Positions 1 to 64,000 of a DNA stretch of 64,000 nt are shown here, piece after piece. This stretch comes from Halorubrum aquaticum. Its GTDB lineage: Archaea; Halobacteriota; Halobacteria; Halobacteriales; Haloferacaceae. Position 1 is the stretch's first letter. Each line of letters begins with the position of its first letter. The notes beneath the pieces were generated by a model. The model was not told the origin of the DNA and did no database searches. It saw only the letters and a list, made by a program, of their open reading frames with translations. Position numbers and translations under genes: made by a program. The DNA lies in the NCBI RefSeq assembly GCF_900113615.1, contig NZ_FOPZ01000014.1, positions 1 to 64,000 on the forward strand, in the 5' to 3' direction.

Positions 1-112
1 GCCGCCGGCGACTGCCCCTTTGTGTCCCATCCCGCCCCGCACAGCCCCGCACCTCACACCTCCCCAGCCTCGCCGCTCACGCTTTTCAAGCGTTCGCGGC
101 GTCCCTCGCGGG

Positions 113-139
113 CTCCTCGCGCCCTTCGGGCGCTCGGAG
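113..139. terminator. GC-rich inverted repeat, possible terminator hairpin
   Basis: The arms GCGCCC (119-124) and GGGCGC (128-133) pair around a three-base loop, and CTCC (113-116) can extend the stem with GGAG (136-139). It lies in the gene-free stretch 1-243, downstream of the leftward alcohol dehydrogenase. No T-run follows on either strand, so a transcription-termination role is inference. I see no gene in 1-243. Confidence 0.35.
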
Positions 140-243
140 GCGCGCCACCGCCCCGGATTGATACCTCTCTCACCTTTATCGACCGGGGGTTCCACACTGA
201 GTCGCCTGAAAAACGAGCCTCGGCGGAGCCGGCTTGGTGGTAA

Positions 244-1332
244 TCAGAACTCGGTGACGACCTCGACGCCGCGCACGTCGTAGTCGTCCATCGCCGCGAG
301 CCGGTCGGAGACCTCCGGCAACGCCAGCTCTCTCGTCACGAGCGCGCCGGGGTCGATCCCGGTCGCCTCGACGAGCGCGAAGAGGTCCTCGTAGTTCGTC
401 GGCGGCATCCCCCGCGCGCCGAGGAACGACACCTCCCAGCGGGTCATCCAGTCGGTCGGCAGCGACACCTCGCCGCGTTCCGCCTCCGTGGTCAGCCCGA
501 CCTGAACGTGCGTCCCGCGGGGGCGGACCGACCGAACGGAGTTGCGACAGGTCTCGGCGATCCCCAACGCGTCGACCGAGACGTCGACGCCGCCGTCGGT
601 GAGCGAGCGGATCCGCTCGGGGACGGACGCGTCAGCGTCGGCCCCGGCGTCGGCCTCTCCGCCGCCCGCCAACACCGTCTCCGCCGCGCCGAGGTCCACG
701 GCCCGCGAGAGCGCGTCGTCGTCGACGTCGACCGCGACGACACGCGCACCGACGGCGGCCGCGATCTGGACCGCCGAGAGCCCGACGCCGCCGCAGCCGT
801 GGACGGCCACCCGGTCGCCGCCGCCGACGCCGGCGCGCTCGACGAGCGCGTGATAGGCGGTCATGTACCGGCAGCCGAGCGCCGCGGCGTCGCGGGCGGG
901 CAGCCACGACGGACGCTCGACGAGGTTGTAGTCGGCGCGAGGGACGGCGACCCGCTCGGCGAACGCGCCGGGCGCGTCGGGTTCGAACCCGAGGGCGCGC
1001 CCGTCCGCACAGACGTTGCCGTGGCCGCGCCGGCAGTGGGGGCACGTCCCGTCGCCGAGCGAGAAGGGCACCACGACGCGGTCGCCTGGGGCGAACCGGT
1101 CGACCGCGTCGCCGACGGCGACGACCTCGCCGGCCGGCTCGTGGCCGAGCACCTGTCCGCGCGGGACCAGGTCGTCGGCCCACTCGCCGTGGCCCTTCCA
1201 GGCGTGCCAGTCGCTCCGACAGACCCCGCAGGCGTCGACGCGGACGACCGCGTCGTCCGGTCCCGGCTCCGGCTCGGGGAGGTCCCGGATCGCCAACTCC
1301 TCGCCGTATTCGTGAAGGACGGCCGCGCGCAT
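244..1332 (-). CDS. Zinc-dependent alcohol dehydrogenase (MDR family)
   Basis: A 362-residue medium-chain dehydrogenase/reductase that should oxidise an alcohol with NAD(P). The N-terminal GroES-like domain has the catalytic-zinc signature GVCRSD (Cys38) and GHEPAGEV (His64, Glu65). The Rossmann domain carries the nucleotide-binding stretch VHGCGGVGLSAVQIA near residues 180-195. The structural-zinc lobe has Cys97, Cys100 and Cys108, but the first of the usual four Cys positions is Asp94, so that site is altered. Length fits the family. The gene stands alone and is divergent from the histidine kinase that follows. The substrate cannot be read from the sequence. Confidence 0.88.
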   Translation of the reverse strand: MRAAVLHEYGEELAIRDLPEPEPGPDDAVVRVDACGVCRSDWHAWKGHGEWADDLVPRGQVLGHEPAGEVVAVGDAVDRFAPGDRVVVPFSLGDGTCPHCRRGHGNVCADGRALGFEPDAPGAFAERVAVPRADYNLVERPSWLPARDAAALGCRYMTAYHALVERAGVGGGDRVAVHGCGGVGLSAVQIAAAVGARVVAVDVDDDALSRAVDLGAAETVLAGGGEADAGADADASVPERIRSLTDGGVDVSVDALGIAETCRNSVRSVRPRGTHVQVGLTTEAERGEVSLPTDWMTRWEVSFLGARGMPPTNYEDLFALVEATGIDPGALVTRELALPEVSDRLAAMDDYDVRGVEVVTEF

Positions 1333-1584
1333 GGTGGGCGGTCGTCGCCCGGTGTGATACGTGTTGTGTCCCCGGCACGACCGGCTCCGCCGTTCGAGCC
1401 CGGGGTCGGTCGTCGTTCGGGCCCGAGGTCGATCCCGATCGACGACGGCTCACGGAGCGAAACGCCCGCCGTCGGGCACCGTTCGTGTTCCGGTGTGATC
1501 TCCACCGTTATTTCACTGATGGACCCGTTAATTCACTTCGTTTGATCATTGATATCACCGTCCGACAAATGTTATTCAGGTAAG

Positions 1585-1591
1585 ACTTATA
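1585..1591 (+). promoter_or_regulatory. TATA-like box for histidine kinase
   Basis: ACTTATA is centred about 30 bases before the ATG at 1618. That spacing predicts a leaderless transcript and supports the ATG at 1618 over the in-frame ATG at 1549, which lies upstream of the box. Confidence 0.55.
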
Positions 1592-1617
1592 CCGGCTCAC
1601 GAACGATCCGGTGGCAT

Positions 1618-2745
1618 ATGTCTCCGCGAGCCGATCCGCGACCGGGAGTCGCGTATCGACGACCGGAGGGTGACGCCGCCCGGATCGTGCTCGAATCCGC
1701 CGGAGACCCGGAGCTTCCGATCGAGGACCTCGCGCTCGATTCGTGGCTCGAGGCCGTCCATCCCGAGGACCGGGATCGGCTCCGCGAGGAGCTCGGCGGG
1801 GACGGCGTCGACGTCGCCTACCGCGTCGTCCGCGACGGTACGGACCCCACGTGGATCCACGAACACGGGCGGCGGGCCGAGGACGGCGACGTGATCGGCT
1901 ACCTGCTCCCCGCCTACGACCGGATCGAGCGACAGCGCCGGCTCGAACAACAGCGCGAGCGCCTCGAGGAGTTCGCGAGCGTCGTCAGCCACGACCTCCG
2001 AAACCCGCTTTCGGTCGCGGTCGGCAACCTCGAGTTGGCCCGCGACTTCGACGGCGACGAGGCGAACGAACGGATCGATCGCGTCCACGACGCCCTGGAC
2101 CGCATGGACGAACTCATCTCGGATCTCCTCTCCCTCGCCCGCGAGGGCCGCTCGGTCGAGGCGACCGCCGAGACCGACCTCCGGGCCGTCGTCGACCGGG
2201 CGTGGGCCACCATCGGGCGGACGGCGAACGCGGAGCTGGTCGTCGAGGAACCCCTCCCGCGGGTCGAGTGTGACCGAAACCGGCTTCGACAGGCCCTCGA
2301 GAACCTCTTTCGGAACGCGATCGAACACGGCTCGGACGGCGAGATCGACGAGGACGCGACGCCCGTCGGCGACGACGCGGACCGCCCCGACGACGCCACC
2401 GCCGACCGACGGGTCGGCTCCGACGGCGTGCGCGTCTTCGTCGGCCGGACTGACGACGGGTTCTACGTCGCGGACGACGGACCGGGAATTCCCGAGGACG
2501 ACCGCGAGGACGTCTTCGAACCCGGCCACACGACCGCCGAGGAGGGGACGGGCTTCGGACTCGCCATCGTCGAGCGGATCGCCGAGGCACACGGCTGGTC
2601 GGTCTCGGTGGCCGAGAGCCGCGCCGGCGGTGCCCGATTCGAGTTCGCCGGCGTCGAGCGACACGACGATCCGGACGGGACCGCGGGCGACGACCCGGCG
2701 AGTGGGACCGCCGTCAGCGATCGCGGATCCCCCTCCGCGGAGTGA
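1618..2745 (+). CDS. PAS domain sensor histidine kinase
   Basis: A 375-residue cytoplasmic sensor kinase with no membrane segment. Residues about 25-105 resemble a PAS fold (HPEDRDRL, then a YRV...W pattern). A short coiled linker leads to the HisKA phosphoacceptor motif SHDLRNPLS with His125. The ATPase domain has the N box FRNAIEHG, the G1 box VADDGPGIP and the G2 box GTGFGLAIVE. This is the common haloarchaeal architecture. No partner response regulator is adjacent. The start at 1618 was chosen from the TATA box at 1585. Signal and target are unknown. Confidence 0.88.
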   Translation: MSPRADPRPGVAYRRPEGDAARIVLESAGDPELPIEDLALDSWLEAVHPEDRDRLREELGGDGVDVAYRVVRDGTDPTWIHEHGRRAEDGDVIGYLLPAYDRIERQRRLEQQRERLEEFASVVSHDLRNPLSVAVGNLELARDFDGDEANERIDRVHDALDRMDELISDLLSLAREGRSVEATAETDLRAVVDRAWATIGRTANAELVVEEPLPRVECDRNRLRQALENLFRNAIEHGSDGEIDEDATPVGDDADRPDDATADRRVGSDGVRVFVGRTDDGFYVADDGPGIPEDDREDVFEPGHTTAEEGTGFGLAIVERIAEAHGWSVSVAESRAGGARFEFAGVERHDDPDGTAGDDPASGTAVSDRGSPSAE

Positions 2746-2812
2746 GGGCTCTTTCCGTCGTCGGTTGATCCCCTTTCCGAACCCCCGCCTCAACGAAGTC
2801 GTTCAATCCCGT

Positions 2813-4336
2813 CTATACGAAGTCGCTCAGTCCCGACTGGCCGTCGTCGCTTCCGTCGTCCTCGTCGACCTCGCCGTCCGCCGATCCCTCGTCGTCGGTC
2901 GGCTCGTCGACGTCCGAACCGGCTCCGCGTTCCCCGCCGTCGCGGTCGGTGTCGTCGCCCGTGCCGGCCGCGCCGCCGTCGTTCGCGCTCGCGGCGTCGC
3001 CGTCGCGTCCGGCCCCGCCGGCGAACGCGCCGTCGGCGTGGTCCTCCATGCGTTCCTCGCGGCGCTCCCGAGCGTCCTCGACGATCGATTCCACCTTGTT
3101 CGTCGACTCGCCGGAGCCGGTGACGAACGCCACGCCGGCCTCGTCGAGGTCGTAGGCGGCCGCCATCGCCACGGTCAACTCGCGGGGTTTACAGTGGTGG
3201 GTGACCGCGGAGAGGAACGGCAACACCTCCCGGCGCGCGGTCGCGACGCTACAGCCGCTCGTCTCGGCGATCTTCCCCACCACCTCGTCGGCGGTCGCGT
3301 CCGAGGAGGGCCAGAACTGCGGGCGGCCGTATCGGGTCCACCCGCCCTTGGTTCCGTCGCGTGCGGCGGCGACGCCCGCGGCCGCGTTGTCGGTCGCGTA
3401 CCGCCAGTAGGAGTAGTTCTGACTGGCGCGCACGCGACCGAGCCACACGTCGGCGTTCGCGAGGAAGTCGTACGCGCGGGTCGCCTCCGCCGCGTCGTAC
3501 ACGTCGAGCACGTTGTCCTCGATCCACTTCGTGAGGTCGTCGGGCGTCTCGTCGACCGCGTACGCCGACCGGAGCGTCTCCTCGGCGGACTCCTCCTTGA
3601 GCGCCGCGTCGAGGAACGGGAAGATCCCCATCGCCTTGTCGCGGTCGGCGGTGACGACGTCCTCGACGGCGATCGACGATCGGCCCTCACAGGCGGCCTG
3701 GAGGTCGTTTATCGCGCCGCGGAGGTCGCCGCGGTTGCGCTCGGCGATCCGCTGGAGGGCGTCCGACTCGAACTCGATGCCCTCCTTGCGGCAGACGTCC
3801 CGCAGGACGGGAACGATGGAGCGCGCGGAGACGTCGCGGAACTCGACGTCCCGACACGCGTTCCGGAGTCCGCGGGAGATGTCGTAGAACTCGTTGGCGA
3901 TGAGCACGATGGGCTGGCCCGACTCCTTGACCAGCTTCGTGATCGCGGAGGCCCCGCCGCGGTCGTAGTTGCCGTGGATGTTGTCGGCCTCGTCGAGGAT
4001 CACGAGCTGTCTGGAGGCGGTGTCGCCGCCGGTCGCCCCGCCGCCGGCCGCGCTGCCGCCGAGGGTGGCGTTTCGGGCCGCACGACCGGCGAACCGCTCG
4101 ATCACGTCGGCGGTCCGCTGGTCGGAGGCGTTCAGCTCCACCGTCTCCCAGCCCATGTCGTTCGCTAAGGCGTGTGCCGCGCTCGTCTTCCCGACGCCCG
4201 GGCTGCCGTGGAGGATGACGGCCTCGCGGTGGTCGTCCCACGAACGCGCCCACTCAGCGAACGCGTCGCGGGCCTTGTCGTTGCCGCGGACCTCCGAGAG
4301 CGTGCTCGGGCGGTACCGCTCCGTCCAATCGGCCAT
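2813..4336 (-). CDS. rfcL: Replication factor C large subunit
   Basis: A 507-residue clamp-loader large subunit that helps load PCNA onto primed DNA together with the small subunits. The AAA+ Walker A motif GSPGVGKT is at 44-51, Walker B LVILDEAD at 111-118, and a sensor-1-like region follows. After about residue 425 the protein is a long, very acidic, low-complexity tail. It ends in QSGLSDFV, which resembles a PCNA-interacting (PIP) box, as known for archaeal RfcL. An ATAAAC-like box lies just upstream of the start. The gene converges with the histidine kinase and is followed by the PIN gene. Confidence 0.96.
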   Translation of the reverse strand: MADWTERYRPSTLSEVRGNDKARDAFAEWARSWDDHREAVILHGSPGVGKTSAAHALANDMGWETVELNASDQRTADVIERFAGRAARNATLGGSAAGGGATGGDTASRQLVILDEADNIHGNYDRGGASAITKLVKESGQPIVLIANEFYDISRGLRNACRDVEFRDVSARSIVPVLRDVCRKEGIEFESDALQRIAERNRGDLRGAINDLQAACEGRSSIAVEDVVTADRDKAMGIFPFLDAALKEESAEETLRSAYAVDETPDDLTKWIEDNVLDVYDAAEATRAYDFLANADVWLGRVRASQNYSYWRYATDNAAAGVAAARDGTKGGWTRYGRPQFWPSSDATADEVVGKIAETSGCSVATARREVLPFLSAVTHHCKPRELTVAMAAAYDLDEAGVAFVTGSGESTNKVESIVEDARERREERMEDHADGAFAGGAGRDGDAASANDGGAAGTGDDTDRDGGERGAGSDVDEPTDDEGSADGEVDEDDGSDDGQSGLSDFV

Positions 4337-4378
4337 TATCGAAGGGAGGTGCGAGCGCCGTTTATTCGTTGCGGAGCG

Positions 4379-4753
4379 TTACCCCTCGTCGATGTTCCGC
4401 AGATCTACCCGCGAGGCGAACCCTTCGTAGGCGTCGTCACTGGAGACGATCGTATCCCCGCCGGATTCGACGAGGTGGAGCGCGTCGAACGGAGTGAACC
4501 CGTGTTCCTCGACGTAGCTCGCGGCAGCGACGACCGTCTCCGTGTCCCCACGGACCTCGACGAGTTCCGTCGCGTTCGCGATGACGCGTTCCGTATCGAG
4601 CCCCTCGCGGTAGGCGACGAGAAGGAGTTCGATGAGGGTGAACCGTGAGGTCCACAGTTCCGTTCGGTGCTCGTCGTAGATCGCCTCCGCGGAACTACCC
4701 AACCAGTCGTCCTCCTTGATGAGCGCCAGGAGGAAATCGGTCTCGACGTACAT
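4379..4753 (-). CDS. PIN domain ribonuclease, VapC-like toxin
   Basis: A 124-residue protein with the PIN-domain acidic residues in order: Asp6 (VETDFLL), Glu42 (TLIELLL), Asp90 (FDALHL) and Asp106/Asp107 (SSDD). Such domains bind metal and cut RNA. Its ATG abuts the stop codon of the AbrB-type gene upstream with no gap, so the two are surely one transcript. This is the arrangement of VapBC-type toxin-antitoxin modules. Whether it is toxic, and what RNA it cuts, cannot be read from sequence. Confidence 0.82.
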   Translation of the reverse strand: MYVETDFLLALIKEDDWLGSSAEAIYDEHRTELWTSRFTLIELLLVAYREGLDTERVIANATELVEVRGDTETVVAAASYVEEHGFTPFDALHLVESGGDTIVSSDDAYEGFASRVDLRNIDEG

Positions 4754-4984
4754 TCAGCGTCCGGCGTCGGTCAGAGCCGCCTCGCGCGCCCCCTGGCGGA
4801 GTTCGTCCACAGTCTCGTCGACGTCCGCGAATTCGTCTCTCAGCGCGTCCAGCGGGTCCTCGTCGATCGGGATCAGCTTGATCCCGTCGTGGAGGTCGAC
4901 CACGTGATACCGCTCGCCGTACCGTTCCCGCAGTTCCTTCGGAAGCGTCAGCCGACCGCGGTCGTCGAGCGTGGCGTGGGACAT
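4754..4984 (-). CDS. AbrB/SpoVT-type antitoxin, VapB-like
   Basis: A 76-residue protein whose N-terminal half is a swapped-hairpin AbrB DNA-binding domain (LDDRGRLTLPKELRERYG, then YHVVDLHDGIKLIPI). The C-terminal part (DEFADVDETVDELRQG) is acidic and helical and could bind and neutralise the PIN protein encoded directly downstream. A TATA-like stretch near 5005-5015 lies upstream. By analogy with known modules it probably autoregulates the pair. Confidence 0.8.
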   Translation of the reverse strand: MSHATLDDRGRLTLPKELRERYGERYHVVDLHDGIKLIPIDEDPLDALRDEFADVDETVDELRQGAREAALTDAGR

Positions 4985-5073
4985 GCCTCGTCGTACGATG
5001 GGTATACGTAATAATATTCCCCAAATCGGGTCGGCTACCCATCACTGCCCTCCGAGCGTTGACCGGTCCCGCC

Positions 5074-5952
5074 TCACCGTTCCTCGGCCAGCGTTTCGGC
5101 CGCATTGAGCGCCTCCGCGAGGACCGGCGCGGCGCTGACGACGCTACAGCCCCGCTCGATCGTGTCGGTGCCGACGATCCGGTCGACGCCGGCGGCCCGC
5201 AGCCTCGTCACCGCGTTCTCGGCCAGCATGGGGTGGACGCAGGCAGCGACCACGCGCTCGGCTCCCCGCTCGACCAGCACGTCGACCGCCTCGCTCATCG
5301 TCGACCCGGTGGCGACGATGTCGTCGGCGACGACGACGTCCCGGCCGTCGACGGGCGCGTCGGAGGGGGAGACCTCCACGTCGCCCGTCTCGCGGTCGCG
5401 GTGTTTCTCGAAGTAGTCCGTCTCGCCCTCGCCGTACGCGTCGCGGACGGTCTCGGCGATCCCGATCGCCCCCTCGTCGGGCGCGAGAAAGAGCGGGTCC
5501 CGCAGACCGGAGAGGGGGGCGGCGAGGACGCTCGCCGCGTCGACCGTCTCGACCGGCACGTCGTAGAAGTCGGCGACCGTCGGCTCGTGCGGGTTGACGA
5601 GCACCACGCGGTCGGTTCCGGTCGAGACCGCCCGCGCCATCGCCCGCGCGGAGACGGGCTGACCGTCGCGGAACGACTCGTCCTGTCTGGCGTATCCCAT
5701 GTACGGGATGGCGGTCGTCACGCGCTCCGCGCCGGCCTGACGGACGGCGTCCTGTAACTGGAGGAGTTCGACCCACGCCTCGTCGGAGTCAGTCGACGCG
5801 ACGACGGTCGCCTCCGTTCCCTCGAACCCCGGGACGGCGGCGAGACGCTCGCCGTCCGGGAAGCGGTCGTACGTCGCGGTCGCGAGCGGACGACCCGTCT
5901 CCTCCGCGAGCGCGGCCGCGAGCAGTTGCGAACTCGACCCGGGTACGATCAT
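5074..5952 (-). CDS. prs: Ribose-phosphate pyrophosphokinase
   Basis: A 292-residue enzyme making PRPP from ribose 5-phosphate and ATP, the precursor for purines, pyrimidines, His and Trp. The PRPP-binding loop VVADDIVATGSTM is clear near residues 205-217, and the catalytic flexible loop region contains GYARQDESF. Length is near that of archaeal short-form enzymes. The ATG at 5952 begins MIVPGSSSQ, the usual family start; the reading frame stays open upstream but has no family resemblance there. The gene is divergent from the zinc-finger gene at 6116. Confidence 0.95.
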   Translation of the reverse strand: MIVPGSSSQLLAAALAEETGRPLATATYDRFPDGERLAAVPGFEGTEATVVASTDSDEAWVELLQLQDAVRQAGAERVTTAIPYMGYARQDESFRDGQPVSARAMARAVSTGTDRVVLVNPHEPTVADFYDVPVETVDAASVLAAPLSGLRDPLFLAPDEGAIGIAETVRDAYGEGETDYFEKHRDRETGDVEVSPSDAPVDGRDVVVADDIVATGSTMSEAVDVLVERGAERVVAACVHPMLAENAVTRLRAAGVDRIVGTDTIERGCSVVSAAPVLAEALNAAETLAEER

Positions 5953-6083
5953 GGGCGTCCGTTCCGCCGACACCGGTAAACCAGTTTCTGTACTCGTCCG
6001 GCCCCCGGACAGCGACACGCACACGGTAGTCGACGGCACGTACACGGCTGGCACTGGCACGCACACGGCCGTCAGGGGAGCGG

Positions 6084-6090
6084 ATATTTA
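6084..6090 (+). promoter_or_regulatory. TATA-like box
   Basis: ATATTTA is centred about 29 bases before the ATG at 6116, as expected for a leaderless haloarchaeal transcript. It fixes the start of the zinc-finger gene. Confidence 0.55.
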
Positions 6091-6115
6091 CGCACGCGGC
6101 GGGAACGACGCCGTA

Positions 6116-6766
6116 ATGACCGAAACCGGAGACCGAGTGAGTCTCGTCTGCCCGTCGTGTTCGTCGGGCGAGGAGACCGTCCACGAGGTGTTGCGACCCG
6201 GCGGCCAGGCCACCGTCCGGTGTACCGACTGCGATCACACCCACAAGACCGAGATCCCCGAGGAGGAGACGATCGACCTCACGATCGTCGTCTCACAGGA
6301 CGGTGACTCGTTTACCACCGAGATGGAGGTCCCCGCCGAGGGCGGCGTCGAGACCGGCGAGGAGTTCGTCGTCGACACCGAGGACGCGCTGATGCAGGTT
6401 CGGGTCACCGGGATCGAACTCGGCCCCGAACACCGCGTCGAGGACGCGGCGATCACGAGCGTCGAGACGCTGTGGACCCGCGCGGTCGACAACGTCGGCG
6501 TCGACGTCACGCTCCACCCGAAGGACGGCGACGCCGACCGGACCCGATCGATAAGCGTGAACGTCCCCGGCGACATGGAGTTCGTCGTCGGCGAGACCGT
6601 CGAGTTCGGCGACGAGGAGTTCACGATCGAAGGGCTTCACATCCGCGAGGACGCCCCCAAGTACCGACACGAGAAGCTCGATCACGCCGGCGACATGGCG
6701 TACGCGAAGGACCTCAAGCGGGTGTACGGCCGCGACGAGAGCCTCACCGCCTGGTCCGCCTGGTAG
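6116..6766 (+). CDS. HVO_0476-type zinc finger protein
   Basis: A 216-residue protein beginning MTETGDRVSLVCPSC. It has an N-terminal zinc ribbon formed by CPSC (12-15) and a CTDC pair near residue 37, followed by an all-beta, acidic region. It ends in a tail with DMAYAKDLKRVYGRD. This resembles a conserved haloarchaeal/euryarchaeal family annotated as HVO_0476 zinc finger protein. The molecular role is unknown. The start is set by the TATA box at 6084; the reading frame continues upstream to 5951 without family-like sequence. Confidence 0.75.
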   Translation: MTETGDRVSLVCPSCSSGEETVHEVLRPGGQATVRCTDCDHTHKTEIPEEETIDLTIVVSQDGDSFTTEMEVPAEGGVETGEEFVVDTEDALMQVRVTGIELGPEHRVEDAAITSVETLWTRAVDNVGVDVTLHPKDGDADRTRSISVNVPGDMEFVVGETVEFGDEEFTIEGLHIREDAPKYRHEKLDHAGDMAYAKDLKRVYGRDESLTAWSAW

Positions 6767-6815
6767 GCTCGACCGACCACCGGCGCGGCGACGGACGCCC
6801 GGAACCGACGCCGTA

Positions 6816-8132
6816 TCAGGCCACTCCACACCAGCCGATCATCGTGAGCGCGTGGACCCGCGCCGTCTCCACTAACGAGTCGATCTCGACGAACTCGTCG
6901 GCGCCGTGGCCGTTGCCGCCCTCCGGCCCGACGCTCGGGGTGGGGATCCCGTAGTACCGGTTGTAGAACCGCTCGTCGTTGCCGCCGAGGCCGCCCCGGT
7001 GTTCCACGGTCCCGCCGGTGACCCGTTCAGTCTCCTCACGGACCAGCCGGTAGAAGTCGCTCTCGAAGTCGATCTCGTGTGGGTCCGTGCTCCAGCCGAA
7101 CCACTCGATCTCCGGCGGATGCTCGCTCAGCCACTCGTCTCCGGCCGCCACCGCGGCGACGACGTCCTCCACTTCCTCGCGGACGTCGTGCTGGTCGAGG
7201 CCCGCGCTCGGCGGCCAGCCGACCCGGAACTCCATGACCGCCTCTCCCGGAACGGTCGACGTCCAGGACCCCGGAACCTCGATGTTCGTCAGGCTCAGGT
7301 TGGCGGTGCTGCCCGCCGCTTCCGGGTACTGGTTGAGTGCGGGCCCGTAGTCCTCGATCCGGTCGTTGAGGTCGTCGTGATACGCCTCCAACGCCCGATG
7401 GACCTCGAACGCCTTTCCGACGGCGTCCGTGCCGAGGAACTTGTAGGCGGTGTGTGCCGTCTTCCCGGGAACGGTAACGCGGAAGTACAGCACGCCGGCG
7501 CTGGCGACGCCGATCTTCGGGACGCCGGACGGCTCCGCGACGATCGCGGCGTCGGGTCGGTGGCCGCGTTCCAACGCCGAGAGGACGCCGCCGACCCCGC
7601 CGGCCTCCTCCTCGATCGTCGTCTGAAGCGTCAGATCGCCGGCGAGGTCGACCCCGAGCTCTTGAAGACACTCGTACGCGTGGACGAACGCCGCGATGCC
7701 GCCCTTCATGTCCATCGTCCCCCGGCCGTACATCCGCCCGTCCTCGATCGTGGGATCCCACGGGTCGTGCTCCCAGTCGTCGACGGGGTCCGGGTTGACG
7801 ACGTCGACGTGGCCGCTCACGACGAGCGAACGGCCGCCCTCACCCGCCCCCTCGTCGACCGCCGCGACGTTCTCGCGTCCCTCGTACCCGTACTCCCGAT
7901 ACGGCGTCGTCTCGAAGAATCCCGGATGGTCCCGGAGGTCGTCGGCGTCCGGCTCCCAGACGTCGAGGGAGAGGTCCAGATCCCGGAACTTCGCCTTCAT
8001 CACCTCCTGTGCCGGCCCCTCCTCGCCGGGGAGCGACCGGGCGGAGACGAGTTCCTCCAGGAAGTCCAACAGACGAGTTCGATTCCCCTCGACGCACTCG
8101 CGGACCTCCTCCCGTGAGACGCTCGTTGTCAT
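6816..8132 (-). CDS. M20 family metallopeptidase (ArgE/DapE/ACY1-like)
   Basis: A 438-residue zinc hydrolase of the M20 family, which removes acyl groups from amino acids or cleaves small peptides. The metal ligand regions are visible: SGHVDVV, GRGTMDMKGG, the catalytic EEEAGG, and a downstream AEPSG. The dimerisation (lid) domain sits in the middle. It is divergent from a polysaccharide deacetylase gene. Substrate prediction between acetylornithine, succinyl-diaminopimelate or other N-acyl compounds is not possible here. Confidence 0.85.
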   Translation of the reverse strand: MTTSVSREEVRECVEGNRTRLLDFLEELVSARSLPGEEGPAQEVMKAKFRDLDLSLDVWEPDADDLRDHPGFFETTPYREYGYEGRENVAAVDEGAGEGGRSLVVSGHVDVVNPDPVDDWEHDPWDPTIEDGRMYGRGTMDMKGGIAAFVHAYECLQELGVDLAGDLTLQTTIEEEAGGVGGVLSALERGHRPDAAIVAEPSGVPKIGVASAGVLYFRVTVPGKTAHTAYKFLGTDAVGKAFEVHRALEAYHDDLNDRIEDYGPALNQYPEAAGSTANLSLTNIEVPGSWTSTVPGEAVMEFRVGWPPSAGLDQHDVREEVEDVVAAVAAGDEWLSEHPPEIEWFGWSTDPHEIDFESDFYRLVREETERVTGGTVEHRGGLGGNDERFYNRYYGIPTPSVGPEGGNGHGADEFVEIDSLVETARVHALTMIGWCGVA

Positions 8133-8223
8133 GGCCGATCACTGCGATCGGATCGACATAAATCGACCGGCGGACGGAACGGTCCTCACGGTCCGACCCG
8201 ATGCGCGCCGGACCCGCCGAAGG

Positions 8224-8229
8224 ATATAA
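8224..8229 (+). promoter_or_regulatory. TATA box of deacetylase gene
   Basis: ATATAA within GGATATAATTC is about 33 bases before the ATG at 8260. The interval 8133-8259 must also hold the divergent promoter of the M20 gene. Confidence 0.5.
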
Positions 8230-8259
8230 TTCCGTCGCCGGAGAGACGCGCCGTGAACC

Positions 8260-9084
8260 ATGTCCGATTCGCCATGGCCGGACGGATATCGGAGCGCCGC
8301 CTGTTTCACCTTCGATCTGGACGCGGACGAGATCTGGAACCTCCGCATCGAGAGCGACGAGGCGTGGGACAAGCCGCCGATCCGAACGCGCGGGGAGTTC
8401 GGCCCGAACGTCGCCGTTCCGCGGATACTCGAGCTGTTCGACAGGTACGATCTCCGGTGTACGTTCTTCATACCCGGAAGGGTGGCCGAGGACTGGCCGG
8501 AGACGGTCCGGGCCATCCACGAGGCCGGACACGAGATCGGCCATCACGGGTATCGTCACGTCAACCCCTCGAACTTCGATTCGCGGGCCGAGGAGGAGGC
8601 GGACGTCAAGGAAGCGCTGGACGTGTTCGACGACCTGCTCGGCGAGACGCCCGTCGGGTACCGCAGCCCGGCCTCCGATCTGAGCGACCACACGCTCGAA
8701 CTGCTCGCCGAGCACGGCATCCGCTGGGAGTCGACGTTCATGGACGACGACCGCCCGTACGTCCACGACGAGGGGATCGTCGAGATCCCGTTCGACTGGT
8801 CGCTCGACGACTGGCCGTACTTCGGATACCAGATGTACCCGCAGCTCCCGTACCAGAGCGGCATCACCCCCACGGGACCGGTCTTCGACTCGTGGCGGAG
8901 GGAGTTCGACGGCCTCCACAAGCGCGGGCGCGCGTTCACCCTGACGATGCATCCGCAGATCATCGGTCGTGCCGGCCGCATCGACGCGCTCGAGGAACTG
9001 ATCCAGCACGTCCTCGCGACGGGCGACGCGTGGATAACGACGGGTGAGGAGATCGCGGAACGATGGGAGACCGGAAAGAACTGA
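8260..9084 (+). CDS. Polysaccharide deacetylase family protein (NodB fold)
   Basis: A 274-residue hydrolase with the NodB homology fold. It starts with the catalytic/metal Asp motif CFTFDLDADE (near residue 20). The metal-binding HHGYRHVNP motif follows after HEIGHHG, then YRSPASDLS, and a late TMHPQ motif supplies the catalytic His. The family removes acyl or formyl groups from sugars or, in the PuuE/allantoinase-like branch, opens amide bonds. There is no signal peptide, so it acts in the cytoplasm, which favours a small-molecule amide substrate. It is divergent from an M20 amidohydrolase, so the pair could serve one catabolic step. Confidence 0.85.
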   Translation: MSDSPWPDGYRSAACFTFDLDADEIWNLRIESDEAWDKPPIRTRGEFGPNVAVPRILELFDRYDLRCTFFIPGRVAEDWPETVRAIHEAGHEIGHHGYRHVNPSNFDSRAEEEADVKEALDVFDDLLGETPVGYRSPASDLSDHTLELLAEHGIRWESTFMDDDRPYVHDEGIVEIPFDWSLDDWPYFGYQMYPQLPYQSGITPTGPVFDSWRREFDGLHKRGRAFTLTMHPQIIGRAGRIDALEELIQHVLATGDAWITTGEEIAERWETGKN

Positions 9085-9181
9085 CGCCGGAGGAACGGGC
9101 GGAAGACGTCACGATCGCTTCCTCCGATGGAGCCGCCAATTTAAGTAGTGATCCGCCGAACTCACCCGCGGAGATCCACCC

Positions 9182-9859
9182 ATGGAGTACGAGTTCACCC
9201 ACAAGCCGTCGTACACGCACCTGATCGTCACGCTGGAGCCGGGCGAGTCGATCGTCGCCGAACCGGGTGCGCTGGTCGGCCACTCCGCGACCGTCTCGAT
9301 GGAGACCGGAACGAGCCGAGACGGCCTTCTCAGCTCGGCGAAGTCGCTTCTGGGCGGGGAGTCCGCCTTCGTCAACGAGTTCACCGCCGAGGGCGAGCCG
9401 GGCACGGTGACGTTCGCGCCGCCGTCGCCGGGCGACGTCGCGGCCCACGAGCTCCGCGACGAGACGCTCTACACCGTCGACGGCGCGTTCCTCGCGGCGA
9501 CCGCGGGGATCGACGTCGACTCGGAGGTCGGCGGCCTCAAGTCGATGCTCGGCGAGGCCAGTCTGACGCCGCTGGCGCTGAAGGGGACCGGCACCGCCTT
9601 CGTCGACTCCTACGGCGGTCTCGAGACGATCGAACTGGCCCCCGGCGAGTCGTACGTCCTGGACAACCAACACCTGGTCGCCTGGGACGACACGATCGAC
9701 TACTCGATCGAGCGCGTCGGCGGCCTCAAGTCGAACCTTCTCGGCGGCGAGGGACTCGTCTTCGAGTTCACGGGTCCGGGAACGGCGTGGTACCAGACGC
9801 GGGACATGGACGCGCTGGTGTCGGTGCTCGCGCGGCGGCTGCCGAGTCAGGGGGAGTAA
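9182..9859 (+). CDS. AIM24/TIGR00266 family protein
   Basis: A 225-residue all-beta protein. It begins MEYEFTHKPSYTHLIVTLEPGESIVAEPG, shown here only as MEYEFTHKPSYTHL and LEPGESIVAEPG, which is the typical opening of the TIGR00266/AIM24 family. Repeating ELAPGESYVLDNQHLVAW and GPGTAWYQTRD stretches near the end are also characteristic. The family is widespread in bacteria and archaea and its role is not well defined. A TTTAAG element lies upstream near 9139. Confidence 0.8.
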   Translation: MEYEFTHKPSYTHLIVTLEPGESIVAEPGALVGHSATVSMETGTSRDGLLSSAKSLLGGESAFVNEFTAEGEPGTVTFAPPSPGDVAAHELRDETLYTVDGAFLAATAGIDVDSEVGGLKSMLGEASLTPLALKGTGTAFVDSYGGLETIELAPGESYVLDNQHLVAWDDTIDYSIERVGGLKSNLLGGEGLVFEFTGPGTAWYQTRDMDALVSVLARRLPSQGE

Positions 9860-9972
9860 GCGGACGTGCGTGTGGCTTTTCGCGTACGCTCGACACCAAA
9901 GGTGTGGCCTCGGCACTCATAGGGCTCGTCGTCGCCGGGTGCCGAGTCCGGCTCGGAGCGGTGGATCGTCAT
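9847..9972 (-). CDS. Possible 41-residue small protein or remnant
   Basis: A short frame starting MTIHRSEPDSAPGDDEPYEC has the acidic composition of haloarchaeal small zinc-ribbon proteins, which often contain a DEPYEC-like motif followed by CG. Only one Cys is present, so a complete zinc ribbon cannot form. A TTTTAGA stretch at about 10003-10008 sits about 33 bases upstream of the ATG. Its 3' end overlaps the end of the AIM24-like gene on the other strand. It may be a decayed zinc-ribbon gene rather than a working one. Confidence 0.3.
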   Translation of the reverse strand: MTIHRSEPDSAPGDDEPYECRGHTFGVERTRKATRTSAYSP

Positions 9973-10438
9973 CGGCCGCTCGCCGGTACTCGCTCGGTCG
10001 TCTAAAAGGGTCCGCCGCGGGGTCACTCCTCGACGTGGAGCGACCCCGCGTACCCGTTCCACTCGTCGGTCCCGTTCGGGAGCCGCCGGGTGTCGCTCGG
10101 GTCGAACGTCGCGGCCGAACGCGCGACCGCCTCGGCCGCCGTCGGTAGTTCATCGTCTGTGCCGTCCGTCTCGTGATCCTCGTCCCCGAGGGGAACCGTG
10201 CCCGCCGGCCCGGGCTCCGATCGCGGATCAGTCGTGTACTACGGATGCCACGCTCGTCCCTATTCGCCTATCCTTAATAATCGTTCGTGTTAATACGGAT
10301 CGTTGCCGTCGGGAGCAACGAGGAAGCGACCACGGGGATGAGGGTGACGTCGTCGCGACGGCTGCCGCGTCGCTCGTGGGGACGGAAAAACGGCGGGTCG
10401 GCACGGCGGCGGGGACCGTTCCGCCCCGGTGCGGTCGG
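9860..10438. other. Gene-poor region with small or decayed frames
   Basis: Between the AIM24-like gene and the actin homologue there is no full-length gene. The stretch carries the 41-residue frame ending near 9847 and a start-less coding-like frame at 10023-10238, both on the minus strand. The segment 10239-10438 has an AT-rich patch (near 10272-10300) and no convincing frame. Confidence 0.6.
10023..10238 (-). pseudogene. Start-less coding remnant, C-terminal part
   Basis: This 71-codon open frame ends in a stop at 10023 and is bounded upstream by a stop at 10239-10241. It has strongly G/C-biased third positions and an acidic, haloarchaeal composition, with pieces such as DELPTAAEAVARSAATFDP and RRLPNGTDEWNGYAGSLHV. 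It has no ATG, GTG or TTG start in frame. The best reading is the 3' remnant of a longer gene that lost its beginning. The family is not recognised. Confidence 0.4.
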
Positions 10439-11485
10439 TCAGTCCTCGGATTCGGGGGCCGCCTCGGTCGCTTCCGCCGTCTCGGCGGACCCGGCGTCCT
10501 CGTCCGCGCCCTCCTCGGAGCGGGCGGCCACCAGCGCGCCGCTGGCGACGCTGTACATCGGCTCGTCGGGCGAGCGGACGCCGCTTATCGAGAACGGGAT
10601 GTTCGCGTCCGCGAGGTGGTCGGCGAAGAGGTCCTCGAAGCCGTTCGGGCTGGAGGTCCCGCCGGTGACGACGACGGGCACGTCGAGGCCCTCCTCGACG
10701 TCCTCCTCGTCGACCTCGCGGGTGATGTTCTCGATCACGTAATCGAGCAGGTTCTCGTAGTAGATCGCGAGCGCGCCCTCGACGCCGCCGACGTCGGTGC
10801 GGAAGTCGAGCTCGAACTCGTCCTCCTTGATGCTCGTGACCTTGTCGACGGGCGTCCCCGTCGCCTGCGCGGTCTGCTCGTCGACCCAGTCGCCCCCGCG
10901 GGCGATGGAGAACTTCATCACGGGGACGGCGTAGTAGGCGAGACAGACGTTCGTCATCCCCGCGCCGAAGCTGATCCCGAGCCCGGTGAAGTTGTTGTCC
11001 GCGAGCTCGGAGTAGATGACGGCCATTCCCTCGTTGATCGGTTCGGGGTCGTACCCCATGTCGCCGAGCATCGACTCGAGCGTCTTCTCGTGATACAGCG
11101 TCGTGAGCGGCGAGTCGATCGGGTCCGCCGGGCTGGAGTAGAACAGCCGCTCGTTGGGGCGGGAAGGCTCGCCGACCACCTGCTCGGTGATGAGCTTGAT
11201 CATCGGGATCGCCGAGGACTCGTCGCTCGAGAGGATCCCGTGTTGCATCGGCCGGCGCGTCTCCTTGTTGAAGATGTTCGCGAAGTTGAGGGCGTCGTCG
11301 CCGACGACGTACACCTTGTCGTCCTTCCGGATGTGGAGGACTTCGCTCCTGGAGAGCATCTGCTCGGCCATATCGCTGTACTCGATCTCGACGAACGAGT
11401 TGCGTTGCTGTACGAACACCGTCTCGGAGCCTTCCTGTCGCCCCGAGAGGATGTTCATCGTACCGACGTCCAGGCCTTTAGCCAT
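10439..11485 (-). CDS. Actin-like cytoskeletal ATPase (salactin/volactin type)
   Basis: A 348-residue actin/MreB-fold protein. Phosphate-1 is the opening [13 protein letters not shown], phosphate-2 is [16 protein letters not shown], and the connecting region [14 protein letters not shown] matches the actin-family pattern GGDxxD. The adenosine motif is [17 protein letters not shown]. Haloarchaea are known to have dynamic actin homologues called salactin (Halobacterium) and volactin (Haloferax), and this protein looks like that type. The last 30 residues are a very acidic tail rich in Glu and Ala. The TATA box at 11511 predicts a leaderless transcript. It is divergent from ubiA. Confidence 0.75.
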
Positions 11486-11510
11486 GCGCGCACGTTCCGG
11501 GGCTCATGGC

Positions 11511-11517
11511 ATAAACG
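11511..11517 (-). promoter_or_regulatory. TATA-like box of actin homologue
   Basis: On the minus strand the sequence CGTTTAT is centred about 29 bases upstream of the ATG at 11485, consistent with leaderless transcription. Confidence 0.5.
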
Positions 11518-11586
11518 TTAGTGAGGCGTAGATGCGGATCGAAGCCTTCCCGTCCCGTGTCGTATCCGACCGATCCCGCGTCGTTT

Positions 11587-12450
11587 ATGTCGCGCGCGCC
11601 GGTGGACGGAAACGAGTTGCAAGACACGTTACGCGGGGCACTGGAGCTAACGCGGCCGGCGAACTGCGTCGCCGCCGGCGTGCTGACGGCCACCGGCGCG
11701 TTCGTGGCCGGACTCGGCGACGCGACCCTCACCGCGGCGGTCGCGGTCGTGACCACCGCGGTCGCGGTCGCCGCCGGCAACGCGATCAACGACTACTTCG
11801 ACCGCGAGATCGACGCGATCAACCGACCGGACCGCCCGATCCCGCGCGGCGCGGTCTCCCCGCGCGGCGCGCTCGCGCTCTCGGCGGCGCTCTTCGCCGC
11901 CGCGATCGGGTTCGCCGCGCTGCTGCCGGTCGCCGCCCTCGCCATCGCCGCGGTCAACCTGGTCGCGCTCGTCACCTACACCACGGTGTTCAAGGGGACG
12001 CCGGGGCTCGGGAACGCGCTCGTCTCCTACCTCGTCGGCTCGACCTTCCTCTTCGGCGGGGCCGCCGTCGGGAGCCTCGAGGCTCCGCTGGTGTTGGCCG
12101 CGCTCGCGGCGCTCTCGACGTTCACCCGCGAGGTGATAAAGGACGTCGAGGACCTCGCGGGCGACCGCGAGGAGGGACTCCGGACGCTCCCCGTCGCGGT
12201 CGGCGAGCGTCGGTCGCTGTGGATCGCCGCCGGAACCCTCCTCGTCGCCGTCGCGGTCAGTCCGCTCCCGTACCTCCTCGGCACCTTCGGGGCGGTCTAC
12301 CTCGTCGTCGTCGCGGTCGCGGACGCGGTGATGCTGTACGCCTGCTACGAGGGATTCTCGGACCCGAGCGCCGCACAGGGCCACTTCAAGTACGGGACCT
12401 TCCTCGCGGCGGCGGCGTTCGTCGTCGGGCGCGCGGCGGTCCTGATCTGA
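11587..12450 (+). CDS. ubiA: Digeranylgeranylglyceryl phosphate synthase (UbiA family)
   Basis: A 287-residue membrane prenyltransferase that adds the second geranylgeranyl chain to geranylgeranylglyceryl phosphate in archaeal lipid synthesis. The two Asp-rich motifs are NDYFDREID (first) and DVEDLAGDREEG (second), both needed for Mg-diphosphate binding. The rest is hydrophobic, with about eight helices. The start at 11587 gives MSRAPVDGNELQ; the frame is open further upstream but out of family. It is divergent from the actin homologue. Confidence 0.9.
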   Translation: MSRAPVDGNELQDTLRGALELTRPANCVAAGVLTATGAFVAGLGDATLTAAVAVVTTAVAVAAGNAINDYFDREIDAINRPDRPIPRGAVSPRGALALSAALFAAAIGFAALLPVAALAIAAVNLVALVTYTTVFKGTPGLGNALVSYLVGSTFLFGGAAVGSLEAPLVLAALAALSTFTREVIKDVEDLAGDREEGLRTLPVAVGERRSLWIAAGTLLVAVAVSPLPYLLGTFGAVYLVVVAVADAVMLYACYEGFSDPSAAQGHFKYGTFLAAAAFVVGRAAVLI

Positions 12451-12559
12451 TCGGTCGTCGGTTCGACGGGAGACGACCCTCCCGAGGAGGAACGACTCTG
12501 CGGCTCGTGAGGTATGAAAAACGACGAGATACGCTCGACGACGGGCGGTCAGGTACCGG

Positions 12560-15218
<2,659 letters not shown>

Positions 15219-15222
<4 letters not shown>

Positions 15223-16454
15223 CGGCCCGGCCTCCTCCAGTCGCCCGCTCCGTCCGTCCTCCCGGGCGCGATGACGGGGGAGTCGTTCCCGCGTCGCTCG
15301 CTCGCTCCGTGCGCGCTCGATCCGTACGCTCCGTCGACGACGGTCGCGTCCGGGTCGCCGCCCCACTTGCGCCGGTCGACGTCGCGCCGACCGCCATCGC
15401 GTTCACCGGCGCCCGGGGCGTTCGCCGCCGCTCGCAGCTCCGAGAAGCGGACGGTTCGGTCCTCGGTCCGGATCCGCGCGTCGTCGCGCCCGGCGACGAT
15501 CCGGACGTCCGCGTCGTCGAGGTCGTCGATCGCACCCGGCCCCGTGTGCGCGGCGAGCTCGAGGAGTTCGCGCCGCCCGTGAGGGCCGGGCTCCGCCGCG
15601 ACCGCTCCGGCCGGCAACCGTACGTCGACGGGTACGCCGTCGTCGAGAAGCGAGAGCGCGAGGCTCGCGGTCGCGCTCGCGAGCACGTCGGCCGCGTCGG
15701 CGTCGGCCGAGTAACGCGTCCCGCCCGCGATCGACACGCGTCGGTGGTCGGTTTCGGCCGCGAACTCCTTGACGACGATCTCGTCGTGTTTGGCCGTCGC
15801 CGGCCAGTGAACGTCCCGGAGCGAGTCGCCCCGCGCGTACTCGCGGAGGCGATCGAACTCCTCGCGCTGTCGGCTCGCACCGAGGGCCTCGTCGGCGTAC
15901 AGCCCACGTCGGAACCACGACGGGATCGCACGGATCGCGGGATAGACGACGACCCGGTCGCGCTCGTCGATCCGCAGGCGCCTCTCGAAGAGTCCGAACA
16001 CGTCGGTCGCCGACAGCTCGATCGGTCCGAGCCGGCGGTCGCCCCGCTCGAGAAACCCGAGACGATACGTCGCCGGTTCCTCGCCCACGGCGATCCGGAC
16101 CGCGCCGGTCCGTCCGTCGACGCCGCCCGAATCGGACGTGTCGGCCAACCCGTCATCGAGGCGGTCCCGGACGTCCGCGACGAAGGAACGGTCGACGGGC
16201 GTGCCCGGCGCTCCGCCGTCGAAGTCGATCCTGACCTCGCGCTCCTCGCCGACGAAGCCGTCGCCGGGTCCCGACCGACGGGCTCCCGGCGGCTCCACCC
16301 GCGAGATCTGAACGTAGCCGGCGGCGAGCGCGACGGCTCCGGGGAGGACGACGGCGTTGAGCGATCGGCCCCCGGCCGCGACGGCCATGACCGCGCCGGC
16401 GACGCAGACCGCCAGGACGACCCGGCCGCGACGGGTGAGGAAGGCGTCGGCCAT
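15219..16454 (-). CDS. DUF58 domain membrane protein
   Basis: A 411-residue protein with two N-terminal helices (residues about 12-45). A beta-rich region and the DUF58 signature YARGDSLRDVHWPATAKHDEIVVKEF follow (quoted as YARGDSLRDVHW and KHDEIVVKEF). The remainder resembles a von Willebrand A-like fold. It lies four bases after the MoxR ATPase gene and overlaps the transglutaminase gene by ATGA. In bacteria and archaea this trio is a conserved unit in which the MoxR ATPase is believed to remodel or assemble its partner proteins. The C-terminal 60 residues are low complexity and poorly conserved in appearance. Confidence 0.87.
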
Positions 16455-16458
16455 CGCC

Positions 16459-17481
16459 TCACTCCACCGGGATACGATCGAGCGCCTCCGCGACGACGTC
16501 GGCCCCGTCGGTCCCCTCGGCCGCGCCGGCGTCCGTCCGGATCCGGTGGGCGAGCACCGTCGGGGCTTCGGTCTGTACGTCGTCGGGGATCACGTAGTCG
16601 CGGCCGTCGAGGACGGCTCTGACCTGTGCGGTTCGCAACAGCGCGAGGCTCCCGCGCGGGCTGACGCCGAGCGCCGCGGTCCGGCGCGTGTACTTCGCGA
16701 GCCGAGCCACGTAGGTCCGGACGGGCTCCCTGACTTCGACGTCCGCGACGGTCGCGCGGGCCCGTCGAACGTCCTCGAGGCTCGCCACCGGCTCGACCGA
16801 ACCGATCGGGTGGTCGCCCACGGTGCGGTCGAGGATCGTCGCCTCGGCCTCGACGTCGGGGTAGCCGAGCCGGATCTTCTTCGTGAAGCGGTCGATCTCC
16901 GCGACCGGCAGCTCGTAGGTTCGCCCCGGTTCCACGTCGTTCTGGGTCGCGATCACGCAGAACGGGTCGGGCAGCGTCCGGGTGACGCCGTCCGTCGTCA
17001 CCTGTCGTTCCTCCATCGCCTCGAGCAACGCCGACTGCGTCTTCGGCGGGGCGCGGTTGATCTCGTCGCCGAGCACGACGTTCGCGAACACCGGCCCGGG
17101 CCGGAAGTCGAACTCGTCGGTGCGCTGGTTGAACACGTTGACGCCGGTGACGTCCGAGGGGAGGAGGTCCGGCGTGAACTGGACGCGTTTGAAGGAGGCG
17201 TCGACGGAACGGGCGACCGCCTTCGCCAGCGTGGTCTTGCCGACGCCCGGAACGTCCTCGACGAGCAGGTGCCCGCGTGCGAGCACCGTGACGAGGACGT
17301 GTTCGACCGCCTCGCGTTTCCCGACGATCACCGACTCGACGTTCTCGACGAGTCGATCCACCAGGTCCGCCGCGGCGTCGACGTCCAGCGCAGGGCGATC
17401 GGCGAGGTCCGCGAGGTCCGCGTTCGGATCGACCGGCTCGGACGCGTCGTCGACGCCGGTCGCGTCGGCCGAGTCGTTCAT
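16459..17481 (-). CDS. MoxR-family AAA+ ATPase
   Basis: A 340-residue AAA+ ATPase. Walker A is GVGKTTLAKA, Walker B region is VVLGDEINRAPPKTQSALLEAMEE, and a sensor motif FCVIATQND follows. It is the first gene of the MoxR-DUF58-transglutaminase operon. Such ATPases act as chaperones for proteins with VWA-like domains, here probably the DUF58 partner. The TATA-like AGCTATATCA on the minus strand near 17553-17562 is about 75 bases upstream, so a short untranslated leader is likely. The ATG at 17481 is the first suitable start. Confidence 0.93.
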   Translation of the reverse strand: MNDSADATGVDDASEPVDPNADLADLADRPALDVDAAADLVDRLVENVESVIVGKREAVEHVLVTVLARGHLLVEDVPGVGKTTLAKAVARSVDASFKRVQFTPDLLPSDVTGVNVFNQRTDEFDFRPGPVFANVVLGDEINRAPPKTQSALLEAMEERQVTTDGVTRTLPDPFCVIATQNDVEPGRTYELPVAEIDRFTKKIRLGYPDVEAEATILDRTVGDHPIGSVEPVASLEDVRRARATVADVEVREPVRTYVARLAKYTRRTAALGVSPRGSLALLRTAQVRAVLDGRDYVIPDDVQTEAPTVLAHRIRTDAGAAEGTDGADVVAEALDRIPVE

Positions 17482-17678
17482 CGATCCCCGGAGTTCCCCG
17501 CGGTCACGACGGCTGTCGATCCCCGACCATTACGGTCTGTGTGAACACGACACATGATATAGCTCGTACACCGAGGTAAGGACAGCAACGGCATAGGCGT
17601 TCCGCCGTCAGCACCCCTCGTCAACTCCTACTGTCAACGCCCGCCGTCGTTTTCGAGCGTTTCGTCGATGAGAGTCCG

Positions 17679-19007
17679 TTATCGCTCCCGGACGTTCCGT
17701 CCGGCGGGTTCGCCGAACTCCTCCGCGCCGGTGATCGGGTCGCGTTCGTACGCCGGCTCGCCGCGGACGACCGTCATCTCGGGGAAGACGCCGCGGGAGC
17801 CCTCGAAGGGCGTCCAGCCACACCTCGAGTGGAGCGCGCCCGCCTCGATCTCCCGCGGGCTCGTGAGGTCGACGAGGACGAGGTCGGCGTCCGCACCCTC
17901 CGCGATCCGGCCCTTCCGGTCGAGCCCGAATATCGACGCGGGGTTGGCGGCGACCACGTCGCGGACGCGTTCGAGCGACAGCTCGCCGGCCCGAACCGAC
18001 TCCAGGAGCAGCGGGTACATCGTCTCGACGCCCGGGACGCCGCTCGGCGCGTCCGCGAGCCCGGTCCGCTTCTCGTCGACCGCGTGGGGCGCGTGGTCGG
18101 TGGCGACCACGTCGACGTCGCCGTCGCGGAGCCGCTCGAAGACGCCGGCCCGGCGCTCCTCGGAACGGAGCGGCGGGTTCATCCGGCCGAACGTGCCGAG
18201 CCGCCCGGCGTTCTCCCGCGAGAGAAAGAGGTGGTGCGGGGTGACCTCGCAGGTGACCGACGCGCCCCCGTCGGCCGCGGCCGCGACCGCGTCGATCCCC
18301 TCCGGCGTCGACGTGTGTGCGACGTGGATCCGGCCGTCGGCGTCCTCGCCGACTTCCAGGGCGCGCTCGACGGCAGCCGCCTCCGCCGCCGCCGTGCGGT
18401 AGGCCGACCACGCGTCCGCGTTCGCGGCGGTACCGACTCCACCGAGGTCGCCGTCGAGCGCCGACTCGTCGAACAGGGTCGCGTCCTCGGCGTGGACCGT
18501 CACCGGAACGTCGCGGGCGGCGGCCGCCTCGACCGCCTCGGCGAACAGGTCGGCGTCGATCCCCATCTCCCCCGTCGAATCCGCGAGGAACACCTCGCCG
18601 AGCGCGAACAGCGGCCGGTCGAACAGCGCGTCCGGGTCCCACTCCGGGGTGACGCCGCCGTTGATCCCGTAGTCGACGTGCGAGGCGGCCGTGAGCTCGG
18701 CCTTCCGATCGAAGGCGTCGCCGTCGACGGTCGGCGGCGAGGTGTTCGGCTGGTCGACCACGGTCGTGACGCCGCCGGCGGCCGCGCTCCTCGAACCGGT
18801 CTCCCACGTCTCCTTGTGGCTCCCGCCGGGCTCCCGGAAGTGGACGTGGACGTCGATCGCGCCCGGAAGCAGGTGTCGCCCGCGGCCGTCGACGACGCGC
18901 TCGCCCGCGACCGGGTCGAGCCCCTCCTCGACCGCGACGATCGTCCCGTCTCGGACCCGGACGTCCCGGACCCGCCCGTCGGCGAGTTCCGCGCCTGTGA
19001 TGAGCAT
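17679..19007 (-). CDS. pyrC: Dihydroorotase
   Basis: A 442-residue amidohydrolase that closes carbamoyl-aspartate to dihydroorotate in pyrimidine synthesis. The zinc-binding HxH is in DVHVHFREPG near residues 55-64. Further signs are VVDQPNTSPPT (substrate loop), VHAEDA, VAHTSTPEG, and ATDHAPHAVDEK with the catalytic Asp. Length matches class I dihydroorotases. A less likely alternative is another cyclic amidohydrolase such as allantoinase. The gene is single and ends next to the MoxR operon promoter. Confidence 0.93.
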   Translation of the reverse strand: MLITGAELADGRVRDVRVRDGTIVAVEEGLDPVAGERVVDGRGRHLLPGAIDVHVHFREPGGSHKETWETGSRSAAAGGVTTVVDQPNTSPPTVDGDAFDRKAELTAASHVDYGINGGVTPEWDPDALFDRPLFALGEVFLADSTGEMGIDADLFAEAVEAAAARDVPVTVHAEDATLFDESALDGDLGGVGTAANADAWSAYRTAAAEAAAVERALEVGEDADGRIHVAHTSTPEGIDAVAAAADGGASVTCEVTPHHLFLSRENAGRLGTFGRMNPPLRSEERRAGVFERLRDGDVDVVATDHAPHAVDEKRTGLADAPSGVPGVETMYPLLLESVRAGELSLERVRDVVAANPASIFGLDRKGRIAEGADADLVLVDLTSPREIEAGALHSRCGWTPFEGSRGVFPEMTVVRGEPAYERDPITGAEEFGEPAGRNVRER

Positions 19008-19123
19008 GCCTACGCGCTCGCGTCGCGCCGGTTAAACCGTGGTGGTCCGGGCGTCACCGGGATGGCGGCGGTCCGAGCCGACCGACCACAAAGCGTTTGT
19101 CTCGGCCGGGAGCCGTTCGGGGC

Positions 19124-19609
19124 ATGGCCCTCCCCTCCCTCGTCGACGGCGCGGTCGGCTGGCTCTGGACGCTCGTGCTGTTCGCGCTCCCCGGACTCGT
19201 CGCCGCGCTCCTCTGGTCCCCGTTCCTGATCTCGGCACGGTTTCGGGCGCTGTTTCGCGCGTTGCCGCCTCGTGGCCGGCTCGTTCCCTCGTACGTCGGC
19301 ATCGCGCTGGCGCTCTCGATCCCGTATCTCGCTGGCCTCCTGCTCACGGTCGGCCTCGTCGACTCGGCGGGTCCCGGGTGGAGCGAGGGATTCATCGACA
19401 CCGCGCTGTTCGGCGGTATCGCCGTCGCGTTCGTCGCACCTGTACTCGCCGTGGTCGGACTGCCGCGGCTCGGCGTCGACTGGGACCCGACGGGGTACGG
19501 CCCCTCGACGTGGACGCTGCTCGTCGCGGCCGGGCTGTGGTACGCGGTCGTCGCCGCGGTGCCGCTGGTCGCGCTCGCGATCGGGATGGCGCTGCCCGGC
19601 GGGTACTGA
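19124..19609 (+). CDS. Four- to five-helix membrane protein, unknown
   Basis: A 161-residue hydrophobic protein starting MALPSLVDGAVGWLW. Predicted helices lie about at 13-33, 55-80, 92-120 and 132-155. No catalytic or binding motif is visible and no family is recognised. It is divergent from dihydroorotase. The start at 19124 avoids an upstream nine-residue hydrophilic extension. Confidence 0.65.
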   Translation: MALPSLVDGAVGWLWTLVLFALPGLVAALLWSPFLISARFRALFRALPPRGRLVPSYVGIALALSIPYLAGLLLTVGLVDSAGPGWSEGFIDTALFGGIAVAFVAPVLAVVGLPRLGVDWDPTGYGPSTWTLLVAAGLWYAVVAAVPLVALAIGMALPGGY

Positions 19610-19734
19610 GGGCGTCGAGAGGATCGATCGTTTACGACCCTCGATCCCGTTACAACCGCCGTGAGACGCCGGAACGTCCCACGATCGGCCGATACGGGTC
19701 CCCTAACTAAGCGGGTGGGAAGGAAGGGTCGGGC

Positions 19735-19944
19735 ATGGGAATCACCCAGACGGTTTACGACGGAGCTCTAAGCGTCCCCCTACAGTTCGGCGGGGATCTG
19801 ATCGAACTGGCGATCCTCTTTCTCGTCCTCGCGATCATCGCGGCGGTCGCCGGTGCCAGCGGAGTCGCCGGGCTGAGTATGAACATCGCGAAGTGGCTCG
19901 TCATCATATTTATCGTGCTCGCCATCATCACGTTCGTCCTCTGA
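19735..19944 (+). CDS. DUF1328 family small membrane protein
   Basis: A 69-residue protein with two membrane helices (about 23-42 and 49-68) separated by [15 protein letters not shown]. This matches the compact layout of the DUF1328/UPF0391 family. The function is unknown. A purine-rich GGGAAGGAAGGG precedes the ATG and may act as a ribosome-binding site. Confidence 0.78.
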
Positions 19945-20168
19945 GCCGGAACCGGTCGATACGACCTTCCGTAGGTCCGTTGGGCTCCTCTTCATCGGAC
20001 GTGATACGAGGCGAACCGGCCGTTCACTGGAGAGTGCGTGCCGATCGCCGAGACGTCTTTAGTTCGACGGGATGTTCCGACGACCGTGCGAGGTTCGGAC
20101 GTCGTCCCTCACAGGTCGAACGAGCGTGGCCGCGTCGAGAACAGCCGCGACACCCCCGTCACCGCCTT

Positions 20169-21608
20169 TCACCAGTTGTACTTCACGTACCGGTACACGA
20201 TCGGTGCGGTCCCGATCACGATCGGGAGGGTCCCGAACAGGATCCCGTTCATTGCTTGTTCGGTTGAGGCGACGCCAAGCGCCGGAGAGGCGGCAAACAG
20301 ACCGATCATGACGATCCCGAGCGCGTAGCCGGTAGACGAAACGACGGCCGTGGCGAGGACCGCCACGGCGACGACACCGCCGACCGCGTTGCGGACGAGT
20401 CCGTAAGCGGAATCGAGCTGCGTTAGCCCCAGCGCGAGAACGATCGCCAGCACGAACCCGAGCGGGAGTGCGTACACGACGCGCCTGAGAAACGTCCCGA
20501 ACCCCGGCCGCGTTATCTCCCCGAAATCCGCCGTCACCGCCTCCACGTGGGCTCCGACGCGTTCGATCTGTGCGCCGCCTTTCCACGGCTCGTAGGCCTT
20601 ACCGTCGTATATCGACGACGCTTCGACCGGGGAGTACGCCACGATCTGCATGGGGGTTCGCAACGTTGCCTTCTGCTCGCGGATGATCCCGCTCCCGTCG
20701 GGAAGCGAATCGACCTCGTGCGTCTCGTCGTCGACGCGCTCCCACTCGATCTCATCAGCCGCGATGAGACCTCTGGCGAACGCCGACGGTGACGGATCGA
20801 CGGAGACGTCCAGTTCGACCTGATACCGGTCGGTTACGCGTTCGTACTCCCAGACTTCTCCGTCTCCCGTACACTGATCACACTCGACGTGATCGCTCTC
20901 GTCACAGTTTTCGCACGTCTCTTCGTGTTGCTGATCACACCTCTGGCAAGGCTCCGTTCTGGATCGTTCGCCTGAGCCGTTACACACCTCACAGTCGACC
21001 TGTTTCGTTCGTTCTTCGGTTCCGGTTCCATCACAGTTCGGACACGGAACGTCCACCCCGTTTCGTTCTATATGCTTATCTCCTCCACAGACACGGCACT
21101 GCTCTTCTTCGGTCCTCTCGACGTCTCCCTGTCCGGCGCAGGCGTCACAAGGATCGTATACGGTTTTCTCACCGCTCCCGTAGCACACGGAACACGGTTT
21201 CCGGCCCGTACCATCACACTTCGGACAGATCGTCCGACCCGTTCCCTCACACGTCGGACACTCACCGAACTCCTCGTTCCGAGACGAGACCCGTTTCAGT
21301 TCGTGGATGACTTCGTCACCGTCGCTGTCGAGTACCCCCTTCCCGTGCTCTCGTGCCCAGTCGGCGGGGGTGGGTAGATCGTGACCGTCGTATCCGTCCG
21401 GGTGCTCGTTGTATGGCGCGAACTCGCGGTTCCGAAACCGGTCATCGGCTTCGATGACGGTCTCGGTGCTTCGCCCGACGTACTGTAGCCGCCTCGTGGC
21501 AGTCGCCACGTACTGGCCCTCCTCTTTCGTGGTAGTCTCCGATACGTCGTGATACTCGCTCTTACCGATCCGTTCAAGCAGTTCCTTCGGAGTACGTGTC
21601 TCTGTCAT
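20169..21608 (-). CDS. Membrane protein with ten CxxC knuckles (DnaJ-type Cys-rich)
   Basis: A 479-residue protein. Residues 117-246 contain ten CxxC pairs, many as CxxCxGxG (for example CPTCEGTG, CPKCDGTG, CSVCYGSG, CPNCDGTG, CEVCNGSG), enough for about five zinc sites; DnaJ has four pairs. There is no J domain. The N-terminal 115 residues are soluble, a beta-rich region follows the Cys-rich part, and the last 115 residues form about four helices. A Shine-Dalgarno site lies just upstream. Codon use is less GC-biased than neighbours and the upstream spacer is AT-rich, so recent acquisition is possible. The function is unknown; binding unfolded protein or RNA are options. Confidence 0.8.
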   Translation of the reverse strand: MTETRTPKELLERIGKSEYHDVSETTTKEEGQYVATATRRLQYVGRSTETVIEADDRFRNREFAPYNEHPDGYDGHDLPTPADWAREHGKGVLDSDGDEVIHELKRVSSRNEEFGECPTCEGTGRTICPKCDGTGRKPCSVCYGSGEKTVYDPCDACAGQGDVERTEEEQCRVCGGDKHIERNGVDVPCPNCDGTGTEERTKQVDCEVCNGSGERSRTEPCQRCDQQHEETCENCDESDHVECDQCTGDGEVWEYERVTDRYQVELDVSVDPSPSAFARGLIAADEIEWERVDDETHEVDSLPDGSGIIREQKATLRTPMQIVAYSPVEASSIYDGKAYEPWKGGAQIERVGAHVEAVTADFGEITRPGFGTFLRRVVYALPLGFVLAIVLALGLTQLDSAYGLVRNAVGGVVAVAVLATAVVSSTGYALGIVMIGLFAASPALGVASTEQAMNGILFGTLPIVIGTAPIVYRYVKYNW

Positions 21609-21612
21609 AGGT

Positions 21613-21617
21613 CCTCC
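21613..21617 (-). promoter_or_regulatory. Shine-Dalgarno site of ten-CxxC gene
   Basis: On the minus strand GGAGG is separated from the ATG at 21608 by four bases (ACCT). A strong site at such close spacing is uncommon in this window, where most genes look leaderless. Confidence 0.6.
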
Positions 21618-21748
21618 GGCTGCTCAACTAGTCACTACCCCTGTACGGAACTATTGTTGCGTTATTAACTACTTATGACTGTCGTGTATTCATGTGAATA
21701 ACAAATACTGCTCAAAAAATACTTGTTACGTCGCACGAACGTACGAGT

Positions 21749-21937
21749 ATGTCATCGGTATCGGTCGATTGCCCGTACTGCGGCCACGCCGATCAGGTTC
21801 CCGTTCCGAAGGGATGCCGGAGTAAAGTGGACAAGGTCCGAAAAGGCGAGCCCACCCACGGCGACATCAAGGATCACGCCGTCTCCCGGAAGTGTCGGGA
21901 GTGCGGGGAGTCGTTCGGGATCTGGTTCCGCTACTGA
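21749..21937 (+). CDS. Small zinc-ribbon protein
   Basis: A 62-residue protein with CPYCGH at the start and CRECGE near the end, enough for one four-Cys zinc ribbon. The middle is basic and hydrophilic (CRSKVDKVRKGEPTHGD). Such small zinc proteins are abundant in haloarchaea and mostly uncharacterised. It is divergent from the ten-CxxC gene across an AT-rich spacer (21620-21730), which contains TATA-like AAATACTTG about 30 bases upstream. Confidence 0.68.
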   Translation: MSSVSVDCPYCGHADQVPVPKGCRSKVDKVRKGEPTHGDIKDHAVSRKCRECGESFGIWFRY

Positions 21938-22123
21938 GTCGTACAACGACTCCTCTCGAGTTTCACGGACGGGAACGCGACGAAACCGCCGAACGGGTCG
22001 GTCTCACTCCCGGTGGTTCCCCGTCGACGGCGTGAACACGCCCGCCGAAGTCGATGGACGGTCCGACGGGACGCCGGCGACGCTCCGATACGGTTTTGGG
22101 TCGGCCCGCGGAACGGCCGGTAA

Positions 22124-23494
22124 ATGCTTTCCCGACAGTTCGTCCGGGAGAACCCCGAGACCGTCCGCGAGGCGCTCGCGAACAAGGGCGTCGACGTGGA
22201 CCTCGACCGGATACTCGAGGTCGACGAGGAGTGGCGCGAGCTCAAGCGACGCGGCGACGACCTGCGTCACGAGCGAAACGAGGTCTCCTCGCGGATCGGC
22301 GACCTCAAGGCCGACGGGAAGGAGGAGGCGGCCCAGGAGGCCATCGAGCGCTCCGGGGAGCTCAAATCGGAGCTTCAGGGCGTCGAGGAGCGCGCAGAGG
22401 AGTTGGAGGCCGAACTCGAGGAGTCGCTGCTCGAACTCCCGCAGATCCCCCACGAGTCGGTGCCGATCGGCGCGGACGAGTCAGAGAACGAGGAGGTACG
22501 AAGGGAGGGGTTCGACGACCTGCGGGACCTCCCCGAGACGGTCGATCCCCACTACGATCTGGGCGAGGAGTTGGAGATCCTCGACTTCGAGCGCGGCGCG
22601 AAGGTCGCCGGCGGCGGCTTCTACGTCGCGAAGGGCGACGGCGCACGCTTGGAACACGCGCTGATCCAGTTCATGCTCGAGGTCCACCGCGAGCAGGGGT
22701 ACACCGACGTGTTCCCGCCGATCCCGGTCAACTCCGCGTCGATGCGGGGCACCGGGCAGTTCCCCAAGTTCACCGAGGACGCCTACCGGCTCGAGGGGCG
22801 AAACGACGAGGCGTACGACGACGAGGACCTCTGGCTGCTCCCGACCGCCGAGGTCCCCGTCACGAACCTCCACCGCGAGGAGATCCTGCTCGGCGAGGAC
22901 CTCCCGCTGAAGTACCAGGCGTACACGCCGAACTTCCGGCAGGAGGCGGGCGAACACGGCACGGAGACCCGCGGGATCGTCCGCGTCCACCAGTTCAACA
23001 AGGTGGAGATGGTGAACTTCGTGCGGCCCGAGGAGAGCTACGAGCGCTTCGAGGGGCTCGTCGACGAGGCCGAGGAGGTGCTCCGGCGGCTCGAGTTGCC
23101 CTACCGCGTCCTGGAGATGTGTACCGGCGACCTCGGGTTCACGCAGGCGAAGAAGTACGACCTCGAGGTGTGGGCACCCGCCGATGACATGGACGAGGGG
23201 CCCGATGAGGGCGGCCGTTGGCTGGAGGTCTCCTCGGTCTCGAACTTCGAGGACTTCCAGGCGCGCCGCGCCGGGATCCGGTTCCGCGAGGAACACCACG
23301 AGTCCGCGGAGTTCCTCCACACGCTCAACGGCTCCGGGCTCGCGGTCCCGCGGATCGTCGTCGCGATCCTGGAGTACTACCAGAACGACGACGGCACCGT
23401 GACCGTCCCCGAGCCGCTGCGGCCGTACATGGGCGGCACGGAGGTCATCGAGGGTCACGACGCGGTCGGCGAGACCAAACTCGGCGACGGATAG
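22124..23494 (+). CDS. serS: Seryl-tRNA synthetase
   Basis: A 456-residue class II aminoacyl-tRNA synthetase charging tRNA-Ser. The N-terminal 110 residues form the long antiparallel coiled coil that grips the tRNA extra arm. Motif 2 is [21 protein letters not shown] (given here as [15 protein letters not shown] and VRVHQF) and motif 3 is [16 protein letters not shown]. Length and motifs match the common (not the methanogen-type) SerRS. The start [12 protein letters not shown] is typical. Confidence 0.97.
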
Positions 23495-23499
23495 CCGGT

Positions 23500-24066
23500 T
23501 CAGGCGTCGTCGAGGTCGAGATCGAACGAGAGCCGGACCGCCTCGCCCGCCTCGAGGTCGCCGGGATCGACGACGTCGTCGCCGGCGGCGAACCCTTCAT
23601 GGAGGTGTTCGTAGCTCCGGTCGACCGCCTCGACGATCACTTTCGTGTCGCCGACGACCGGCATGAAGTTGGTGTCGCCGCCCCACCGCGGGACGACGTG
23701 GGTGTGGAGGTGGTCGATCGAGCCGCCGGCGGCCCCGCCGCCGAGGTTGAGCCCGGCGTTGAACCCGTCCGGATCGATCCCGCGACGCATGGCCGCGAGC
23801 GTCGCGGCCTTCAGCCGAGCGTGATCGAGCATGGTCGCGTCGTCGAGGTCGGTCCAGTCGTCGACGTGAGCGTCGGGGATCACCATCGCGTGTCCCGGGT
23901 TGTACGGCGCGTTGTTCAACAACGCGTAGTTGTGGTCGCTACGCGCGACGACGCGGGCCTCGCGGGCGTTCTCCCGGTCCGGCAGGACGCAGAAGGGACA
24001 GCCGTCGATGGGGTCCGCCTCGCGTTCGACCCATTCGATCCGCCACGGGGCGTATATCCGGTCCAT
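23500..24066 (-). CDS. HIT family hydrolase (Ap4A-type)
   Basis: A 188-residue histidine-triad protein. The HIT motif is HLHTHVVPR, preceded by GFNAGLNLGGGAAGGSIDHL (as GFNAGLNLGG). An N-terminal CPFC near residues 23-26 is common in the archaeal/bacterial dinucleotide-polyphosphate hydrolase branch. It probably splits Ap4A-like or nucleoside-phosphate conjugates. It converges with serS, the two stops being five bases apart. Confidence 0.88.
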   Translation of the reverse strand: MDRIYAPWRIEWVEREADPIDGCPFCVLPDRENAREARVVARSDHNYALLNNAPYNPGHAMVIPDAHVDDWTDLDDATMLDHARLKAATLAAMRRGIDPDGFNAGLNLGGGAAGGSIDHLHTHVVPRWGGDTNFMPVVGDTKVIVEAVDRSYEHLHEGFAAGDDVVDPGDLEAGEAVRLSFDLDLDDA

Positions 24067-24111
24067 GCGCGAGTCTCGGGTGCCGGACGCTTCAAGGGCG
24101 GCGATCGGGAC

Positions 24112-25329
24112 TCACGCTCGGACGACTTCCACGCCGGTGATCTCGAAGCGTGCGCCACCGTCGGCGCTCTCCACGACGCGGACCTCCCACCCGTGGGCCT
24201 CGGCGATCTCCGCGACGATCGCGAGCCCGAACCCCGTGCCCTGCTCCGCCGTCGAGTAGCCCCCGTCGAAGACGCGGTCGCGTTCGGATTCGGGGATCCC
24301 CGGACCGTCGTCGGCGACGTAGAACCCGCCCTCGAGGCCGCCGACGGTGATCGTCGTTCCGCCGCCGCGTTCGATGCCGTCGTCGGGAGAAGCCCGACTG
24401 TCAGTCGAGTGGTTCGAAAACTCTCCGGGAGGGTTTTCGTCATCACGAGAGACGGCGTCGCCGTCTCTCGAACGACCATGCTCGACGCCGTTTCGAAACA
24501 GGTTCTCGAGGAGCTGTCGGAGCCGGTCTCGATCGGCCATGACCGTGGGTGGCTCATCGATCGAGAGCGTCGCACCGTCGGTGGAGACCTGCTCCCAGCA
24601 GACCCGGCTTACCTCGGCGAGGTCGGTCGCCTCCGTCGCGTCGATCGCCTCTCCCTGCCGTGCGAGCGTCAACAGGTCGTCGATCAGTGCCTCCATCCGT
24701 GCGTGTGCGTCCGCGACCGCGACGAGCCGGTCGCCGTCGTACTCGTCGCGGACCAACTCGAGGTTCCCGCGGGCGACCGAGAGCGGGTTTCGAAGGTCGT
24801 GAGAGACGACGCTCGCGAAGCGTTCGAGCTGGGCGTTCTGTCGCTCGAGTTCGCGTTCGTTCTCCTCGAGCTCCCGGGTCCGTTCCTCGAGCTGTTCGGT
24901 ACGTCTCGTCGTTTTCGATCGTTGGACGCCCATCAGGAACCCGCTCACGGAACCGATCGTCAACCCGATGGCCTGCGTCCCGATCGACCACTCGACGGTG
25001 ACGCCGGGATGGAGATCACGGAGCACGATGAACCCGTACATCACGATGACGCCGCCGAACGTCCAGGCGACGATCCGCGGGTAGTAGTGCCGAGGGATCT
25101 CCGATCGCGGAAGCCAGTACCCGGCGTACACGAAGGTGACGCCGGGGATCCAGAAGAAGACGATGTCGAGGAACGCCACGAGAGCGGATCCGCCGCCCCG
25201 AACCGCGTCGACCGCCAGTCCGGTCCCGACGACGAGACAGAGCACGCCGACGGCGGCGAACAAGAGCGCAAACGGGGAGTTCCGACCGGGCGAGGCGGGA
25301 TCCCGACCGGTCGAACTCGACGCGTCCAT
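24112..25329 (-). CDS. Membrane sensor histidine kinase
   Basis: A 405-residue kinase with about four N-terminal helices (residues 18-40, 48-70, 86-105, 115-135), a coiled coil (143-172), the HisKA motif SHDLRNPLS with phosphoacceptor His177, and a HATPase domain (FRNGVEHG, VADDGPGIPESER, GTGFGLAIVAEIAEAHGW). There is no large extracellular loop, so it may sense membrane state or an intracellular signal through the helices. It is closely related in the catalytic half to the PAS kinase at 1618-2745. No response regulator is adjacent. Confidence 0.87.
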   Translation of the reverse strand: MDASSSTGRDPASPGRNSPFALLFAAVGVLCLVVGTGLAVDAVRGGGSALVAFLDIVFFWIPGVTFVYAGYWLPRSEIPRHYYPRIVAWTFGGVIVMYGFIVLRDLHPGVTVEWSIGTQAIGLTIGSVSGFLMGVQRSKTTRRTEQLEERTRELEENERELERQNAQLERFASVVSHDLRNPLSVARGNLELVRDEYDGDRLVAVADAHARMEALIDDLLTLARQGEAIDATEATDLAEVSRVCWEQVSTDGATLSIDEPPTVMADRDRLRQLLENLFRNGVEHGRSRDGDAVSRDDENPPGEFSNHSTDSRASPDDGIERGGGTTITVGGLEGGFYVADDGPGIPESERDRVFDGGYSTAEQGTGFGLAIVAEIAEAHGWEVRVVESADGGARFEITGVEVVRA

Positions 25330-25414
25330 GTGGTGATCGTTGACGCCGCTGTCCCGGAAATAGCTGTGGGTGACGGGTCGATCCGGAGGCCGGCCGAAAC
25401 GGGGGTCGAATCGA

Positions 25415-26284
25415 TCAGGAGTTGACCGACTCGAGGTACGTCGTCACGACCATCCGTCCCTTTCTGGTCAGCGCCGCGCCCGTCTCGCCGTCGACGACGA
25501 GTCCCGACTCCCGAAGCGAGTCGAGGATCATCGACGTTCGCGTGGCGTCGCCGGTGACGACCTGCGAGACGGACGCCTCGCCGCCGGCGGAGTAGATGGA
25601 CACGAGGACCTCCAGTTCGTCCTCGGTCGGATCGAGCTCCTCGACCTCCGTCTGGACCTCCTCGTACTCGAGTCTGATGTACCGACCGAGCACGTTGAGC
25701 GTCCGTTCGTCGGGGACCGTGACGATCGACGTGACGGTCCGGTTCTCGGGGACGTGTCGGAAGACGAGCGCCGGCCGCTCCTTTCCCGCGAGGGTTCGAT
25801 TCGTCCGATCGTAGTCGATGACCGTCGAGAGGTCCACCGAGAACGGCTCGTCGCCCCCGACGAATCCGATCGCTCCGGGCGACAGCGACACCCTCGCGGT
25901 CCGGTCGGTCGCGTCCGTGACCCGACCGCCGACCTTCGCCGGGTGCCGGACGGTCACCGTCACGTCCCGCAACAGCGCCTTGAACAGGACGCGGGTGAAC
26001 CGCTCCATGTCGTCCGGTTCGCCCTCGACGAGGGCGGTCGATCGCGTCCCTCCGCGCTCGTACGCGAGAGTGACGCTGTCGCTGAAGAACGACCGGAGGT
26101 CCCCCGGGACGGTCCCGACGACCACGTCGAACACCCCCGAGAGCGGGACCGTCGTCCGCGCGTCGGCCGTCGCGAGCACGAGCCGTCGCTGACTCAACAG
26201 CACCCGACCGCGAACCGGGTCCTCGCTCCCGACGTCGGACGTGTGTACCCGCCCGACGAAATCGGCCACCACCGATTCCTCCAT
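25415..26284 (-). CDS. Taxis protein CheF-like
   Basis: A 289-residue protein resembling the archaeal CheF family (formerly DUF439), which links the chemotaxis proteins CheY, CheD and CheC2 to the archaellum motor. The opening MEESVVADFVGRVHT, the central region RYIRLEYEEVQTEVEELDP and a C-terminal winged-helix-like segment (ATRTSMILDSLRESGLVV) fit the family. Here it is away from any che or arl cluster, so it may be a paralogue with a modified role. Confidence 0.75.
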   Translation of the reverse strand: MEESVVADFVGRVHTSDVGSEDPVRGRVLLSQRRLVLATADARTTVPLSGVFDVVVGTVPGDLRSFFSDSVTLAYERGGTRSTALVEGEPDDMERFTRVLFKALLRDVTVTVRHPAKVGGRVTDATDRTARVSLSPGAIGFVGGDEPFSVDLSTVIDYDRTNRTLAGKERPALVFRHVPENRTVTSIVTVPDERTLNVLGRYIRLEYEEVQTEVEELDPTEDELEVLVSIYSAGGEASVSQVVTGDATRTSMILDSLRESGLVVDGETGAALTRKGRMVVTTYLESVNS

Positions 26285-26533
26285 CGACCGCGATTGGGGG
26301 ACCTCCGTATTTAGCCTTACCCGTACCGTCCCGAAGCCGACAGCCGATCGGGCGTCGGAGTTTCCGTCGTCCTCGTACTTCCGGTCGTCCCCGTACCTCC
26401 GGTCGTCCCCGTACCCCTCGCGGTCACGACGCTCCCCGCGCCCCGGAGTTTCGGCGAAGGGGCCGGGTCACTCGTTGCCGGACCACGGGAGGAACAGCAA
26501 AGCCTAATGAGGTGGGGGTTGAACTCACGGCTG

Positions 26534-26923
26534 ATGCCCACTGTAGAATACCTCAACTACGAAGTGCTCGACGACCACGGTTGGTCGATGGACGACGACG
26601 ACCTCTTTGCGGAGGCCGCCGACGCCGGCCTCGACGACGAGGACTACGGTACCCTCGAGGTCAACCAGGGCGAGTACATCCTCGAAGCGGCCGAGGCACA
26701 GGGCTACGATTGGCCCTTCTCGTGCCGCGCCGGGGCGTGTGCGAACTGCGCGTCCATCGTCAAGGAGGGCGAGATCGAGATGGACATGCAACAGATCCTC
26801 TCGGACGAGGAGGTCGAGGAGAAGAACGTCCGCCTGACCTGTATCGGCAGCCCGGCCGCCGACGAGGTCAAGATCGTCTACAACGCGAAACACCTCGATT
26901 ACCTCCAGAACCGCGTCATCTAA
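26534..26923 (+). CDS. 2Fe-2S ferredoxin, halophilic plant type
   Basis: A 129-residue electron carrier. The iron-sulfur ligands are Cys64, Cys69 and Cys72 in [12 protein letters not shown], and Cys103 in RLTCIG. An acidic N-terminal extension (about residues 1-40, rich in Asp/Glu) is the known halophilic insertion of haloarchaeal ferredoxin, the partner of 2-oxoacid oxidoreductases. The start is at 26534 ([11 protein letters not shown]); nine upstream in-frame residues are not family-like. Confidence 0.96.
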
Positions 26924-26936
26924 CTACCGGCGTCCC

Positions 26937-26954
26937 TCCGTGCGACCGCACGGA
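26937..26954 (+). terminator. Inverted repeat after ferredoxin gene
   Basis: TCCGTGC and GCACGGA pair around a four-base loop (GACC), starting 14 bases after the ferredoxin stop. No T-run follows. It could end or protect the ferredoxin transcript; this is inference. Confidence 0.35.
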
Positions 26955-27074
26955 TCGACCCGATCGCGCCGAAACCTCCCCGTCACGTCGGCGGCGTCCC
27001 GTCGGATCTCTTCGGGCCGCCCCATCTCGGCCCGCCGACCCCGATCGTCCGGGATCGGCGGGCGAGCACTTCCG

Positions 27075-28259
27075 CTACTCGATGAACGCTCGAGTCACGT
27101 CCTCGAGGACGTCCCTCGCGATGTCGGCGTCGGCGAGGTCGATCGACTCGTCGACCGTGTGTGCCTGATCGAGGTCGCCGGGCCCCCACGTCACCGCCGG
27201 TATCCCGGCGTCGTTGACGAAGTTCCGCGCGTCGGTGGCGGCCTCGATCCCCCACGGCTCGCCGACGCCGCCGTCCGCGCCGACCGCCTCGACGGACCCG
27301 TCGCGGAGGCTCGTCGCCAGCGGATGATCGACCGGGATCGACGAGGAGGCGTACGTCTGGATCCGCGTCCACGCCGTCTCGACGCCGTGTTCCTCCCGCA
27401 CCCGATCGAGTAACGCCTCGACTTCGGCGTCGACGGCGTCCGGGTCCTCCCCCGGGAGCACCCGTCTGTCGAGGACGAGTTCGGCGCGGTCCGGGATCAC
27501 CGCGAGGTTCGTCCCCGTCCCGGCCTCGATCCCGGTCACCGTCGCGAACGCGCCGCCACAGAGCGATCCCTCGCGCTCGCGGAGCTCGGCGTCGTACTCG
27601 TCGATCGCGTCGAGCAGCGGCCGAACCTCGTCGATCGCGTTCGTCCCGGCGTCGGGCTGGCTCGCGTGCGTCGCCACGCCCTCGACGGCGATCCGGTAGA
27701 CGGAGAGCCCCTTGGTGCTCGTCGCGACCCGGAAGTCGGTGGGCTCGAGGACGACCCCGTAGTCGCCGTCGAACCCGCGCTCGAGGAGGGTTCGGGTGCC
27801 GGGGTCCGCGGTCTCCTCGCCCATCGCCGCGTGGACGACGACGGAGCCCGACAGCTCGCCAGACCGGATCTCGGGTGCCAGATCGCGGGCGACGAGCATC
27901 GCGAGCGCGACGCCCGTCTTCATGTCGGCGCTCCCGCGACCGCGGAGCCGGCCGTCCTCGACGACGCCCTCGTAGGGGCCGGTCGTCCACTCCTCGGGGT
28001 CGCCCGCGGGGACCACGTCGAGGTGGCCGTTCAACACGACCGTCGGTCCGTCCTCGCCCACGCGAGCGCCGACCTGCGGTCGGTCGGGGTCCGGCTCTTC
28101 GAGCAGCGTCGCGTCGATGCCCTCCTCGCGGAACCACTCGTACACGAACTCGGCGGCCGCCTCCTCGTTCCCGGGCGGGTTCTCCGTGGGGATACACACG
28201 AGTTCGCGGGCCAGCTCCTCGAGTTCCGCGGAACGCTCCGCGGCCGACTCCTCACTCAC
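27075..28259 (-). CDS. M20 family peptidase/deacylase
   Basis: A 394-residue zinc hydrolase of the ArgE/DapE group. Metal-binding regions are LNGHLDVVPAGD, RGSADMKTG, the catalytic GEETADPG and a final QAHTVDES. The usual dimerisation domain contains VEGVATHASQPDAG. The GTG at 28259 (VSEESAAERS) was chosen because the 31 upstream codons to an ATG at 28352 are Arg-rich and not family-like. It is a paralogue of the enzyme at 6816-8132, but clearly different in sequence. Confidence 0.86.
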   Translation of the reverse strand: MSEESAAERSAELEELARELVCIPTENPPGNEEAAAEFVYEWFREEGIDATLLEEPDPDRPQVGARVGEDGPTVVLNGHLDVVPAGDPEEWTTGPYEGVVEDGRLRGRGSADMKTGVALAMLVARDLAPEIRSGELSGSVVVHAAMGEETADPGTRTLLERGFDGDYGVVLEPTDFRVATSTKGLSVYRIAVEGVATHASQPDAGTNAIDEVRPLLDAIDEYDAELREREGSLCGGAFATVTGIEAGTGTNLAVIPDRAELVLDRRVLPGEDPDAVDAEVEALLDRVREEHGVETAWTRIQTYASSSIPVDHPLATSLRDGSVEAVGADGGVGEPWGIEAATDARNFVNDAGIPAVTWGPGDLDQAHTVDESIDLADADIARDVLEDVTRAFIE

Positions 28260-28429
28260 GGGCCACCACCCGCGGGAGCGCCGTCGATCGCTCGGAGGTC
28301 GGCAGCCGATCGATGGTCGTCGATCTCGGTCGTGTCGGCCGAGCGCCGTCACGGCGGGCCGACGAGTCGTGTACGGTCATCGTCCCCTATTCGCGAGCGC
28401 CGATCGATAAAGCTCTCGGGCGACCCGCC

Positions 28430-30679
28430 TCAGATCGCGGTCTCGATCGCGGTCGCGGCTCGACCGATCGCGACGTCGATCCGTGGCTCGAGCGCCGACA
28501 CGGCGGCCGCGTCGTAGTCCGTTCGCCGCTCGCCCGTGAGGAGTTCGATCGCCTCCCGGAGCAGGGAGACGACGGTCGCGAGCCGTTCGTTCGCCCCCGT
28601 CGCGTCGCCGCGGTCCGCGAGCCGCACCGCGGTCTCGGCCTCCGATCGAGCGCGCGACAGTCGGTCGATCACCGCGTCACCGTCGTCCTCGGTCACCACG
28701 TCGCCGTCGGCGTCCGTCTCACGGTCCGCGTCGGCGGTTTCGTCGGTCCCCTCCCGCAGCGACCGAGCCAGGTCGATCAGGTCCGCCAGTTCGTCCCGAA
28801 GCGCTCTCGAGAGGGAGGCCTTCCCGGTCTCGATCGAGTCGAGCACCGTCTCGGTCCCCTCGCCGAACGATCCGGGCGTAACTCGGTACGCGCCGGGACG
28901 GCCCTCGGCGTCGACCACCTCGACGGTGTAGCGTCCCTCCCGGTGGACCGCCACGGCGAACCGGTCCGCCTCCGTCGGCGCTCCGTCGTAGACGACGCCC
29001 GCGTAGTCCTCGACCACGCGGACGCGGGCGATCCCTCGGGATTCCCGTCCGTCGCCGCGGATCCAGCCCGCGTCCTCGGCCGGGATCACGGTGAGTTCGC
29101 CGTCCGCGCCGGCGTGGAACGTGCCGCCGTCGTGGACGAACCGCTGGGCGACCGGGGCGAACCCCGGCCCGTCGACGACGAGGAGGTGTTCGCCCGGCTC
29201 GACGTCGAGATATCCGAAGACGCCCTCACGGGTGACCGTCGCGGTCGGGTCCTCGCTCGCGAGCCGTACGGCGACCTCGACCGGCAACGCGTATCGCGAG
29301 ACGGCGACCGCGTCGCCGAGCGCGTCGCGCGCGTCGTCATCGACCCCGTCGAGAGCGCCGTCCGAGCCGGCGGCGAGGGAGCGAACCCGTCCGACGACGC
29401 GGTTCGAGAGCCCCGACGGCGACTCGCCGTCGATCCGGCGCCGGTGCGCGGGGTCGGTGACGTCGGCGAGCGGGTCGGCGTACCGGGGCTGTTCCCACGG
29501 GATCCCCACGGACGTGATGTGGTCCGCGAACCGGTCCTCGGCGAACCCCGGGATCGCGAACTCGAAGCTCAGTTGCGGGCCGACGAAGTCCGCGATCGCC
29601 TCGGGAAGCGACGCCATCGGTTCGAGCGCGTACGTCGCGTCCGCCCGAGTGGCGCTGTCGGGATGCGTCATCACGAGCCCCGGTTGCCGGAGCGGAATCC
29701 CCTCCGGCGGAGTCGGCAGCCCGCGCCAGCCGTTCACGGTCACTCGCTCGTCGATGAAATCCACCCGTTCGACCGACAGCGACGGGTGGTCGTGGAGGGG
29801 GTATCCGTCGAGTTCCGGCATGACGAACGGGAGTCTGGCCCCCTCGCCGCGAGGGAGCCCGTACGCGAACGGGGCCGCGAGGTCCCCGGCGACTCCCAAC
29901 AGGTCGTTCGTCACGTCCGACCGCCAGTTCTCGCCCGGAAGCCGCTCGAAGCTCGGCCGAACCCCGTTGAGTTCGCTGGCGCTCGAGTGTGAGCCGACCT
30001 CCGAGAGGATCCCGGGCCGGCGACCCTCCGAGAGGTCGGGATCGAGGAACTCGTTGTTCGGCGTTCCGCGCGCGTGAGCGCTCGCCGACAGCAACAGCGG
30101 ATCGCCCGTCTCGCGGTCGAGAAACACCTGGAGCAGCTCCCAGTCGTGCCAGTGGAAGTTCACCGTGAACTGGTCGAAGACGGAGTAGAACCAGTACTGG
30201 ACCGCGTCGACGCCGTCGGCCGCCTCGACGACCCGGTAGAACGCCGTCGGCGTCGGCGGCGATCCGGTCTCGTGGAACTCCCGCGAGTACTCCTCGAGCG
30301 CGCGGAAGCCGTCGACGACCGGACCGTCGGGGGAGTCGACGACGTACGCGCGCGGGTCGGTGGGAAACCACTTCTCGAGCGCGCCGAAGTAGAGGTCGGG
30401 AGCGTACCGCTCGACGACCGCCGGGACCTCCTCGATCGACTCCCCGTCGTCCCCACCCGCCTGCTCCTCGTCGTTCCGTTCCTCGTCGCTCCGCTCCCCG
30501 TCTCCTCCCGACGGTTCCGAGGGCGCGGGGTCGGACCCCGCCGGCTCGTCCGGACGGGTAAGCGTCCACGCGCCGGCGACGCCGCCCGCCCCGACCGCCG
30601 CGAGCCCCGCGTACCCCAGGAACCGGCGACGTCGCTCGTCGAGCGGACCGTCTCCGTCTTCACCGATCTCTCTTGACAT
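28430..30679 (-). CDS. Large Tat-exported protein with HxHDWE motif, unknown
   Basis: A 749-residue protein. RRRRFLGYAGLAAVGAGGVAG (residues 16-36, quoted as RRRRFLGYAGL) is a twin-arginine signal with no lipobox Cys. A Ser/Glu/Asp-rich linker to about residue 85 follows. The next domain (RYAPDLYFGALEKWFPTD, then HWHDWE at 176-181) resembles Vps62-like or NPP1-like folds that share an HDWE or DWE motif. Later parts are beta-rich with GEHLLVVDGPG, and the last 150 residues are helical. It should be extracellular or wall-anchored. No confident family assignment is possible. Confidence 0.7.
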   Translation of the reverse strand: MSREIGEDGDGPLDERRRRFLGYAGLAAVGAGGVAGAWTLTRPDEPAGSDPAPSEPSGGDGERSDEERNDEEQAGGDDGESIEEVPAVVERYAPDLYFGALEKWFPTDPRAYVVDSPDGPVVDGFRALEEYSREFHETGSPPTPTAFYRVVEAADGVDAVQYWFYSVFDQFTVNFHWHDWELLQVFLDRETGDPLLLSASAHARGTPNNEFLDPDLSEGRRPGILSEVGSHSSASELNGVRPSFERLPGENWRSDVTNDLLGVAGDLAAPFAYGLPRGEGARLPFVMPELDGYPLHDHPSLSVERVDFIDERVTVNGWRGLPTPPEGIPLRQPGLVMTHPDSATRADATYALEPMASLPEAIADFVGPQLSFEFAIPGFAEDRFADHITSVGIPWEQPRYADPLADVTDPAHRRRIDGESPSGLSNRVVGRVRSLAAGSDGALDGVDDDARDALGDAVAVSRYALPVEVAVRLASEDPTATVTREGVFGYLDVEPGEHLLVVDGPGFAPVAQRFVHDGGTFHAGADGELTVIPAEDAGWIRGDGRESRGIARVRVVEDYAGVVYDGAPTEADRFAVAVHREGRYTVEVVDAEGRPGAYRVTPGSFGEGTETVLDSIETGKASLSRALRDELADLIDLARSLREGTDETADADRETDADGDVVTEDDGDAVIDRLSRARSEAETAVRLADRGDATGANERLATVVSLLREAIELLTGERRTDYDAAAVSALEPRIDVAIGRAATAIETAI

Positions 30680-30793
30680 TTCGACCGTCTCGGGAACCTA
30701 CGCGCGGTCGATATAACTACTTTCCTGCCGGTCAGGTCCCGATTTTCCGGAGTCGGGGACCCGTTCGGTCGCCGTTCCCGGATCGGTCGATCG

Positions 30794-30800
30794 TTTAAGT
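30794..30800 (+). promoter_or_regulatory. TATA-like box before upstream mini-ORF
   Basis: TTTAAGT is centred 28 bases before the ATG at 30825, not before the main start at 30869. A leaderless transcript would therefore begin at the mini-ORF. Confidence 0.45.
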
Positions 30801-30824
30801 GGGTGCGTGTAGAGACGGATAGAC

Positions 30825-30875
30825 ATGCGTGTTCCTCGCTCGAACGGTGACGCGACACGGAGGCCGCGATGGTAG
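30825..30875 (+). CDS. Possible 16-residue leader peptide
   Basis: ATG to TAG gives MRVPRSNGDATRRPRW. Its last codons overlap the ATG of the downstream CBS/DUF21 gene in another frame, so translation of the two could be coupled. GGAGG at 30860-30864 precedes the main ATG. The peptide is Arg-rich. Whether it is translated is not known. Confidence 0.3.
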   Translation: MRVPRSNGDATRRPRW

Positions 30876-32191
30876 ACTTCGTCGCCTCCGGCTCGCGGCT
30901 CCTGCTCGCGTTGGTGTTGGTCGTCCTGAACGGCTTCTTCGTCGCCTCGGAGTTCGCGTTCGTCCGGATCCGCTCGACGTCGGTCGAGCAGCTCGTCGAG
31001 GAGGGCCGTGCGGGGGCGGAGACGCTCCAGGACGTGATGGCGAACCTCGACAACTACCTCGCGGTGACACAGCTCGGGATCACCCTCGCCTCGCTCGGTC
31101 TGGGGTGGGCCGGCGAGCCCGCCGTCGCGGCGCTCATCGAGCCCGTCCTGGAGCCGCTGCTCCCGGCGAACCTCATCCACTTGGTCGCGTTCGCGGTCGG
31201 GTTCGGCTTCATCACGTTCCTCCACGTCGTCTTCGGCGAGCTCGCGCCGAAGACGATCGCGATCGCGGAGGCGGAACGGCTCTCGCTCTTCGTCGCGCCG
31301 CCGATGAAGCTCTGTTATCTCCTGTTCTACCCCGGGCTCGTCGTGTTCAACGGGACGGCCAACGCGTTCACGAGTCTGATCGGCATCCCGCCGGCCTCCG
31401 AGACCGACGAGACGCTCGACGAACGCGAGATCCGCCGGGTATTGGCTCGGGCGGGCGAGGCGGGCCACGTGGCCGACGCGGAAGTGGAAATGATAGATCG
31501 GGTGTTCGAGGCCGACGACACGCCCGTGACCGAGGTCATGGTCCCGGGACCGGACGTGGTGAGCGTCCCCACCGACGCCTCGCTCTCCGAGCTCCGGGAG
31601 ACGATCCGCGAGGCCGGACACACGCGCTATCCGGTCACCTCGGGCGACGGAGGGGAAGTTGTCGGTTTCGTCGACGTCAAGGACGTCCTGACCGCGAGCG
31701 ACCCGGACGGCGACGGGACCGCGACGGCCGGCGACCTCGCGCGCGAGGTGGTGCTCGTCCCGGAGACGACGACGGTCGCCGAGCTCCTCGTGCGGTTCCA
31801 GGACGAGCATCAACAGATGGCGGTCGTGATCGACGAGTGGGGCGCGTTCGAGGGGCTCGCGACGATCGAGGACGCCGTCGAGGCGGTCGTCGGCGACCTC
31901 CGGGACGACTTCGACCTCCACGAGCCCTCGATCCGGCGGTCGGGCGACGACGGGTACGAGATCGACGGCGGCGTCTCGCTGTCGGCGGTCAACGACGCGC
32001 TCGGGGTCGAATTCGAGAGCGCCGAGTTCGACACCCTCGGCGGACTGGTGTTGGACCGGCTCGGTCGGCCGCCCGAGGCGGGCGACGTCGTCTCCGAGGA
32101 CGGGTACACGATCGAGGTGCTGGCGGTCGACGGCGCTCGCGTGTCGACGGTTCGGATCCGCCAGGACGACGAGGAGAGCGACGGGACGTAG
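30869..32191 (+). CDS. CNNM/CorC-like membrane protein (DUF21, CBS, CorC_HlyC)
   Basis: A 440-residue protein of the hemolysin C/CNNM family, linked in other organisms to Mg2+ or Co2+ efflux. The N-terminal DUF21 domain has about four helices (to residue 150) with SEFAFVRIRSTS and LGLGWAGEPAV. Two CBS domains (about 205-325; VTEVMVPGPDVVSV, then VVLVPETTTVAELL) bind adenine nucleotides. A CorC_HlyC domain (about 345-425) closes the protein. A GGAGG lies five bases upstream, and the Arg-rich mini-ORF 30825-30875 overlaps the start. Confidence 0.9.
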   Translation: MVDFVASGSRLLLALVLVVLNGFFVASEFAFVRIRSTSVEQLVEEGRAGAETLQDVMANLDNYLAVTQLGITLASLGLGWAGEPAVAALIEPVLEPLLPANLIHLVAFAVGFGFITFLHVVFGELAPKTIAIAEAERLSLFVAPPMKLCYLLFYPGLVVFNGTANAFTSLIGIPPASETDETLDEREIRRVLARAGEAGHVADAEVEMIDRVFEADDTPVTEVMVPGPDVVSVPTDASLSELRETIREAGHTRYPVTSGDGGEVVGFVDVKDVLTASDPDGDGTATAGDLAREVVLVPETTTVAELLVRFQDEHQQMAVVIDEWGAFEGLATIEDAVEAVVGDLRDDFDLHEPSIRRSGDDGYEIDGGVSLSAVNDALGVEFESAEFDTLGGLVLDRLGRPPEAGDVVSEDGYTIEVLAVDGARVSTVRIRQDDEESDGT

Positions 32192-32294
32192 CTCCTCGCG
32201 GACGGCCGGACGCGACCGTCTCACGCGGGACGATCGCACGGCCAACCGCGAGTCGTAACGGTTATCAGTCGAAACGGGATACGTGAGGGTGCGT

Positions 32295-32368
32295 GTCCGG
32301 GTTAGGGTAGTGGACTATCCTTCAGCCTTGTGGAGGCTGAGACGCGGGTTCGATTCTCGCACCCGGAC
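32295..32368 (+). tRNA. tRNA-His (GTG anticodon)
   Basis: A seven-pair acceptor stem TCCGGGT (32296-32302) pairs with ACCCGGA (32361-32367). The anticodon stem CAGCC/GGCTG encloses the loop TTGTGGA with anticodon GTG. The T arm is CGCGGGTTCGATTCTCGCA-like with GGTTCGATTC (as read in 32346-32356). The identity elements of tRNA-His are encoded: an extra G at position -1 (32295) faces C73 (32368). No intron and no encoded CCA are present. Confidence 0.93.
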
Positions 32369-32609
32369 CTTCTCCGCGAGGAGCGAAGTGACGAGCGGTG
32401 AAGCCGGAAGGCGAGAGTCTGATCAGACCGAGGTTCTGCGCGGAGCGCAGGTTCTCGATGGCGTCGCCGCTCGCCAGGCTCCCGACGTTCTCGACGCTGA
32501 TTCCCGTCGCCGACACCTGGAGTTCGTAGTCGGTGACGTCCTCGATGATGCCCTCGAACCCGTGAACGTGCCGTTCGCCTCGACATCCGGCCTCAAATCG
32601 GGACGTCGT
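32369..32609 (-). pseudogene. Gene remnant next to tRNA-His
   Basis: On the minus strand a start-less open frame begins after a stop in the second tandem-repeat unit and runs toward the tRNA. It has good haloarchaeal coding character, for example HVHGFEGIIEDVTDYELQV and ENVGSLASGDAIENLRSAQ. The frame then continues nonsensically into the tRNA gene. A GTG at 32516 could start a shorter frame. The most likely reading is the eroded 3' part of a gene whose original end was lost beside the tRNA. The family is not recognised. Confidence 0.4.
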
Positions 32610-32655
32610 CAGCCCTCAAAGTGGGACGTCGTCCGGCCTCAAAACGAGACGTCCT
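32587..32655. repeat. Tandem repeat, three 23-bp units
   Basis: Units 32587-32609, 32610-32632 and 32633-32655 share the core CCTCAAA....GACGTC. The third unit contains the last codons and stop of the DUF5789-like gene on the minus strand (Asp-Val-Ser-Phe-stop). The other two repeat that gene end outside the gene, each with its own stop in another frame. Confidence 0.75.
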
Positions 32656-32941
32656 CCGTCTCCGAGGTGTCGTCTCGGGGTTCCTGCTGTGTCCCCCGGT
32701 CGTCGTAGTACTTCCGACCGATGTGGTCGTCGCTCAGGTTCCCGTATATCGTGGCGAAGAGCCCGTCCGCGGAGTCGAACGAGGTCGTACCGATGGGCTC
32801 GAGGATCGAGGCGATCGTTTGGTCGCCGTCGCCGTTCGGACCCTCGATCCGAACCGTCCCCATCCGGTCGACGACCGTTTCCGACTCGATCGGGTAGGTC
32901 AGCTCGCGTTCGAGGGACTCCGACAACGCCGAGAGTAACAT
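32639..32941 (-). CDS. DUF5789-like small haloarchaeal protein
   Basis: A 100-residue acidic protein. The pattern ELTYPIESETVVDRMG, IEGPNGDGDQTIASIL and DHIGRKYYDDRG resembles the haloarchaeal DUF5789 family, which is also represented at 51452-51709. The function is unknown. The C-terminus ETEDVSF lies in the 23-bp tandem repeat. The start at 32941 (MLLSALSES) is the first available. Confidence 0.6.
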   Translation of the reverse strand: MLLSALSESLERELTYPIESETVVDRMGTVRIEGPNGDGDQTIASILEPIGTTSFDSADGLFATIYGNLSDDHIGRKYYDDRGTQQEPRDDTSETEDVSF

Positions 32942-33040
32942 ACCGTCCGATCGGAGCGCAGGTGCTTCGTTAGGCGCCCGTTACCGTGCGCCGTCCGACG
33001 CGAGACGGCCCATCGGTACCGACGGTTCCGCCACGCGAAC

Positions 33041-34066
33041 TCACCCGAAGATCCGGAGCAGCCCGAGCACCCACCGGGCGACCTCCGAGAGCAGGAACAG
33101 CGCGCCCTCCGGACGCGACAGCCGCCGTCCGGACCAGAGCGCGGCGACCATGAACAGGGTGAGGACGGTCAACCAGAGGAGCGTCTCCATCGCCGCGCCG
33201 CCGACGGTCAGCGGGCGGATCGCGGCCGCGACGCCGAGGATCCCGAGCACGTTGAAGACGTTGCTCCCGACGACGTTCCCGACCGACATCCCGACGTGTC
33301 CGCGCCGCATCGAGACGAGCGACACGGCGAGTTCCGGGGTCGACGTCCCCGCCGCGACGATCGTGCCGCCGATCACCCAGTCCGAGACGCCGGCGCTCCG
33401 CGCGATCGTCGACGACGCCTCGACCATGTAGTGGCCGCTCACCAGGACGAGCCCCAATCCGACGGCGAACAGGATCACGTCCCGCCCCCGGGCCGAACCC
33501 TCGGAGCGCGCGCCGTCTCCCGACGTCTCCTCGTCCGACGTTCTCCCGGTTGACCCCCCGCCGGTCGGACGGAGCCCCTCGTAGACCGTCTCGATGGACG
33601 CGTCCCGACGTTCGTCCCGGATGAGGTACCCCGTGTAGGCGACGAAGAGTCCGGCGAGGAGGACGCCCTCGAGGGCGGTCACGGTCCCGTCGAGAAGCGC
33701 CGCGAAGCCGACGAGCGTCGAGAGGACCAACGCGATCCCGTCCCGGTGAACGAGCGAGCGCTCGACCGGGATGACCCGGAGCAGCGAGACCGCACCGAGG
33801 ATGAACGCGAGGTTGTAGGCGTTCGAGCCGATCACGTTGCCGACGGCGATGTCGCCCAGCCCGGCGAGCGCGGCGTCGGTCGTGACGATCAGCTCCGGCG
33901 TCGAGGTCCCCATCGCGACGACGGTCAACCCGATCGTGAGCTCGCCCACCCCGACCCGGCGGGCCAGTCGAACCACGGCGTCGACGAGGGTCTGTGCCCC
34001 GACCCACAGCCCGAGAACCGTCCCGATCACGACCGCGAACTGGAGACCGAGTCCCCCGAGAAGCAT
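33041..34066 (-). CDS. Calcium/sodium antiporter, CaCA family
   Basis: A 341-residue membrane antiporter with ten or eleven helices. The two inverted alpha repeats are present: VVAMGTSTPELIVTTDAALAG with GNVIGSNAYN in the first half, and VAAGTSTPELAVSLVSMRRGH with GNVVGSNVFN in the second (each quoted in part). The Glu of each GTSTPE binds the cation. A Gly/Ser/Glu-rich cytoplasmic loop (about 165-185) separates the halves. It likely exports Ca2+ in exchange for Na+ or H+, as in YrbG and NCX_Mj. Confidence 0.92.
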   Translation of the reverse strand: MLLGGLGLQFAVVIGTVLGLWVGAQTLVDAVVRLARRVGVGELTIGLTVVAMGTSTPELIVTTDAALAGLGDIAVGNVIGSNAYNLAFILGAVSLLRVIPVERSLVHRDGIALVLSTLVGFAALLDGTVTALEGVLLAGLFVAYTGYLIRDERRDASIETVYEGLRPTGGGSTGRTSDEETSGDGARSEGSARGRDVILFAVGLGLVLVSGHYMVEASSTIARSAGVSDWVIGGTIVAAGTSTPELAVSLVSMRRGHVGMSVGNVVGSNVFNVLGILGVAAAIRPLTVGGAAMETLLWLTVLTLFMVAALWSGRRLSRPEGALFLLSEVARWVLGLLRIFG

Positions 34067-34203
34067 ACGTCCCCGTTCCCGACAGGTCGTCTTAAAACCG
34101 AGTCCGTCCCTCCGGCGGAGACCGAAACGGACCTCCGCGCGTGAGGGTCCGACGGTGCGGCGACGTGCGGAGAGTTATGTCGCTCCGGGAGATAGCCCAT
34201 GGA

Positions 34204-34851
34204 ATGTTACGACGTAACTCGCTCCGTGCGGGTGCCGCCCTCGCCCTCGCGGGCGTCGCCGGGTGTGCCGGGTGGAGGGGCGACACGGACGGCGAGCCGT
34301 CGACGTTCGCCGAGGGGTTCGAGGACGGGATCGGCGAGTGGCAAAGCGGCGCGGCGATCGGTCCCGAGGTCGACCTCGCGGCGTTCGAGTGGGAGGTCGA
34401 CGTCTCGGACGCCGAGGCGGCGTCGGGCGAGCGTTCGCTGCGGATCTGGAACGAGGGGGACTACGACGACGGCGTGACGTGGGTCGATCATCCGGTCCCC
34501 ATCGAGTCGGGTCGGGCCTATCGGATCGAGGTGACGGGGGAGTTCTGGAGCGAGTCGGAGTCGTTCAACACGATCCGCCACGCCCTGATGCGGCTCGGGG
34601 CCGACCCGCCGTCGACCGAGGAGGACTTCCCGCAGCCGGGCGTCGACACGACCGAACTGGGCGAGACCCCGTACGGCGGGCTCCGCGAGCCGCTGTGGCT
34701 CGCCGACGGCTGGCGGGAGTACGGCTTCGAGTGGACGACGCCTCGACTGGACGTCGACACCCTCCACCTCGCCGTCGGCACGGCCGTGATCTGGGAGGCG
34801 GACGCGACCCACTACGTCGACGACCTCTCCGTGAGCGTCGAGCCGCGATGA
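34204..34851 (+). CDS. Tat lipoprotein, unknown
   Basis: A 215-residue exported protein. LRRNSLRAGAALALAGVAGC is a twin-arginine signal ending in a lipobox (VAGC), so it should be anchored to the outside of the membrane by lipid. The mature part is a carbohydrate-binding-like beta sandwich by composition (FEDGIGEWQSGA, GERSLRIWNEGDYDDG, WREYGFEWTTP, ATHYVDDLSVSVEPR). Such FEDG...W and final DDL patterns are common in CBM-like jelly rolls. The start at 34204 was chosen because the signal begins there; an ATG at 34141 would add 21 residues. It overlaps the next lipoprotein gene by ATGA. Confidence 0.72.
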   Translation: MLRRNSLRAGAALALAGVAGCAGWRGDTDGEPSTFAEGFEDGIGEWQSGAAIGPEVDLAAFEWEVDVSDAEAASGERSLRIWNEGDYDDGVTWVDHPVPIESGRAYRIEVTGEFWSESESFNTIRHALMRLGADPPSTEEDFPQPGVDTTELGETPYGGLREPLWLADGWREYGFEWTTPRLDVDTLHLAVGTAVIWEADATHYVDDLSVSVEPR

Positions 34852-35234
34852 ATCGTCGTCGCTTCCTCGCGGTCGCCGGAACCGCACTCGCCGGGTTCAC
34901 CGCCGGCTGCGCGGGTCGCTTCGGCGACGACGAGGGGAGTCGCCTCGACCTCTCCGTGCGGAACGAGCGATCGGAACCGATCGACGTTCGCGTCGAGGTC
35001 GTCGACGACGACGGGACGACCCACGCGGACGAGTCCGACCGCCTCGACCCCGGCGTCGCCCGCGTGTTCGAGGTCGTCGTGGGAACGGACGGCCGCCACG
35101 AACTGACCGCCTCGGGCGACGGCTGGGCGGGTCGGCTCGCGTGGGACGCCGGGACCTGCGCGCGCTTCGACGGGACGGTCACGGTGGCCGACGAGGCCGT
35201 CGAGGTCGCCGGCGAGTGCGTCGACGTCCGGTGA
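34848..35234 (+). CDS. Small Tat lipoprotein, unknown
   Basis: A 128-residue protein beginning MNRRRFLAVAGTALAG and with a lipobox at FTAGC, so it is Tat-exported and lipid-anchored. The mature part (RLDLSVRNERSEPIDVRVEV, cited in pieces RLDLSVRNE and DVRVEVVDDDG) is beta-rich and resembles an immunoglobulin-like fold. The ATG overlaps the stop of the preceding lipoprotein gene (ATGA), so both are cotranslated and probably work at the same surface site. The function is unknown. Confidence 0.72.
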   Translation: MNRRRFLAVAGTALAGFTAGCAGRFGDDEGSRLDLSVRNERSEPIDVRVEVVDDDGTTHADESDRLDPGVARVFEVVVGTDGRHELTASGDGWAGRLAWDAGTCARFDGTVTVADEAVEVAGECVDVR

Positions 35235-35334
35235 GGTCCGCCACCCGTCTCGGGGATCGCCGACCCGTCGGTCGTAACGATCTCTGCCGGAAGACGTAGC
35301 CCCATGTACCCCACATCCCTCCGGGAGAGTATCC

Positions 35335-36585
35335 GTGGTCTCGACGCCGTCGATAGCGGGGAGCGATTCGGGGATCGTCCGGGAGCGTCCCTTCCAGTTG
35401 TTGCTCCTCATCAACGTCCTCCCGCCGCTCGGGACCGCGCTCCTCTCGCCCGTGTTGGGGTCGCTCGTCGAACCGCTCGGCGCGTCTCCAGCGAACATCG
35501 GGCTGTTGATGTCGGCGTTCACCGGGCCGGCCGTGGTCGTCATCCCGATCGCCGGGGTGATCGCCGATCGGTACGGGAGACGGCCGGTCCTCGTCTTCGG
35601 GCTGGTGTGGTTCGGGCTGACCGGAACCGCGATCGCGTTCGTCTCGACGTTCGCGGCGGCGCTCGCGCTCCGGCTGCTCCAGGGGATCGGGTTCGCCGCG
35701 CTCACGCCGATCATCATCACGAGCCTCGGTGACCTCTACTCGGGGACGAAGGAGGCGACCGCACAGGGGCTGCGATTCACCGGATCGGGGCTCTCACAGA
35801 CGGTCTTCCCGCTCATCGCGGGCGTCCTCGTCGGGTTCGCGTGGCAGTACCCGTTCCTCCTGTACGCCATCGCGTTCCCGATCGCCGCGGTCGTCTACCT
35901 CCGGTTCGAGGAGCCGATGGACGAGGACGCCGCGAACGGGTCGGACGAGGACCTCCGGACGCAACTGGCCGACCTCCGGACGCTCGTCGCCCACCGGCGC
36001 GCGTGGACGATCGTGGTCGCTCGCGGGACCGCGAACCTGGCGTGGTTCGGCTTTCTCACCTACAACTCGATCGTCGTCGTCGACGTCCTCGGCGGGACGC
36101 CGGCACAGGCCGGGGTCCTCGCCGCGCTTGCCAGCCTCTCGTACGCGCTGGCGGCGACCCAGACCGGACGGATCTCCGCCGCCTTCGACGACCGGCTCTA
36201 CCCGCTGATCGCGGCGAACGTCTCGATAAGCGCCGGTCTCGGGCTCGTCTTCCTCGCGCCGGCGCTGCCCGTCGCGGCCCTCGGCGTGGTCCTGATGGGC
36301 GCCGGCTTCGGGCTCGTGTTGTCCGTCTATCGGAGCATCGTCACGGACCTCGCGCCGACCGCGCTGCGCGGCGGGCTCGTGAGCCTCAGCGAGGGGACCG
36401 GTCGCGCGAGCGCGACGCTGACGCCGATCCTCATGGGCGGGGCCATCGCGGTCGCGAGCGCACGGATCGAGTTCGTTCCGGCCGTCAGGCTCGTGGGCGT
36501 CGCGACCGGGGTCGTCGGCGCGGTCGTCGGGATCGGCTGTCTGGTGTTGATGAGCCGAGCGCCGCCGATCCGGATGGACGGGTGA
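35335..36585 (+). CDS. MFS transporter
   Basis: A 416-residue transporter with twelve predicted helices. The MFS signature between helices 2 and 3 is GVIADRYGRRPVLV, and the first half also has LRLLQGIGFAALTP. A charged loop near residues 195-215 divides the halves. The substrate is unknown. The GTG at 35335 is used; a later start at the second codon block is possible, since no ATG precedes the first helix in this frame. Confidence 0.85.
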   Translation: MVSTPSIAGSDSGIVRERPFQLLLLINVLPPLGTALLSPVLGSLVEPLGASPANIGLLMSAFTGPAVVVIPIAGVIADRYGRRPVLVFGLVWFGLTGTAIAFVSTFAAALALRLLQGIGFAALTPIIITSLGDLYSGTKEATAQGLRFTGSGLSQTVFPLIAGVLVGFAWQYPFLLYAIAFPIAAVVYLRFEEPMDEDAANGSDEDLRTQLADLRTLVAHRRAWTIVVARGTANLAWFGFLTYNSIVVVDVLGGTPAQAGVLAALASLSYALAATQTGRISAAFDDRLYPLIAANVSISAGLGLVFLAPALPVAALGVVLMGAGFGLVLSVYRSIVTDLAPTALRGGLVSLSEGTGRASATLTPILMGGAIAVASARIEFVPAVRLVGVATGVVGAVVGIGCLVLMSRAPPIRMDG

Positions 36586-36666
36586 CCGCCCCTCCCCTCA
36601 CTCCGACGGTTCCCGTCCCCCGCCGCGACCGCGGGTACTTTGTCCCCCCGCGTCGACGCCCGGACG

Positions 36667-37638
36667 ATGAGCACGGAGCCGACCCCCACCGACATCGCGG
36701 TGCTCGACCACGACGCACACGGGATCCCCGCCGCCGACTACGCCGAGATCCTTCGGGAACGCCTCCCGAACCACACCGTCCGTCTCGCGCGGACCGCCAC
36801 GGAACGGCGGGAGTACGTCGCCGAGGCGACGGTCGTCGCCGGCGGGACCGTGACAGACGAGGACCTCGCGATCGCCGAGAACCTGCGGCTGTTCGCGTGT
36901 AACGCCGCCGGCGTCGACCACCTCCCGCTCGAGGACCTGGCCGACCGGGGGGTCGCCGTCACGAACGCCTCCGGCGTCCACGGTCCCAACATCGCCGAGC
37001 ACGTGCTCGGGTGGGTGCTCACGTTCGTCCGGCGGCTCGACGAGGGGATCCGGCGGCAGGAGCGTCGGGAGTGGCGGCGGTTCCAGTCGTTCACCGAGCT
37101 GGCGGGCAGCACCGTCACGGTCGTCGGCCTCGGATCCATCGGCGAGGCGATCGTCGAGCGCTTCGAGGGGTTCGACGTGGAGACGGTCGGCGTCCGCCAC
37201 ACGCCGGAGAAGGAGGGCCCGACCGACGAGGTGTACGGATACGACGACCTCCAGGAGGCGCTGGTACGAACCGACGTCTTGGTCCTCTCGTGTCCGCTCA
37301 CGGAGACCACCGAGGGGCTGATCGGCGAGGCCGAATTCGACGCGCTCCCGACCGACGCGATCGTGGTCAACATCGCCCGCGGGGGCGTCGTCGACACGCC
37401 CGCGCTCGTCTCCGCGCTCAAATCGGGCGCGATCCACGGCGCGGCCCTCGACGTGACCGACCCGGAGCCGCTCCCGACCGACCACGACCTGTGGGGGTTC
37501 GGGAACGTCCTCCTCACCCCGCACGTCTCCGGACACACCCCGAAGTACTGGGAGCGACGAGCCGATATCCTCGTGGAGAACGTGGAGCGGGCCGCCGAGA
37601 CGGGCGAGTACGACGACCTCCGGAACCGGGTCGCTTGA
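36667..37638 (+). CDS. D-2-hydroxyacid dehydrogenase
   Basis: A 323-residue NAD(P)-dependent oxidoreductase of the D-isomer family. The nucleotide-binding motif is VVGLGSIGEAIVERFEGFD, followed by SCPLTETTEGLI, the catalytic Arg motif NIARGGVVDT, the Glu in ALDVTDPEPLP and the catalytic His in LTPHVSGHTP (about residue 285). It would reduce a 2-oxoacid to a D-2-hydroxyacid or the reverse. The ATG at 36667 was preferred to one nine codons upstream. It stands alone between an MFS transporter and a surface protein. Confidence 0.9.
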   Translation: MSTEPTPTDIAVLDHDAHGIPAADYAEILRERLPNHTVRLARTATERREYVAEATVVAGGTVTDEDLAIAENLRLFACNAAGVDHLPLEDLADRGVAVTNASGVHGPNIAEHVLGWVLTFVRRLDEGIRRQERREWRRFQSFTELAGSTVTVVGLGSIGEAIVERFEGFDVETVGVRHTPEKEGPTDEVYGYDDLQEALVRTDVLVLSCPLTETTEGLIGEAEFDALPTDAIVVNIARGGVVDTPALVSALKSGAIHGAALDVTDPEPLPTDHDLWGFGNVLLTPHVSGHTPKYWERRADILVENVERAAETGEYDDLRNRVA

Positions 37639-37736
37639 GGGGAGGATCGGAACCGGTCGACTCCCGTCGACGGCGGATCCGAATTCGAGAGTGTGCTCTC
37701 AGAAACTCATTGATAAATATATATTACAACGGCGAC

Positions 37737-37747
37737 ATATTTAATAT
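37737..37747 (+). promoter_or_regulatory. Strong TATA box
   Basis: ATATTTAATAT is centred 29 bases upstream of the ATG at 37771 within an AT-rich patch (37705-37750), the best match to a TATA box in the window. Confidence 0.65.
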
Positions 37748-37770
37748 CTGGACACCACATTCGGCGAGAC

Positions 37771-39225
37771 ATGGATCGGAGAGACGTTCTGCGGGGAGTC
37801 GTCGGCGCTGGTTTCGGGGTCGGCCTTTCGACCACGCTCGCCGGGACGGTCCGAGCGGAGACGGAGGTTGCCTCCGAGGTCACGCTTCCGGAGGGGGAAG
37901 CGAGAGGGCTCGGGGCAGACGTGTACGAGGGTACGCCGTATCTGCTCACGGCTCACTTGAGCGGGACGACGTACACGCTCCAGTTGGACGGTTCGGTCAG
38001 CAGTTCGACGGACGTCGGTTCGAGCATGTTCGCCTGCGGATTCGATTCCAACGCGTCCTATACCGGAGCCGGGCGGACGTTGACGAAATACCCGTACGGC
38101 GGTGGAGAGTGGACAGATAAACGGATGCCGGCAAACATCCAATCCATAGCCACCGACAAGTCCGAAAACGAGCTCTGGGTGGGCGGTGAGAACGGCCGTA
38201 TCTGGAACCTCGACGCCGCAAACCTCTCCATCGAGCGATCGTTCGAGACGGAAACGACGGTTTTCGGGCTGGCTCACGACGGGGAGAACCTGTGGGTCGG
38301 CGAGGAGGGGTCGGATCGCATCCAGCGGTACGATCCCGAGAGCGGAGAGACGACCGCGACCTACGCGTATCCGAACGCCCAGACGATCTACGACTACGCG
38401 TACGTGGACGGCTCCCTCTGGCTCGAGGGCGACGGAACGGTGTACCGGACCAACATCGATGAGACCCCACCGAACCGAGCGCCCTCGGCGACGTTCACCA
38501 TATCGCCCACGACACCCGAAGTCGGGGATCCCGTCTCGTTCGACGCGACAGGATCCGACGACCCGGACGAGAACATCTCGTCGTACGAGTGGGACTTCAC
38601 CGACGACGGGACGACGGACGCCTCGGGTGCGACCACCTTTCACGGGTTCTCGGATGGCGGGGAGTACACCGTCTCGCTGACGGTAACGGACGCCGAGGGT
38701 GCGACGGACACGGCGACGCAGTCGCTGACCGTCGTCGAACCGCCTACCGCCGACCTGTCGGTCTCGGCGAGCGAGGTCACGGCGGGCGAGGAGATCGAAC
38801 TGGTTGCCACCGGATCGTCGGATCCCGACGGCACGATCGTCGAGTACAGGTGGGACCTCGACGGGGACGGAACCGTCGAAACGACGGGCGAGCGGGTCAC
38901 CCACGCGTACGAGTCGCCGGGAGAGTACGAGGTTCGGGTGACCGTGGTCGACGGCGACGAACTGACCGATGAAGCCCGATCGACGGTCACCGTCGAGTCC
39001 AGTCCGGAACAACCGGAGGAACCGGAGGAGCCGGAAGACCCCGAAGGCGATACCGGCCAGCCGACCGACGACGGAAGCGGATCGGACGACACGGATCAGG
39101 AAGACGATTCCGCGGAGTCGAGCGATAGCGTCCCCGGATTCAGTCTCGTGAACGGGGTCGTCGGCGTAGGCGGAGCCGCGTACGCCCTGAAACGGCGGGT
39201 GGAGGGCGACGACGGTTCAGATTGA
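37771..39225 (+). CDS. Secreted PKD-domain protein with PGF-CTERM anchor
   Basis: A 484-residue surface protein. MDRRDVLRGVVGAGFGVGLS is a Tat signal. Residues about 30-230 repeat short units such as LWVGGENGRIWNLD and LWVGEEGSDRIQRYD, typical of a beta-propeller. Two PKD domains follow (about 232-325 and 326-410; SYEWDFTDDG and EYRWDLDGDG). A Pro/Glu/Asp-rich stalk leads to VPGFSLVNGVVGVGG and a helix ending in KRR. That tail matches the PGF-CTERM signal processed by archaeosortase A, so the protein is likely lipid-anchored on the cell surface. Base composition is slightly less GC-rich than the neighbours. An adhesin or binding role is likely. Confidence 0.85.
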   Translation: MDRRDVLRGVVGAGFGVGLSTTLAGTVRAETEVASEVTLPEGEARGLGADVYEGTPYLLTAHLSGTTYTLQLDGSVSSSTDVGSSMFACGFDSNASYTGAGRTLTKYPYGGGEWTDKRMPANIQSIATDKSENELWVGGENGRIWNLDAANLSIERSFETETTVFGLAHDGENLWVGEEGSDRIQRYDPESGETTATYAYPNAQTIYDYAYVDGSLWLEGDGTVYRTNIDETPPNRAPSATFTISPTTPEVGDPVSFDATGSDDPDENISSYEWDFTDDGTTDASGATTFHGFSDGGEYTVSLTVTDAEGATDTATQSLTVVEPPTADLSVSASEVTAGEEIELVATGSSDPDGTIVEYRWDLDGDGTVETTGERVTHAYESPGEYEVRVTVVDGDELTDEARSTVTVESSPEQPEEPEEPEDPEGDTGQPTDDGSGSDDTDQEDDSAESSDSVPGFSLVNGVVGVGGAAYALKRRVEGDDGSD

Positions 39226-39403
39226 CGCGTGCGATCCAATAACGGTCGAGCGTCGACGACGCGTTTTTTCGATCGGCGTACCGCTCCAACGCGAAGCCGA
39301 TGCTGGGACGGAACGACCGATGGATCGGACGTGAGAGAACGGTAAACCGAGCGGGCTGGCGAAAGGGTGAGGGACCCTCCAGGGTTGGTTCGGTTGAGCG
39401 CTA

Positions 39404-40300
39404 CTAGTCGCCGGTCTCGGTGCCGTTCCCGGCATCGGTGCTGTTGCCGTTTCCGTTCCCGGCATCGGTGCTGTTGCCGTTTCCGTTCCCGGCATCGGTG
39501 CTGTTGCCGTTTCCGTTCTCGGCACCGTTCCCGGTCTCCCTCTCGTCGGACTCGATAACCGGGGCGACGGCGTCGAGGACGGCCTGCTGGGAGAGCGACG
39601 AGTCGAACGCGTCCGGGAAGAAGGACTCGCCGTTGACGTCGTTGAGGAACGCGGCGTGACGCGCCTCGACGCTGTGGATCGACAGCGCGGCGCTCTGGAG
39701 ATCCGGACTCTCGATGAACGGTGCCGCCCCGGCGTAGGCCGCGACCCCCGTGTTCTCGAACACCTGGGCGGTCGCCAGGAACCCGTCCACCGTTTCGACC
39801 CCGAAGTCGTAGGAGAGTTCGGGCTCGGGCTCGCCGCCGAGCAGCGTGATCGCCTCGCCGAGGACCTCGACGTGTGCCGTCTCGTGTCCGCCGATCACCT
39901 CGACGTGGTCGTAGATCGCTTGAACCCCTTCGGCGGTCTCCGTGCTGAGATCCGCCAGATCCCGTCCGTGCTCCGCCTGTGCGAAGTCGTTCTCGTCGAA
40001 CATGTCCAGCCCTTCGCGGTAGAAGGCGTTCTCGAGGTTCTCAAGCGTGAGCGCGTAGTTCAACACGTCGAGGTCGGTTCCCGCCACGTCGTCGAAATCC
40101 GCGGACGGTTCGTGCGCGGCGTCGTCCTCGTCGTGTGACATGGCGAAGCCCGTACCGGTGCCGAGTGCGAGCAACGTCCCTCCCGCCAGTAGCGAGCGGT
40201 TCAGAAACCCGCGCCGGGAACTGCCTCCGTCCTCCATCCGTTCTTTCACCGATTCCGCGATCCGTTCCGCACGCGCCTTTGAGTCGTCTATCTCTGTCAT
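39404..40300 (-). CDS. Tat-exported ferritin-like protein with repeat tail
   Basis: A 298-residue protein. SRRGFLNRSLLAGGTLLALG (28-47) is a twin-arginine signal placed after a 27-residue cytoplasmic lead. The mature region (about 70-255) is a helical ferritin-like domain (DUF4439 type) with repeated acidic/His helices such as LENLENAFYREGLDMF, GHETAHVEVLGEAI and HSVEARHAAFLND. The Glu and His spacing (ENAFY, GHETAHVE, EARHAA) suggests a di-metal site. The last 40 residues are Asn/Gly/Ser/Thr repeats encoded by a 30-bp tandem repeat. It is probably extracellular. The function of this family is not settled. Confidence 0.83.
   Translation of the reverse strand: MTEIDDSKARAERIAESVKERMEDGGSSRRGFLNRSLLAGGTLLALGTGTGFAMSHDEDDAAHEPSADFDDVAGTDLDVLNYALTLENLENAFYREGLDMFDENDFAQAEHGRDLADLSTETAEGVQAIYDHVEVIGGHETAHVEVLGEAITLLGGEPEPELSYDFGVETVDGFLATAQVFENTGVAAYAGAAPFIESPDLQSAALSIHSVEARHAAFLNDVNGESFFPDAFDSSLSQQAVLDAVAPVIESDERETGNGAENGNGNSTDAGNGNGNSTDAGNGNGNSTDAGNGTETGD
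39431..39520. repeat. 30-bp tandem repeat, three units in gene tail
   Basis: Units 39431-39460, 39461-39490 and 39491-39520 are nearly identical and encode the decapeptide NGNSTDAGNG in the ferritin-like protein. A shorter, related copy borders them at 39420-39430. The copy number could vary between strains by slippage without a frameshift. Confidence 0.85.
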
Positions 40301-40306
40301 GTTGTG

Positions 40307-40320
40307 CTGGGATAACCCAG
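40307..40320 (-). promoter_or_regulatory. Hairpin in leader of ferritin-like gene
   Basis: CTGGG and CCCAG flank ATAA, giving a five-pair stem that ends six bases upstream of the minus-strand ATG at 40300. It lies between the TATA box at 40350 and the start, so it is transcribed in the leader. It may be an RNA element or a protein site; this is inference. Confidence 0.4.
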
Positions 40321-40349
40321 TGATCCCGTCTTAGGGAGAATGACTCATA

Positions 40350-40358
40350 GTTATATAC
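40350..40358 (-). promoter_or_regulatory. TATA box of ferritin-like gene
   Basis: The minus strand reads GTATATAAC, about 54 bases upstream of the start at 40300. Transcription should begin near 40325, leaving a leader of about 25 bases. Confidence 0.5.
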
Positions 40359-40825
40359 CGAATCGAGATTGTACCCTCGAATTATTTTTTATTTGGGTGA
40401 TGTTACTGGCTCCACAGAACTCCTTCGCGATTTACAGTTCCGGCCCGTGGTCTCACAGCTCGAACACCCTCCAGAAATCACTGATTATTCGATTCGCGGA
40501 GAGAACGAACGGTTCACTCGCGGTTTCCCTCGCTCTAGGCGGTAATACGTTCAGCGAGATAACTATAGGAACTGTTTCAAAAAGAAGGGATTACTCGGAG
40601 TCCGATCGTTGAACGGCGAAGTAACGTGCCGTTTTCAAACGTAAAACATATGATGTAACTTCGATTGTGTCGGTCGTTTGTAACTCCGGGCCTCGGTTAG
40701 CTCGCGTTGGACCCGTGACATCATCGGTCACCCGCTCCTAACGACCGATCGGTTCACACGCGATCCATCACGGAAATGGGATGACTGCGGAACGGCGGTC
40801 GCCATTCCTCCCGGTCGTGGTTCTC

Positions 40826-41986
40826 CTACTGGTACGCCTGTATCCCGGTGAGGTCCTCGCCGAGGATGAGCGTGTGGATGTCGTGGGTTCCCTCGTAGGT
40901 GTAGACGGTCTCCATGTTGGTCATGTGTCGCATCGGAGAGTAGTCGGCCGTGATCCCGTTGCCGCCGAGCATCTCGCGGGCGATCCGCGACTGGTCGCGG
41001 GCCATCCGGACGTTGTTGCGCTTGGCCATCGAAACGTGTTGCGGGCGCATCTCGCCCGCTTCCTTGAGTTCGGCGAGCCGGTGAGCGAGGAGCTGGGCGA
41101 GCGTGATCTGGGTGGCCATCTCCGCGAGCTTGCGCTGCTGGAGCTGGAAGCCGCCGATGGGTTTCCCGAACTGCTCGCGGTCGGTGGCGTACTCGCGGGC
41201 GGTCTCGAAGCAGTCCTGTGCCGCGCCGACCGCGCCCCACGCGATGCCGTAGCGCGCCTGCGTCAGACACGACAGCGGGCCCTTCATCCCGGAGACGCCG
41301 GGCAGGCGGTTCTCCTCGGGGATCCGGGCGTCCTGAAGGGCGATCTCGCCGGTGATCGACGCGCGGAGGCTGAGCTTCTCGTCGATCTTGTTGGTCGTCA
41401 CGCCGTCGCGGTCGGTCTCGACGAGGAACCCGCGGACTGGCGTGTCGTCCTCGCTGTGGTCCTTCGCCCAGACGACGGCGACGTCGGCGATCGGGGAGTT
41501 CGTGATCCACGTCTTCGAGCCGTTCAGGACGTACTCGTCGCCGTCCTTCTCGGCGCGGGTCTCCATCGCCGAGGGGTTCGAGCCGTGTTCGGGCTCGGTC
41601 AGGCCGAAACAGCCGACGGCCTCGCCCTCGCCGAGGGCGGGCAGCCACTCCTCCTTCTGTTCGTCGCTGCCGAACGCGTGGATCGGGTACATCACGAGCG
41701 CGCCCTGGACGCTCGCCATCGACCGGAGCCCCGAGTCACACGCCTCCAGCTCGCGCATCAGGAGCCCGTAGGAGGTCTCGCTGACGCCCGGTAGCCCGTA
41801 CCCCTCGAGGTTCGGCGCGTAAAATCCCATCTCGCCCATCTTCGGGATGATCTCCGTCGGGAAGGTGCCCTCGATCCAGTGTTCTCCCATGTCGTCGATC
41901 TCGCCCTCGACGAACGAGCGCGCGGAGTCGACGAGCAGTCGTTCCTCTTGGGAGAGCGACGCCTCCAAATCGAAATAATCGATCAT
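40826..41986 (-). CDS. Acyl-CoA dehydrogenase (glutaryl-CoA dehydrogenase-like)
   Basis: A 386-residue FAD enzyme. The sequence CFGLTEPEHGSNPSAMETRA and TWITNSPIADVAVVW (in parts) are the family signatures near residues 127-165. MLGGNGITADYSPMRHMTNMETVYTYEGTHDIHTLILG contains the catalytic Glu region (YEGTHD). The set of motifs and the 386-residue length most resemble the glutaryl-CoA dehydrogenase branch, which also decarboxylates. The ATG at 41986 is supported by GAATAAATAAC (42008-42018) 27 bases upstream. The enolase-superfamily gene pair begins beyond it on the same strand. Confidence 0.86.
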   Translation of the reverse strand: MIDYFDLEASLSQEERLLVDSARSFVEGEIDDMGEHWIEGTFPTEIIPKMGEMGFYAPNLEGYGLPGVSETSYGLLMRELEACDSGLRSMASVQGALVMYPIHAFGSDEQKEEWLPALGEGEAVGCFGLTEPEHGSNPSAMETRAEKDGDEYVLNGSKTWITNSPIADVAVVWAKDHSEDDTPVRGFLVETDRDGVTTNKIDEKLSLRASITGEIALQDARIPEENRLPGVSGMKGPLSCLTQARYGIAWGAVGAAQDCFETAREYATDREQFGKPIGGFQLQQRKLAEMATQITLAQLLAHRLAELKEAGEMRPQHVSMAKRNNVRMARDQSRIAREMLGGNGITADYSPMRHMTNMETVYTYEGTHDIHTLILGEDLTGIQAYQ

Positions 41987-42007
41987 GTACGGGGTTACGT
42001 ATCCACG

Positions 42008-42018
42008 AATAAATAACC
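42008..42018 (-). promoter_or_regulatory. TATA box of acyl-CoA dehydrogenase gene
   Basis: The minus strand reads GTTATTTATTC, centred 27 bases upstream of the ATG at 41986. It shows that this gene has its own leaderless promoter, separate from the enzymes at 42067-44387. Confidence 0.55.
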
Positions 42019-42066
42019 CTACTTCCCGGGACGGGCCGGCCGATCTTCCCCGGACGATCCGCCGGG

Positions 42067-43284
42067 TCAGAACCCGTCGGTTCCCTCGAGGAGGTGCTCG
42101 TCGACGACGTCCATGTCGAGTTCGATCCCCAGTCCCGGCGCTTCCGGAACCGCGATCCGGCCGTCCTCGATGAGCGGCTCCTCCCGGACGAGCAGGTCGT
42201 CCCACCAGTCGACCTCGAGTGCGTGGTACTCCAGCAGGTCGAAGTTGGGAGTCGCCGCGCCGAGGTGGACGCAGGCCATCGTCCCCACGGGGCTACAGAC
42301 GTTGTGCGGGGACATCGGCATGTAGTTCTCCTCGGCGCGGTCGGCGATCCGCATCGTCTCGTGGAGCCCGCCAACCGTGGTCGGGTCGGGCGTGACGACG
42401 TCGACGCCGTGGTCGTAGATGAGATCCGAGAGCTCGAAGACGCGGAACCGGTTCTCGCCGGTCGCGACCGGTGTCCGCGTCGCCTTCGTCACCTCCTTCT
42501 GTGCGTCCATGTTCTCCGGCGGCACGAGGTCCTCCAGCCACATGAGGTCGAACTCCTCCAGTTCGTGTGCCAGCCGCTTCGCGCTCTCGACGGAGTAGTC
42601 CCAGTGGCAGTCGAACGCGAGGTCGACGTCGTAGCCGATCTCCTCGCGAACCGCCTCGACGATCTCCCGTTTCTCGCGGATCGCCGCGTTCGTCAGCCGG
42701 CCGTTGTACGGGTCGTTCTCGTTGTCGGCGGGCAGGTCGAGGTCGAACTTCAGCGCCGGAAAGCCCATGTCGACGACGCGCGCGGCCTCGGCGGCGTACG
42801 CCTCCGGGGAGTACGCCTCGGCCTCGGCGTAGGCGGTCGCCCCGTCCTCGACCGCGTACGCCTCGCCGGCGTGACAGTCGCAGTAGATCCGGACCTCGTC
42901 GCGGTACTTCGAGCCGAGCAGCTGGTAGACGGGCAGACCCAGTATCTTTCCGGCGGCGTCGAGTAACGCGATCTCGATGCCGGATGCCGCGGTGACGACC
43001 TTCCCCGTGGTGCCGCCGTGGCCGGACATCTCCTGGAAGATATACCGGACGAGCCGCTCGACGTCGAGCGGGTTCTCGCCGACCAGAAAGCGGTTCGCGT
43101 ACTCGACGATCTCCGGGATCCCGCCGCCCCGATACGACTCGCCGATGCCGGTGACGCCGGCGTCGGTCTCGACCTTGATCAGGTTCCACTCGAAGTTGCC
43201 CTCGACGACGCAGGCGTCGATGCTCGTGATCTCCACGTCCCGCTCCGGGTCGCGAACGTCGATCCGGTCCGAGTAGTCCCTCAT
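42067..43284 (-). CDS. Enolase-superfamily sugar acid dehydratase
   Basis: A 405-residue enzyme of the mandelate racemase/muconate-lactonizing type that should remove water from an acid sugar. The barrel shows ALKFDLDLPA (second-strand Lys), the metal ligand FDCHWDY, then LEDLVPPENMDAQ, the metal ligand ATGENRF, VTPDPTTVGG, and SPHNVCSPVGT with a candidate catalytic His. These closely resemble the gluconate/galactonate/mannonate dehydratase group known in haloarchaea for gluconate and xylonate. It follows the other enolase-superfamily gene with an ATGA overlap, so they are translated together. The exact substrate is not determined. Confidence 0.83.
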   Translation of the reverse strand: MRDYSDRIDVRDPERDVEITSIDACVVEGNFEWNLIKVETDAGVTGIGESYRGGGIPEIVEYANRFLVGENPLDVERLVRYIFQEMSGHGGTTGKVVTAASGIEIALLDAAGKILGLPVYQLLGSKYRDEVRIYCDCHAGEAYAVEDGATAYAEAEAYSPEAYAAEAARVVDMGFPALKFDLDLPADNENDPYNGRLTNAAIREKREIVEAVREEIGYDVDLAFDCHWDYSVESAKRLAHELEEFDLMWLEDLVPPENMDAQKEVTKATRTPVATGENRFRVFELSDLIYDHGVDVVTPDPTTVGGLHETMRIADRAEENYMPMSPHNVCSPVGTMACVHLGAATPNFDLLEYHALEVDWWDDLLVREEPLIEDGRIAVPEAPGLGIELDMDVVDEHLLEGTDGF

Positions 43285-44387
43285 GCGCTGAACTCCTCCA
43301 GGGCGTCCTTATCGAGCGTGACGCCGTGGCCCGGCTCCTGGGGCATCGCGATCCGACCGTCGTCATCGGGGGCGAGCGGCTCCGCGACGACGTCGTCGAA
43401 CGCCTTCACGTCCATGTCGCGGTAGAAGTACTCGATCCACAGCCCGTTGTCTATCGCCCCGAGCAGCGAGGTGTGGACGTTCCAGTTGTAATGGGGCGCG
43501 ATCGGCACGTCGTAGGCGGCGGCGTAGTTCGCGATCCGGAGCCACTCCGTGATCCCGCCGCAGACCGTCACGTCCGGCTGGAGGACCGTCGCCGCGCCCG
43601 TGTCGTGGAGCCGCGCGAAGTTGTGGCGGGTCCCCTCCAGTTCGCCGGTGGCGACCGGGTAGTCGATGGCGTCGTTCACCTCCGCCATCGTCTCCACGCG
43701 GTCGATCATCACCGGCTCCTCGATGAAGTACGGGTCGTACGGCTCGAACGCCCGGCAGGCGCGGACCGCCTCGGTCGTCGACTCCCAGACGCCGTTGGCG
43801 TCGAGGAGCAGCGTCGTCTCCGGACCCACCTCGTCGCGGACGGCGGCGACGCGCTCGACCTCCTCGTCCACAGAGAGGCGGCCCACCTTCATCTTCACGA
43901 CGTCGTGTCCCTCGTCGACGTACCGACGCACCTCGCCGCGTAACGCCTCGTGACCCTTCTCATCGCGGTAGTAGCCCCCGCTTCCGTAGGAGGGGACCGA
44001 CTCGCTGTTGCCGCCGAGCAGCTTGTACAGCGGCTGGTCGGCCGCCTTCGCCTTCAGGTCCCAGAGCGCCATGTCGACGGTGGAGATGGCGCGTAACATG
44101 ACGCCCATCCGCCCGATCTGGACGTTGCCCTCGTACATCTCGCGCCAGAGCCGGGTGGTGTCCCGCGGGTCCTCGCCGCTCACGATCGGCTCGAGCATCG
44201 ACTCGACCGCGTCGGCGACGAGGTGGGCCCCCTCGTATCCCAGCGAGTAGCCGACACCCTCGAGCCCGTCGGCGGTTCGAACGTACGTTATCGCGTGGTC
44301 CCGGTACGTGAGCGTCCGGTTGGAGAAGGAGACGGGCGACTCCAACGGGAGCTCGATCGGGAACGACTCGACTTCGACTATCTCCAT
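43281..44387 (-). CDS. Enolase-superfamily enzyme, MLE/MR type
   Basis: A 368-residue enzyme with a capping domain and barrel. Catalytic features are KMKVGRL (K-x-K of the second strand), the metal ligands LLLDANGVW and YFIEEPVMID, PVATGELEGTRHN, LQPDVTVCGG, and APHYNWNVHTS with a seventh-strand His. The K-x-K plus His arrangement points to a racemase or acid-sugar dehydratase of the mandelate racemase group. Its stop overlaps the next gene's start (43281-43284). A TATA element at 44411 gives a leaderless start at 44387. The substrate is unknown. Confidence 0.82.
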   Translation of the reverse strand: MEIVEVESFPIELPLESPVSFSNRTLTYRDHAITYVRTADGLEGVGYSLGYEGAHLVADAVESMLEPIVSGEDPRDTTRLWREMYEGNVQIGRMGVMLRAISTVDMALWDLKAKAADQPLYKLLGGNSESVPSYGSGGYYRDEKGHEALRGEVRRYVDEGHDVVKMKVGRLSVDEEVERVAAVRDEVGPETTLLLDANGVWESTTEAVRACRAFEPYDPYFIEEPVMIDRVETMAEVNDAIDYPVATGELEGTRHNFARLHDTGAATVLQPDVTVCGGITEWLRIANYAAAYDVPIAPHYNWNVHTSLLGAIDNGLWIEYFYRDMDVKAFDDVVAEPLAPDDDGRIAMPQEPGHGVTLDKDALEEFSA

Positions 44388-44410
44388 GCGTGAGCCGCTA
44401 ATCGTGTCCG

Positions 44411-44417
44411 TAAATAC
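44411..44417 (-). promoter_or_regulatory. TATA box of enolase-superfamily operon
   Basis: The minus strand reads GTATTTA, 27 bases upstream of the ATG at 44387. It and the divergent box at 44519 share a 163-base spacer, so the leftward and rightward gene sets may be controlled together. Confidence 0.55.
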
Positions 44418-44518
44418 CTCGTTGTATGGGCAAGAAATTCGCGACCGTTCGTGCGCGCTCCCCGTCCGAGACGCCTCCCAGTATCCACGAACGCTGACGC
44501 CTCCCGCCGTCCACGAAC

Positions 44519-44525
44519 ACTATTT
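44519..44525 (+). promoter_or_regulatory. TATA box of LarA-like gene
   Basis: ACTATTT is centred 29 bases before the ATG at 44551, fixing that start for a leaderless transcript. Confidence 0.5.
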
Positions 44526-44550
44526 GTCCCGCCCCCACGAGAGTACATCC

Positions 44551-45867
44551 ATGGAGTTTCCCGACCGCAGCGACGTCGACCACCTCATCGACGCACAGCC
44601 GCTCCCGTCGTTCGCGCGGGTTCGATACGACCCGCCGAGCGAGACGCTCGCGGACCCGATCGGCTCGGCGCGCTCGGAGCTCGACCGGCTCGACGTCGAC
44701 GATCTCGAACCGGGAGACACCGTCGCGATCGGCGTCGGCAGCCGCGGTATCGACCGGATCGACGAGATCGCCGCCGCGGCCGTCGACTGGGCCGACTCGA
44801 AGGGATACGACCCCGTCGTCGTGCCCGCGATGGGGAGCCACGGCGGGGCGACCCCGGAGGGACAACTGGAGGTGCTCGAGGCGCTCGGGATCGACGAGGC
44901 GAGCGTGGGGGCTCCCATCGACGCCCGGATGGACGCGGAGGCGCTGGCGACGGTGACCGTCGGCGACACGGACGTGCCGGTGTACTTCTCGACGGCGGCA
45001 CTGGAAGCCGACGCGGTCCTCGTGGTGAACCGCGTGAAGGCACACACCAACTTCAGCGGGCCGATAGAGAGCGGGCTCGCGAAGATGACCGCCGTCGGCC
45101 TCGGCAAACAGCGCGGCGCGAAGTCGTTCCACTCGACGGCCATCGCGGAGGGGTACGTCGAGACGCTGACGGCCGCGCTCGACGTCATCGAGTCGGCGGT
45201 GCCGCTGCTCGGCGGGCTCGCCCTCGTCGAGAACTTCGAGGAGGAGCTCGGCCACGTCGAGGCCGTGCCGGCCGGGTCGTTCCTCGACCGTGAGCCCGAG
45301 CTGTTGGAGCGCGCCTACGAGGGGATGCCGATGCTTCCCGTCGAGGAGATCGACCTCCTCGTCGTCGACGAGATCGGCAAGGAGATATCGGGAGCCGGGA
45401 TGGACACGAACGTGATCGGCCGCTACCGCGTCCTCAACGCGCCCGACCCGGAGACGCCCGACATCGACCTGATCTACGTGCGCGGGCTCACCGAGGCGAC
45501 GAAGGGGAACGGCAACGGCATCGGGCTCGCGGACCTCACCCGGCGGGCGGCGATCGACCAGCTCGACGTGAAGAAGACGTACGCGAACGCGCTCACGAGC
45601 GGATCGCTCGCGAAGTCGAAGCTCCCCGTGGTCGCGCCCGACGACGAGTTCGCGCTCCGGACCGCGCTGGCCGCCCTCGGCGGCTACGACCCCGAGACGG
45701 TCCGGATCGTCTGGATCCGGAACACCGAGGACCTCGGGGAGCTCCACGTCTCGGAGGCGGTCGTCGACGACCTCCCCGAGGCGGCGACGGTGCGGGAACG
45801 CGACGTGACGGTGGGATTCGAGGACGGAACCGCGCGGATCCCGGAGCCGTCGTCGCCGGAACGGTGA
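44551..45867 (+). CDS. LarA-like (DUF2088) racemase-family protein
   Basis: A 438-residue protein whose N-terminal half resembles lactate racemase LarA, which uses a nickel-pincer nucleotide. Counterparts of the cofactor and catalytic residues are visible: His97 in GSHGGATPEG, His165 in KAHTNFSG, Lys178 in SGLAKM and His194 in KSFHST. In LarA the Lys carries the pincer cofactor and the His residues bind nickel or act as acid/base. The second half holds ISGAGMDTNVIGRYR and GNGNGIGLADLT. It is divergent from the enolase-superfamily operon and likely epimerises a 2-hydroxyacid in the same pathway. Genes for cofactor synthesis (larBCE) are not in this window. Confidence 0.78.
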   Translation: MEFPDRSDVDHLIDAQPLPSFARVRYDPPSETLADPIGSARSELDRLDVDDLEPGDTVAIGVGSRGIDRIDEIAAAAVDWADSKGYDPVVVPAMGSHGGATPEGQLEVLEALGIDEASVGAPIDARMDAEALATVTVGDTDVPVYFSTAALEADAVLVVNRVKAHTNFSGPIESGLAKMTAVGLGKQRGAKSFHSTAIAEGYVETLTAALDVIESAVPLLGGLALVENFEEELGHVEAVPAGSFLDREPELLERAYEGMPMLPVEEIDLLVVDEIGKEISGAGMDTNVIGRYRVLNAPDPETPDIDLIYVRGLTEATKGNGNGIGLADLTRRAAIDQLDVKKTYANALTSGSLAKSKLPVVAPDDEFALRTALAALGGYDPETVRIVWIRNTEDLGELHVSEAVVDDLPEAATVRERDVTVGFEDGTARIPEPSSPER

Positions 45868-45929
45868 CGCGATCCCCTCGGGCGGTACCGCGGTCCGCCC
45901 GGACGGTGACGTGGTCCACCGGGACGGCA

Positions 45930-45938
45930 AACGTTATC
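45930..45938 (+). promoter_or_regulatory. TATA-like box before cupin operon
   Basis: AACGTTATC is centred about 29 bases before an ATG at 45963, which starts a 16-codon frame, rather than before the cupin start at 46010. Confidence 0.42.
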
Positions 45939-45962
45939 ACTCACGTCGTGTTCGAGCCTATC

Positions 45963-46013
45963 ATGGTTAGAGAAACGGATCCCGCGGACGCAACGATAGA
46001 GGAGTCACGATGA
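45963..46013 (+). CDS. Possible 16-residue leader peptide
   Basis: ATG to TGA encodes MVRETDPADATIEESR. Its stop codon overlaps the ATG of the cupin gene (ATGA, 46010-46013), a classic translational-coupling arrangement. A TATA-like box lies 29 bases upstream. The GGAGT at 46001-46005 could serve the cupin start. The function, if any, is unknown. Confidence 0.35.
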   Translation: MVRETDPADATIEESR

Positions 46014-46357
46014 AGCCGGTCGCCTTCGACGAGGCCGAGACGTACGAGCCCGACGACGGGTGGCGGCGGGTCGCGATGGCCGGCAGCGACCGGTTCTCCT
46101 TCGAGTGGTTCGAGAAGCCGCCGGGGCACAGCTCGCCGATGCACGACCACGAGAACGAGCAGGTGTGTCTCTGTCTCGAGGGCGAACTCACCGTGGCGAC
46201 CGAGGACGACTCGGTCACGCTCGAGAAGAACGACTCGGTGCTGCTCGAGTCGAACGAGGCCCACCGGGTCGAGAACACGGGCGACGAGCTCGCGGTCGGC
46301 CTCGACGTGTTCGCGCCGGGTCGGTCGTTCGACTTCTGGACGGACCGGGAGGAATGA
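46010..46357 (+). CDS. Cupin domain protein
   Basis: A 115-residue single-domain cupin. Cupin motif 1 is HSSPMHDHENEQVCLCLEGEL (quoted as SPMHDHENEQV) with metal ligands His, His and Glu, and motif 2 is LLESNEAHRVENTG with the final His. It could be a small isomerase or oxygenase or a ligand sensor. Its stop overlaps the start of the fumarylacetoacetate-hydrolase-family gene (ATGA), so they are one unit. An upstream 16-codon frame overlaps its start. Confidence 0.83.
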   Translation: MKPVAFDEAETYEPDDGWRRVAMAGSDRFSFEWFEKPPGHSSPMHDHENEQVCLCLEGELTVATEDDSVTLEKNDSVLLESNEAHRVENTGDELAVGLDVFAPGRSFDFWTDREE

Positions 46358-47175
46358 AGTACCTCGCACGCGCTTCGACCGGGGAGCCGCTGCTCGGCGA
46401 CGACGAGGGCTTCGTCCCGCTCGGCTCGGTCGAGCCCAACCTCGGGAGCGTCCGCGAGGCGCTGCCGCGAGCGGCCGACGGGACCCTCGGCGACGTCGAC
46501 GACGCGACCGCCGAGCCGATCCCGGCGGCGGACCTGACGCTCGCCGCGCCCCTCGAGCGGTTCGGCAAGCTCTGGGGGATCGGGCTGAACTACGAGGAGC
46601 ACGCGGGCGACCTCGACGAGGACCGACCCGAGGAGCCGGCGAGCTTCATGAAGCCCTCGACGGCCCTCACCGGGCCGGGCGGTCCGATCCGGCTGCCGCC
46701 GACCGAGCGGAGCGAGCGGGTGACCGCGGAGGCGGAACTCGCCGTCGTCATGGGTCGGACGTGCCGGAACGTCCCGGAAGCCGACGTCGACGACGTCGTC
46801 GCCGGCTACCTGCCGGTGATCGACATGACCGCCGAGGACGTCCTCCAGCGGAACCCGCGATTCCTCACCCGGGCGAAGAGCTTCGATACGTTCCTCGTTC
46901 CCGGCTCGACCATCGTCGTGCCCGAGGAGCCGCTCGACCTGTCGTCGCTGTCCGTGCGGACCGAGGTCAACGGCGAGGTCGAGGCCGAAAACGAGATCCG
47001 CAACATGCTGTTCCCGCCCGCGGAGATCGTCTCGTTCCACTCGGGCGTGATGACGCTCGAACCCGGCGACCTGTTCAGCACCGGAACCCCCGGTGCCGCG
47101 CCCATCGAACCGGGGGATCGGGTGCGTGCGGTCGTGGAGTCCATCGGGTCTGTCGACGCACCGGTGACGCGGTAG
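46354..47175 (+). CDS. Fumarylacetoacetate hydrolase family enzyme
   Basis: A 273-residue FAH-superfamily protein, a group of C-C hydrolases, hydratases and decarboxylases acting on oxo-acids. Visible metal-site regions are [33 protein letters not shown] (Glu ligands) and [11 protein letters not shown] (Asp ligand), followed by [11 protein letters not shown]. The tail has [15 protein letters not shown], the usual end. In sugar-acid pathways, such enzymes cleave or hydrate 2-keto-3-deoxy or 2,4-diketo acids made by enolase-superfamily dehydratases such as those nearby. The ATG overlaps the cupin stop. Confidence 0.87.
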
Positions 47176-47245
47176 GGCTCGGGGACGCGCTCGCGACCCG
47201 GAGACGCGGCGGCGCTCGGGAGGACGACCCGAACGCGCAGGAACC

Positions 47246-47252
47246 TTTATTT
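47246..47252 (+). promoter_or_regulatory. TATA box of UspA gene
   Basis: TTTATTT is centred 27 bases before the ATG at 47276 but only about 12 bases before the ATG at 47261. This favours 47276 as the start. Confidence 0.5.
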
Positions 47253-47275
47253 CCGAACCCATGCCATCTATCCGC

Positions 47276-47704
47276 ATGTATCGAGTGCTGGTTCCCGTCG
47301 GCGACGACACGGAACGATCGATGGCCGCGGCGGAGGCCGTGAGCGGGCTCCCGAGCGCCGCCGACGAGGTCGAGGCCGTCGTGGTGAACGTCTTCGAGGA
47401 GTTCGACGTCACGGGCGAGGGCGGGCGGGTGGACTCCGAGGACGTCTGGGACGAGACCAACTATCCCGAAAGCGTCGACGCGGTCGTCGAACGCCTCGAG
47501 TCGGCGGGCGTGACGGTCTCGAAGCGGCGCGAACACGGCGACGTGACGAAGCGGATCCTCGCCGTCGCCGACGAGATCGACGCCGACGGGATCGTGATGG
47601 GCGGACGCAGACGGAGTCCGACGGGGAAGGTCCTGTTCGGGAGCACCACCCAGTCGGTGATGCTCTCCGCGGACTGCCCCGTGACGGTCGCGCTCACCGA
47701 TTGA
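47276..47704 (+). CDS. Universal stress protein, ATP-binding type
   Basis: A 142-residue UspA-domain protein beginning [15 protein letters not shown]. The ATP-binding signature G-x2-G-x9-G(S/T) is matched approximately by [20 protein letters not shown], and the protein ends [13 protein letters not shown], as family members do. In haloarchaea UspA genes often stand beside transporters and may sense their state through ATP. The TRAP transporter genes follow on the same strand. The start at 47276 rests on the TATA box at 47246. Confidence 0.9.
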
Positions 47705-47928
47705 CACAATGCGGCTGACAGTTCTGGGATAAGGGGACCGTGGCGCCTCGAACGATCGATGAGTTTTCGATCCGTTAGTAGCGGGATCCGACCGTTTTCC
47801 CGAGTGTTTCCGTCCGATCGTATCGCTCGATCGGATCGATCGGAACCGGATCCGTGATCGATCGAATGACGGAATCATTATACGTTCGACATATTGTGTG
47901 AGGTGTGAGTATCGGAACAAACAGATAC

Positions 47929-47936
47929 ATTATTAT
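47929..47936 (+). promoter_or_regulatory. TATA-like box of TRAP operon
   Basis: ATTATTA lies about 32 bases before the ATG at 47964, in an AT-rich stretch (47870-47945). The preceding spacer 47705-47870 has several CGATCG-type short palindromes but no gene. Confidence 0.5.
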
Positions 47937-47963
47937 GCACCGGAGTGATCATCACATTCGAAC

Positions 47964-49091
47964 ATGGCTGACAAAGACGTAAACCGACGGAAGTTCCTGT
48001 ACGGCACGGCTGCGGCGGGTGTAACGGGACTCGCCGGCTGTAGCGGTGGCGGCGGGGGCGGCGATGACGGCTCCGGCGACGACGGCTCCAGCGGCGACGA
48101 CGGCTCCGGCGACGGCTCCAGCGGCGACGGCTCCGGCGACGACGGAAGCGATGCGAGCCTGGAACTCCGCGTCGGGACGTCCGCCGGCGGGACCCAGGAC
48201 GTCGGGCTGGCGGTCGAGCGGGCCGTCAGCCAGGAGAGCGACACTCTGGAGTACTCGACGATCGAGAGTCCGGGGTACATCGGGACCATCTATCGGATGG
48301 CCCAGGAGCAGTTCAACGCCGGCATCACCGACAACAACTCGCTCAACAAGGCGCTCGACGAGACGGGCCAGTTCGCGGAGCAGGCGGTGTCGCGGATCCC
48401 CCAATACGGGTTCTCGGCGTTCCCGTACAGCATCTACATCGTCGCTCGTGACGGCACGGGCATCGAGACGTTCGACGACCTCGCCGGCGCGAACGTCTAC
48501 CCCGCCGAGCCCGGCTACTCGACGCGCGCGACGACGCTCGACGTCTGGTCACAGGACCCGACCGCGGACGTCTACGACCAGATGAACATCCAGGACATGG
48601 GCGTCGGCGACGCGCCCGGCGCGATGGAGGAGGGGACGATCGACGCCAGCATCGCGTACGGGACGCCGGGCGTTCGATACACCGGCTTCGTCCAGGAGAT
48701 GGCCTCCCGAATCGACCTCCACTACGTCGAGCCGACCGACGCGCTCATCGAGTCCGCGGAGTCGTTCGCGGGTGCCGGAACGACCACCACGAGCTACGAC
48801 GACTGGCCCATCGCGAACGCGGACATCGGGACCGACGAGGTGTTCACCTGGGACCTCGAGGTGCTCTACACGTTCAACCCCGAGGCCAACGCCGACGCCG
48901 TCTACGAGCTGTGTCGCGTCGTCGACGAGCACAACGACGTCGTGAACGAGGGCGAGGCCCAGTTCAACGACTTCGAGTCGACCGCCGACATGCTCGGATA
49001 CGCCCAGGAGCGGATCCCGGTCCACCCCGGCGCGGCGCAGTACTACCGGGACAACGACGCGTGGGACGACAGCCTCCAGGAAGGCGAGTAG
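47964..49091 (+). CDS. TAXI-family TRAP substrate-binding lipoprotein
   Basis: A 375-residue extracellular receptor. NRRKFLYGTAAAGVTGLAGC is a Tat signal with lipobox LAGC (Cys26). A Gly/Asp/Ser low-complexity linker (to about residue 60) keeps the receptor off the membrane. The domain (LELRVGTSAGGTQDVGLAV, FDDLAGANVYPAEPG and TIDASIAYGTPGVRY, in parts) matches the TAXI/TRAP binding proteins. It delivers an organic acid, probably a carboxylate, to the permease encoded next. It is the first gene of the transport operon. Confidence 0.9.
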   Translation: MADKDVNRRKFLYGTAAAGVTGLAGCSGGGGGGDDGSGDDGSSGDDGSGDGSSGDGSGDDGSDASLELRVGTSAGGTQDVGLAVERAVSQESDTLEYSTIESPGYIGTIYRMAQEQFNAGITDNNSLNKALDETGQFAEQAVSRIPQYGFSAFPYSIYIVARDGTGIETFDDLAGANVYPAEPGYSTRATTLDVWSQDPTADVYDQMNIQDMGVGDAPGAMEEGTIDASIAYGTPGVRYTGFVQEMASRIDLHYVEPTDALIESAESFAGAGTTTTSYDDWPIANADIGTDEVFTWDLEVLYTFNPEANADAVYELCRVVDEHNDVVNEGEAQFNDFESTADMLGYAQERIPVHPGAAQYYRDNDAWDDSLQEGE

Positions 49092-49166
49092 ACTCCCCGA
49101 GTTGACCTCCCCCGCTTCGATCGCGTAGCCGATAAACGACACTACATTTCTATACGATACAACAAC

Positions 49167-51158
49167 ATGGACACACAAGCGGAACACACGACCGGACCGT
49201 CGAGCTGGATTCGCGGCCTCGACGTCACCGTCACGCTCGCCGCCGTCCTCTTCTGGGCGATAGCGCTCGGCTGGATATACACGCAGACGTGGTCGCCCGT
49301 CAAGTACGGCGTGATCTTCGTCGGCGGCATCATGACGGTGTACGCGCTCAACGAGACGAAGGAATCGCTCGAGGAGGGAAGCTGGGTCGACGCCGCGGTC
49401 CTGCTTCCGGCCGCCGGCGTGTTGATCACGGCCTCGGCGTACTTCTTCGCGAACTTCGACACCGTCTACCTCCTGCGCCAGGGCTTCGCCACCCCCCACG
49501 AGTACATGCTCGCCCGGCTCGTCATCGTCTCGCTTCTGTACCTCACGTGGCGCGAGTTCGGGAACCTGTTCTTGGGACTCGTCATCGGCGTGATGCTGTA
49601 CGCGATCTTCGGCGACAGCGTTCCCGGCGTCCTCGGACACGCGGGGATGACCGAGTTGACGCTGCTTCAGGCGCTCGTCACCGACCTGTACGGGTTCTAC
49701 GGGTCGCTCACGCAGCTGACCGCGTCGTGGATCGCGCCGTTCCTGCTGTACGCGGGGCTGCTGTTCGCGTACGGCGCGTTCGATCTGATCCTCCGGCTCG
49801 CGATCGTCGCCGCCGGCCGGATCCGGTCCGGCGTCGCACAGACCGCCGTTCTCTCGTCGGCGGTCATCGGCTCGATCAACGGCTCCTACACCGCGAACGC
49901 CGCGATGACCGGGTCATTCACGATCCCGACGATGAAGGAGAGCGGGATGGCCGGCCACCGGGCGGCCGCCATCGAGGCGGTCGCCTCGACGGCGGGACAG
50001 GTGCTCCCGCCGGTGATGGGAGCGTCCGCGTTCGTGATGGCGTCGTACCTCGGCGTCGCGTACCTCAACATCGTCATCGCCGGGATGGTTCCCGCCGCGA
50101 TCCTGGTCGCGTCCATCGCCATCGCGGTCCACTACACCGCGATCAGCGACGCGAGCGACCAGGACATGGAGTTCTCCGAGTTCTTCGACGAGGAGATGAC
50201 CTCGAGCGAGAAGGTCATCGAGGGGGTTCGTTTCGGGCTCCCGTTCGGCGTCCTGATCTACTACCTCGGCATCGCCCAGTACACGGTGATGACCTCGGCG
50301 TTGTACACCGTCATCGCGATGGTCCTCACGGGCGTCCTGATGCCGCCGGTACAGCGGCTCGTCGACGGCTCCGAGACGACCTTCGTCACGGAGTTCGTGA
50401 CGCAGGTGAAGAACACGATACACGGGTTCCGCCGCGGGGCCATCATCCTCGCGCCGATCGCGATCATCCTCGTGGTGGTGAGCGGCGTCGTGAACCTCTT
50501 CTCGACGACCGGCGTCCCCGCGAAGATCGCGCTCCTGATGATCAACCTCTCCGGCGGCGTCCTGCTTTTCGCCGTGCTGCTCGGCATGGCGGTCGCCATC
50601 GTGATGGGCGTCGGCATGCCGACGGTCGCCGCGTACGTCATCGTGGCCATCCTCATCGTGCCGACGTTCGTCTCCGACTTCGGGATCGCCCGGGAGACGG
50701 CCCACTACACGATGTTCTACGCGGCGATCCTCGCCGGGATCACGCCGCCGGTGGCGACGGCGGCGGTGGTCGCGGCCGGGATAGCGGAGGCGAACTTCTG
50801 GCGGACCTGCGGGGCCGCCCTGAAGATCGCCGCGCCGCTCTTCGTCCTTCCCGTCGCGTTCGTCTACAACCCGGGGCTGATCTCGATGTCACCGGACGCG
50901 AACACCCTGTTCCTCGGGGCGCTCGTGATGATGGGCGCGATCACGATCATCTACGGTCTGAACTACCCGTTCGAGCTGTCCATCGGTCGGATCACGCTGG
51001 TTCGCGTCGGACTGACCGTCCTCGGCGTGCTGATCATGACGTATCCGGTACTCGTCCTGAAACTCGTCGGGATCGCCGTCTTCGTCGCCGTCTTCATCGG
51101 TGAGAAGGTGATGGTTCGCGGAATGGATCTCCCGTTCGGCTCGGGGGTGAACCAATGA
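49167..51158 (+). CDS. Fused TRAP permease (DctQM type)
   Basis: A 663-residue permease in which the small DctQ-like and large DctM-like subunits are joined, the usual form with TAXI receptors. Residues about 18-150 hold four helices (the Q part). From about 165 the M part follows with motifs SAVIGSINGSYTANAAMTGS, MGASAFVMASYLG and GVGMPTVAAYVIVAIL (in parts). It would import the ligand using a Na+ gradient, as in haloarchaea and known TRAP systems. It starts 75 bases after the receptor gene and overlaps the next small gene. Confidence 0.93.
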   Translation: MDTQAEHTTGPSSWIRGLDVTVTLAAVLFWAIALGWIYTQTWSPVKYGVIFVGGIMTVYALNETKESLEEGSWVDAAVLLPAAGVLITASAYFFANFDTVYLLRQGFATPHEYMLARLVIVSLLYLTWREFGNLFLGLVIGVMLYAIFGDSVPGVLGHAGMTELTLLQALVTDLYGFYGSLTQLTASWIAPFLLYAGLLFAYGAFDLILRLAIVAAGRIRSGVAQTAVLSSAVIGSINGSYTANAAMTGSFTIPTMKESGMAGHRAAAIEAVASTAGQVLPPVMGASAFVMASYLGVAYLNIVIAGMVPAAILVASIAIAVHYTAISDASDQDMEFSEFFDEEMTSSEKVIEGVRFGLPFGVLIYYLGIAQYTVMTSALYTVIAMVLTGVLMPPVQRLVDGSETTFVTEFVTQVKNTIHGFRRGAIILAPIAIILVVVSGVVNLFSTTGVPAKIALLMINLSGGVLLFAVLLGMAVAIVMGVGMPTVAAYVIVAILIVPTFVSDFGIARETAHYTMFYAAILAGITPPVATAAVVAAGIAEANFWRTCGAALKIAAPLFVLPVAFVYNPGLISMSPDANTLFLGALVMMGAITIIYGLNYPFELSIGRITLVRVGLTVLGVLIMTYPVLVLKLVGIAVFVAVFIGEKVMVRGMDLPFGSGVNQ

Positions 51159-51400
51159 GCTCGACGAAGGACTCCACCGAGGACCAGATCGACACGTCGA
51201 ACGTCGGCGGACTCGAGGAGATAATTCCGGAGCCGCTCATGCCCGCCTGGCGGCGGATCGAGTTGATCCAGCAGTTCCGCGAGACGCACGGGGACACCTA
51301 CGTGACGGTGCTCGAGGTGCTCACGGCGCTCGTCCTCGGCGTCGGCTACGCCTGGTGGGCGTACATCTACTTCTTCGGGAGCGGCGTCGTGACGATCTGA
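51155..51400 (+). CDS. One-helix protein in TRAP operon, unknown
   Basis: An 81-residue protein with a soluble acidic N-terminus (STEDQIDTSNVGG, then EIIPEPLMPAWRRIELIQQF) and one membrane helix near the C-terminus (TVLEVLTALVLGVGYAWWAYIYFFG). It overlaps the permease gene by ATGA, so its synthesis is coupled to the transporter. It may be an accessory subunit of the TRAP complex. I do not recognise a family. It is the last gene of the operon, 51 bases before a convergent small gene. Confidence 0.72.
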   Translation: MSSTKDSTEDQIDTSNVGGLEEIIPEPLMPAWRRIELIQQFRETHGDTYVTVLEVLTALVLGVGYAWWAYIYFFGSGVVTI

Positions 51401-51451
51401 GAACGGCTCCACGCTTCCGATTCGACTCCACGCACGTACTTCCGGAACCTC

Positions 51452-51709
51452 TCACGCGTCCCCGTCCGACTGGAAGGGTTCGCCGACCGCGCGCCGAGGG
51501 AGGAGGCTCATCAGCTCCTCGGTGAGTTCCTCGACCGAGGCGAACTCGACCGCGGTCGAGGAGCTCACCGTCGCGCCGAGGTTGACCTCGCCGTCCGCGA
51601 GCCTGACCGTCACGTCGTCACACTCCGTCGCGACCGTCGAGGGTTCGACGGGATACTCCAGCTCGGAGAGGACGCCGTCGATCCGGTTTAACCTGATCGT
51701 TCGTGTCAT
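51452..51709 (-). CDS. DUF5789-like small haloarchaeal protein
   Basis: An 85-residue acidic protein beginning MTRTIRLNRIDGVLSELEYP and ending LPRRAVGEPFQSDGDA, a pattern typical of the haloarchaeal DUF5789 family. It is related in layout to the protein at 32639-32941. The function is unknown. The start at 51709 was chosen because the nine extra codons from 51736 are unlike the family; no good TATA box distinguishes them. Confidence 0.65.
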   Translation of the reverse strand: MTRTIRLNRIDGVLSELEYPVEPSTVATECDDVTVRLADGEVNLGATVSSSTAVEFASVEELTEELMSLLPRRAVGEPFQSDGDA

Positions 51710-51810
51710 TACGTCCTCGACGCTCCCCACCGACATGAACGTGTCTCCTCGCGGGACGCGTGTCGTTTCGGGAGCGGGCGGTCCCGCGCGGGACGGTCGC
51801 TCCCGGGACG

Positions 51811-51818
51811 TTTATTTT
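51811..51818 (+). promoter_or_regulatory. TATA-like box of methyltransferase gene
   Basis: TTTATTTT is centred about 30 bases before the ATG at 51845, consistent with leaderless transcription of a single gene. Confidence 0.5.
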
Positions 51819-51844
51819 CGACGGCGGTCGACCGTCGGTATCGC

Positions 51845-52774
51845 ATGGTCGAGCCGATACTCAAGTGGGCCGGCGGGAAACGACAGCTCCTCGACGCGCT
51901 GTACGCGCGGTTTCCCGACTCGTTCGACCGGTACCACGAGCCCTTCGTCGGCGGCGGGGCGCTCTTCTTCGACCTCGAGCCGAACGCGGGCACGATCAAC
52001 GACGCGAACCCTCGGCTCGTCTCGCTGTACGAGCGGGTACGCGACGAGCCGGGGCGACTCATCGAGCGGCTGGAGTCGTTCGCGGACCCCGAGTCGGAGC
52101 CCGATCCGGACCTCCCGTACGCGGAGACGACCCAGCGCGGCCGGGACGTGGAGAGCTACTACTACCAGCAGCGCGCCCGGTTCAACGACCGGCCGTACAC
52201 GGGCGAGTACGACCCCCTCGAGGAGGCCGCACTCTTAGTGTACCTGAACCGCACCTGCTATAACGGCCTCTACCGCGAGAACGCCGACGGCGGCTTCAAC
52301 GTCCCGATCGGCCGGTACGCGGACCCGGACTGGATCAAACGTGACCGGATCCGGCGGGCGAGCGAGACGCTCGCCGACGTCGAGGTGTACAACCGCGACT
52401 TCGAGTACGTCCTCGACGTCGCAGACCCCGGCGATCTGGTGTACTTCGACCCGCCGTACGAGCCGATGAGTCTGACGGCCGACTTCACCGCCTACAGCGC
52501 GGACGGGTTCGACCGCGAGGACCAGGAACGCCTGATCGAGGTCGCGACGACCCTCGACGACCGGGGCGTGAACGTCCTCGTCTCGAACAGCGGCGTGACG
52601 TACGACCGATACGCGGCGACGGGCTTTCACGTCGACACCGTGGACGCGACCCGCGCGATCAACAGCGACGGCGACGGTCGCGAGGCGGTCGACGAGGTGA
52701 TCGCGACGAACGTTTCCGGATCCGACCGCCTCGACGCCGGACAGCGCGCGCTCTCGACGTTCGAGGACCGGTGA
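51845..52774 (+). CDS. Dam-type adenine-specific DNA methyltransferase
   Basis: A 309-residue methyltransferase of the D12 class, order FxGxG then DPPY. WAGGKRQLL (about 9-17) and PFVGGGALFFDL form the S-adenosylmethionine site, and LVYFDPPYEPMS (about 197-208) is the catalytic motif for amino-group methylation of adenine. A target-recognition region lies between. The C-terminal EVIATNV matches Dam-like enzymes. No restriction enzyme gene is beside it, so it looks like an orphan regulator or remnant of an R-M system. The recognition sequence is not predictable from this. Confidence 0.88.
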   Translation: MVEPILKWAGGKRQLLDALYARFPDSFDRYHEPFVGGGALFFDLEPNAGTINDANPRLVSLYERVRDEPGRLIERLESFADPESEPDPDLPYAETTQRGRDVESYYYQQRARFNDRPYTGEYDPLEEAALLVYLNRTCYNGLYRENADGGFNVPIGRYADPDWIKRDRIRRASETLADVEVYNRDFEYVLDVADPGDLVYFDPPYEPMSLTADFTAYSADGFDREDQERLIEVATTLDDRGVNVLVSNSGVTYDRYAATGFHVDTVDATRAINSDGDGREAVDEVIATNVSGSDRLDAGQRALSTFEDR

Positions 52775-52853
52775 GTCGCCGACCCCTGCCGACGGTCCGC
52801 CCGCGGTCCGCCATCCGACGGGCTTTTTGACCTTCCCCGCCGTCGAGTCGGGT

Positions 52854-53303
52854 ATGACGAAGCTCGACATCGACCTCGTTCTCGCGCCCGTCGACGGCAG
52901 CGAGGCGTCCCACGAGGCCGTCGATTACGCGATCGGGATCGCGAGCGAGTACGGCGCGAGCGTCCACGCGCTGTACGTCCTCGACGAGGAGGTCGTCCGG
53001 GCGTTGGAGTCCGGCTCGATAGACGAGCGGGACGTCGCCGAGGACACCGCGACCTTCACCGAATCGGTCGCGGAGCGCGCGGAGGCGGCGGGAGTCGGCC
53101 ACAGCAACTCCATGGCGTACGGCTTCTCCACCGAGGTCAAGACGGTTCATCCCGGCAGCGTCGTCCTCGACACCGCCGAGGAGATCGAGGCGGACTTCAT
53201 CGTCGTCCCCCGTGAGCCGGTCACCGGCGAGCCGGGACAGGTCCTCGAGAAGGCCGCGGAGTACGTCCTGTTGTACGCGAGCCAGCCGGTCCTCTCGGTG
53301 TGA
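52854..53303 (+). CDS. Universal stress protein, non-ATP-binding type
   Basis: A 149-residue UspA-domain protein (LVLAPVDGSEASHEAVDYAI, quoted as LAPVDGSEAS; GASVHALYVLDEE; ADFIVVPREPVT). The usual Gly-rich ATP-binding loop near the end is replaced by TGEPGQVLEKAAEYVLLY, so it probably does not bind ATP. It overlaps the DUF63 gene by GTGA, which suggests cotranslation. The start at 52854 is fixed by GCTTTTTGACC 28 bases upstream. Confidence 0.82.
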   Translation: MTKLDIDLVLAPVDGSEASHEAVDYAIGIASEYGASVHALYVLDEEVVRALESGSIDERDVAEDTATFTESVAERAEAAGVGHSNSMAYGFSTEVKTVHPGSVVLDTAEEIEADFIVVPREPVTGEPGQVLEKAAEYVLLYASQPVLSV

Positions 53304-54187
53304 TCCCGGCGTCCGCATCGCCGACGGATCCGGTCTCCGCGACGGTTCGGGGATCGGTCCCCGCGACGCTCGGCGACCTCCCGTTTCTCCCGGCGGGGAC
53401 GACGCTGCCTCCGCTTCCGTACCTCCTCGTCGTCCTCCTGGCGACCGGCGGGGTCGCCCTCGCGCTCCGTCGGCGACGACCGGCGGTCGGTGTCTCGCAC
53501 GTGCTCGCGTTGACGCCGTGGATCGTTCTCGGGTCCGCGCTCCACGTTCTGTACGTCGTGGGGGCGCTCCCCGAACCGCTCGCTCCCTTCGGCGGATCGC
53601 CGACGGTGTACCCCACGGTCGCGGCGCTCGCGGGCGCGGCCTGGCTGGCGGCCGAGGAAGCCGTTGCCGACGGCGAGCGGGTCCCGGGCGTCATCGCCGC
53701 GGTCGGGACGGTCCTCGTCGTCCCCGTCGTCGTGGTCGCGCTCACCACCGGCGTCTCCGGGTCGGGGGCGTCGTGGTCGGCGGTCGCGGTGCTCGCTTCG
53801 GCTCCGATCGCGGCGGTCGTCTGGCGTGTCCTCGGTCGGCTCGAGCCGGGAGTCGCCGTCACCGGAGGCGTCGGTGCGCTCGCCGTGTACGGACACGCGC
53901 TCGACGGCGTCTCGACGGCGATCGGGGTGTCCCAGCTCGGCTTCGGCGAACGCAGCCCGCTCTCGCGGATCATCCTCGAACTGGACGGCGTGCCGTCGGT
54001 GCCGGTGCTCGGCGAGGGCTGGCTGTTCCTCCTCGTCAAGCTGGCCGTCGCGAGCGCCGTCGTGTCCCTGTTCGCTCCGTACGTCCGCGAGGAGCCGGAG
54101 GAGGGGCTTCCCCTCTTAGGCTTCGTCGCCGCCGTCGGACTCGGCCCGGCCGCACACAACCTGCTTCTGTTCTCCGTGACCGCGTGA
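53300..54187 (+). CDS. DUF63 family membrane protein
   Basis: A 295-residue protein with about eight helices. Conserved DUF63 features are YGHALDGVSTAIG, GERSPLSRIILE, GEGWLFLLVKLAVASAVV (in part) and the ending VGLGPAAHNLLLFSV. The family occurs in Euryarchaeota, its role is not known. It starts with GTG at 53300 overlapping the UspA stop, so a functional link with UspA is likely. Confidence 0.85.
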   Translation: MIPASASPTDPVSATVRGSVPATLGDLPFLPAGTTLPPLPYLLVVLLATGGVALALRRRRPAVGVSHVLALTPWIVLGSALHVLYVVGALPEPLAPFGGSPTVYPTVAALAGAAWLAAEEAVADGERVPGVIAAVGTVLVVPVVVVALTTGVSGSGASWSAVAVLASAPIAAVVWRVLGRLEPGVAVTGGVGALAVYGHALDGVSTAIGVSQLGFGERSPLSRIILELDGVPSVPVLGEGWLFLLVKLAVASAVVSLFAPYVREEPEEGLPLLGFVAAVGLGPAAHNLLLFSVTA

Positions 54188-54210
54188 CTGCGGAGAGTAG
54201 AACGACGGCG

Positions 54211-54270
54211 AACCGGCGGCGGGCGAAACGACGGCGGGCGAACCGGCGGCGGGCGAAACGACGGCGAACC
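54211..54270. repeat. Imperfect 30-bp tandem repeat
   Basis: Two 30-base units (54211-54240 and 54241-54270) differ at few positions. Each contains CGGCGGGCGAA-like elements that are themselves near repeats. It sits between the DUF63 gene and the DUF2150 gene. I see no coding frame with haloarchaeal character in this spacer (54188-54376). Confidence 0.65.
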
Positions 54271-54376
54271 GGCCGACGAGAGGGGATCGCCGACGCGTCG
54301 CGTAGCGGTCAACGCCGGCGGGAGAACGAGACGGGTCCCGGAGGGCGGTGGTTCGACGGGGCCGAGATCGGGGCTC

Positions 54377-54955
54377 TCAGTCCTCCTCGACGACCTCGGG
54401 GTCCTCGATCGCGGACTGGAGGGAGTCGAGCCCGTTGACCCACTCGGAGACGAGTCCGTACTCCAGTTCCTCGGCGAGCTCCATGTCGAGACGCTCCCCG
54501 TCGATGACGCGGGTGCCGGCCTGGACGACGTATCCCAACGCGGCGTCGAGGTCCTCCTCGGCCTCGGCGTCGGCGGCCGCGTGGACGAACTCGTCGACGT
54601 CGCCCTCGACGACCCCGCCGACGACGAACTCCTCGGCGGCGTAGAAGACGGGAACGAGCGAGGTCTGAACCCCGTCGATCAGCATGTTCTTGTCCTCGTC
54701 GTCGAAGGAGACCTCCGCGAGGACGATGTCGCTCACGTCCCGGATCTCCTCGACGGCCCGGTCCTCGTCGATGCGTTCTTCCTCCAAGGCCGCGAGGACC
54801 TTCGCGATCGCGATCGCGGCGTCGTCCTGGAGGTTCAAGAGCAGCCGCGCGGAGTCCTCGTTTTCGGGATCGAGGTCCTCGTCGGCGAGCCTGTCGAGCC
54901 AGTTCTGCCAGCGCTCCTCGGAGTAGAACGTCTCAACCGCCTCGTCCTCGGTCAT
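54377..54955 (-). CDS. DUF2150 family protein
   Basis: A 192-residue, very acidic helical protein (TEDEAVETFYSEERWQNWL, quoted in part; LLLNLQDDAAIAIAKVLAAL; EEFVVGGVVEGDVDEFV) matching DUF2150, a conserved haloarchaeal family of unknown role. The ATG at 54955 gives the family-like start; an ATG at 54982 would add nine residues. The gene faces the DUF63 gene. Confidence 0.75.
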   Translation of the reverse strand: MTEDEAVETFYSEERWQNWLDRLADEDLDPENEDSARLLLNLQDDAAIAIAKVLAALEEERIDEDRAVEEIRDVSDIVLAEVSFDDEDKNMLIDGVQTSLVPVFYAAEEFVVGGVVEGDVDEFVHAAADAEAEEDLDAALGYVVQAGTRVIDGERLDMELAEELEYGLVSEWVNGLDSLQSAIEDPEVVEED

Positions 54956-55048
54956 GTCCCATATCTCTCCCGGACTACTCAAAGGCCTTTCTTATTTATG
55001 CCCCCGAGAGACGCCGTCACACCCGGCTGAGAACTGACGGAGCCCCGA

Positions 55049-55408
55049 TCAGTCGAGGTTGCTCTTCAGCTCCGGAACCAGCTCGTCGGGGTCCACCGGC
55101 TTGGTCACGTAGCCGTCCGCGCCGGCTTTCACCGCCTCCATCATCTTCTCCTGCTGGTCGACGCTCGTACACATCACGACCACGGCGTCCGGCCATCGGT
55201 CCTTGATGTTCCGCGTCGCCTCGATCCCCGTCATCTCCGGCATCACGACGTCCATCGACACGGCATCGGGCTCGTGCGCCTCGAAGAGCTCCACGGCCTC
55301 CGCGCCGTTCTCCGCCTCGCCGACCACGTCGAAGGACCCCTCCAACGCGTCCCGAACGACGGTCCGCTGGAACGAGGAATCGTCGACGACGAGCACCCGC
55401 TCGGTCAT
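55049..55408 (-). CDS. CheY-like single-domain response regulator
   Basis: A 119-residue receiver domain. The acidic pocket is VVDDSS (Asp8/Asp9), the phosphoacceptor is Asp52 in SMDVVMPEMTG, and Thr/Lys positions are VVMCTSVD and GYVTKPVDPDE. No output domain is present, as in CheY. A TATA box (ATATAAGT, 55431-55438) lies 26 bases upstream. The partner kinase is not adjacent. Confidence 0.9.
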   Translation of the reverse strand: MTERVLVVDDSSFQRTVVRDALEGSFDVVGEAENGAEAVELFEAHEPDAVSMDVVMPEMTGIEATRNIKDRWPDAVVVMCTSVDQQEKMMEAVKAGADGYVTKPVDPDELVPELKSNLD

Positions 55409-55556
55409 ATCGGCTCGTCGCCGGCGGTCGATATAAGTTCGCGGATCGACTCCGGAACCGCCCGGACCGCGTCCGAGGGCGTCGCTGGCGGACGGACGCC
55501 TCGACGTTCGATCACCTTGTATATTTGATCGAGCGTATAATGAACATAGGAACAAG

Positions 55557-55563
55557 GTTAAGG
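55557..55563 (+). promoter_or_regulatory. TATA-like box of PhoU-type gene
   Basis: GGTTAAGG is centred 27 bases before the ATG at 55587, supporting that start over the ATG at 55581. Confidence 0.4.
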
Positions 55564-55586
55564 TATCTCACACGATACCGATGGAT

Positions 55587-56618
55587 ATGGAAACGCGGAA
55601 GGTCCAACGGCTCGGGCCGTCGACGCTGGCGATGACGCTCCCGGCCGAGTGGGCACAGGAACACGGCGTGAACAAGGGCGACGAGGTCTCCCTGCGGATG
55701 GGTGGGAAGGGAACGCTCACGGTGCTGCCCGAGTCGGTGAGTTCGGAGGAGTCGGAGGCGGTCATCAACGCGGACGGGCTCGACGCTCGGGCGCTCGAGC
55801 GAGCGGTCGTCGCCCAGTACGTGCTCGGCCGGCGCGTGATCCACGTCCGGAGCGAGGGGACCCTCGACAGCGAGCACATCAACGCGGTGTACAAAGCCGA
55901 GACCCAGCTCATGGGACTCGGCGTTATCGAGGAGACGCCCGAGGACATCTCGATCCGGTGTTCGGTCGACCCCGAGGACTTCACGCTCGACAACCTGCTC
56001 GAGCGGCTGGAGAACACCGGTTCGACGATGCGCGGCGAGGCCGTCAAGGCGCTCGCACACGGCAACGCCGACCTCGCCCAGCGCGCGCTCAACCGCGAGC
56101 GGCAGGCGAACAAGATCTTCGTGCTCCTCCTGCGGCTGATCTTCACCGCCTACCAGAACCCGAACCTCGCGCGGGCGGTCGGACTGGAGGAGGGGTTCCC
56201 GCTCATCGGCTACCGGTCGGTCGCGAAGAACCTCGAGCTCACCGCCGACAACGCCGAGGACATCGCCGACATCGTGATGGAGGCCGACGGCCACACTCTC
56301 GACGTCGACAAGGCAACCATGCGACAGATCCGCGAGTTCACCGACCAGGTCGACGAGCTCACGGCGCTGGCGGTCCGGGCGGTCGTCGAGCGGGACTACG
56401 ACCTCACCGTCGAGTGCCGCGACCTCTTCGCCCGGCTCGAGGACCGCGAACAGGAGATACTCGGCGAGCTGCCCGACGACCTCGACAACGACGTGCTGTT
56501 GATGACCCGTGAGGTGCTCGTCAGCCTCCAGCACACCGCGGAGTACGCCATGCGAAACGCCGAGATCGCCGCGAACCTCGCGCTCAACGAGGCGTCCGAC
56601 CACGTCGACATCGTCTAG
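55587..56618 (+). CDS. AbrB-PhoU fusion, phosphate uptake regulator
   Basis: A 343-residue protein. Residues 1-50 form an AbrB-type DNA-binding domain (ETRKVQRLGPSTLAMTLPAE, then LRMGGKGTLTVLP). The rest is a tandem PhoU helical domain (LENTGSTMRGEAVKALAHG; RSVAKNLELTADNAEDIADI; LLMTREVLVSLQHTAEYAMRN, in parts). Archaeal AbrB-PhoU fusions are thought to regulate phosphate transport genes. No pst genes are adjacent. Confidence 0.85.
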   Translation: METRKVQRLGPSTLAMTLPAEWAQEHGVNKGDEVSLRMGGKGTLTVLPESVSSEESEAVINADGLDARALERAVVAQYVLGRRVIHVRSEGTLDSEHINAVYKAETQLMGLGVIEETPEDISIRCSVDPEDFTLDNLLERLENTGSTMRGEAVKALAHGNADLAQRALNRERQANKIFVLLLRLIFTAYQNPNLARAVGLEEGFPLIGYRSVAKNLELTADNAEDIADIVMEADGHTLDVDKATMRQIREFTDQVDELTALAVRAVVERDYDLTVECRDLFARLEDREQEILGELPDDLDNDVLLMTREVLVSLQHTAEYAMRNAEIAANLALNEASDHVDIV

Positions 56619-56706
56619 ACGGGCCGTCGACGCCCCGCGAGTCCCGTCCCCTCACGCGGATCGCCAAGTTCGCATGAACTAAGTGTCCACCCGCGAAGCG
56701 ACTCGT

Positions 56707-56889
56707 ATGACCGAGGGATCCATCGAGTCCGACAAGGGGATCGGCGTGACGCTCGCGCTGTCCGCCGTCGCGGTCGTCGGCGCAGTCGTGATGTACGGCC
56801 ACCCGACCCAGTTCGGGAAGGCGTGGGGGTTCGCCGCCGCGTTCGTCTTCGCGCTGCTGGCGGTCGTCGCCGTCCAGGCGTTCGAGTGA
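56707..56889 (+). CDS. Small two-helix membrane protein
   Basis: A 60-residue protein with two predicted helices (about residues 13-30 and 39-58) and a short acidic N-terminus (TEGSIESDKG). It belongs to the small conserved haloarchaeal membrane proteins without known role. AACTAAGTG lies about 28 bases upstream of the ATG at 56707. Confidence 0.6.
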   Translation: MTEGSIESDKGIGVTLALSAVAVVGAVVMYGHPTQFGKAWGFAAAFVFALLAVVAVQAFE

Positions 56890-56938
56890 GACGGCTCGAC
56901 GAGAAACCGTTAAGCGCGTCAGACGCCAACGTCCGACG

Positions 56939-57163
56939 ATGACCGAGTACACCGAGGAGGAGCGGCGGATCCTCGCGTACCTCACGGACAGCGTCACCCG
57001 CGGCGAGCGATACGTCCGCTCGAAGACGATCGCCGACGCGATCGGTCTCACCGCCAAGCAGGTCGGCTCCCGGCTCCCGCGGCTGGCCGAGAAGGCCGAC
57101 GACGTCGAGATCGAGAAGTGGGGTCGGGCCCGCTCGACGACGTGGCGCGTGACGCAGGGGTGA
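56939..57163 (+). CDS. Winged-helix DNA-binding protein, small
   Basis: A 74-residue single-domain protein. The helix-turn-helix stretch YVRSKTIADAIGLTAKQVGS and the wing DVEIEKWGRARSTTWRVT (in part) look like a compact winged helix. It resembles a small haloarchaeal family (DUF7123-like). Its TATA-like CCGTTAAG is 28 bases before the ATG. The target is unknown. Confidence 0.7.
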   Translation: MTEYTEEERRILAYLTDSVTRGERYVRSKTIADAIGLTAKQVGSRLPRLAEKADDVEIEKWGRARSTTWRVTQG

Positions 57164-57223
57164 GCCGGCCCGAACACCCGATCGAACGCGTTCGGAGCCG
57201 GCGGTCGGATCCGCGACTCCACC

Positions 57224-57232
57224 CTTTTAATC
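57224..57232 (+). promoter_or_regulatory. TATA-like box of SRPBCC gene
   Basis: CTTTTAATC is centred 28 bases before the ATG at 57256. Confidence 0.5.
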
Positions 57233-57255
57233 TCCCCGCGTTCGTACTCCGATCC

Positions 57256-57684
57256 ATGACCGTCCGAGTCTCCCGGACGTTCGAGTTCGACGCGCCCGCA
57301 GCGGACGTGTGGGCGTTCATCTCGGACGCGGAGAAACGAGCAGGGGCGATTAGCGTGGTCGACACCTTCGAGGTCCACGGCGACGGGACGGCGACGTGGC
57401 ACGTCGCGCTTCCGGTCCCGATGATCCGGTCGACGATCACGGTCGAGACCGAGGAGGTCGAGCGCGACCCGCCGAACCGGGTGAAGTTCGTGGGCAGATC
57501 GAGCGCGTTCCGGGTGACCGGCGAACACACGATCACGGAGACCGACGGGGGCTGCCGGCTCGCGAACGAGTTCGTCGTCGAGGGGAAACTCCCCGGCGTC
57601 GAGTCCTTCTTCAAACGCAACTTCGACGGCGAGCTCGACAACCTGGAGGATGCGCTCCGGCGGTCCCTGACGCTCGACGCCTGA
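57256..57684 (+). CDS. SRPBCC (CoxG-like) ligand-binding protein
   Basis: A 142-residue protein with a START/Bet v1-like fold (VSRTFEFDAPAADVWAFIS; DGTATWHVALPVPMI; GEHTITETDGGCRLANEFV, in parts). The family binds hydrophobic ligands or quinones in a central cavity. The start at 57256 follows a TATA box; upstream codons to 57118 overlap the winged-helix gene and are not family-like. The ligand is unknown. Confidence 0.8.
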   Translation: MTVRVSRTFEFDAPAADVWAFISDAEKRAGAISVVDTFEVHGDGTATWHVALPVPMIRSTITVETEEVERDPPNRVKFVGRSSAFRVTGEHTITETDGGCRLANEFVVEGKLPGVESFFKRNFDGELDNLEDALRRSLTLDA

Positions 57685-58282
57685 GTTCCGCTCGAGTCGC
57701 GGGTCGATCCGGTCCGGTGGCCGGTTCGGCCCGGTCCGATCCGACTCGGTCCCGTCTCCGTGGTTTTATACGCGAGCGGGACGTACCGGAGACTGCCGAA
57801 GTTCGACGCTTTTCTCGTCGAAGTTCGGCGACAACGACCCGCGCCCGTCCCGCCTCGGGCGACGGCCCGATACAGCCAGGGGGTCCGCTGTTCGGTGCCG
57901 TCACCCGTCCACTCGCCTCCCGTTTCCGCCTTCGCCTTTCGCCGCCATCCGGCTTCCGCCACCTGCCGCCCTTCGCCACTCCCCCGAGAGTATCAGCACG
58001 GATAATTCGAGCGACAGCTTCTTCATCCGTTTCGGCTTGCGTACGAACGCCGCGGACGAATCCGGCCGACCACCCGTTTCGGGCATGGTCGGCTCGACCA
58101 CTCGCTTCCACCGTCCGTCGTCCGTCGGCGTGGGTTCGGGCCACCCGCTCCCACCACCACCCGGACCCGTTCGAGGCGTGGAAGCACCGATCCCTCTTCC
58201 CGGAACGGAGCCGATCCCTCGAGTCACGACCCCGTCGTCGAAACGCAAGGACGATAGGCCTCTGTGGAGTACGTACGCCCGA
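57685..58282. other. Intergenic region without recognised gene
   Basis: In this 598-base stretch no frame on either strand has haloarchaeal protein character; long frames here are Arg/Pro-rich shadows. There is a TTTTATAC element near 57763-57770 and a short direct repeat CGAAGTTCG (about 57798 and 57818). I see no RNA structure that I can name. Confidence 0.55.
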
Positions 58283-59284
58283 ATGTTCCCCCGCGAGTAC
58301 CGCGGCGTCGCCTTCGCGGTCGGCCTCTTCCTCGTCGTCCAACTGGGCGCGCTGGCGTTGGTCCCCGAGTTCGTCGAGAGCGACTATCAACCCGTCGAGA
58401 ACCCGCAGGACCCGACGAACAGTCTGGTGTACATCGTCGCCATCGTCGCCATGACGGGGCTGATTCTCGCGGCGTTCCGCTACGACTTCGACTGGGCGAT
58501 CCGGCTCCTGATCGTCGGCGTCTCCGCGTGGCTCTCGTGGTACGTGTTCGCCGCGTTCGCCCCGCCGCTTCTCGCCGCGATCCCCGCGGTCGCGGTCGCG
58601 GTCGGCCTGCTCGTCCACCCCGAGTGGTACGTCATCGACGCCGCCGGCGTGTTGATGGGCGCGGGGGCTGCCGGGTTGTTCGGGATCTCCTTCGGGATCC
58701 TCCCCGCGCTCGTCCTCCTGAGTTTCCTCGCCGTCTACGACGCGATCTCGGTGTACGGCACCGAACATATGCTCTCGCTCGCCGAGGGCGTGATGGACCT
58801 CAACATCCCGGTCGTCCTCGTGATCCCGCTTTCGGTCTCCTACTCGCTCCTCGAGGACGACTTCGAGGACGCGAACGACGTCCACGAGGAGGACGGAACC
58901 GACCGCGAGGACGCCGACGGTGACGAGCCCGACCGCGAGGGAGGCGCCGACGACGGGAACGACGAGCCCGAAGACGACGAACGCGACGCCTTCTTCATCG
59001 GGCTCGGCGACGCCGTGATCCCGGCGGTGATGGTCGCCAGCGCCGCCACCTTCTCGCCGGCCGCGGCGCTCTCGGTCCCGTTCATCGAACTCAACCTCCC
59101 GGCGCTTCTCGCGATGGTCGGCACGCTCGCGGGCCTGCTCGTGTTGATGAACTGGGTGATGAAAGGTCGCGCACACGCCGGCTTGCCCCTGCTCAATGGG
59201 GGAGCGATCGGCGGATACCTGGTCGGCTCGCTCGTCGCCGGCGTCCCCCTCGTCGAGGCGCTCGGGCTCACGGTCGCGTTCTGA
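58283..59284 (+). CDS. Presenilin-like intramembrane aspartyl protease
   Basis: A 333-residue archaeal presenilin/SPP homologue, with about nine helices. The two catalytic Asp motifs are YD (Tyr152-Asp153 in FLAVYDAISVYGT) and GLGD (240-243, in FFIGLGDAVIPA). The C-terminal PAL-like motif is LPLLNGG (301-307). A very acidic, Asp/Glu-rich loop (190-236) lies between the catalytic helices, the halophilic version of the cytoplasmic loop. It should cleave helices inside the membrane. Physiological substrates in haloarchaea are unknown. Confidence 0.88.
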   Translation: MFPREYRGVAFAVGLFLVVQLGALALVPEFVESDYQPVENPQDPTNSLVYIVAIVAMTGLILAAFRYDFDWAIRLLIVGVSAWLSWYVFAAFAPPLLAAIPAVAVAVGLLVHPEWYVIDAAGVLMGAGAAGLFGISFGILPALVLLSFLAVYDAISVYGTEHMLSLAEGVMDLNIPVVLVIPLSVSYSLLEDDFEDANDVHEEDGTDREDADGDEPDREGGADDGNDEPEDDERDAFFIGLGDAVIPAVMVASAATFSPAAALSVPFIELNLPALLAMVGTLAGLLVLMNWVMKGRAHAGLPLLNGGAIGGYLVGSLVAGVPLVEALGLTVAF

Positions 59285-59326
59285 CGGCCGGCATACTTCT
59301 TGTCCCTCCGACACGTCGAGTGCGGT

Positions 59327-60223
59327 ATGACCGACGCCGAACCCGAGCGCGTCCTCGGGGAACTCGAACTCACCCGGGGGCTGACGATCCAGATGACGGC
59401 GGTCGGGACGCTCGGGATGATCGTCGGATGGGCGTGCTTCGCCGGGCTCTACCGGTTCGCCACCGGAAACGCGGTGAGTTTCGACTTCTTCCCCGCGACG
59501 GTCGGCTGGATCGCGACGCCGCTCGACCTCCTGATCGTGGCGTTCCTTGGAACGTTCTTTCTCGTCCCCCACGAGTGGCTCCACGGGCTCGCCATCCGGT
59601 ACTACGGCGGCGAGCCGCGGTACGGGGTCGGGATCGCCCACTTCGTCCTGCCGTACGCGTACGCGACGACCGACCACGAGTTCTCCCGGAACCAGTTCGT
59701 CGTCGTCCTCCTCACCCCGCTCGTCGCCATGACCGCGGTCGGCGTGCCGGTCATGCTCGCCCTCGAGTGGGGGTGGCTCGCCCTCCCGCTGACGCTGAAC
59801 GCGGCCGGCGCGGTCGCGGACGTCTGGATGACGGTCGCCGTGCTTCGGTACCCCGAGCACGTCCGGGTGGTCGACCACGAGACGGGCGTCAGGATCCTCG
59901 GCCGCGAGGCGGACGCGCCGCGCGGGCTCTCCGTGACGGCACTCGTCTGGGACGGCCTCGCCGGGGCGGCCGTCGCCGCGTTCGCGACGTTCGTCCTGCT
60001 CGCGCTCGGCGGGCCGATCCTCCTGACGGCCCTCGGCGTCGAGTCGCTCACGATCGGGACGCCCGGGCGGCTCACCTACCTCTTCTCGTTCGTCGATACC
60101 CCGGAGGAGGTCTCGCTCGGGGTCGGTCCCGGCGTGCTCGGGATCGGCGGGCTGATCGGGCTGGCGTACGCGTTCGTGCGGACGTACCGGCGGGAGGGTC
60201 CCCCGCCGACCGATCCGGCGTGA
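59327..60223 (+). CDS. DUF3267-like membrane metalloprotease candidate
   Basis: A 298-residue protein with about six helices. HEWLH (82-86) is an HExxH zinc-binding motif placed at the end of a helix (VPHEWLHGLAI), and a second stretch, LPYAYATTDHEFSRNQF, follows. This arrangement matches DUF3267-type proteins related to site-2 protease-like membrane metalloproteases. It lies 42 bases after the presenilin-like gene in the same direction. Both may take part in membrane protein cleavage, which is inference. Confidence 0.75.
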   Translation: MTDAEPERVLGELELTRGLTIQMTAVGTLGMIVGWACFAGLYRFATGNAVSFDFFPATVGWIATPLDLLIVAFLGTFFLVPHEWLHGLAIRYYGGEPRYGVGIAHFVLPYAYATTDHEFSRNQFVVVLLTPLVAMTAVGVPVMLALEWGWLALPLTLNAAGAVADVWMTVAVLRYPEHVRVVDHETGVRILGREADAPRGLSVTALVWDGLAGAAVAAFATFVLLALGGPILLTALGVESLTIGTPGRLTYLFSFVDTPEEVSLGVGPGVLGIGGLIGLAYAFVRTYRREGPPPTDPA

Positions 60224-60293
60224 TCCGGGAAGGACCGTGGCCGTCGGCGAGGCGAGCGCGAGCGTCGGGGATCCGCCTTTCGGCGTCCTCCGT

Positions 60294-60812
60294 TCACCCG
60301 CCGTCGCCGTCGCTGCCGCCGACCCCGTGGCGCACCTTCACAGCGACGCCGCTCCCGAACGCGAGCGCCTCGGCTCCCGACAGTTCCGCGCGCCCGGCCG
60401 CGAAGAGTGCGTCCTCGTCGTCGACGACGAGGACCTCGTCGCCGGGGCGGATCCCCTCGTCGACCGCGGTCACGAACTTCGCGAAGGCGTTTCGCCCGTC
60501 GCGGACGAACGGCTCGCTCTCCTCGCCGACGACGACGCGGTGGGCGGGCTCGGGGAAGACCTCCTGTAGCCTCCTCGCGCCCACCTCGCCGAGGGTGAAC
60601 CGCCCGTCCGTTCCGTAGGTGACGATCCGGTCTCCCTCGCTGCTCCCGGGGGTGTCGTCGACGTCGCCGGCGATGACCTGGCGGGGACGACCGCCGCTCG
60701 ACCGGCGGATCGTGACCGGCTCGTCGGGCGGGAAGAGCGCCCCGCCGGCCCCGGATCCGAACTGGTAGTCCGCGCCGGTCCGCAGGTCGGCGAGGTCCTC
60801 GCTGTCGCTCAT
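60294..60812 (-). CDS. Stand-alone PUA domain protein
   Basis: A 172-residue protein. Residues about 80-160 form a PUA RNA-binding domain (HRVVVGEESEPFVRDGRNAF and IRPGDEVLVVDDEDALFAAG, in part, then AVKVRHG). The N-terminal half (ADYQFGSGAGGALFPPDEPV; RPRQVIAG; GRFTLGEVGARRL) resembles the C-terminal part of archaeosine tRNA-ribosyltransferase and ArcS-type proteins. A tRNA-modification role is likely, but no catalytic residues are visible. Confidence 0.78.
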   Translation of the reverse strand: MSDSEDLADLRTGADYQFGSGAGGALFPPDEPVTIRRSSGGRPRQVIAGDVDDTPGSSEGDRIVTYGTDGRFTLGEVGARRLQEVFPEPAHRVVVGEESEPFVRDGRNAFAKFVTAVDEGIRPGDEVLVVDDEDALFAAGRAELSGAEALAFGSGVAVKVRHGVGGSDGDGG

Positions 60813-60897
60813 GGCCGCGGTACCGCCGCCGTGCGCAAATCGGTTCCGGTCCGGGCGTTGCTCCCGATCCGACCGTCGCTCCCGATCCGACCGTCGC

Positions 60898-62178
60898 TCA
60901 CGCCGCGCTCGGTTCGGCCGCGGCCGCTCGCCGCGCCTGAACGACGAAGAGCGTCGTGGCGAACCCGATGAATCCGGCCGCGAGCAGGAAGCCGGTCTCG
61001 GTGCTGGTGAAGTCCATCGTCGTGCCGACGACCACCGGCCCGACGACCTGCCCGACCTTCCAGGAGATGGAGCGCAGCGACATCGCGCTGGCGACGGAGT
61101 CGTGTCGCTCCCCCTCGTCGACGAAGAGCGACATGCTCGCGGGGAGCCGGATCGAGTCGGCCACGCCGAGCAGCGAGTAGGCCGCGAAGAGCGCGAAGAA
61201 GGCCCCGCCGAGGGTCTGTGAGTCGCCGAGATACGAGACGGTGACCGGGTCGACGGTCCCCTCGAAGTAGGTCGCGAGCGGGATCGCGGCGGTGCCGACC
61301 CCGTACAACACGGCCCCGATCGCGACGAAGGCGTGTCGCCTGCCGTACCTGTCGGTCAGGTCGCCGACGAACCCCTGCGTGACCGCCTTCGTCGCCTTCC
61401 CGCCGGCCATGATCCACCCGATCGCGAACGCGGAGATGCCGAACGCCGTCCGGGCGTAGATCGGGAGGAAGATGATGACGGCCATCTTGCCGACGCTGAA
61501 GGTGAACCGGAAGACGACGAGCGAGCGGAGCATCGGCAGCGCCAGGAGCGACCGGAACGTCTCGAGCCCGTCGACCGCCTCGGGGTCGGTCTGGCCGCCG
61601 GGGTCGTCCCGCAGGAAGCGGTAGACGAGGAGGAAGCTCACGAGGGTGATAAGCGAGAGCACGGCGTACGTCTCGGTGAACCCGTACGCGTACAGGAGGT
61701 AGCCGCCGAGGAGGTCGCCCATGAGCGAGGAGACCGACGCGAACTGGTTGTACGACCCGAGCCAGAGCCCCTGTTCGTCGTCGGGGCTGATCTCGCCGAT
61801 GATCGTCGCGCCGGTGATCCAGAGGACGCTCGCGCCGAGCCCCTGGACCATCCGGACGAGGATCACGTGGACCGGGCTCGAGACGAACGCGAAGCCCACG
61901 AAGACGCCGACGTTGATCAGGAATCCGGCGAGCAGGAAGCGCTTGGCGTTGCCCGTGTCGACCGCCCGACCGAGCGGGAGGACGATGAGCAGCTGGACGG
62001 CCGCGAAGGCGGTGCCGAACAGCCCCTCGACGAAGCCGGTGGTTCCGAAGAGGTCGGCGTACAACGCGATCGCGATGAGGATCGTCGAGTACGCCTGACT
62101 GCGCGCGAAGGCGGTCCCGGCGAGCGAGGCGAACTCCGCGTTGCCGAGGAGCCGTACCGAGTTGCCGAAGCGGGCCAC
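60898..62178 (-). CDS. MFS transporter
   Basis: A 426-residue transporter with twelve predicted helices (for example ILIAIALYADLFGTTGFVEG and VQLLIVLPLGRAVDTGNAKR, quoted in part). The loop between helices 8 and 9 has the sequence GFVGDLTDRYGRRHAF, a second MFS signature. The start MARFGNSVRLLGNAEF is conventional. The substrate is unknown; efflux is the default guess. Confidence 0.86.
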   Translation of the reverse strand: MARFGNSVRLLGNAEFASLAGTAFARSQAYSTILIAIALYADLFGTTGFVEGLFGTAFAAVQLLIVLPLGRAVDTGNAKRFLLAGFLINVGVFVGFAFVSSPVHVILVRMVQGLGASVLWITGATIIGEISPDDEQGLWLGSYNQFASVSSLMGDLLGGYLLYAYGFTETYAVLSLITLVSFLLVYRFLRDDPGGQTDPEAVDGLETFRSLLALPMLRSLVVFRFTFSVGKMAVIIFLPIYARTAFGISAFAIGWIMAGGKATKAVTQGFVGDLTDRYGRRHAFVAIGAVLYGVGTAAIPLATYFEGTVDPVTVSYLGDSQTLGGAFFALFAAYSLLGVADSIRLPASMSLFVDEGERHDSVASAMSLRSISWKVGQVVGPVVVGTTMDFTSTETGFLLAAGFIGFATTLFVVQARRAAAAEPSAA

Positions 62179-62285
62179 GGTCGAGTACCGGCTCGGCGAA
62201 TGGGGTCCACGTAGTAAAGGCCGCGCGAGCCGGCGGTCCCTGCTGGATTCCGCGCTCGATCCGGTTCCGCCGACGGAGCGGCCGC

Positions 62286-63107
62286 CTACAGCTCGATCCG
62301 CTCGACGAGCGAGCCCTCGCCGTTCTCCTTCGTGTTGATCGCGACGATCCGGACCTCCTCTTCGAGCAGCGACCCCTCGACTTTGGCCTTCAGAAGCGAG
62401 TCGACCTGGTAGACGCCCGCCGCGTTGTTCATCCGGATCTCGACCTGGACGGGGCCCTCCTCGTCGGGATGGAGGATCACGGACTCGATGGCCTGCGAGG
62501 AGACGGTGTTGATCCCGCGTCCGCCCTTCTCGTAGGGCACCCGGGAGCGACCGCGCTCCATGTCGAGGCCGTCGGCGATGCGGATGACGCCCGCCTCCCG
62601 CGTCAGCGTCTCCTCCTCGGTGTGGTGACAGAGGATCGCGTGGAGCACCTCGGCTTTCACCCGGACCTGCTCCGGGACGTCGTAGAACGCCGGGAGGAAC
62701 CGGTCGAGCACGTCGGCCGCCAGCGGGATCGAGTAGTAGGAGTGCTCGTCGCGGTGGACGACGTGCCCGATGTCGTGTAGCGTCGCCGCCAGCGCGATGA
62801 TCACCGGCTCGTCGGCCTCCTCGAGCCCCTGCTGGCGGGCGCCGTTGAACTCGACGCCGCCGGCCTTGAGCAGGTCGTAGAGCCGAAGCGCACGGTCGCG
62901 GACGATCTCGACGTGTTTCGTCCCGTGGTCGTTGTACCCCTTGCGGTCGACGGCGTTGACGTTCTGCGCCTCGAGGTACGTCGTTATCTCCGGGTCGTTC
63001 GCGATCCGGTCGAGAACCTCGTTGAGCCGGTCGTCCGGGAACGCGTGGTCCGCGGCCGGGTCGTACTCCTGTCTCGCGGCGTGGTCGTCGTCCGCTGGCT
63101 CGCTCAT
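62286..63107 (-). CDS. HD domain phosphohydrolase
   Basis: A 273-residue protein. The HD signature is ATLHDIGHVVHRDEHSYYS (metal ligands His, His-Asp), with an earlier TKHVEIV and a later HHTEEE giving the H...HD...H pattern. The C-terminal part (PDEEGPVQVEIRMNNAAGVY, in part) is beta-rich and acidic. The family hydrolyses phosphodiesters or nucleotides. It is a conserved haloarchaeal single gene next to a GH32 hydrolase gene. Confidence 0.85.
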   Translation of the reverse strand: MSEPADDDHAARQEYDPAADHAFPDDRLNEVLDRIANDPEITTYLEAQNVNAVDRKGYNDHGTKHVEIVRDRALRLYDLLKAGGVEFNGARQQGLEEADEPVIIALAATLHDIGHVVHRDEHSYYSIPLAADVLDRFLPAFYDVPEQVRVKAEVLHAILCHHTEEETLTREAGVIRIADGLDMERGRSRVPYEKGGRGINTVSSQAIESVILHPDEEGPVQVEIRMNNAAGVYQVDSLLKAKVEGSLLEEEVRIVAINTKENGEGSLVERIEL

Positions 63108-63191
63108 GAGTCGTAACCGTGGTGGCGGGTGCGTAAATAGTGTGGCTTGAGTCGTCCGCCGGTCAGCGTCCCGTCGGCTGCCCCACGTCCG

Positions 63192-64000
63192 CTACCGTGG
63201 ATCGAACGGTCGCACGTCGTCCCCCATCGCGGGCCACGCGCCCTCCATCCGCCACATCGAGAGGTCGACGTCGACGGGGCCACCGTCCGCGTCGTCGCGT
63301 TCGACGTCGAGGTCCCCCTCGTCACCGTCGACGGCGGCCGTCGTGCCGGGGAGGGAGACGAGCGAGACGCCCGTCGCGTCGTGGCGCGTCGGGTAGATAC
63401 GGGTCGCGAGCGCCCGCCGCCCGTTCACGAAGAGTTCGAGGACGGACGCGTCGACGAAGGCGCGGACGTCGAGGGGGAACTCCAGGTCGTCGACGGCGAC
63501 GCCGACCGGCGCGTCCCGCGCGTCGCGGTCGAGGCTGCTCTCCGAGCGGTCGACGACGACGCGGTCGTCGCCGATCCGGATCGTCGTCCGCTCCGCGCCG
63601 TCGGGGGTCTCCCGGACCCGCAGGGCGACGACCGTTCCGGGCGCGTCGCCCGGATCGAGGCGAGCGCGGACCTCGAACGCCTCGCCGACGGCGTCGAGAC
63701 GCTCGGGGGTCGAACCCGCGGTCCACGTCCCCTCGAGCAGCCGCGTCCCGCGGAGGCGGTCGACCTCCCGGACGGGTCGCTGACGGAGCTCGTCGTCGAC
63801 GACCTCGACCTCGCGCGGGAGGCTCATCGCCCCGGACCAGCCGGCGTCCCACCCGCTCGCGGTCGACCGCTCCTCGCGGAGCCAGCCGACCGTGACCCAC
63901 CGGTCGTCCGGCGTCGAGAGCGACTGCGGCGCGTAGAACGCGCCGGGGTCGAGGATCCCCCGGTCCTCGACGCGGAAGCGGCCGGCGTCGGCGTCGAACT
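63192..64000 (-). CDS. GH32 family fructan/sucrose hydrolase, 3' part
   Basis: The last 269 codons of a glycoside hydrolase family 32 gene that continues past the window edge. The visible part has FYAPQSL, VGWLRE and SGWDAGWSGAMSLPRE near its start, all close to the end of the five-bladed propeller. The C-terminal beta-sandwich follows (DASVLELFVNGRRALATRIYP, in part). GH32 enzymes hydrolyse beta-fructosidic bonds in sucrose, levan or inulin. The catalytic residues lie outside the window. An internal ATG (63827) is not the start. Confidence 0.87.
   Translation of the reverse strand, partial: FDADAGRFRVEDRGILDPGAFYAPQSLSTPDDRWVTVGWLREERSTASGWDAGWSGAMSLPREVEVVDDELRQRPVREVDRLRGTRLLEGTWTAGSTPERLDAVGEAFEVRARLDPGDAPGTVVALRVRETPDGAERTTIRIGDDRVVVDRSESSLDRDARDAPVGVAVDDLEFPLDVRAFVDASVLELFVNGRRALATRIYPTRHDATGVSLVSLPGTTAAVDGDEGDLDVERDDADGGPVDVDLSMWRMEGAWPAMGDDVRPFDPR

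Follow-up and report, generated by a model that had tools for sequence, protein, structure and literature searches.

The open reading frame at positions 44551–45867 (+ strand) of the window, a 64,000-nucleotide stretch of DNA from Halorubrum aquaticum (contig C14 of genome G000), encodes a member of the LarA superfamily that belongs to the NF052515 branch, nickel-pincer isomerase group 22. The frame is complete, begins with ATG and specifies a protein of 438 residues. Its predicted activity, which we regard as very probable, is that of a 2-hydroxyacid isomerase dependent on the nickel-pincer cofactor (NPN). The explanation that we favour is a C2 epimerase or racemase that feeds a sugar-acid pathway similar to Route III, and a sugar acid is, overall, the probable substrate. 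The gene ties a LarA group without an assayed member to a specific, conserved catabolic cluster and thereby yields a short list of candidate substrates. Haloarchaeal nickel-pincer enzymes have been little studied.

An NCBIfam profile search matched the protein to NF052515 with 488.2 bits (E value 1.7e-146), covering model positions 1–388 of 392; the curated cut-off is 400 bits. The title of this family, "nickel pincer cofactor-dependent isomerase, group 22", names no substrate. A classification from 2020 distinguishes 25 groups of LarA homologues (PMC7583248). Number 22 is absent among the 13 homologues assayed in that work, and the NCBIfam numbering may differ from that list. Our search of the literature on group 22 found no assayed member, and we found no paper on a lactate racemase in haloarchaea, on an archaeal LarA with a sugar acid, or on NF052515 by name. 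When the PDB was searched by sequence with the protein, a 28-sequence profile and two diverged homologues, no LarA entry was retrieved; membership therefore rests on NF052515, the predicted structure and the residues. A PADLOC search gave no match.

Residues H97, H165, K178 and H194, together with R65, are invariant in an alignment of 28 homologues, two of them from Chloroflexi, down to 37% identity. When their profile was aligned with that of ten canonical LarA-type proteins from archaea, H97, H165, K178 and H194 paired with His108, His174, Lys184 and His200 of LarA. The earlier note had proposed exactly these four residues as nickel-pincer equivalents, and the loss of the Lys and His positions in close homologues, which it had named as the result that would speak against it, was not seen in the 28 sequences. 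The hhalign comparison of the group-22 and canonical LarA profiles gave an E value of 0.0014 with a low probability (17%), which is support and no proof alone. R65 occupies a place similar to that of LarA Arg75, but the profile alignment is gapped there. By analogy with LarA, Lys178 would be the covalent anchor of NPN, and His194 would be a nickel ligand. Proton-coupled hydride transfer would then invert C2 of a 2-hydroxy acid, and His97 and His165 would take turns as acid and base.

The LarA-like gene is divergent from two enolase-superfamily genes, as described from the sequence earlier, and both of their products contain the MR_MLE_N and MR_MLE_C domains. The start of the nearer one, acid-sugar dehydratase 1 (43281–44387, −), lies 163 bp from that of the LarA-like gene. 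A regulator site in this divergent promoter was sought by eye only, and a TATA-like stretch approximately 30 bp before the start was all that was seen. Dehydratase 1 has KxK and His motifs, and the profiles nearest to it, all below cut-off, are those of arabinonate and talarate/galactarate dehydratases. The gene of dehydratase 2 (42067–43284, −) overlaps it by 4 nt; this protein has DxH and His motifs, and galactonate dehydratase is its nearest profile, again below cut-off. The two motif sets possibly reflect complementary C2 preferences. An acyl-CoA dehydrogenase gene follows on the same strand (40826–41986; similar to FadE and glutaryl-CoA dehydrogenase, below cut-offs).

On the plus strand, the LarA-like gene is followed by a small cupin (Cupin_2; 46010–46357) and a FAH-superfamily hydrolase (46354–47175), which matches the HpaG and 2,4-didehydro-3-deoxy-L-rhamnonate hydrolase models below their cut-offs. 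A universal-stress-type protein, named from its sequence, belongs to the same gene run (47261–47704). Next come a TAXI-type TRAP solute-binding protein (47964–49091; TIGR02122, 85.9 bits against a cut-off of 84.35), a TRAP fused permease (49167–51158; TIGR02123, 373 bits) and a small ORF (51155–51400) that has no Pfam match and is conserved with the permease, all on the plus strand.

Conservation of these neighbors was counted in 37 orthologous loci (at least 60% identity and enough flank), many of which come from closely related Halorubrum, so that the counts are not independent. The FAH hydrolase is linked in 28 loci, dehydratase 2 in 27, dehydratase 1 in 25, the TAXI and TRAP permease genes in 26 each, the acyl-CoA dehydrogenase and the universal-stress-type protein in 21 each, and the cupin in 20. 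A short-chain dehydrogenase (SDR) gene is linked in 26 of the 37. In locus L008 and most relatives, it has the LarA-like gene on one side and the cupin or FAH gene on the other, unlike here: the SDR orthologue of H. aquaticum (74% identity) is unlinked and is found at G000:C23:22006-22800. At that place (locus L061), the SDR gene is beside one whose product resembles CoA-transferases in sequence. Several loci with LarA-like proteins of 53–60% identity keep links to the dehydratase, SDR, cupin or FAH genes, and TRAP genes were not seen near these loci.

The locus appears to sit in a conserved haloarchaeal sugar-acid breakdown cluster that resembles Route III, and the neighboring dehydratases and the conserved cluster support the acid-sugar context that had been claimed for it. 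In bacteria, the SDR/FAH route oxidizes and cleaves 2-keto-3-deoxy acids to pyruvate and glycolate or lactate (PMC6336799), and Haloferax converts rhamnose to pyruvate and lactate (PMC8305020). In the pathway that we propose, a sugar acid would be taken up by the TRAP transporter, and the LarA-type enzyme would epimerize it at C2, so that a second C2 epimer could enter the same oxidative pathway. The enolase-superfamily dehydratases would form the 2-keto-3-deoxy acid, the SDR would oxidize C4, and the FAH hydrolase would cleave the product to pyruvate and a small hydroxy acid. The dehydratases and the FAH hydrolase of this set are linked here and the SDR is not; equivalog models assign no functions to the set. 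Linkage of this kind, the adjacency of a group-22 gene to larB in locus L052, the co-occurrence of the family with larC and a neighboring nikR gene in one relative together suggest an NPN enzyme that works in the pathway. Points against it are an unconserved Lys298 position, cluster-bearing genomes that have no larB, and orthologues outside the pathway context. We put forward more tentatively the wider idea that a dedicated haloarchaeal NPN epimerase admits both C2 epimers to the SDR/FAH route and that paralogues are specialized for other sugar or hydroxy acids. Within the accessible part of the literature, we did not find an NPN-dependent entry step described for this route.

The enzyme might instead act at the other end of the pathway, as an NPN-dependent racemase of the lactate or glycerate that FAH cleavage yields, and so supply a linked D-2-hydroxyacid dehydrogenase. 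A gene of that dehydrogenase family (36640–37638, +) is linked to the cluster in 17 of the 37 loci, as is an MFS transporter gene (35335–36585, +). In Haloferax gibbonsii, a paralogue with 41% identity adjoins LUD-domain genes; in Haloferax volcanii, growth on rhamnose is impaired when LudBC, a candidate L-lactate dehydrogenase, is deleted (PMC8305020). That paralogue is, however, strongly diverged. The polar residues Thr166 and Asn167 directly follow His165, whereas Phe-Phe is usual at this place in lactate racemases (PMC11770544). Another diverged group-22 member adjoins genes for a four-carbon acid-sugar kinase and PdxA, and substrates probably vary between group-22 branches. We consider racemization of the end product unlikely and retain C2 epimerization of a sugar acid as the preferred reading.

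A different doubt concerns the family itself. One clan holds both DUF362 and DUF2088, the former name of the LarA family (PMC11770544), and the protein could be a DUF362-type member that shares the clan fold and does not use the nickel-pincer cofactor. Pfam barely passes it as DUF362 (PF04015; 24.2 bits against a gathering cut-off of 24.0) and scores it below the cut-off of Lar_N (PF09861; 14.6 against 23.3 bits), and many homologues are called "DUF362 domain-containing protein" in public records. A Lar_N search of the H. aquaticum genome gave no match and alone would mislead. Another haloarchaeal group-22 member, in genome G013, passes Lar_N with 31 bits, and the weak score here therefore reflects the sensitivity limit of the model and no missing trait. 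An AlphaFold2 model was built from the 28-sequence alignment (pLDDT 90.3, pTM 0.86). All of the first 19 Foldseek matches in the PDB are LarA-family structures. VIA-align, applied as a second look to the chains ranked by Foldseek, gave Z scores of 17.9–19.8 for 12 LarA-family entries and 6.1 for the next chain, a large gap in spite of that restriction. This comparison, which rests on a predicted model, helps to decide for LarA over the DUF362 name. Together with the invariance of all four cofactor and catalytic residues and the placement of larB and larE beside a group-22 gene in L052, the wide structural margin makes the DUF362-type reading highly improbable, even with two cluster-bearing genomes that lack larB. 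The LarA-like identity proposed in the earlier note is thus borne out by NF052515, the fold and the residues.

The cofactor genes are present in the genome. The window contains no larB, larC or larE, as had been stated, and a search of the genome located larB at G000:C10:87996-88640 (228.7 bits), larC at G000:C13:55458-56828 (400 bits) and larE at G000:C3:130609-131385 (294 bits). The possibility that the lar genes are absent from the genome, which would have counted against the assignment, is ruled out by these three matches. NF052515 is present in 129 of 292 Halobacteria genomes and larC in 245. The larC gene was found in 127 of the 129 genomes that carry the family and in 118 of the 163 that do not (Fisher p = 9e-11, uncorrected for kinship). 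Of the two family-bearing genomes without larC, G234 carries the other two cofactor genes, larB and larE, and G093 lacks them as well. In locus L052 (contig G234:C32), larB starts just after the end of the group-22 gene (499.8 bits), and larE comes next on the other strand. The three genes (L052:2282-5297) share a 5.8 kb contig with ORFs that look transposase-like by sequence.

No larB was found in two cluster-bearing genomes, G093 and that of Halobacterium sp. CBA1126 (locus L027), the latter searched for larB alone. The LarA-like proteins of these clusters (L053:7625-8923 in G093 and L027:224-1351) are 86% identical. Such clusters may hold an inactive passenger or an enzyme that uses a scavenged cofactor or some other supply. 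Haloferax volcanii has larBCE and a predicted or possible nickel-pincer enzyme, as noted in 2021 (PMC8305020). Group 22 is a candidate client of these genes, which were noted there without an assigned partner. The suggestion in the earlier note that such an epimerase would be new for haloarchaea is wrong at the family level, given the 129 genomes and the published larBCE.

The position that aligns to LarA Lys298 is Arg293, which is not conserved; Arg291, two residues away, is invariant. LarA homologue groups without a K298 equivalent are on record, and superfamily membership is therefore not ruled out by its loss (PMC7583248). The unconserved position and the invariant arginine beside it could point to an NPN-dependent enzyme that moves hydride elsewhere, in another isomerization or redox step, a possibility raised for groups in which the counterpart of H174 or K298 is missing (PMC7583248), but both catalytic histidines are kept, unlike in the single-histidine subfamily (PMC12611868), and we hold this reading to be highly improbable.

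Comparison with known systems places the protein further. It matches NF052515 group 22 over the full length and far above the cut-off, and adds to that family a strongly conserved acid-sugar neighborhood. LarA of Lactiplantibacillus plantarum (PDB IDs: 5HUQ, 6C1W) has the same fold (Z approximately 18) and the equivalent His108, His174, Lys184 and His200; the two differ in overall identity (approximately 13%), in the unconserved Lys298 position and in the polar residues after the second histidine here. The GntE D-gluconate 2-epimerases (LarAH groups 19 and 20) are likewise LarA-type epimerases of a sugar acid, but they form separate groups, and the histidine is usually followed by Glu-Val in them and by Thr-Asn here. 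The single-histidine LarA subfamily (PDB IDs: 9Q3J, 9Q3K), for which a carbohydrate context is suspected, is among the closest solved folds (Z 19.6–19.8). In that subfamily, Asn replaces the second catalytic histidine, whereas the group-22 protein keeps both. The Route III non-phosphorylative pathway, known from Herbaspirillum huttiense and from rhamnose and fucose pathways, follows the same logic of dehydratase, SDR and FAH-type hydrolase; the accessible part of its description contains no LarA homologue, and the SDR orthologue is unlinked in H. aquaticum.

Six orthologues (63–76% identical; loci L023, L030, L032, L034, L042 and L057) have no dehydratase, SDR or FAH genes nearby, and the enzyme is therefore not confined to the sugar-acid pathway. 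In Haloarcula salina (L023:6794-9308), the LarA-like gene follows an acyl-CoA dehydrogenase gene alone, an arrangement from which the link to that dehydrogenase may matter. Haladaptatus genomes have tandem pairs of diverged group-22 genes (L037:8001-10692, L038:8001-10680 and L039:8001-10680). The members of these pairs are approximately 40–44% and 53–57% identical to the window protein, and the pairs perhaps serve two substrates. In Salinigranum marinum, where the orthologue is 70% identical, nikR, the gene of a nickel-responsive regulator (L065:11684-12112), immediately follows the genes of the LarA-like protein, the SDR and the cupin.
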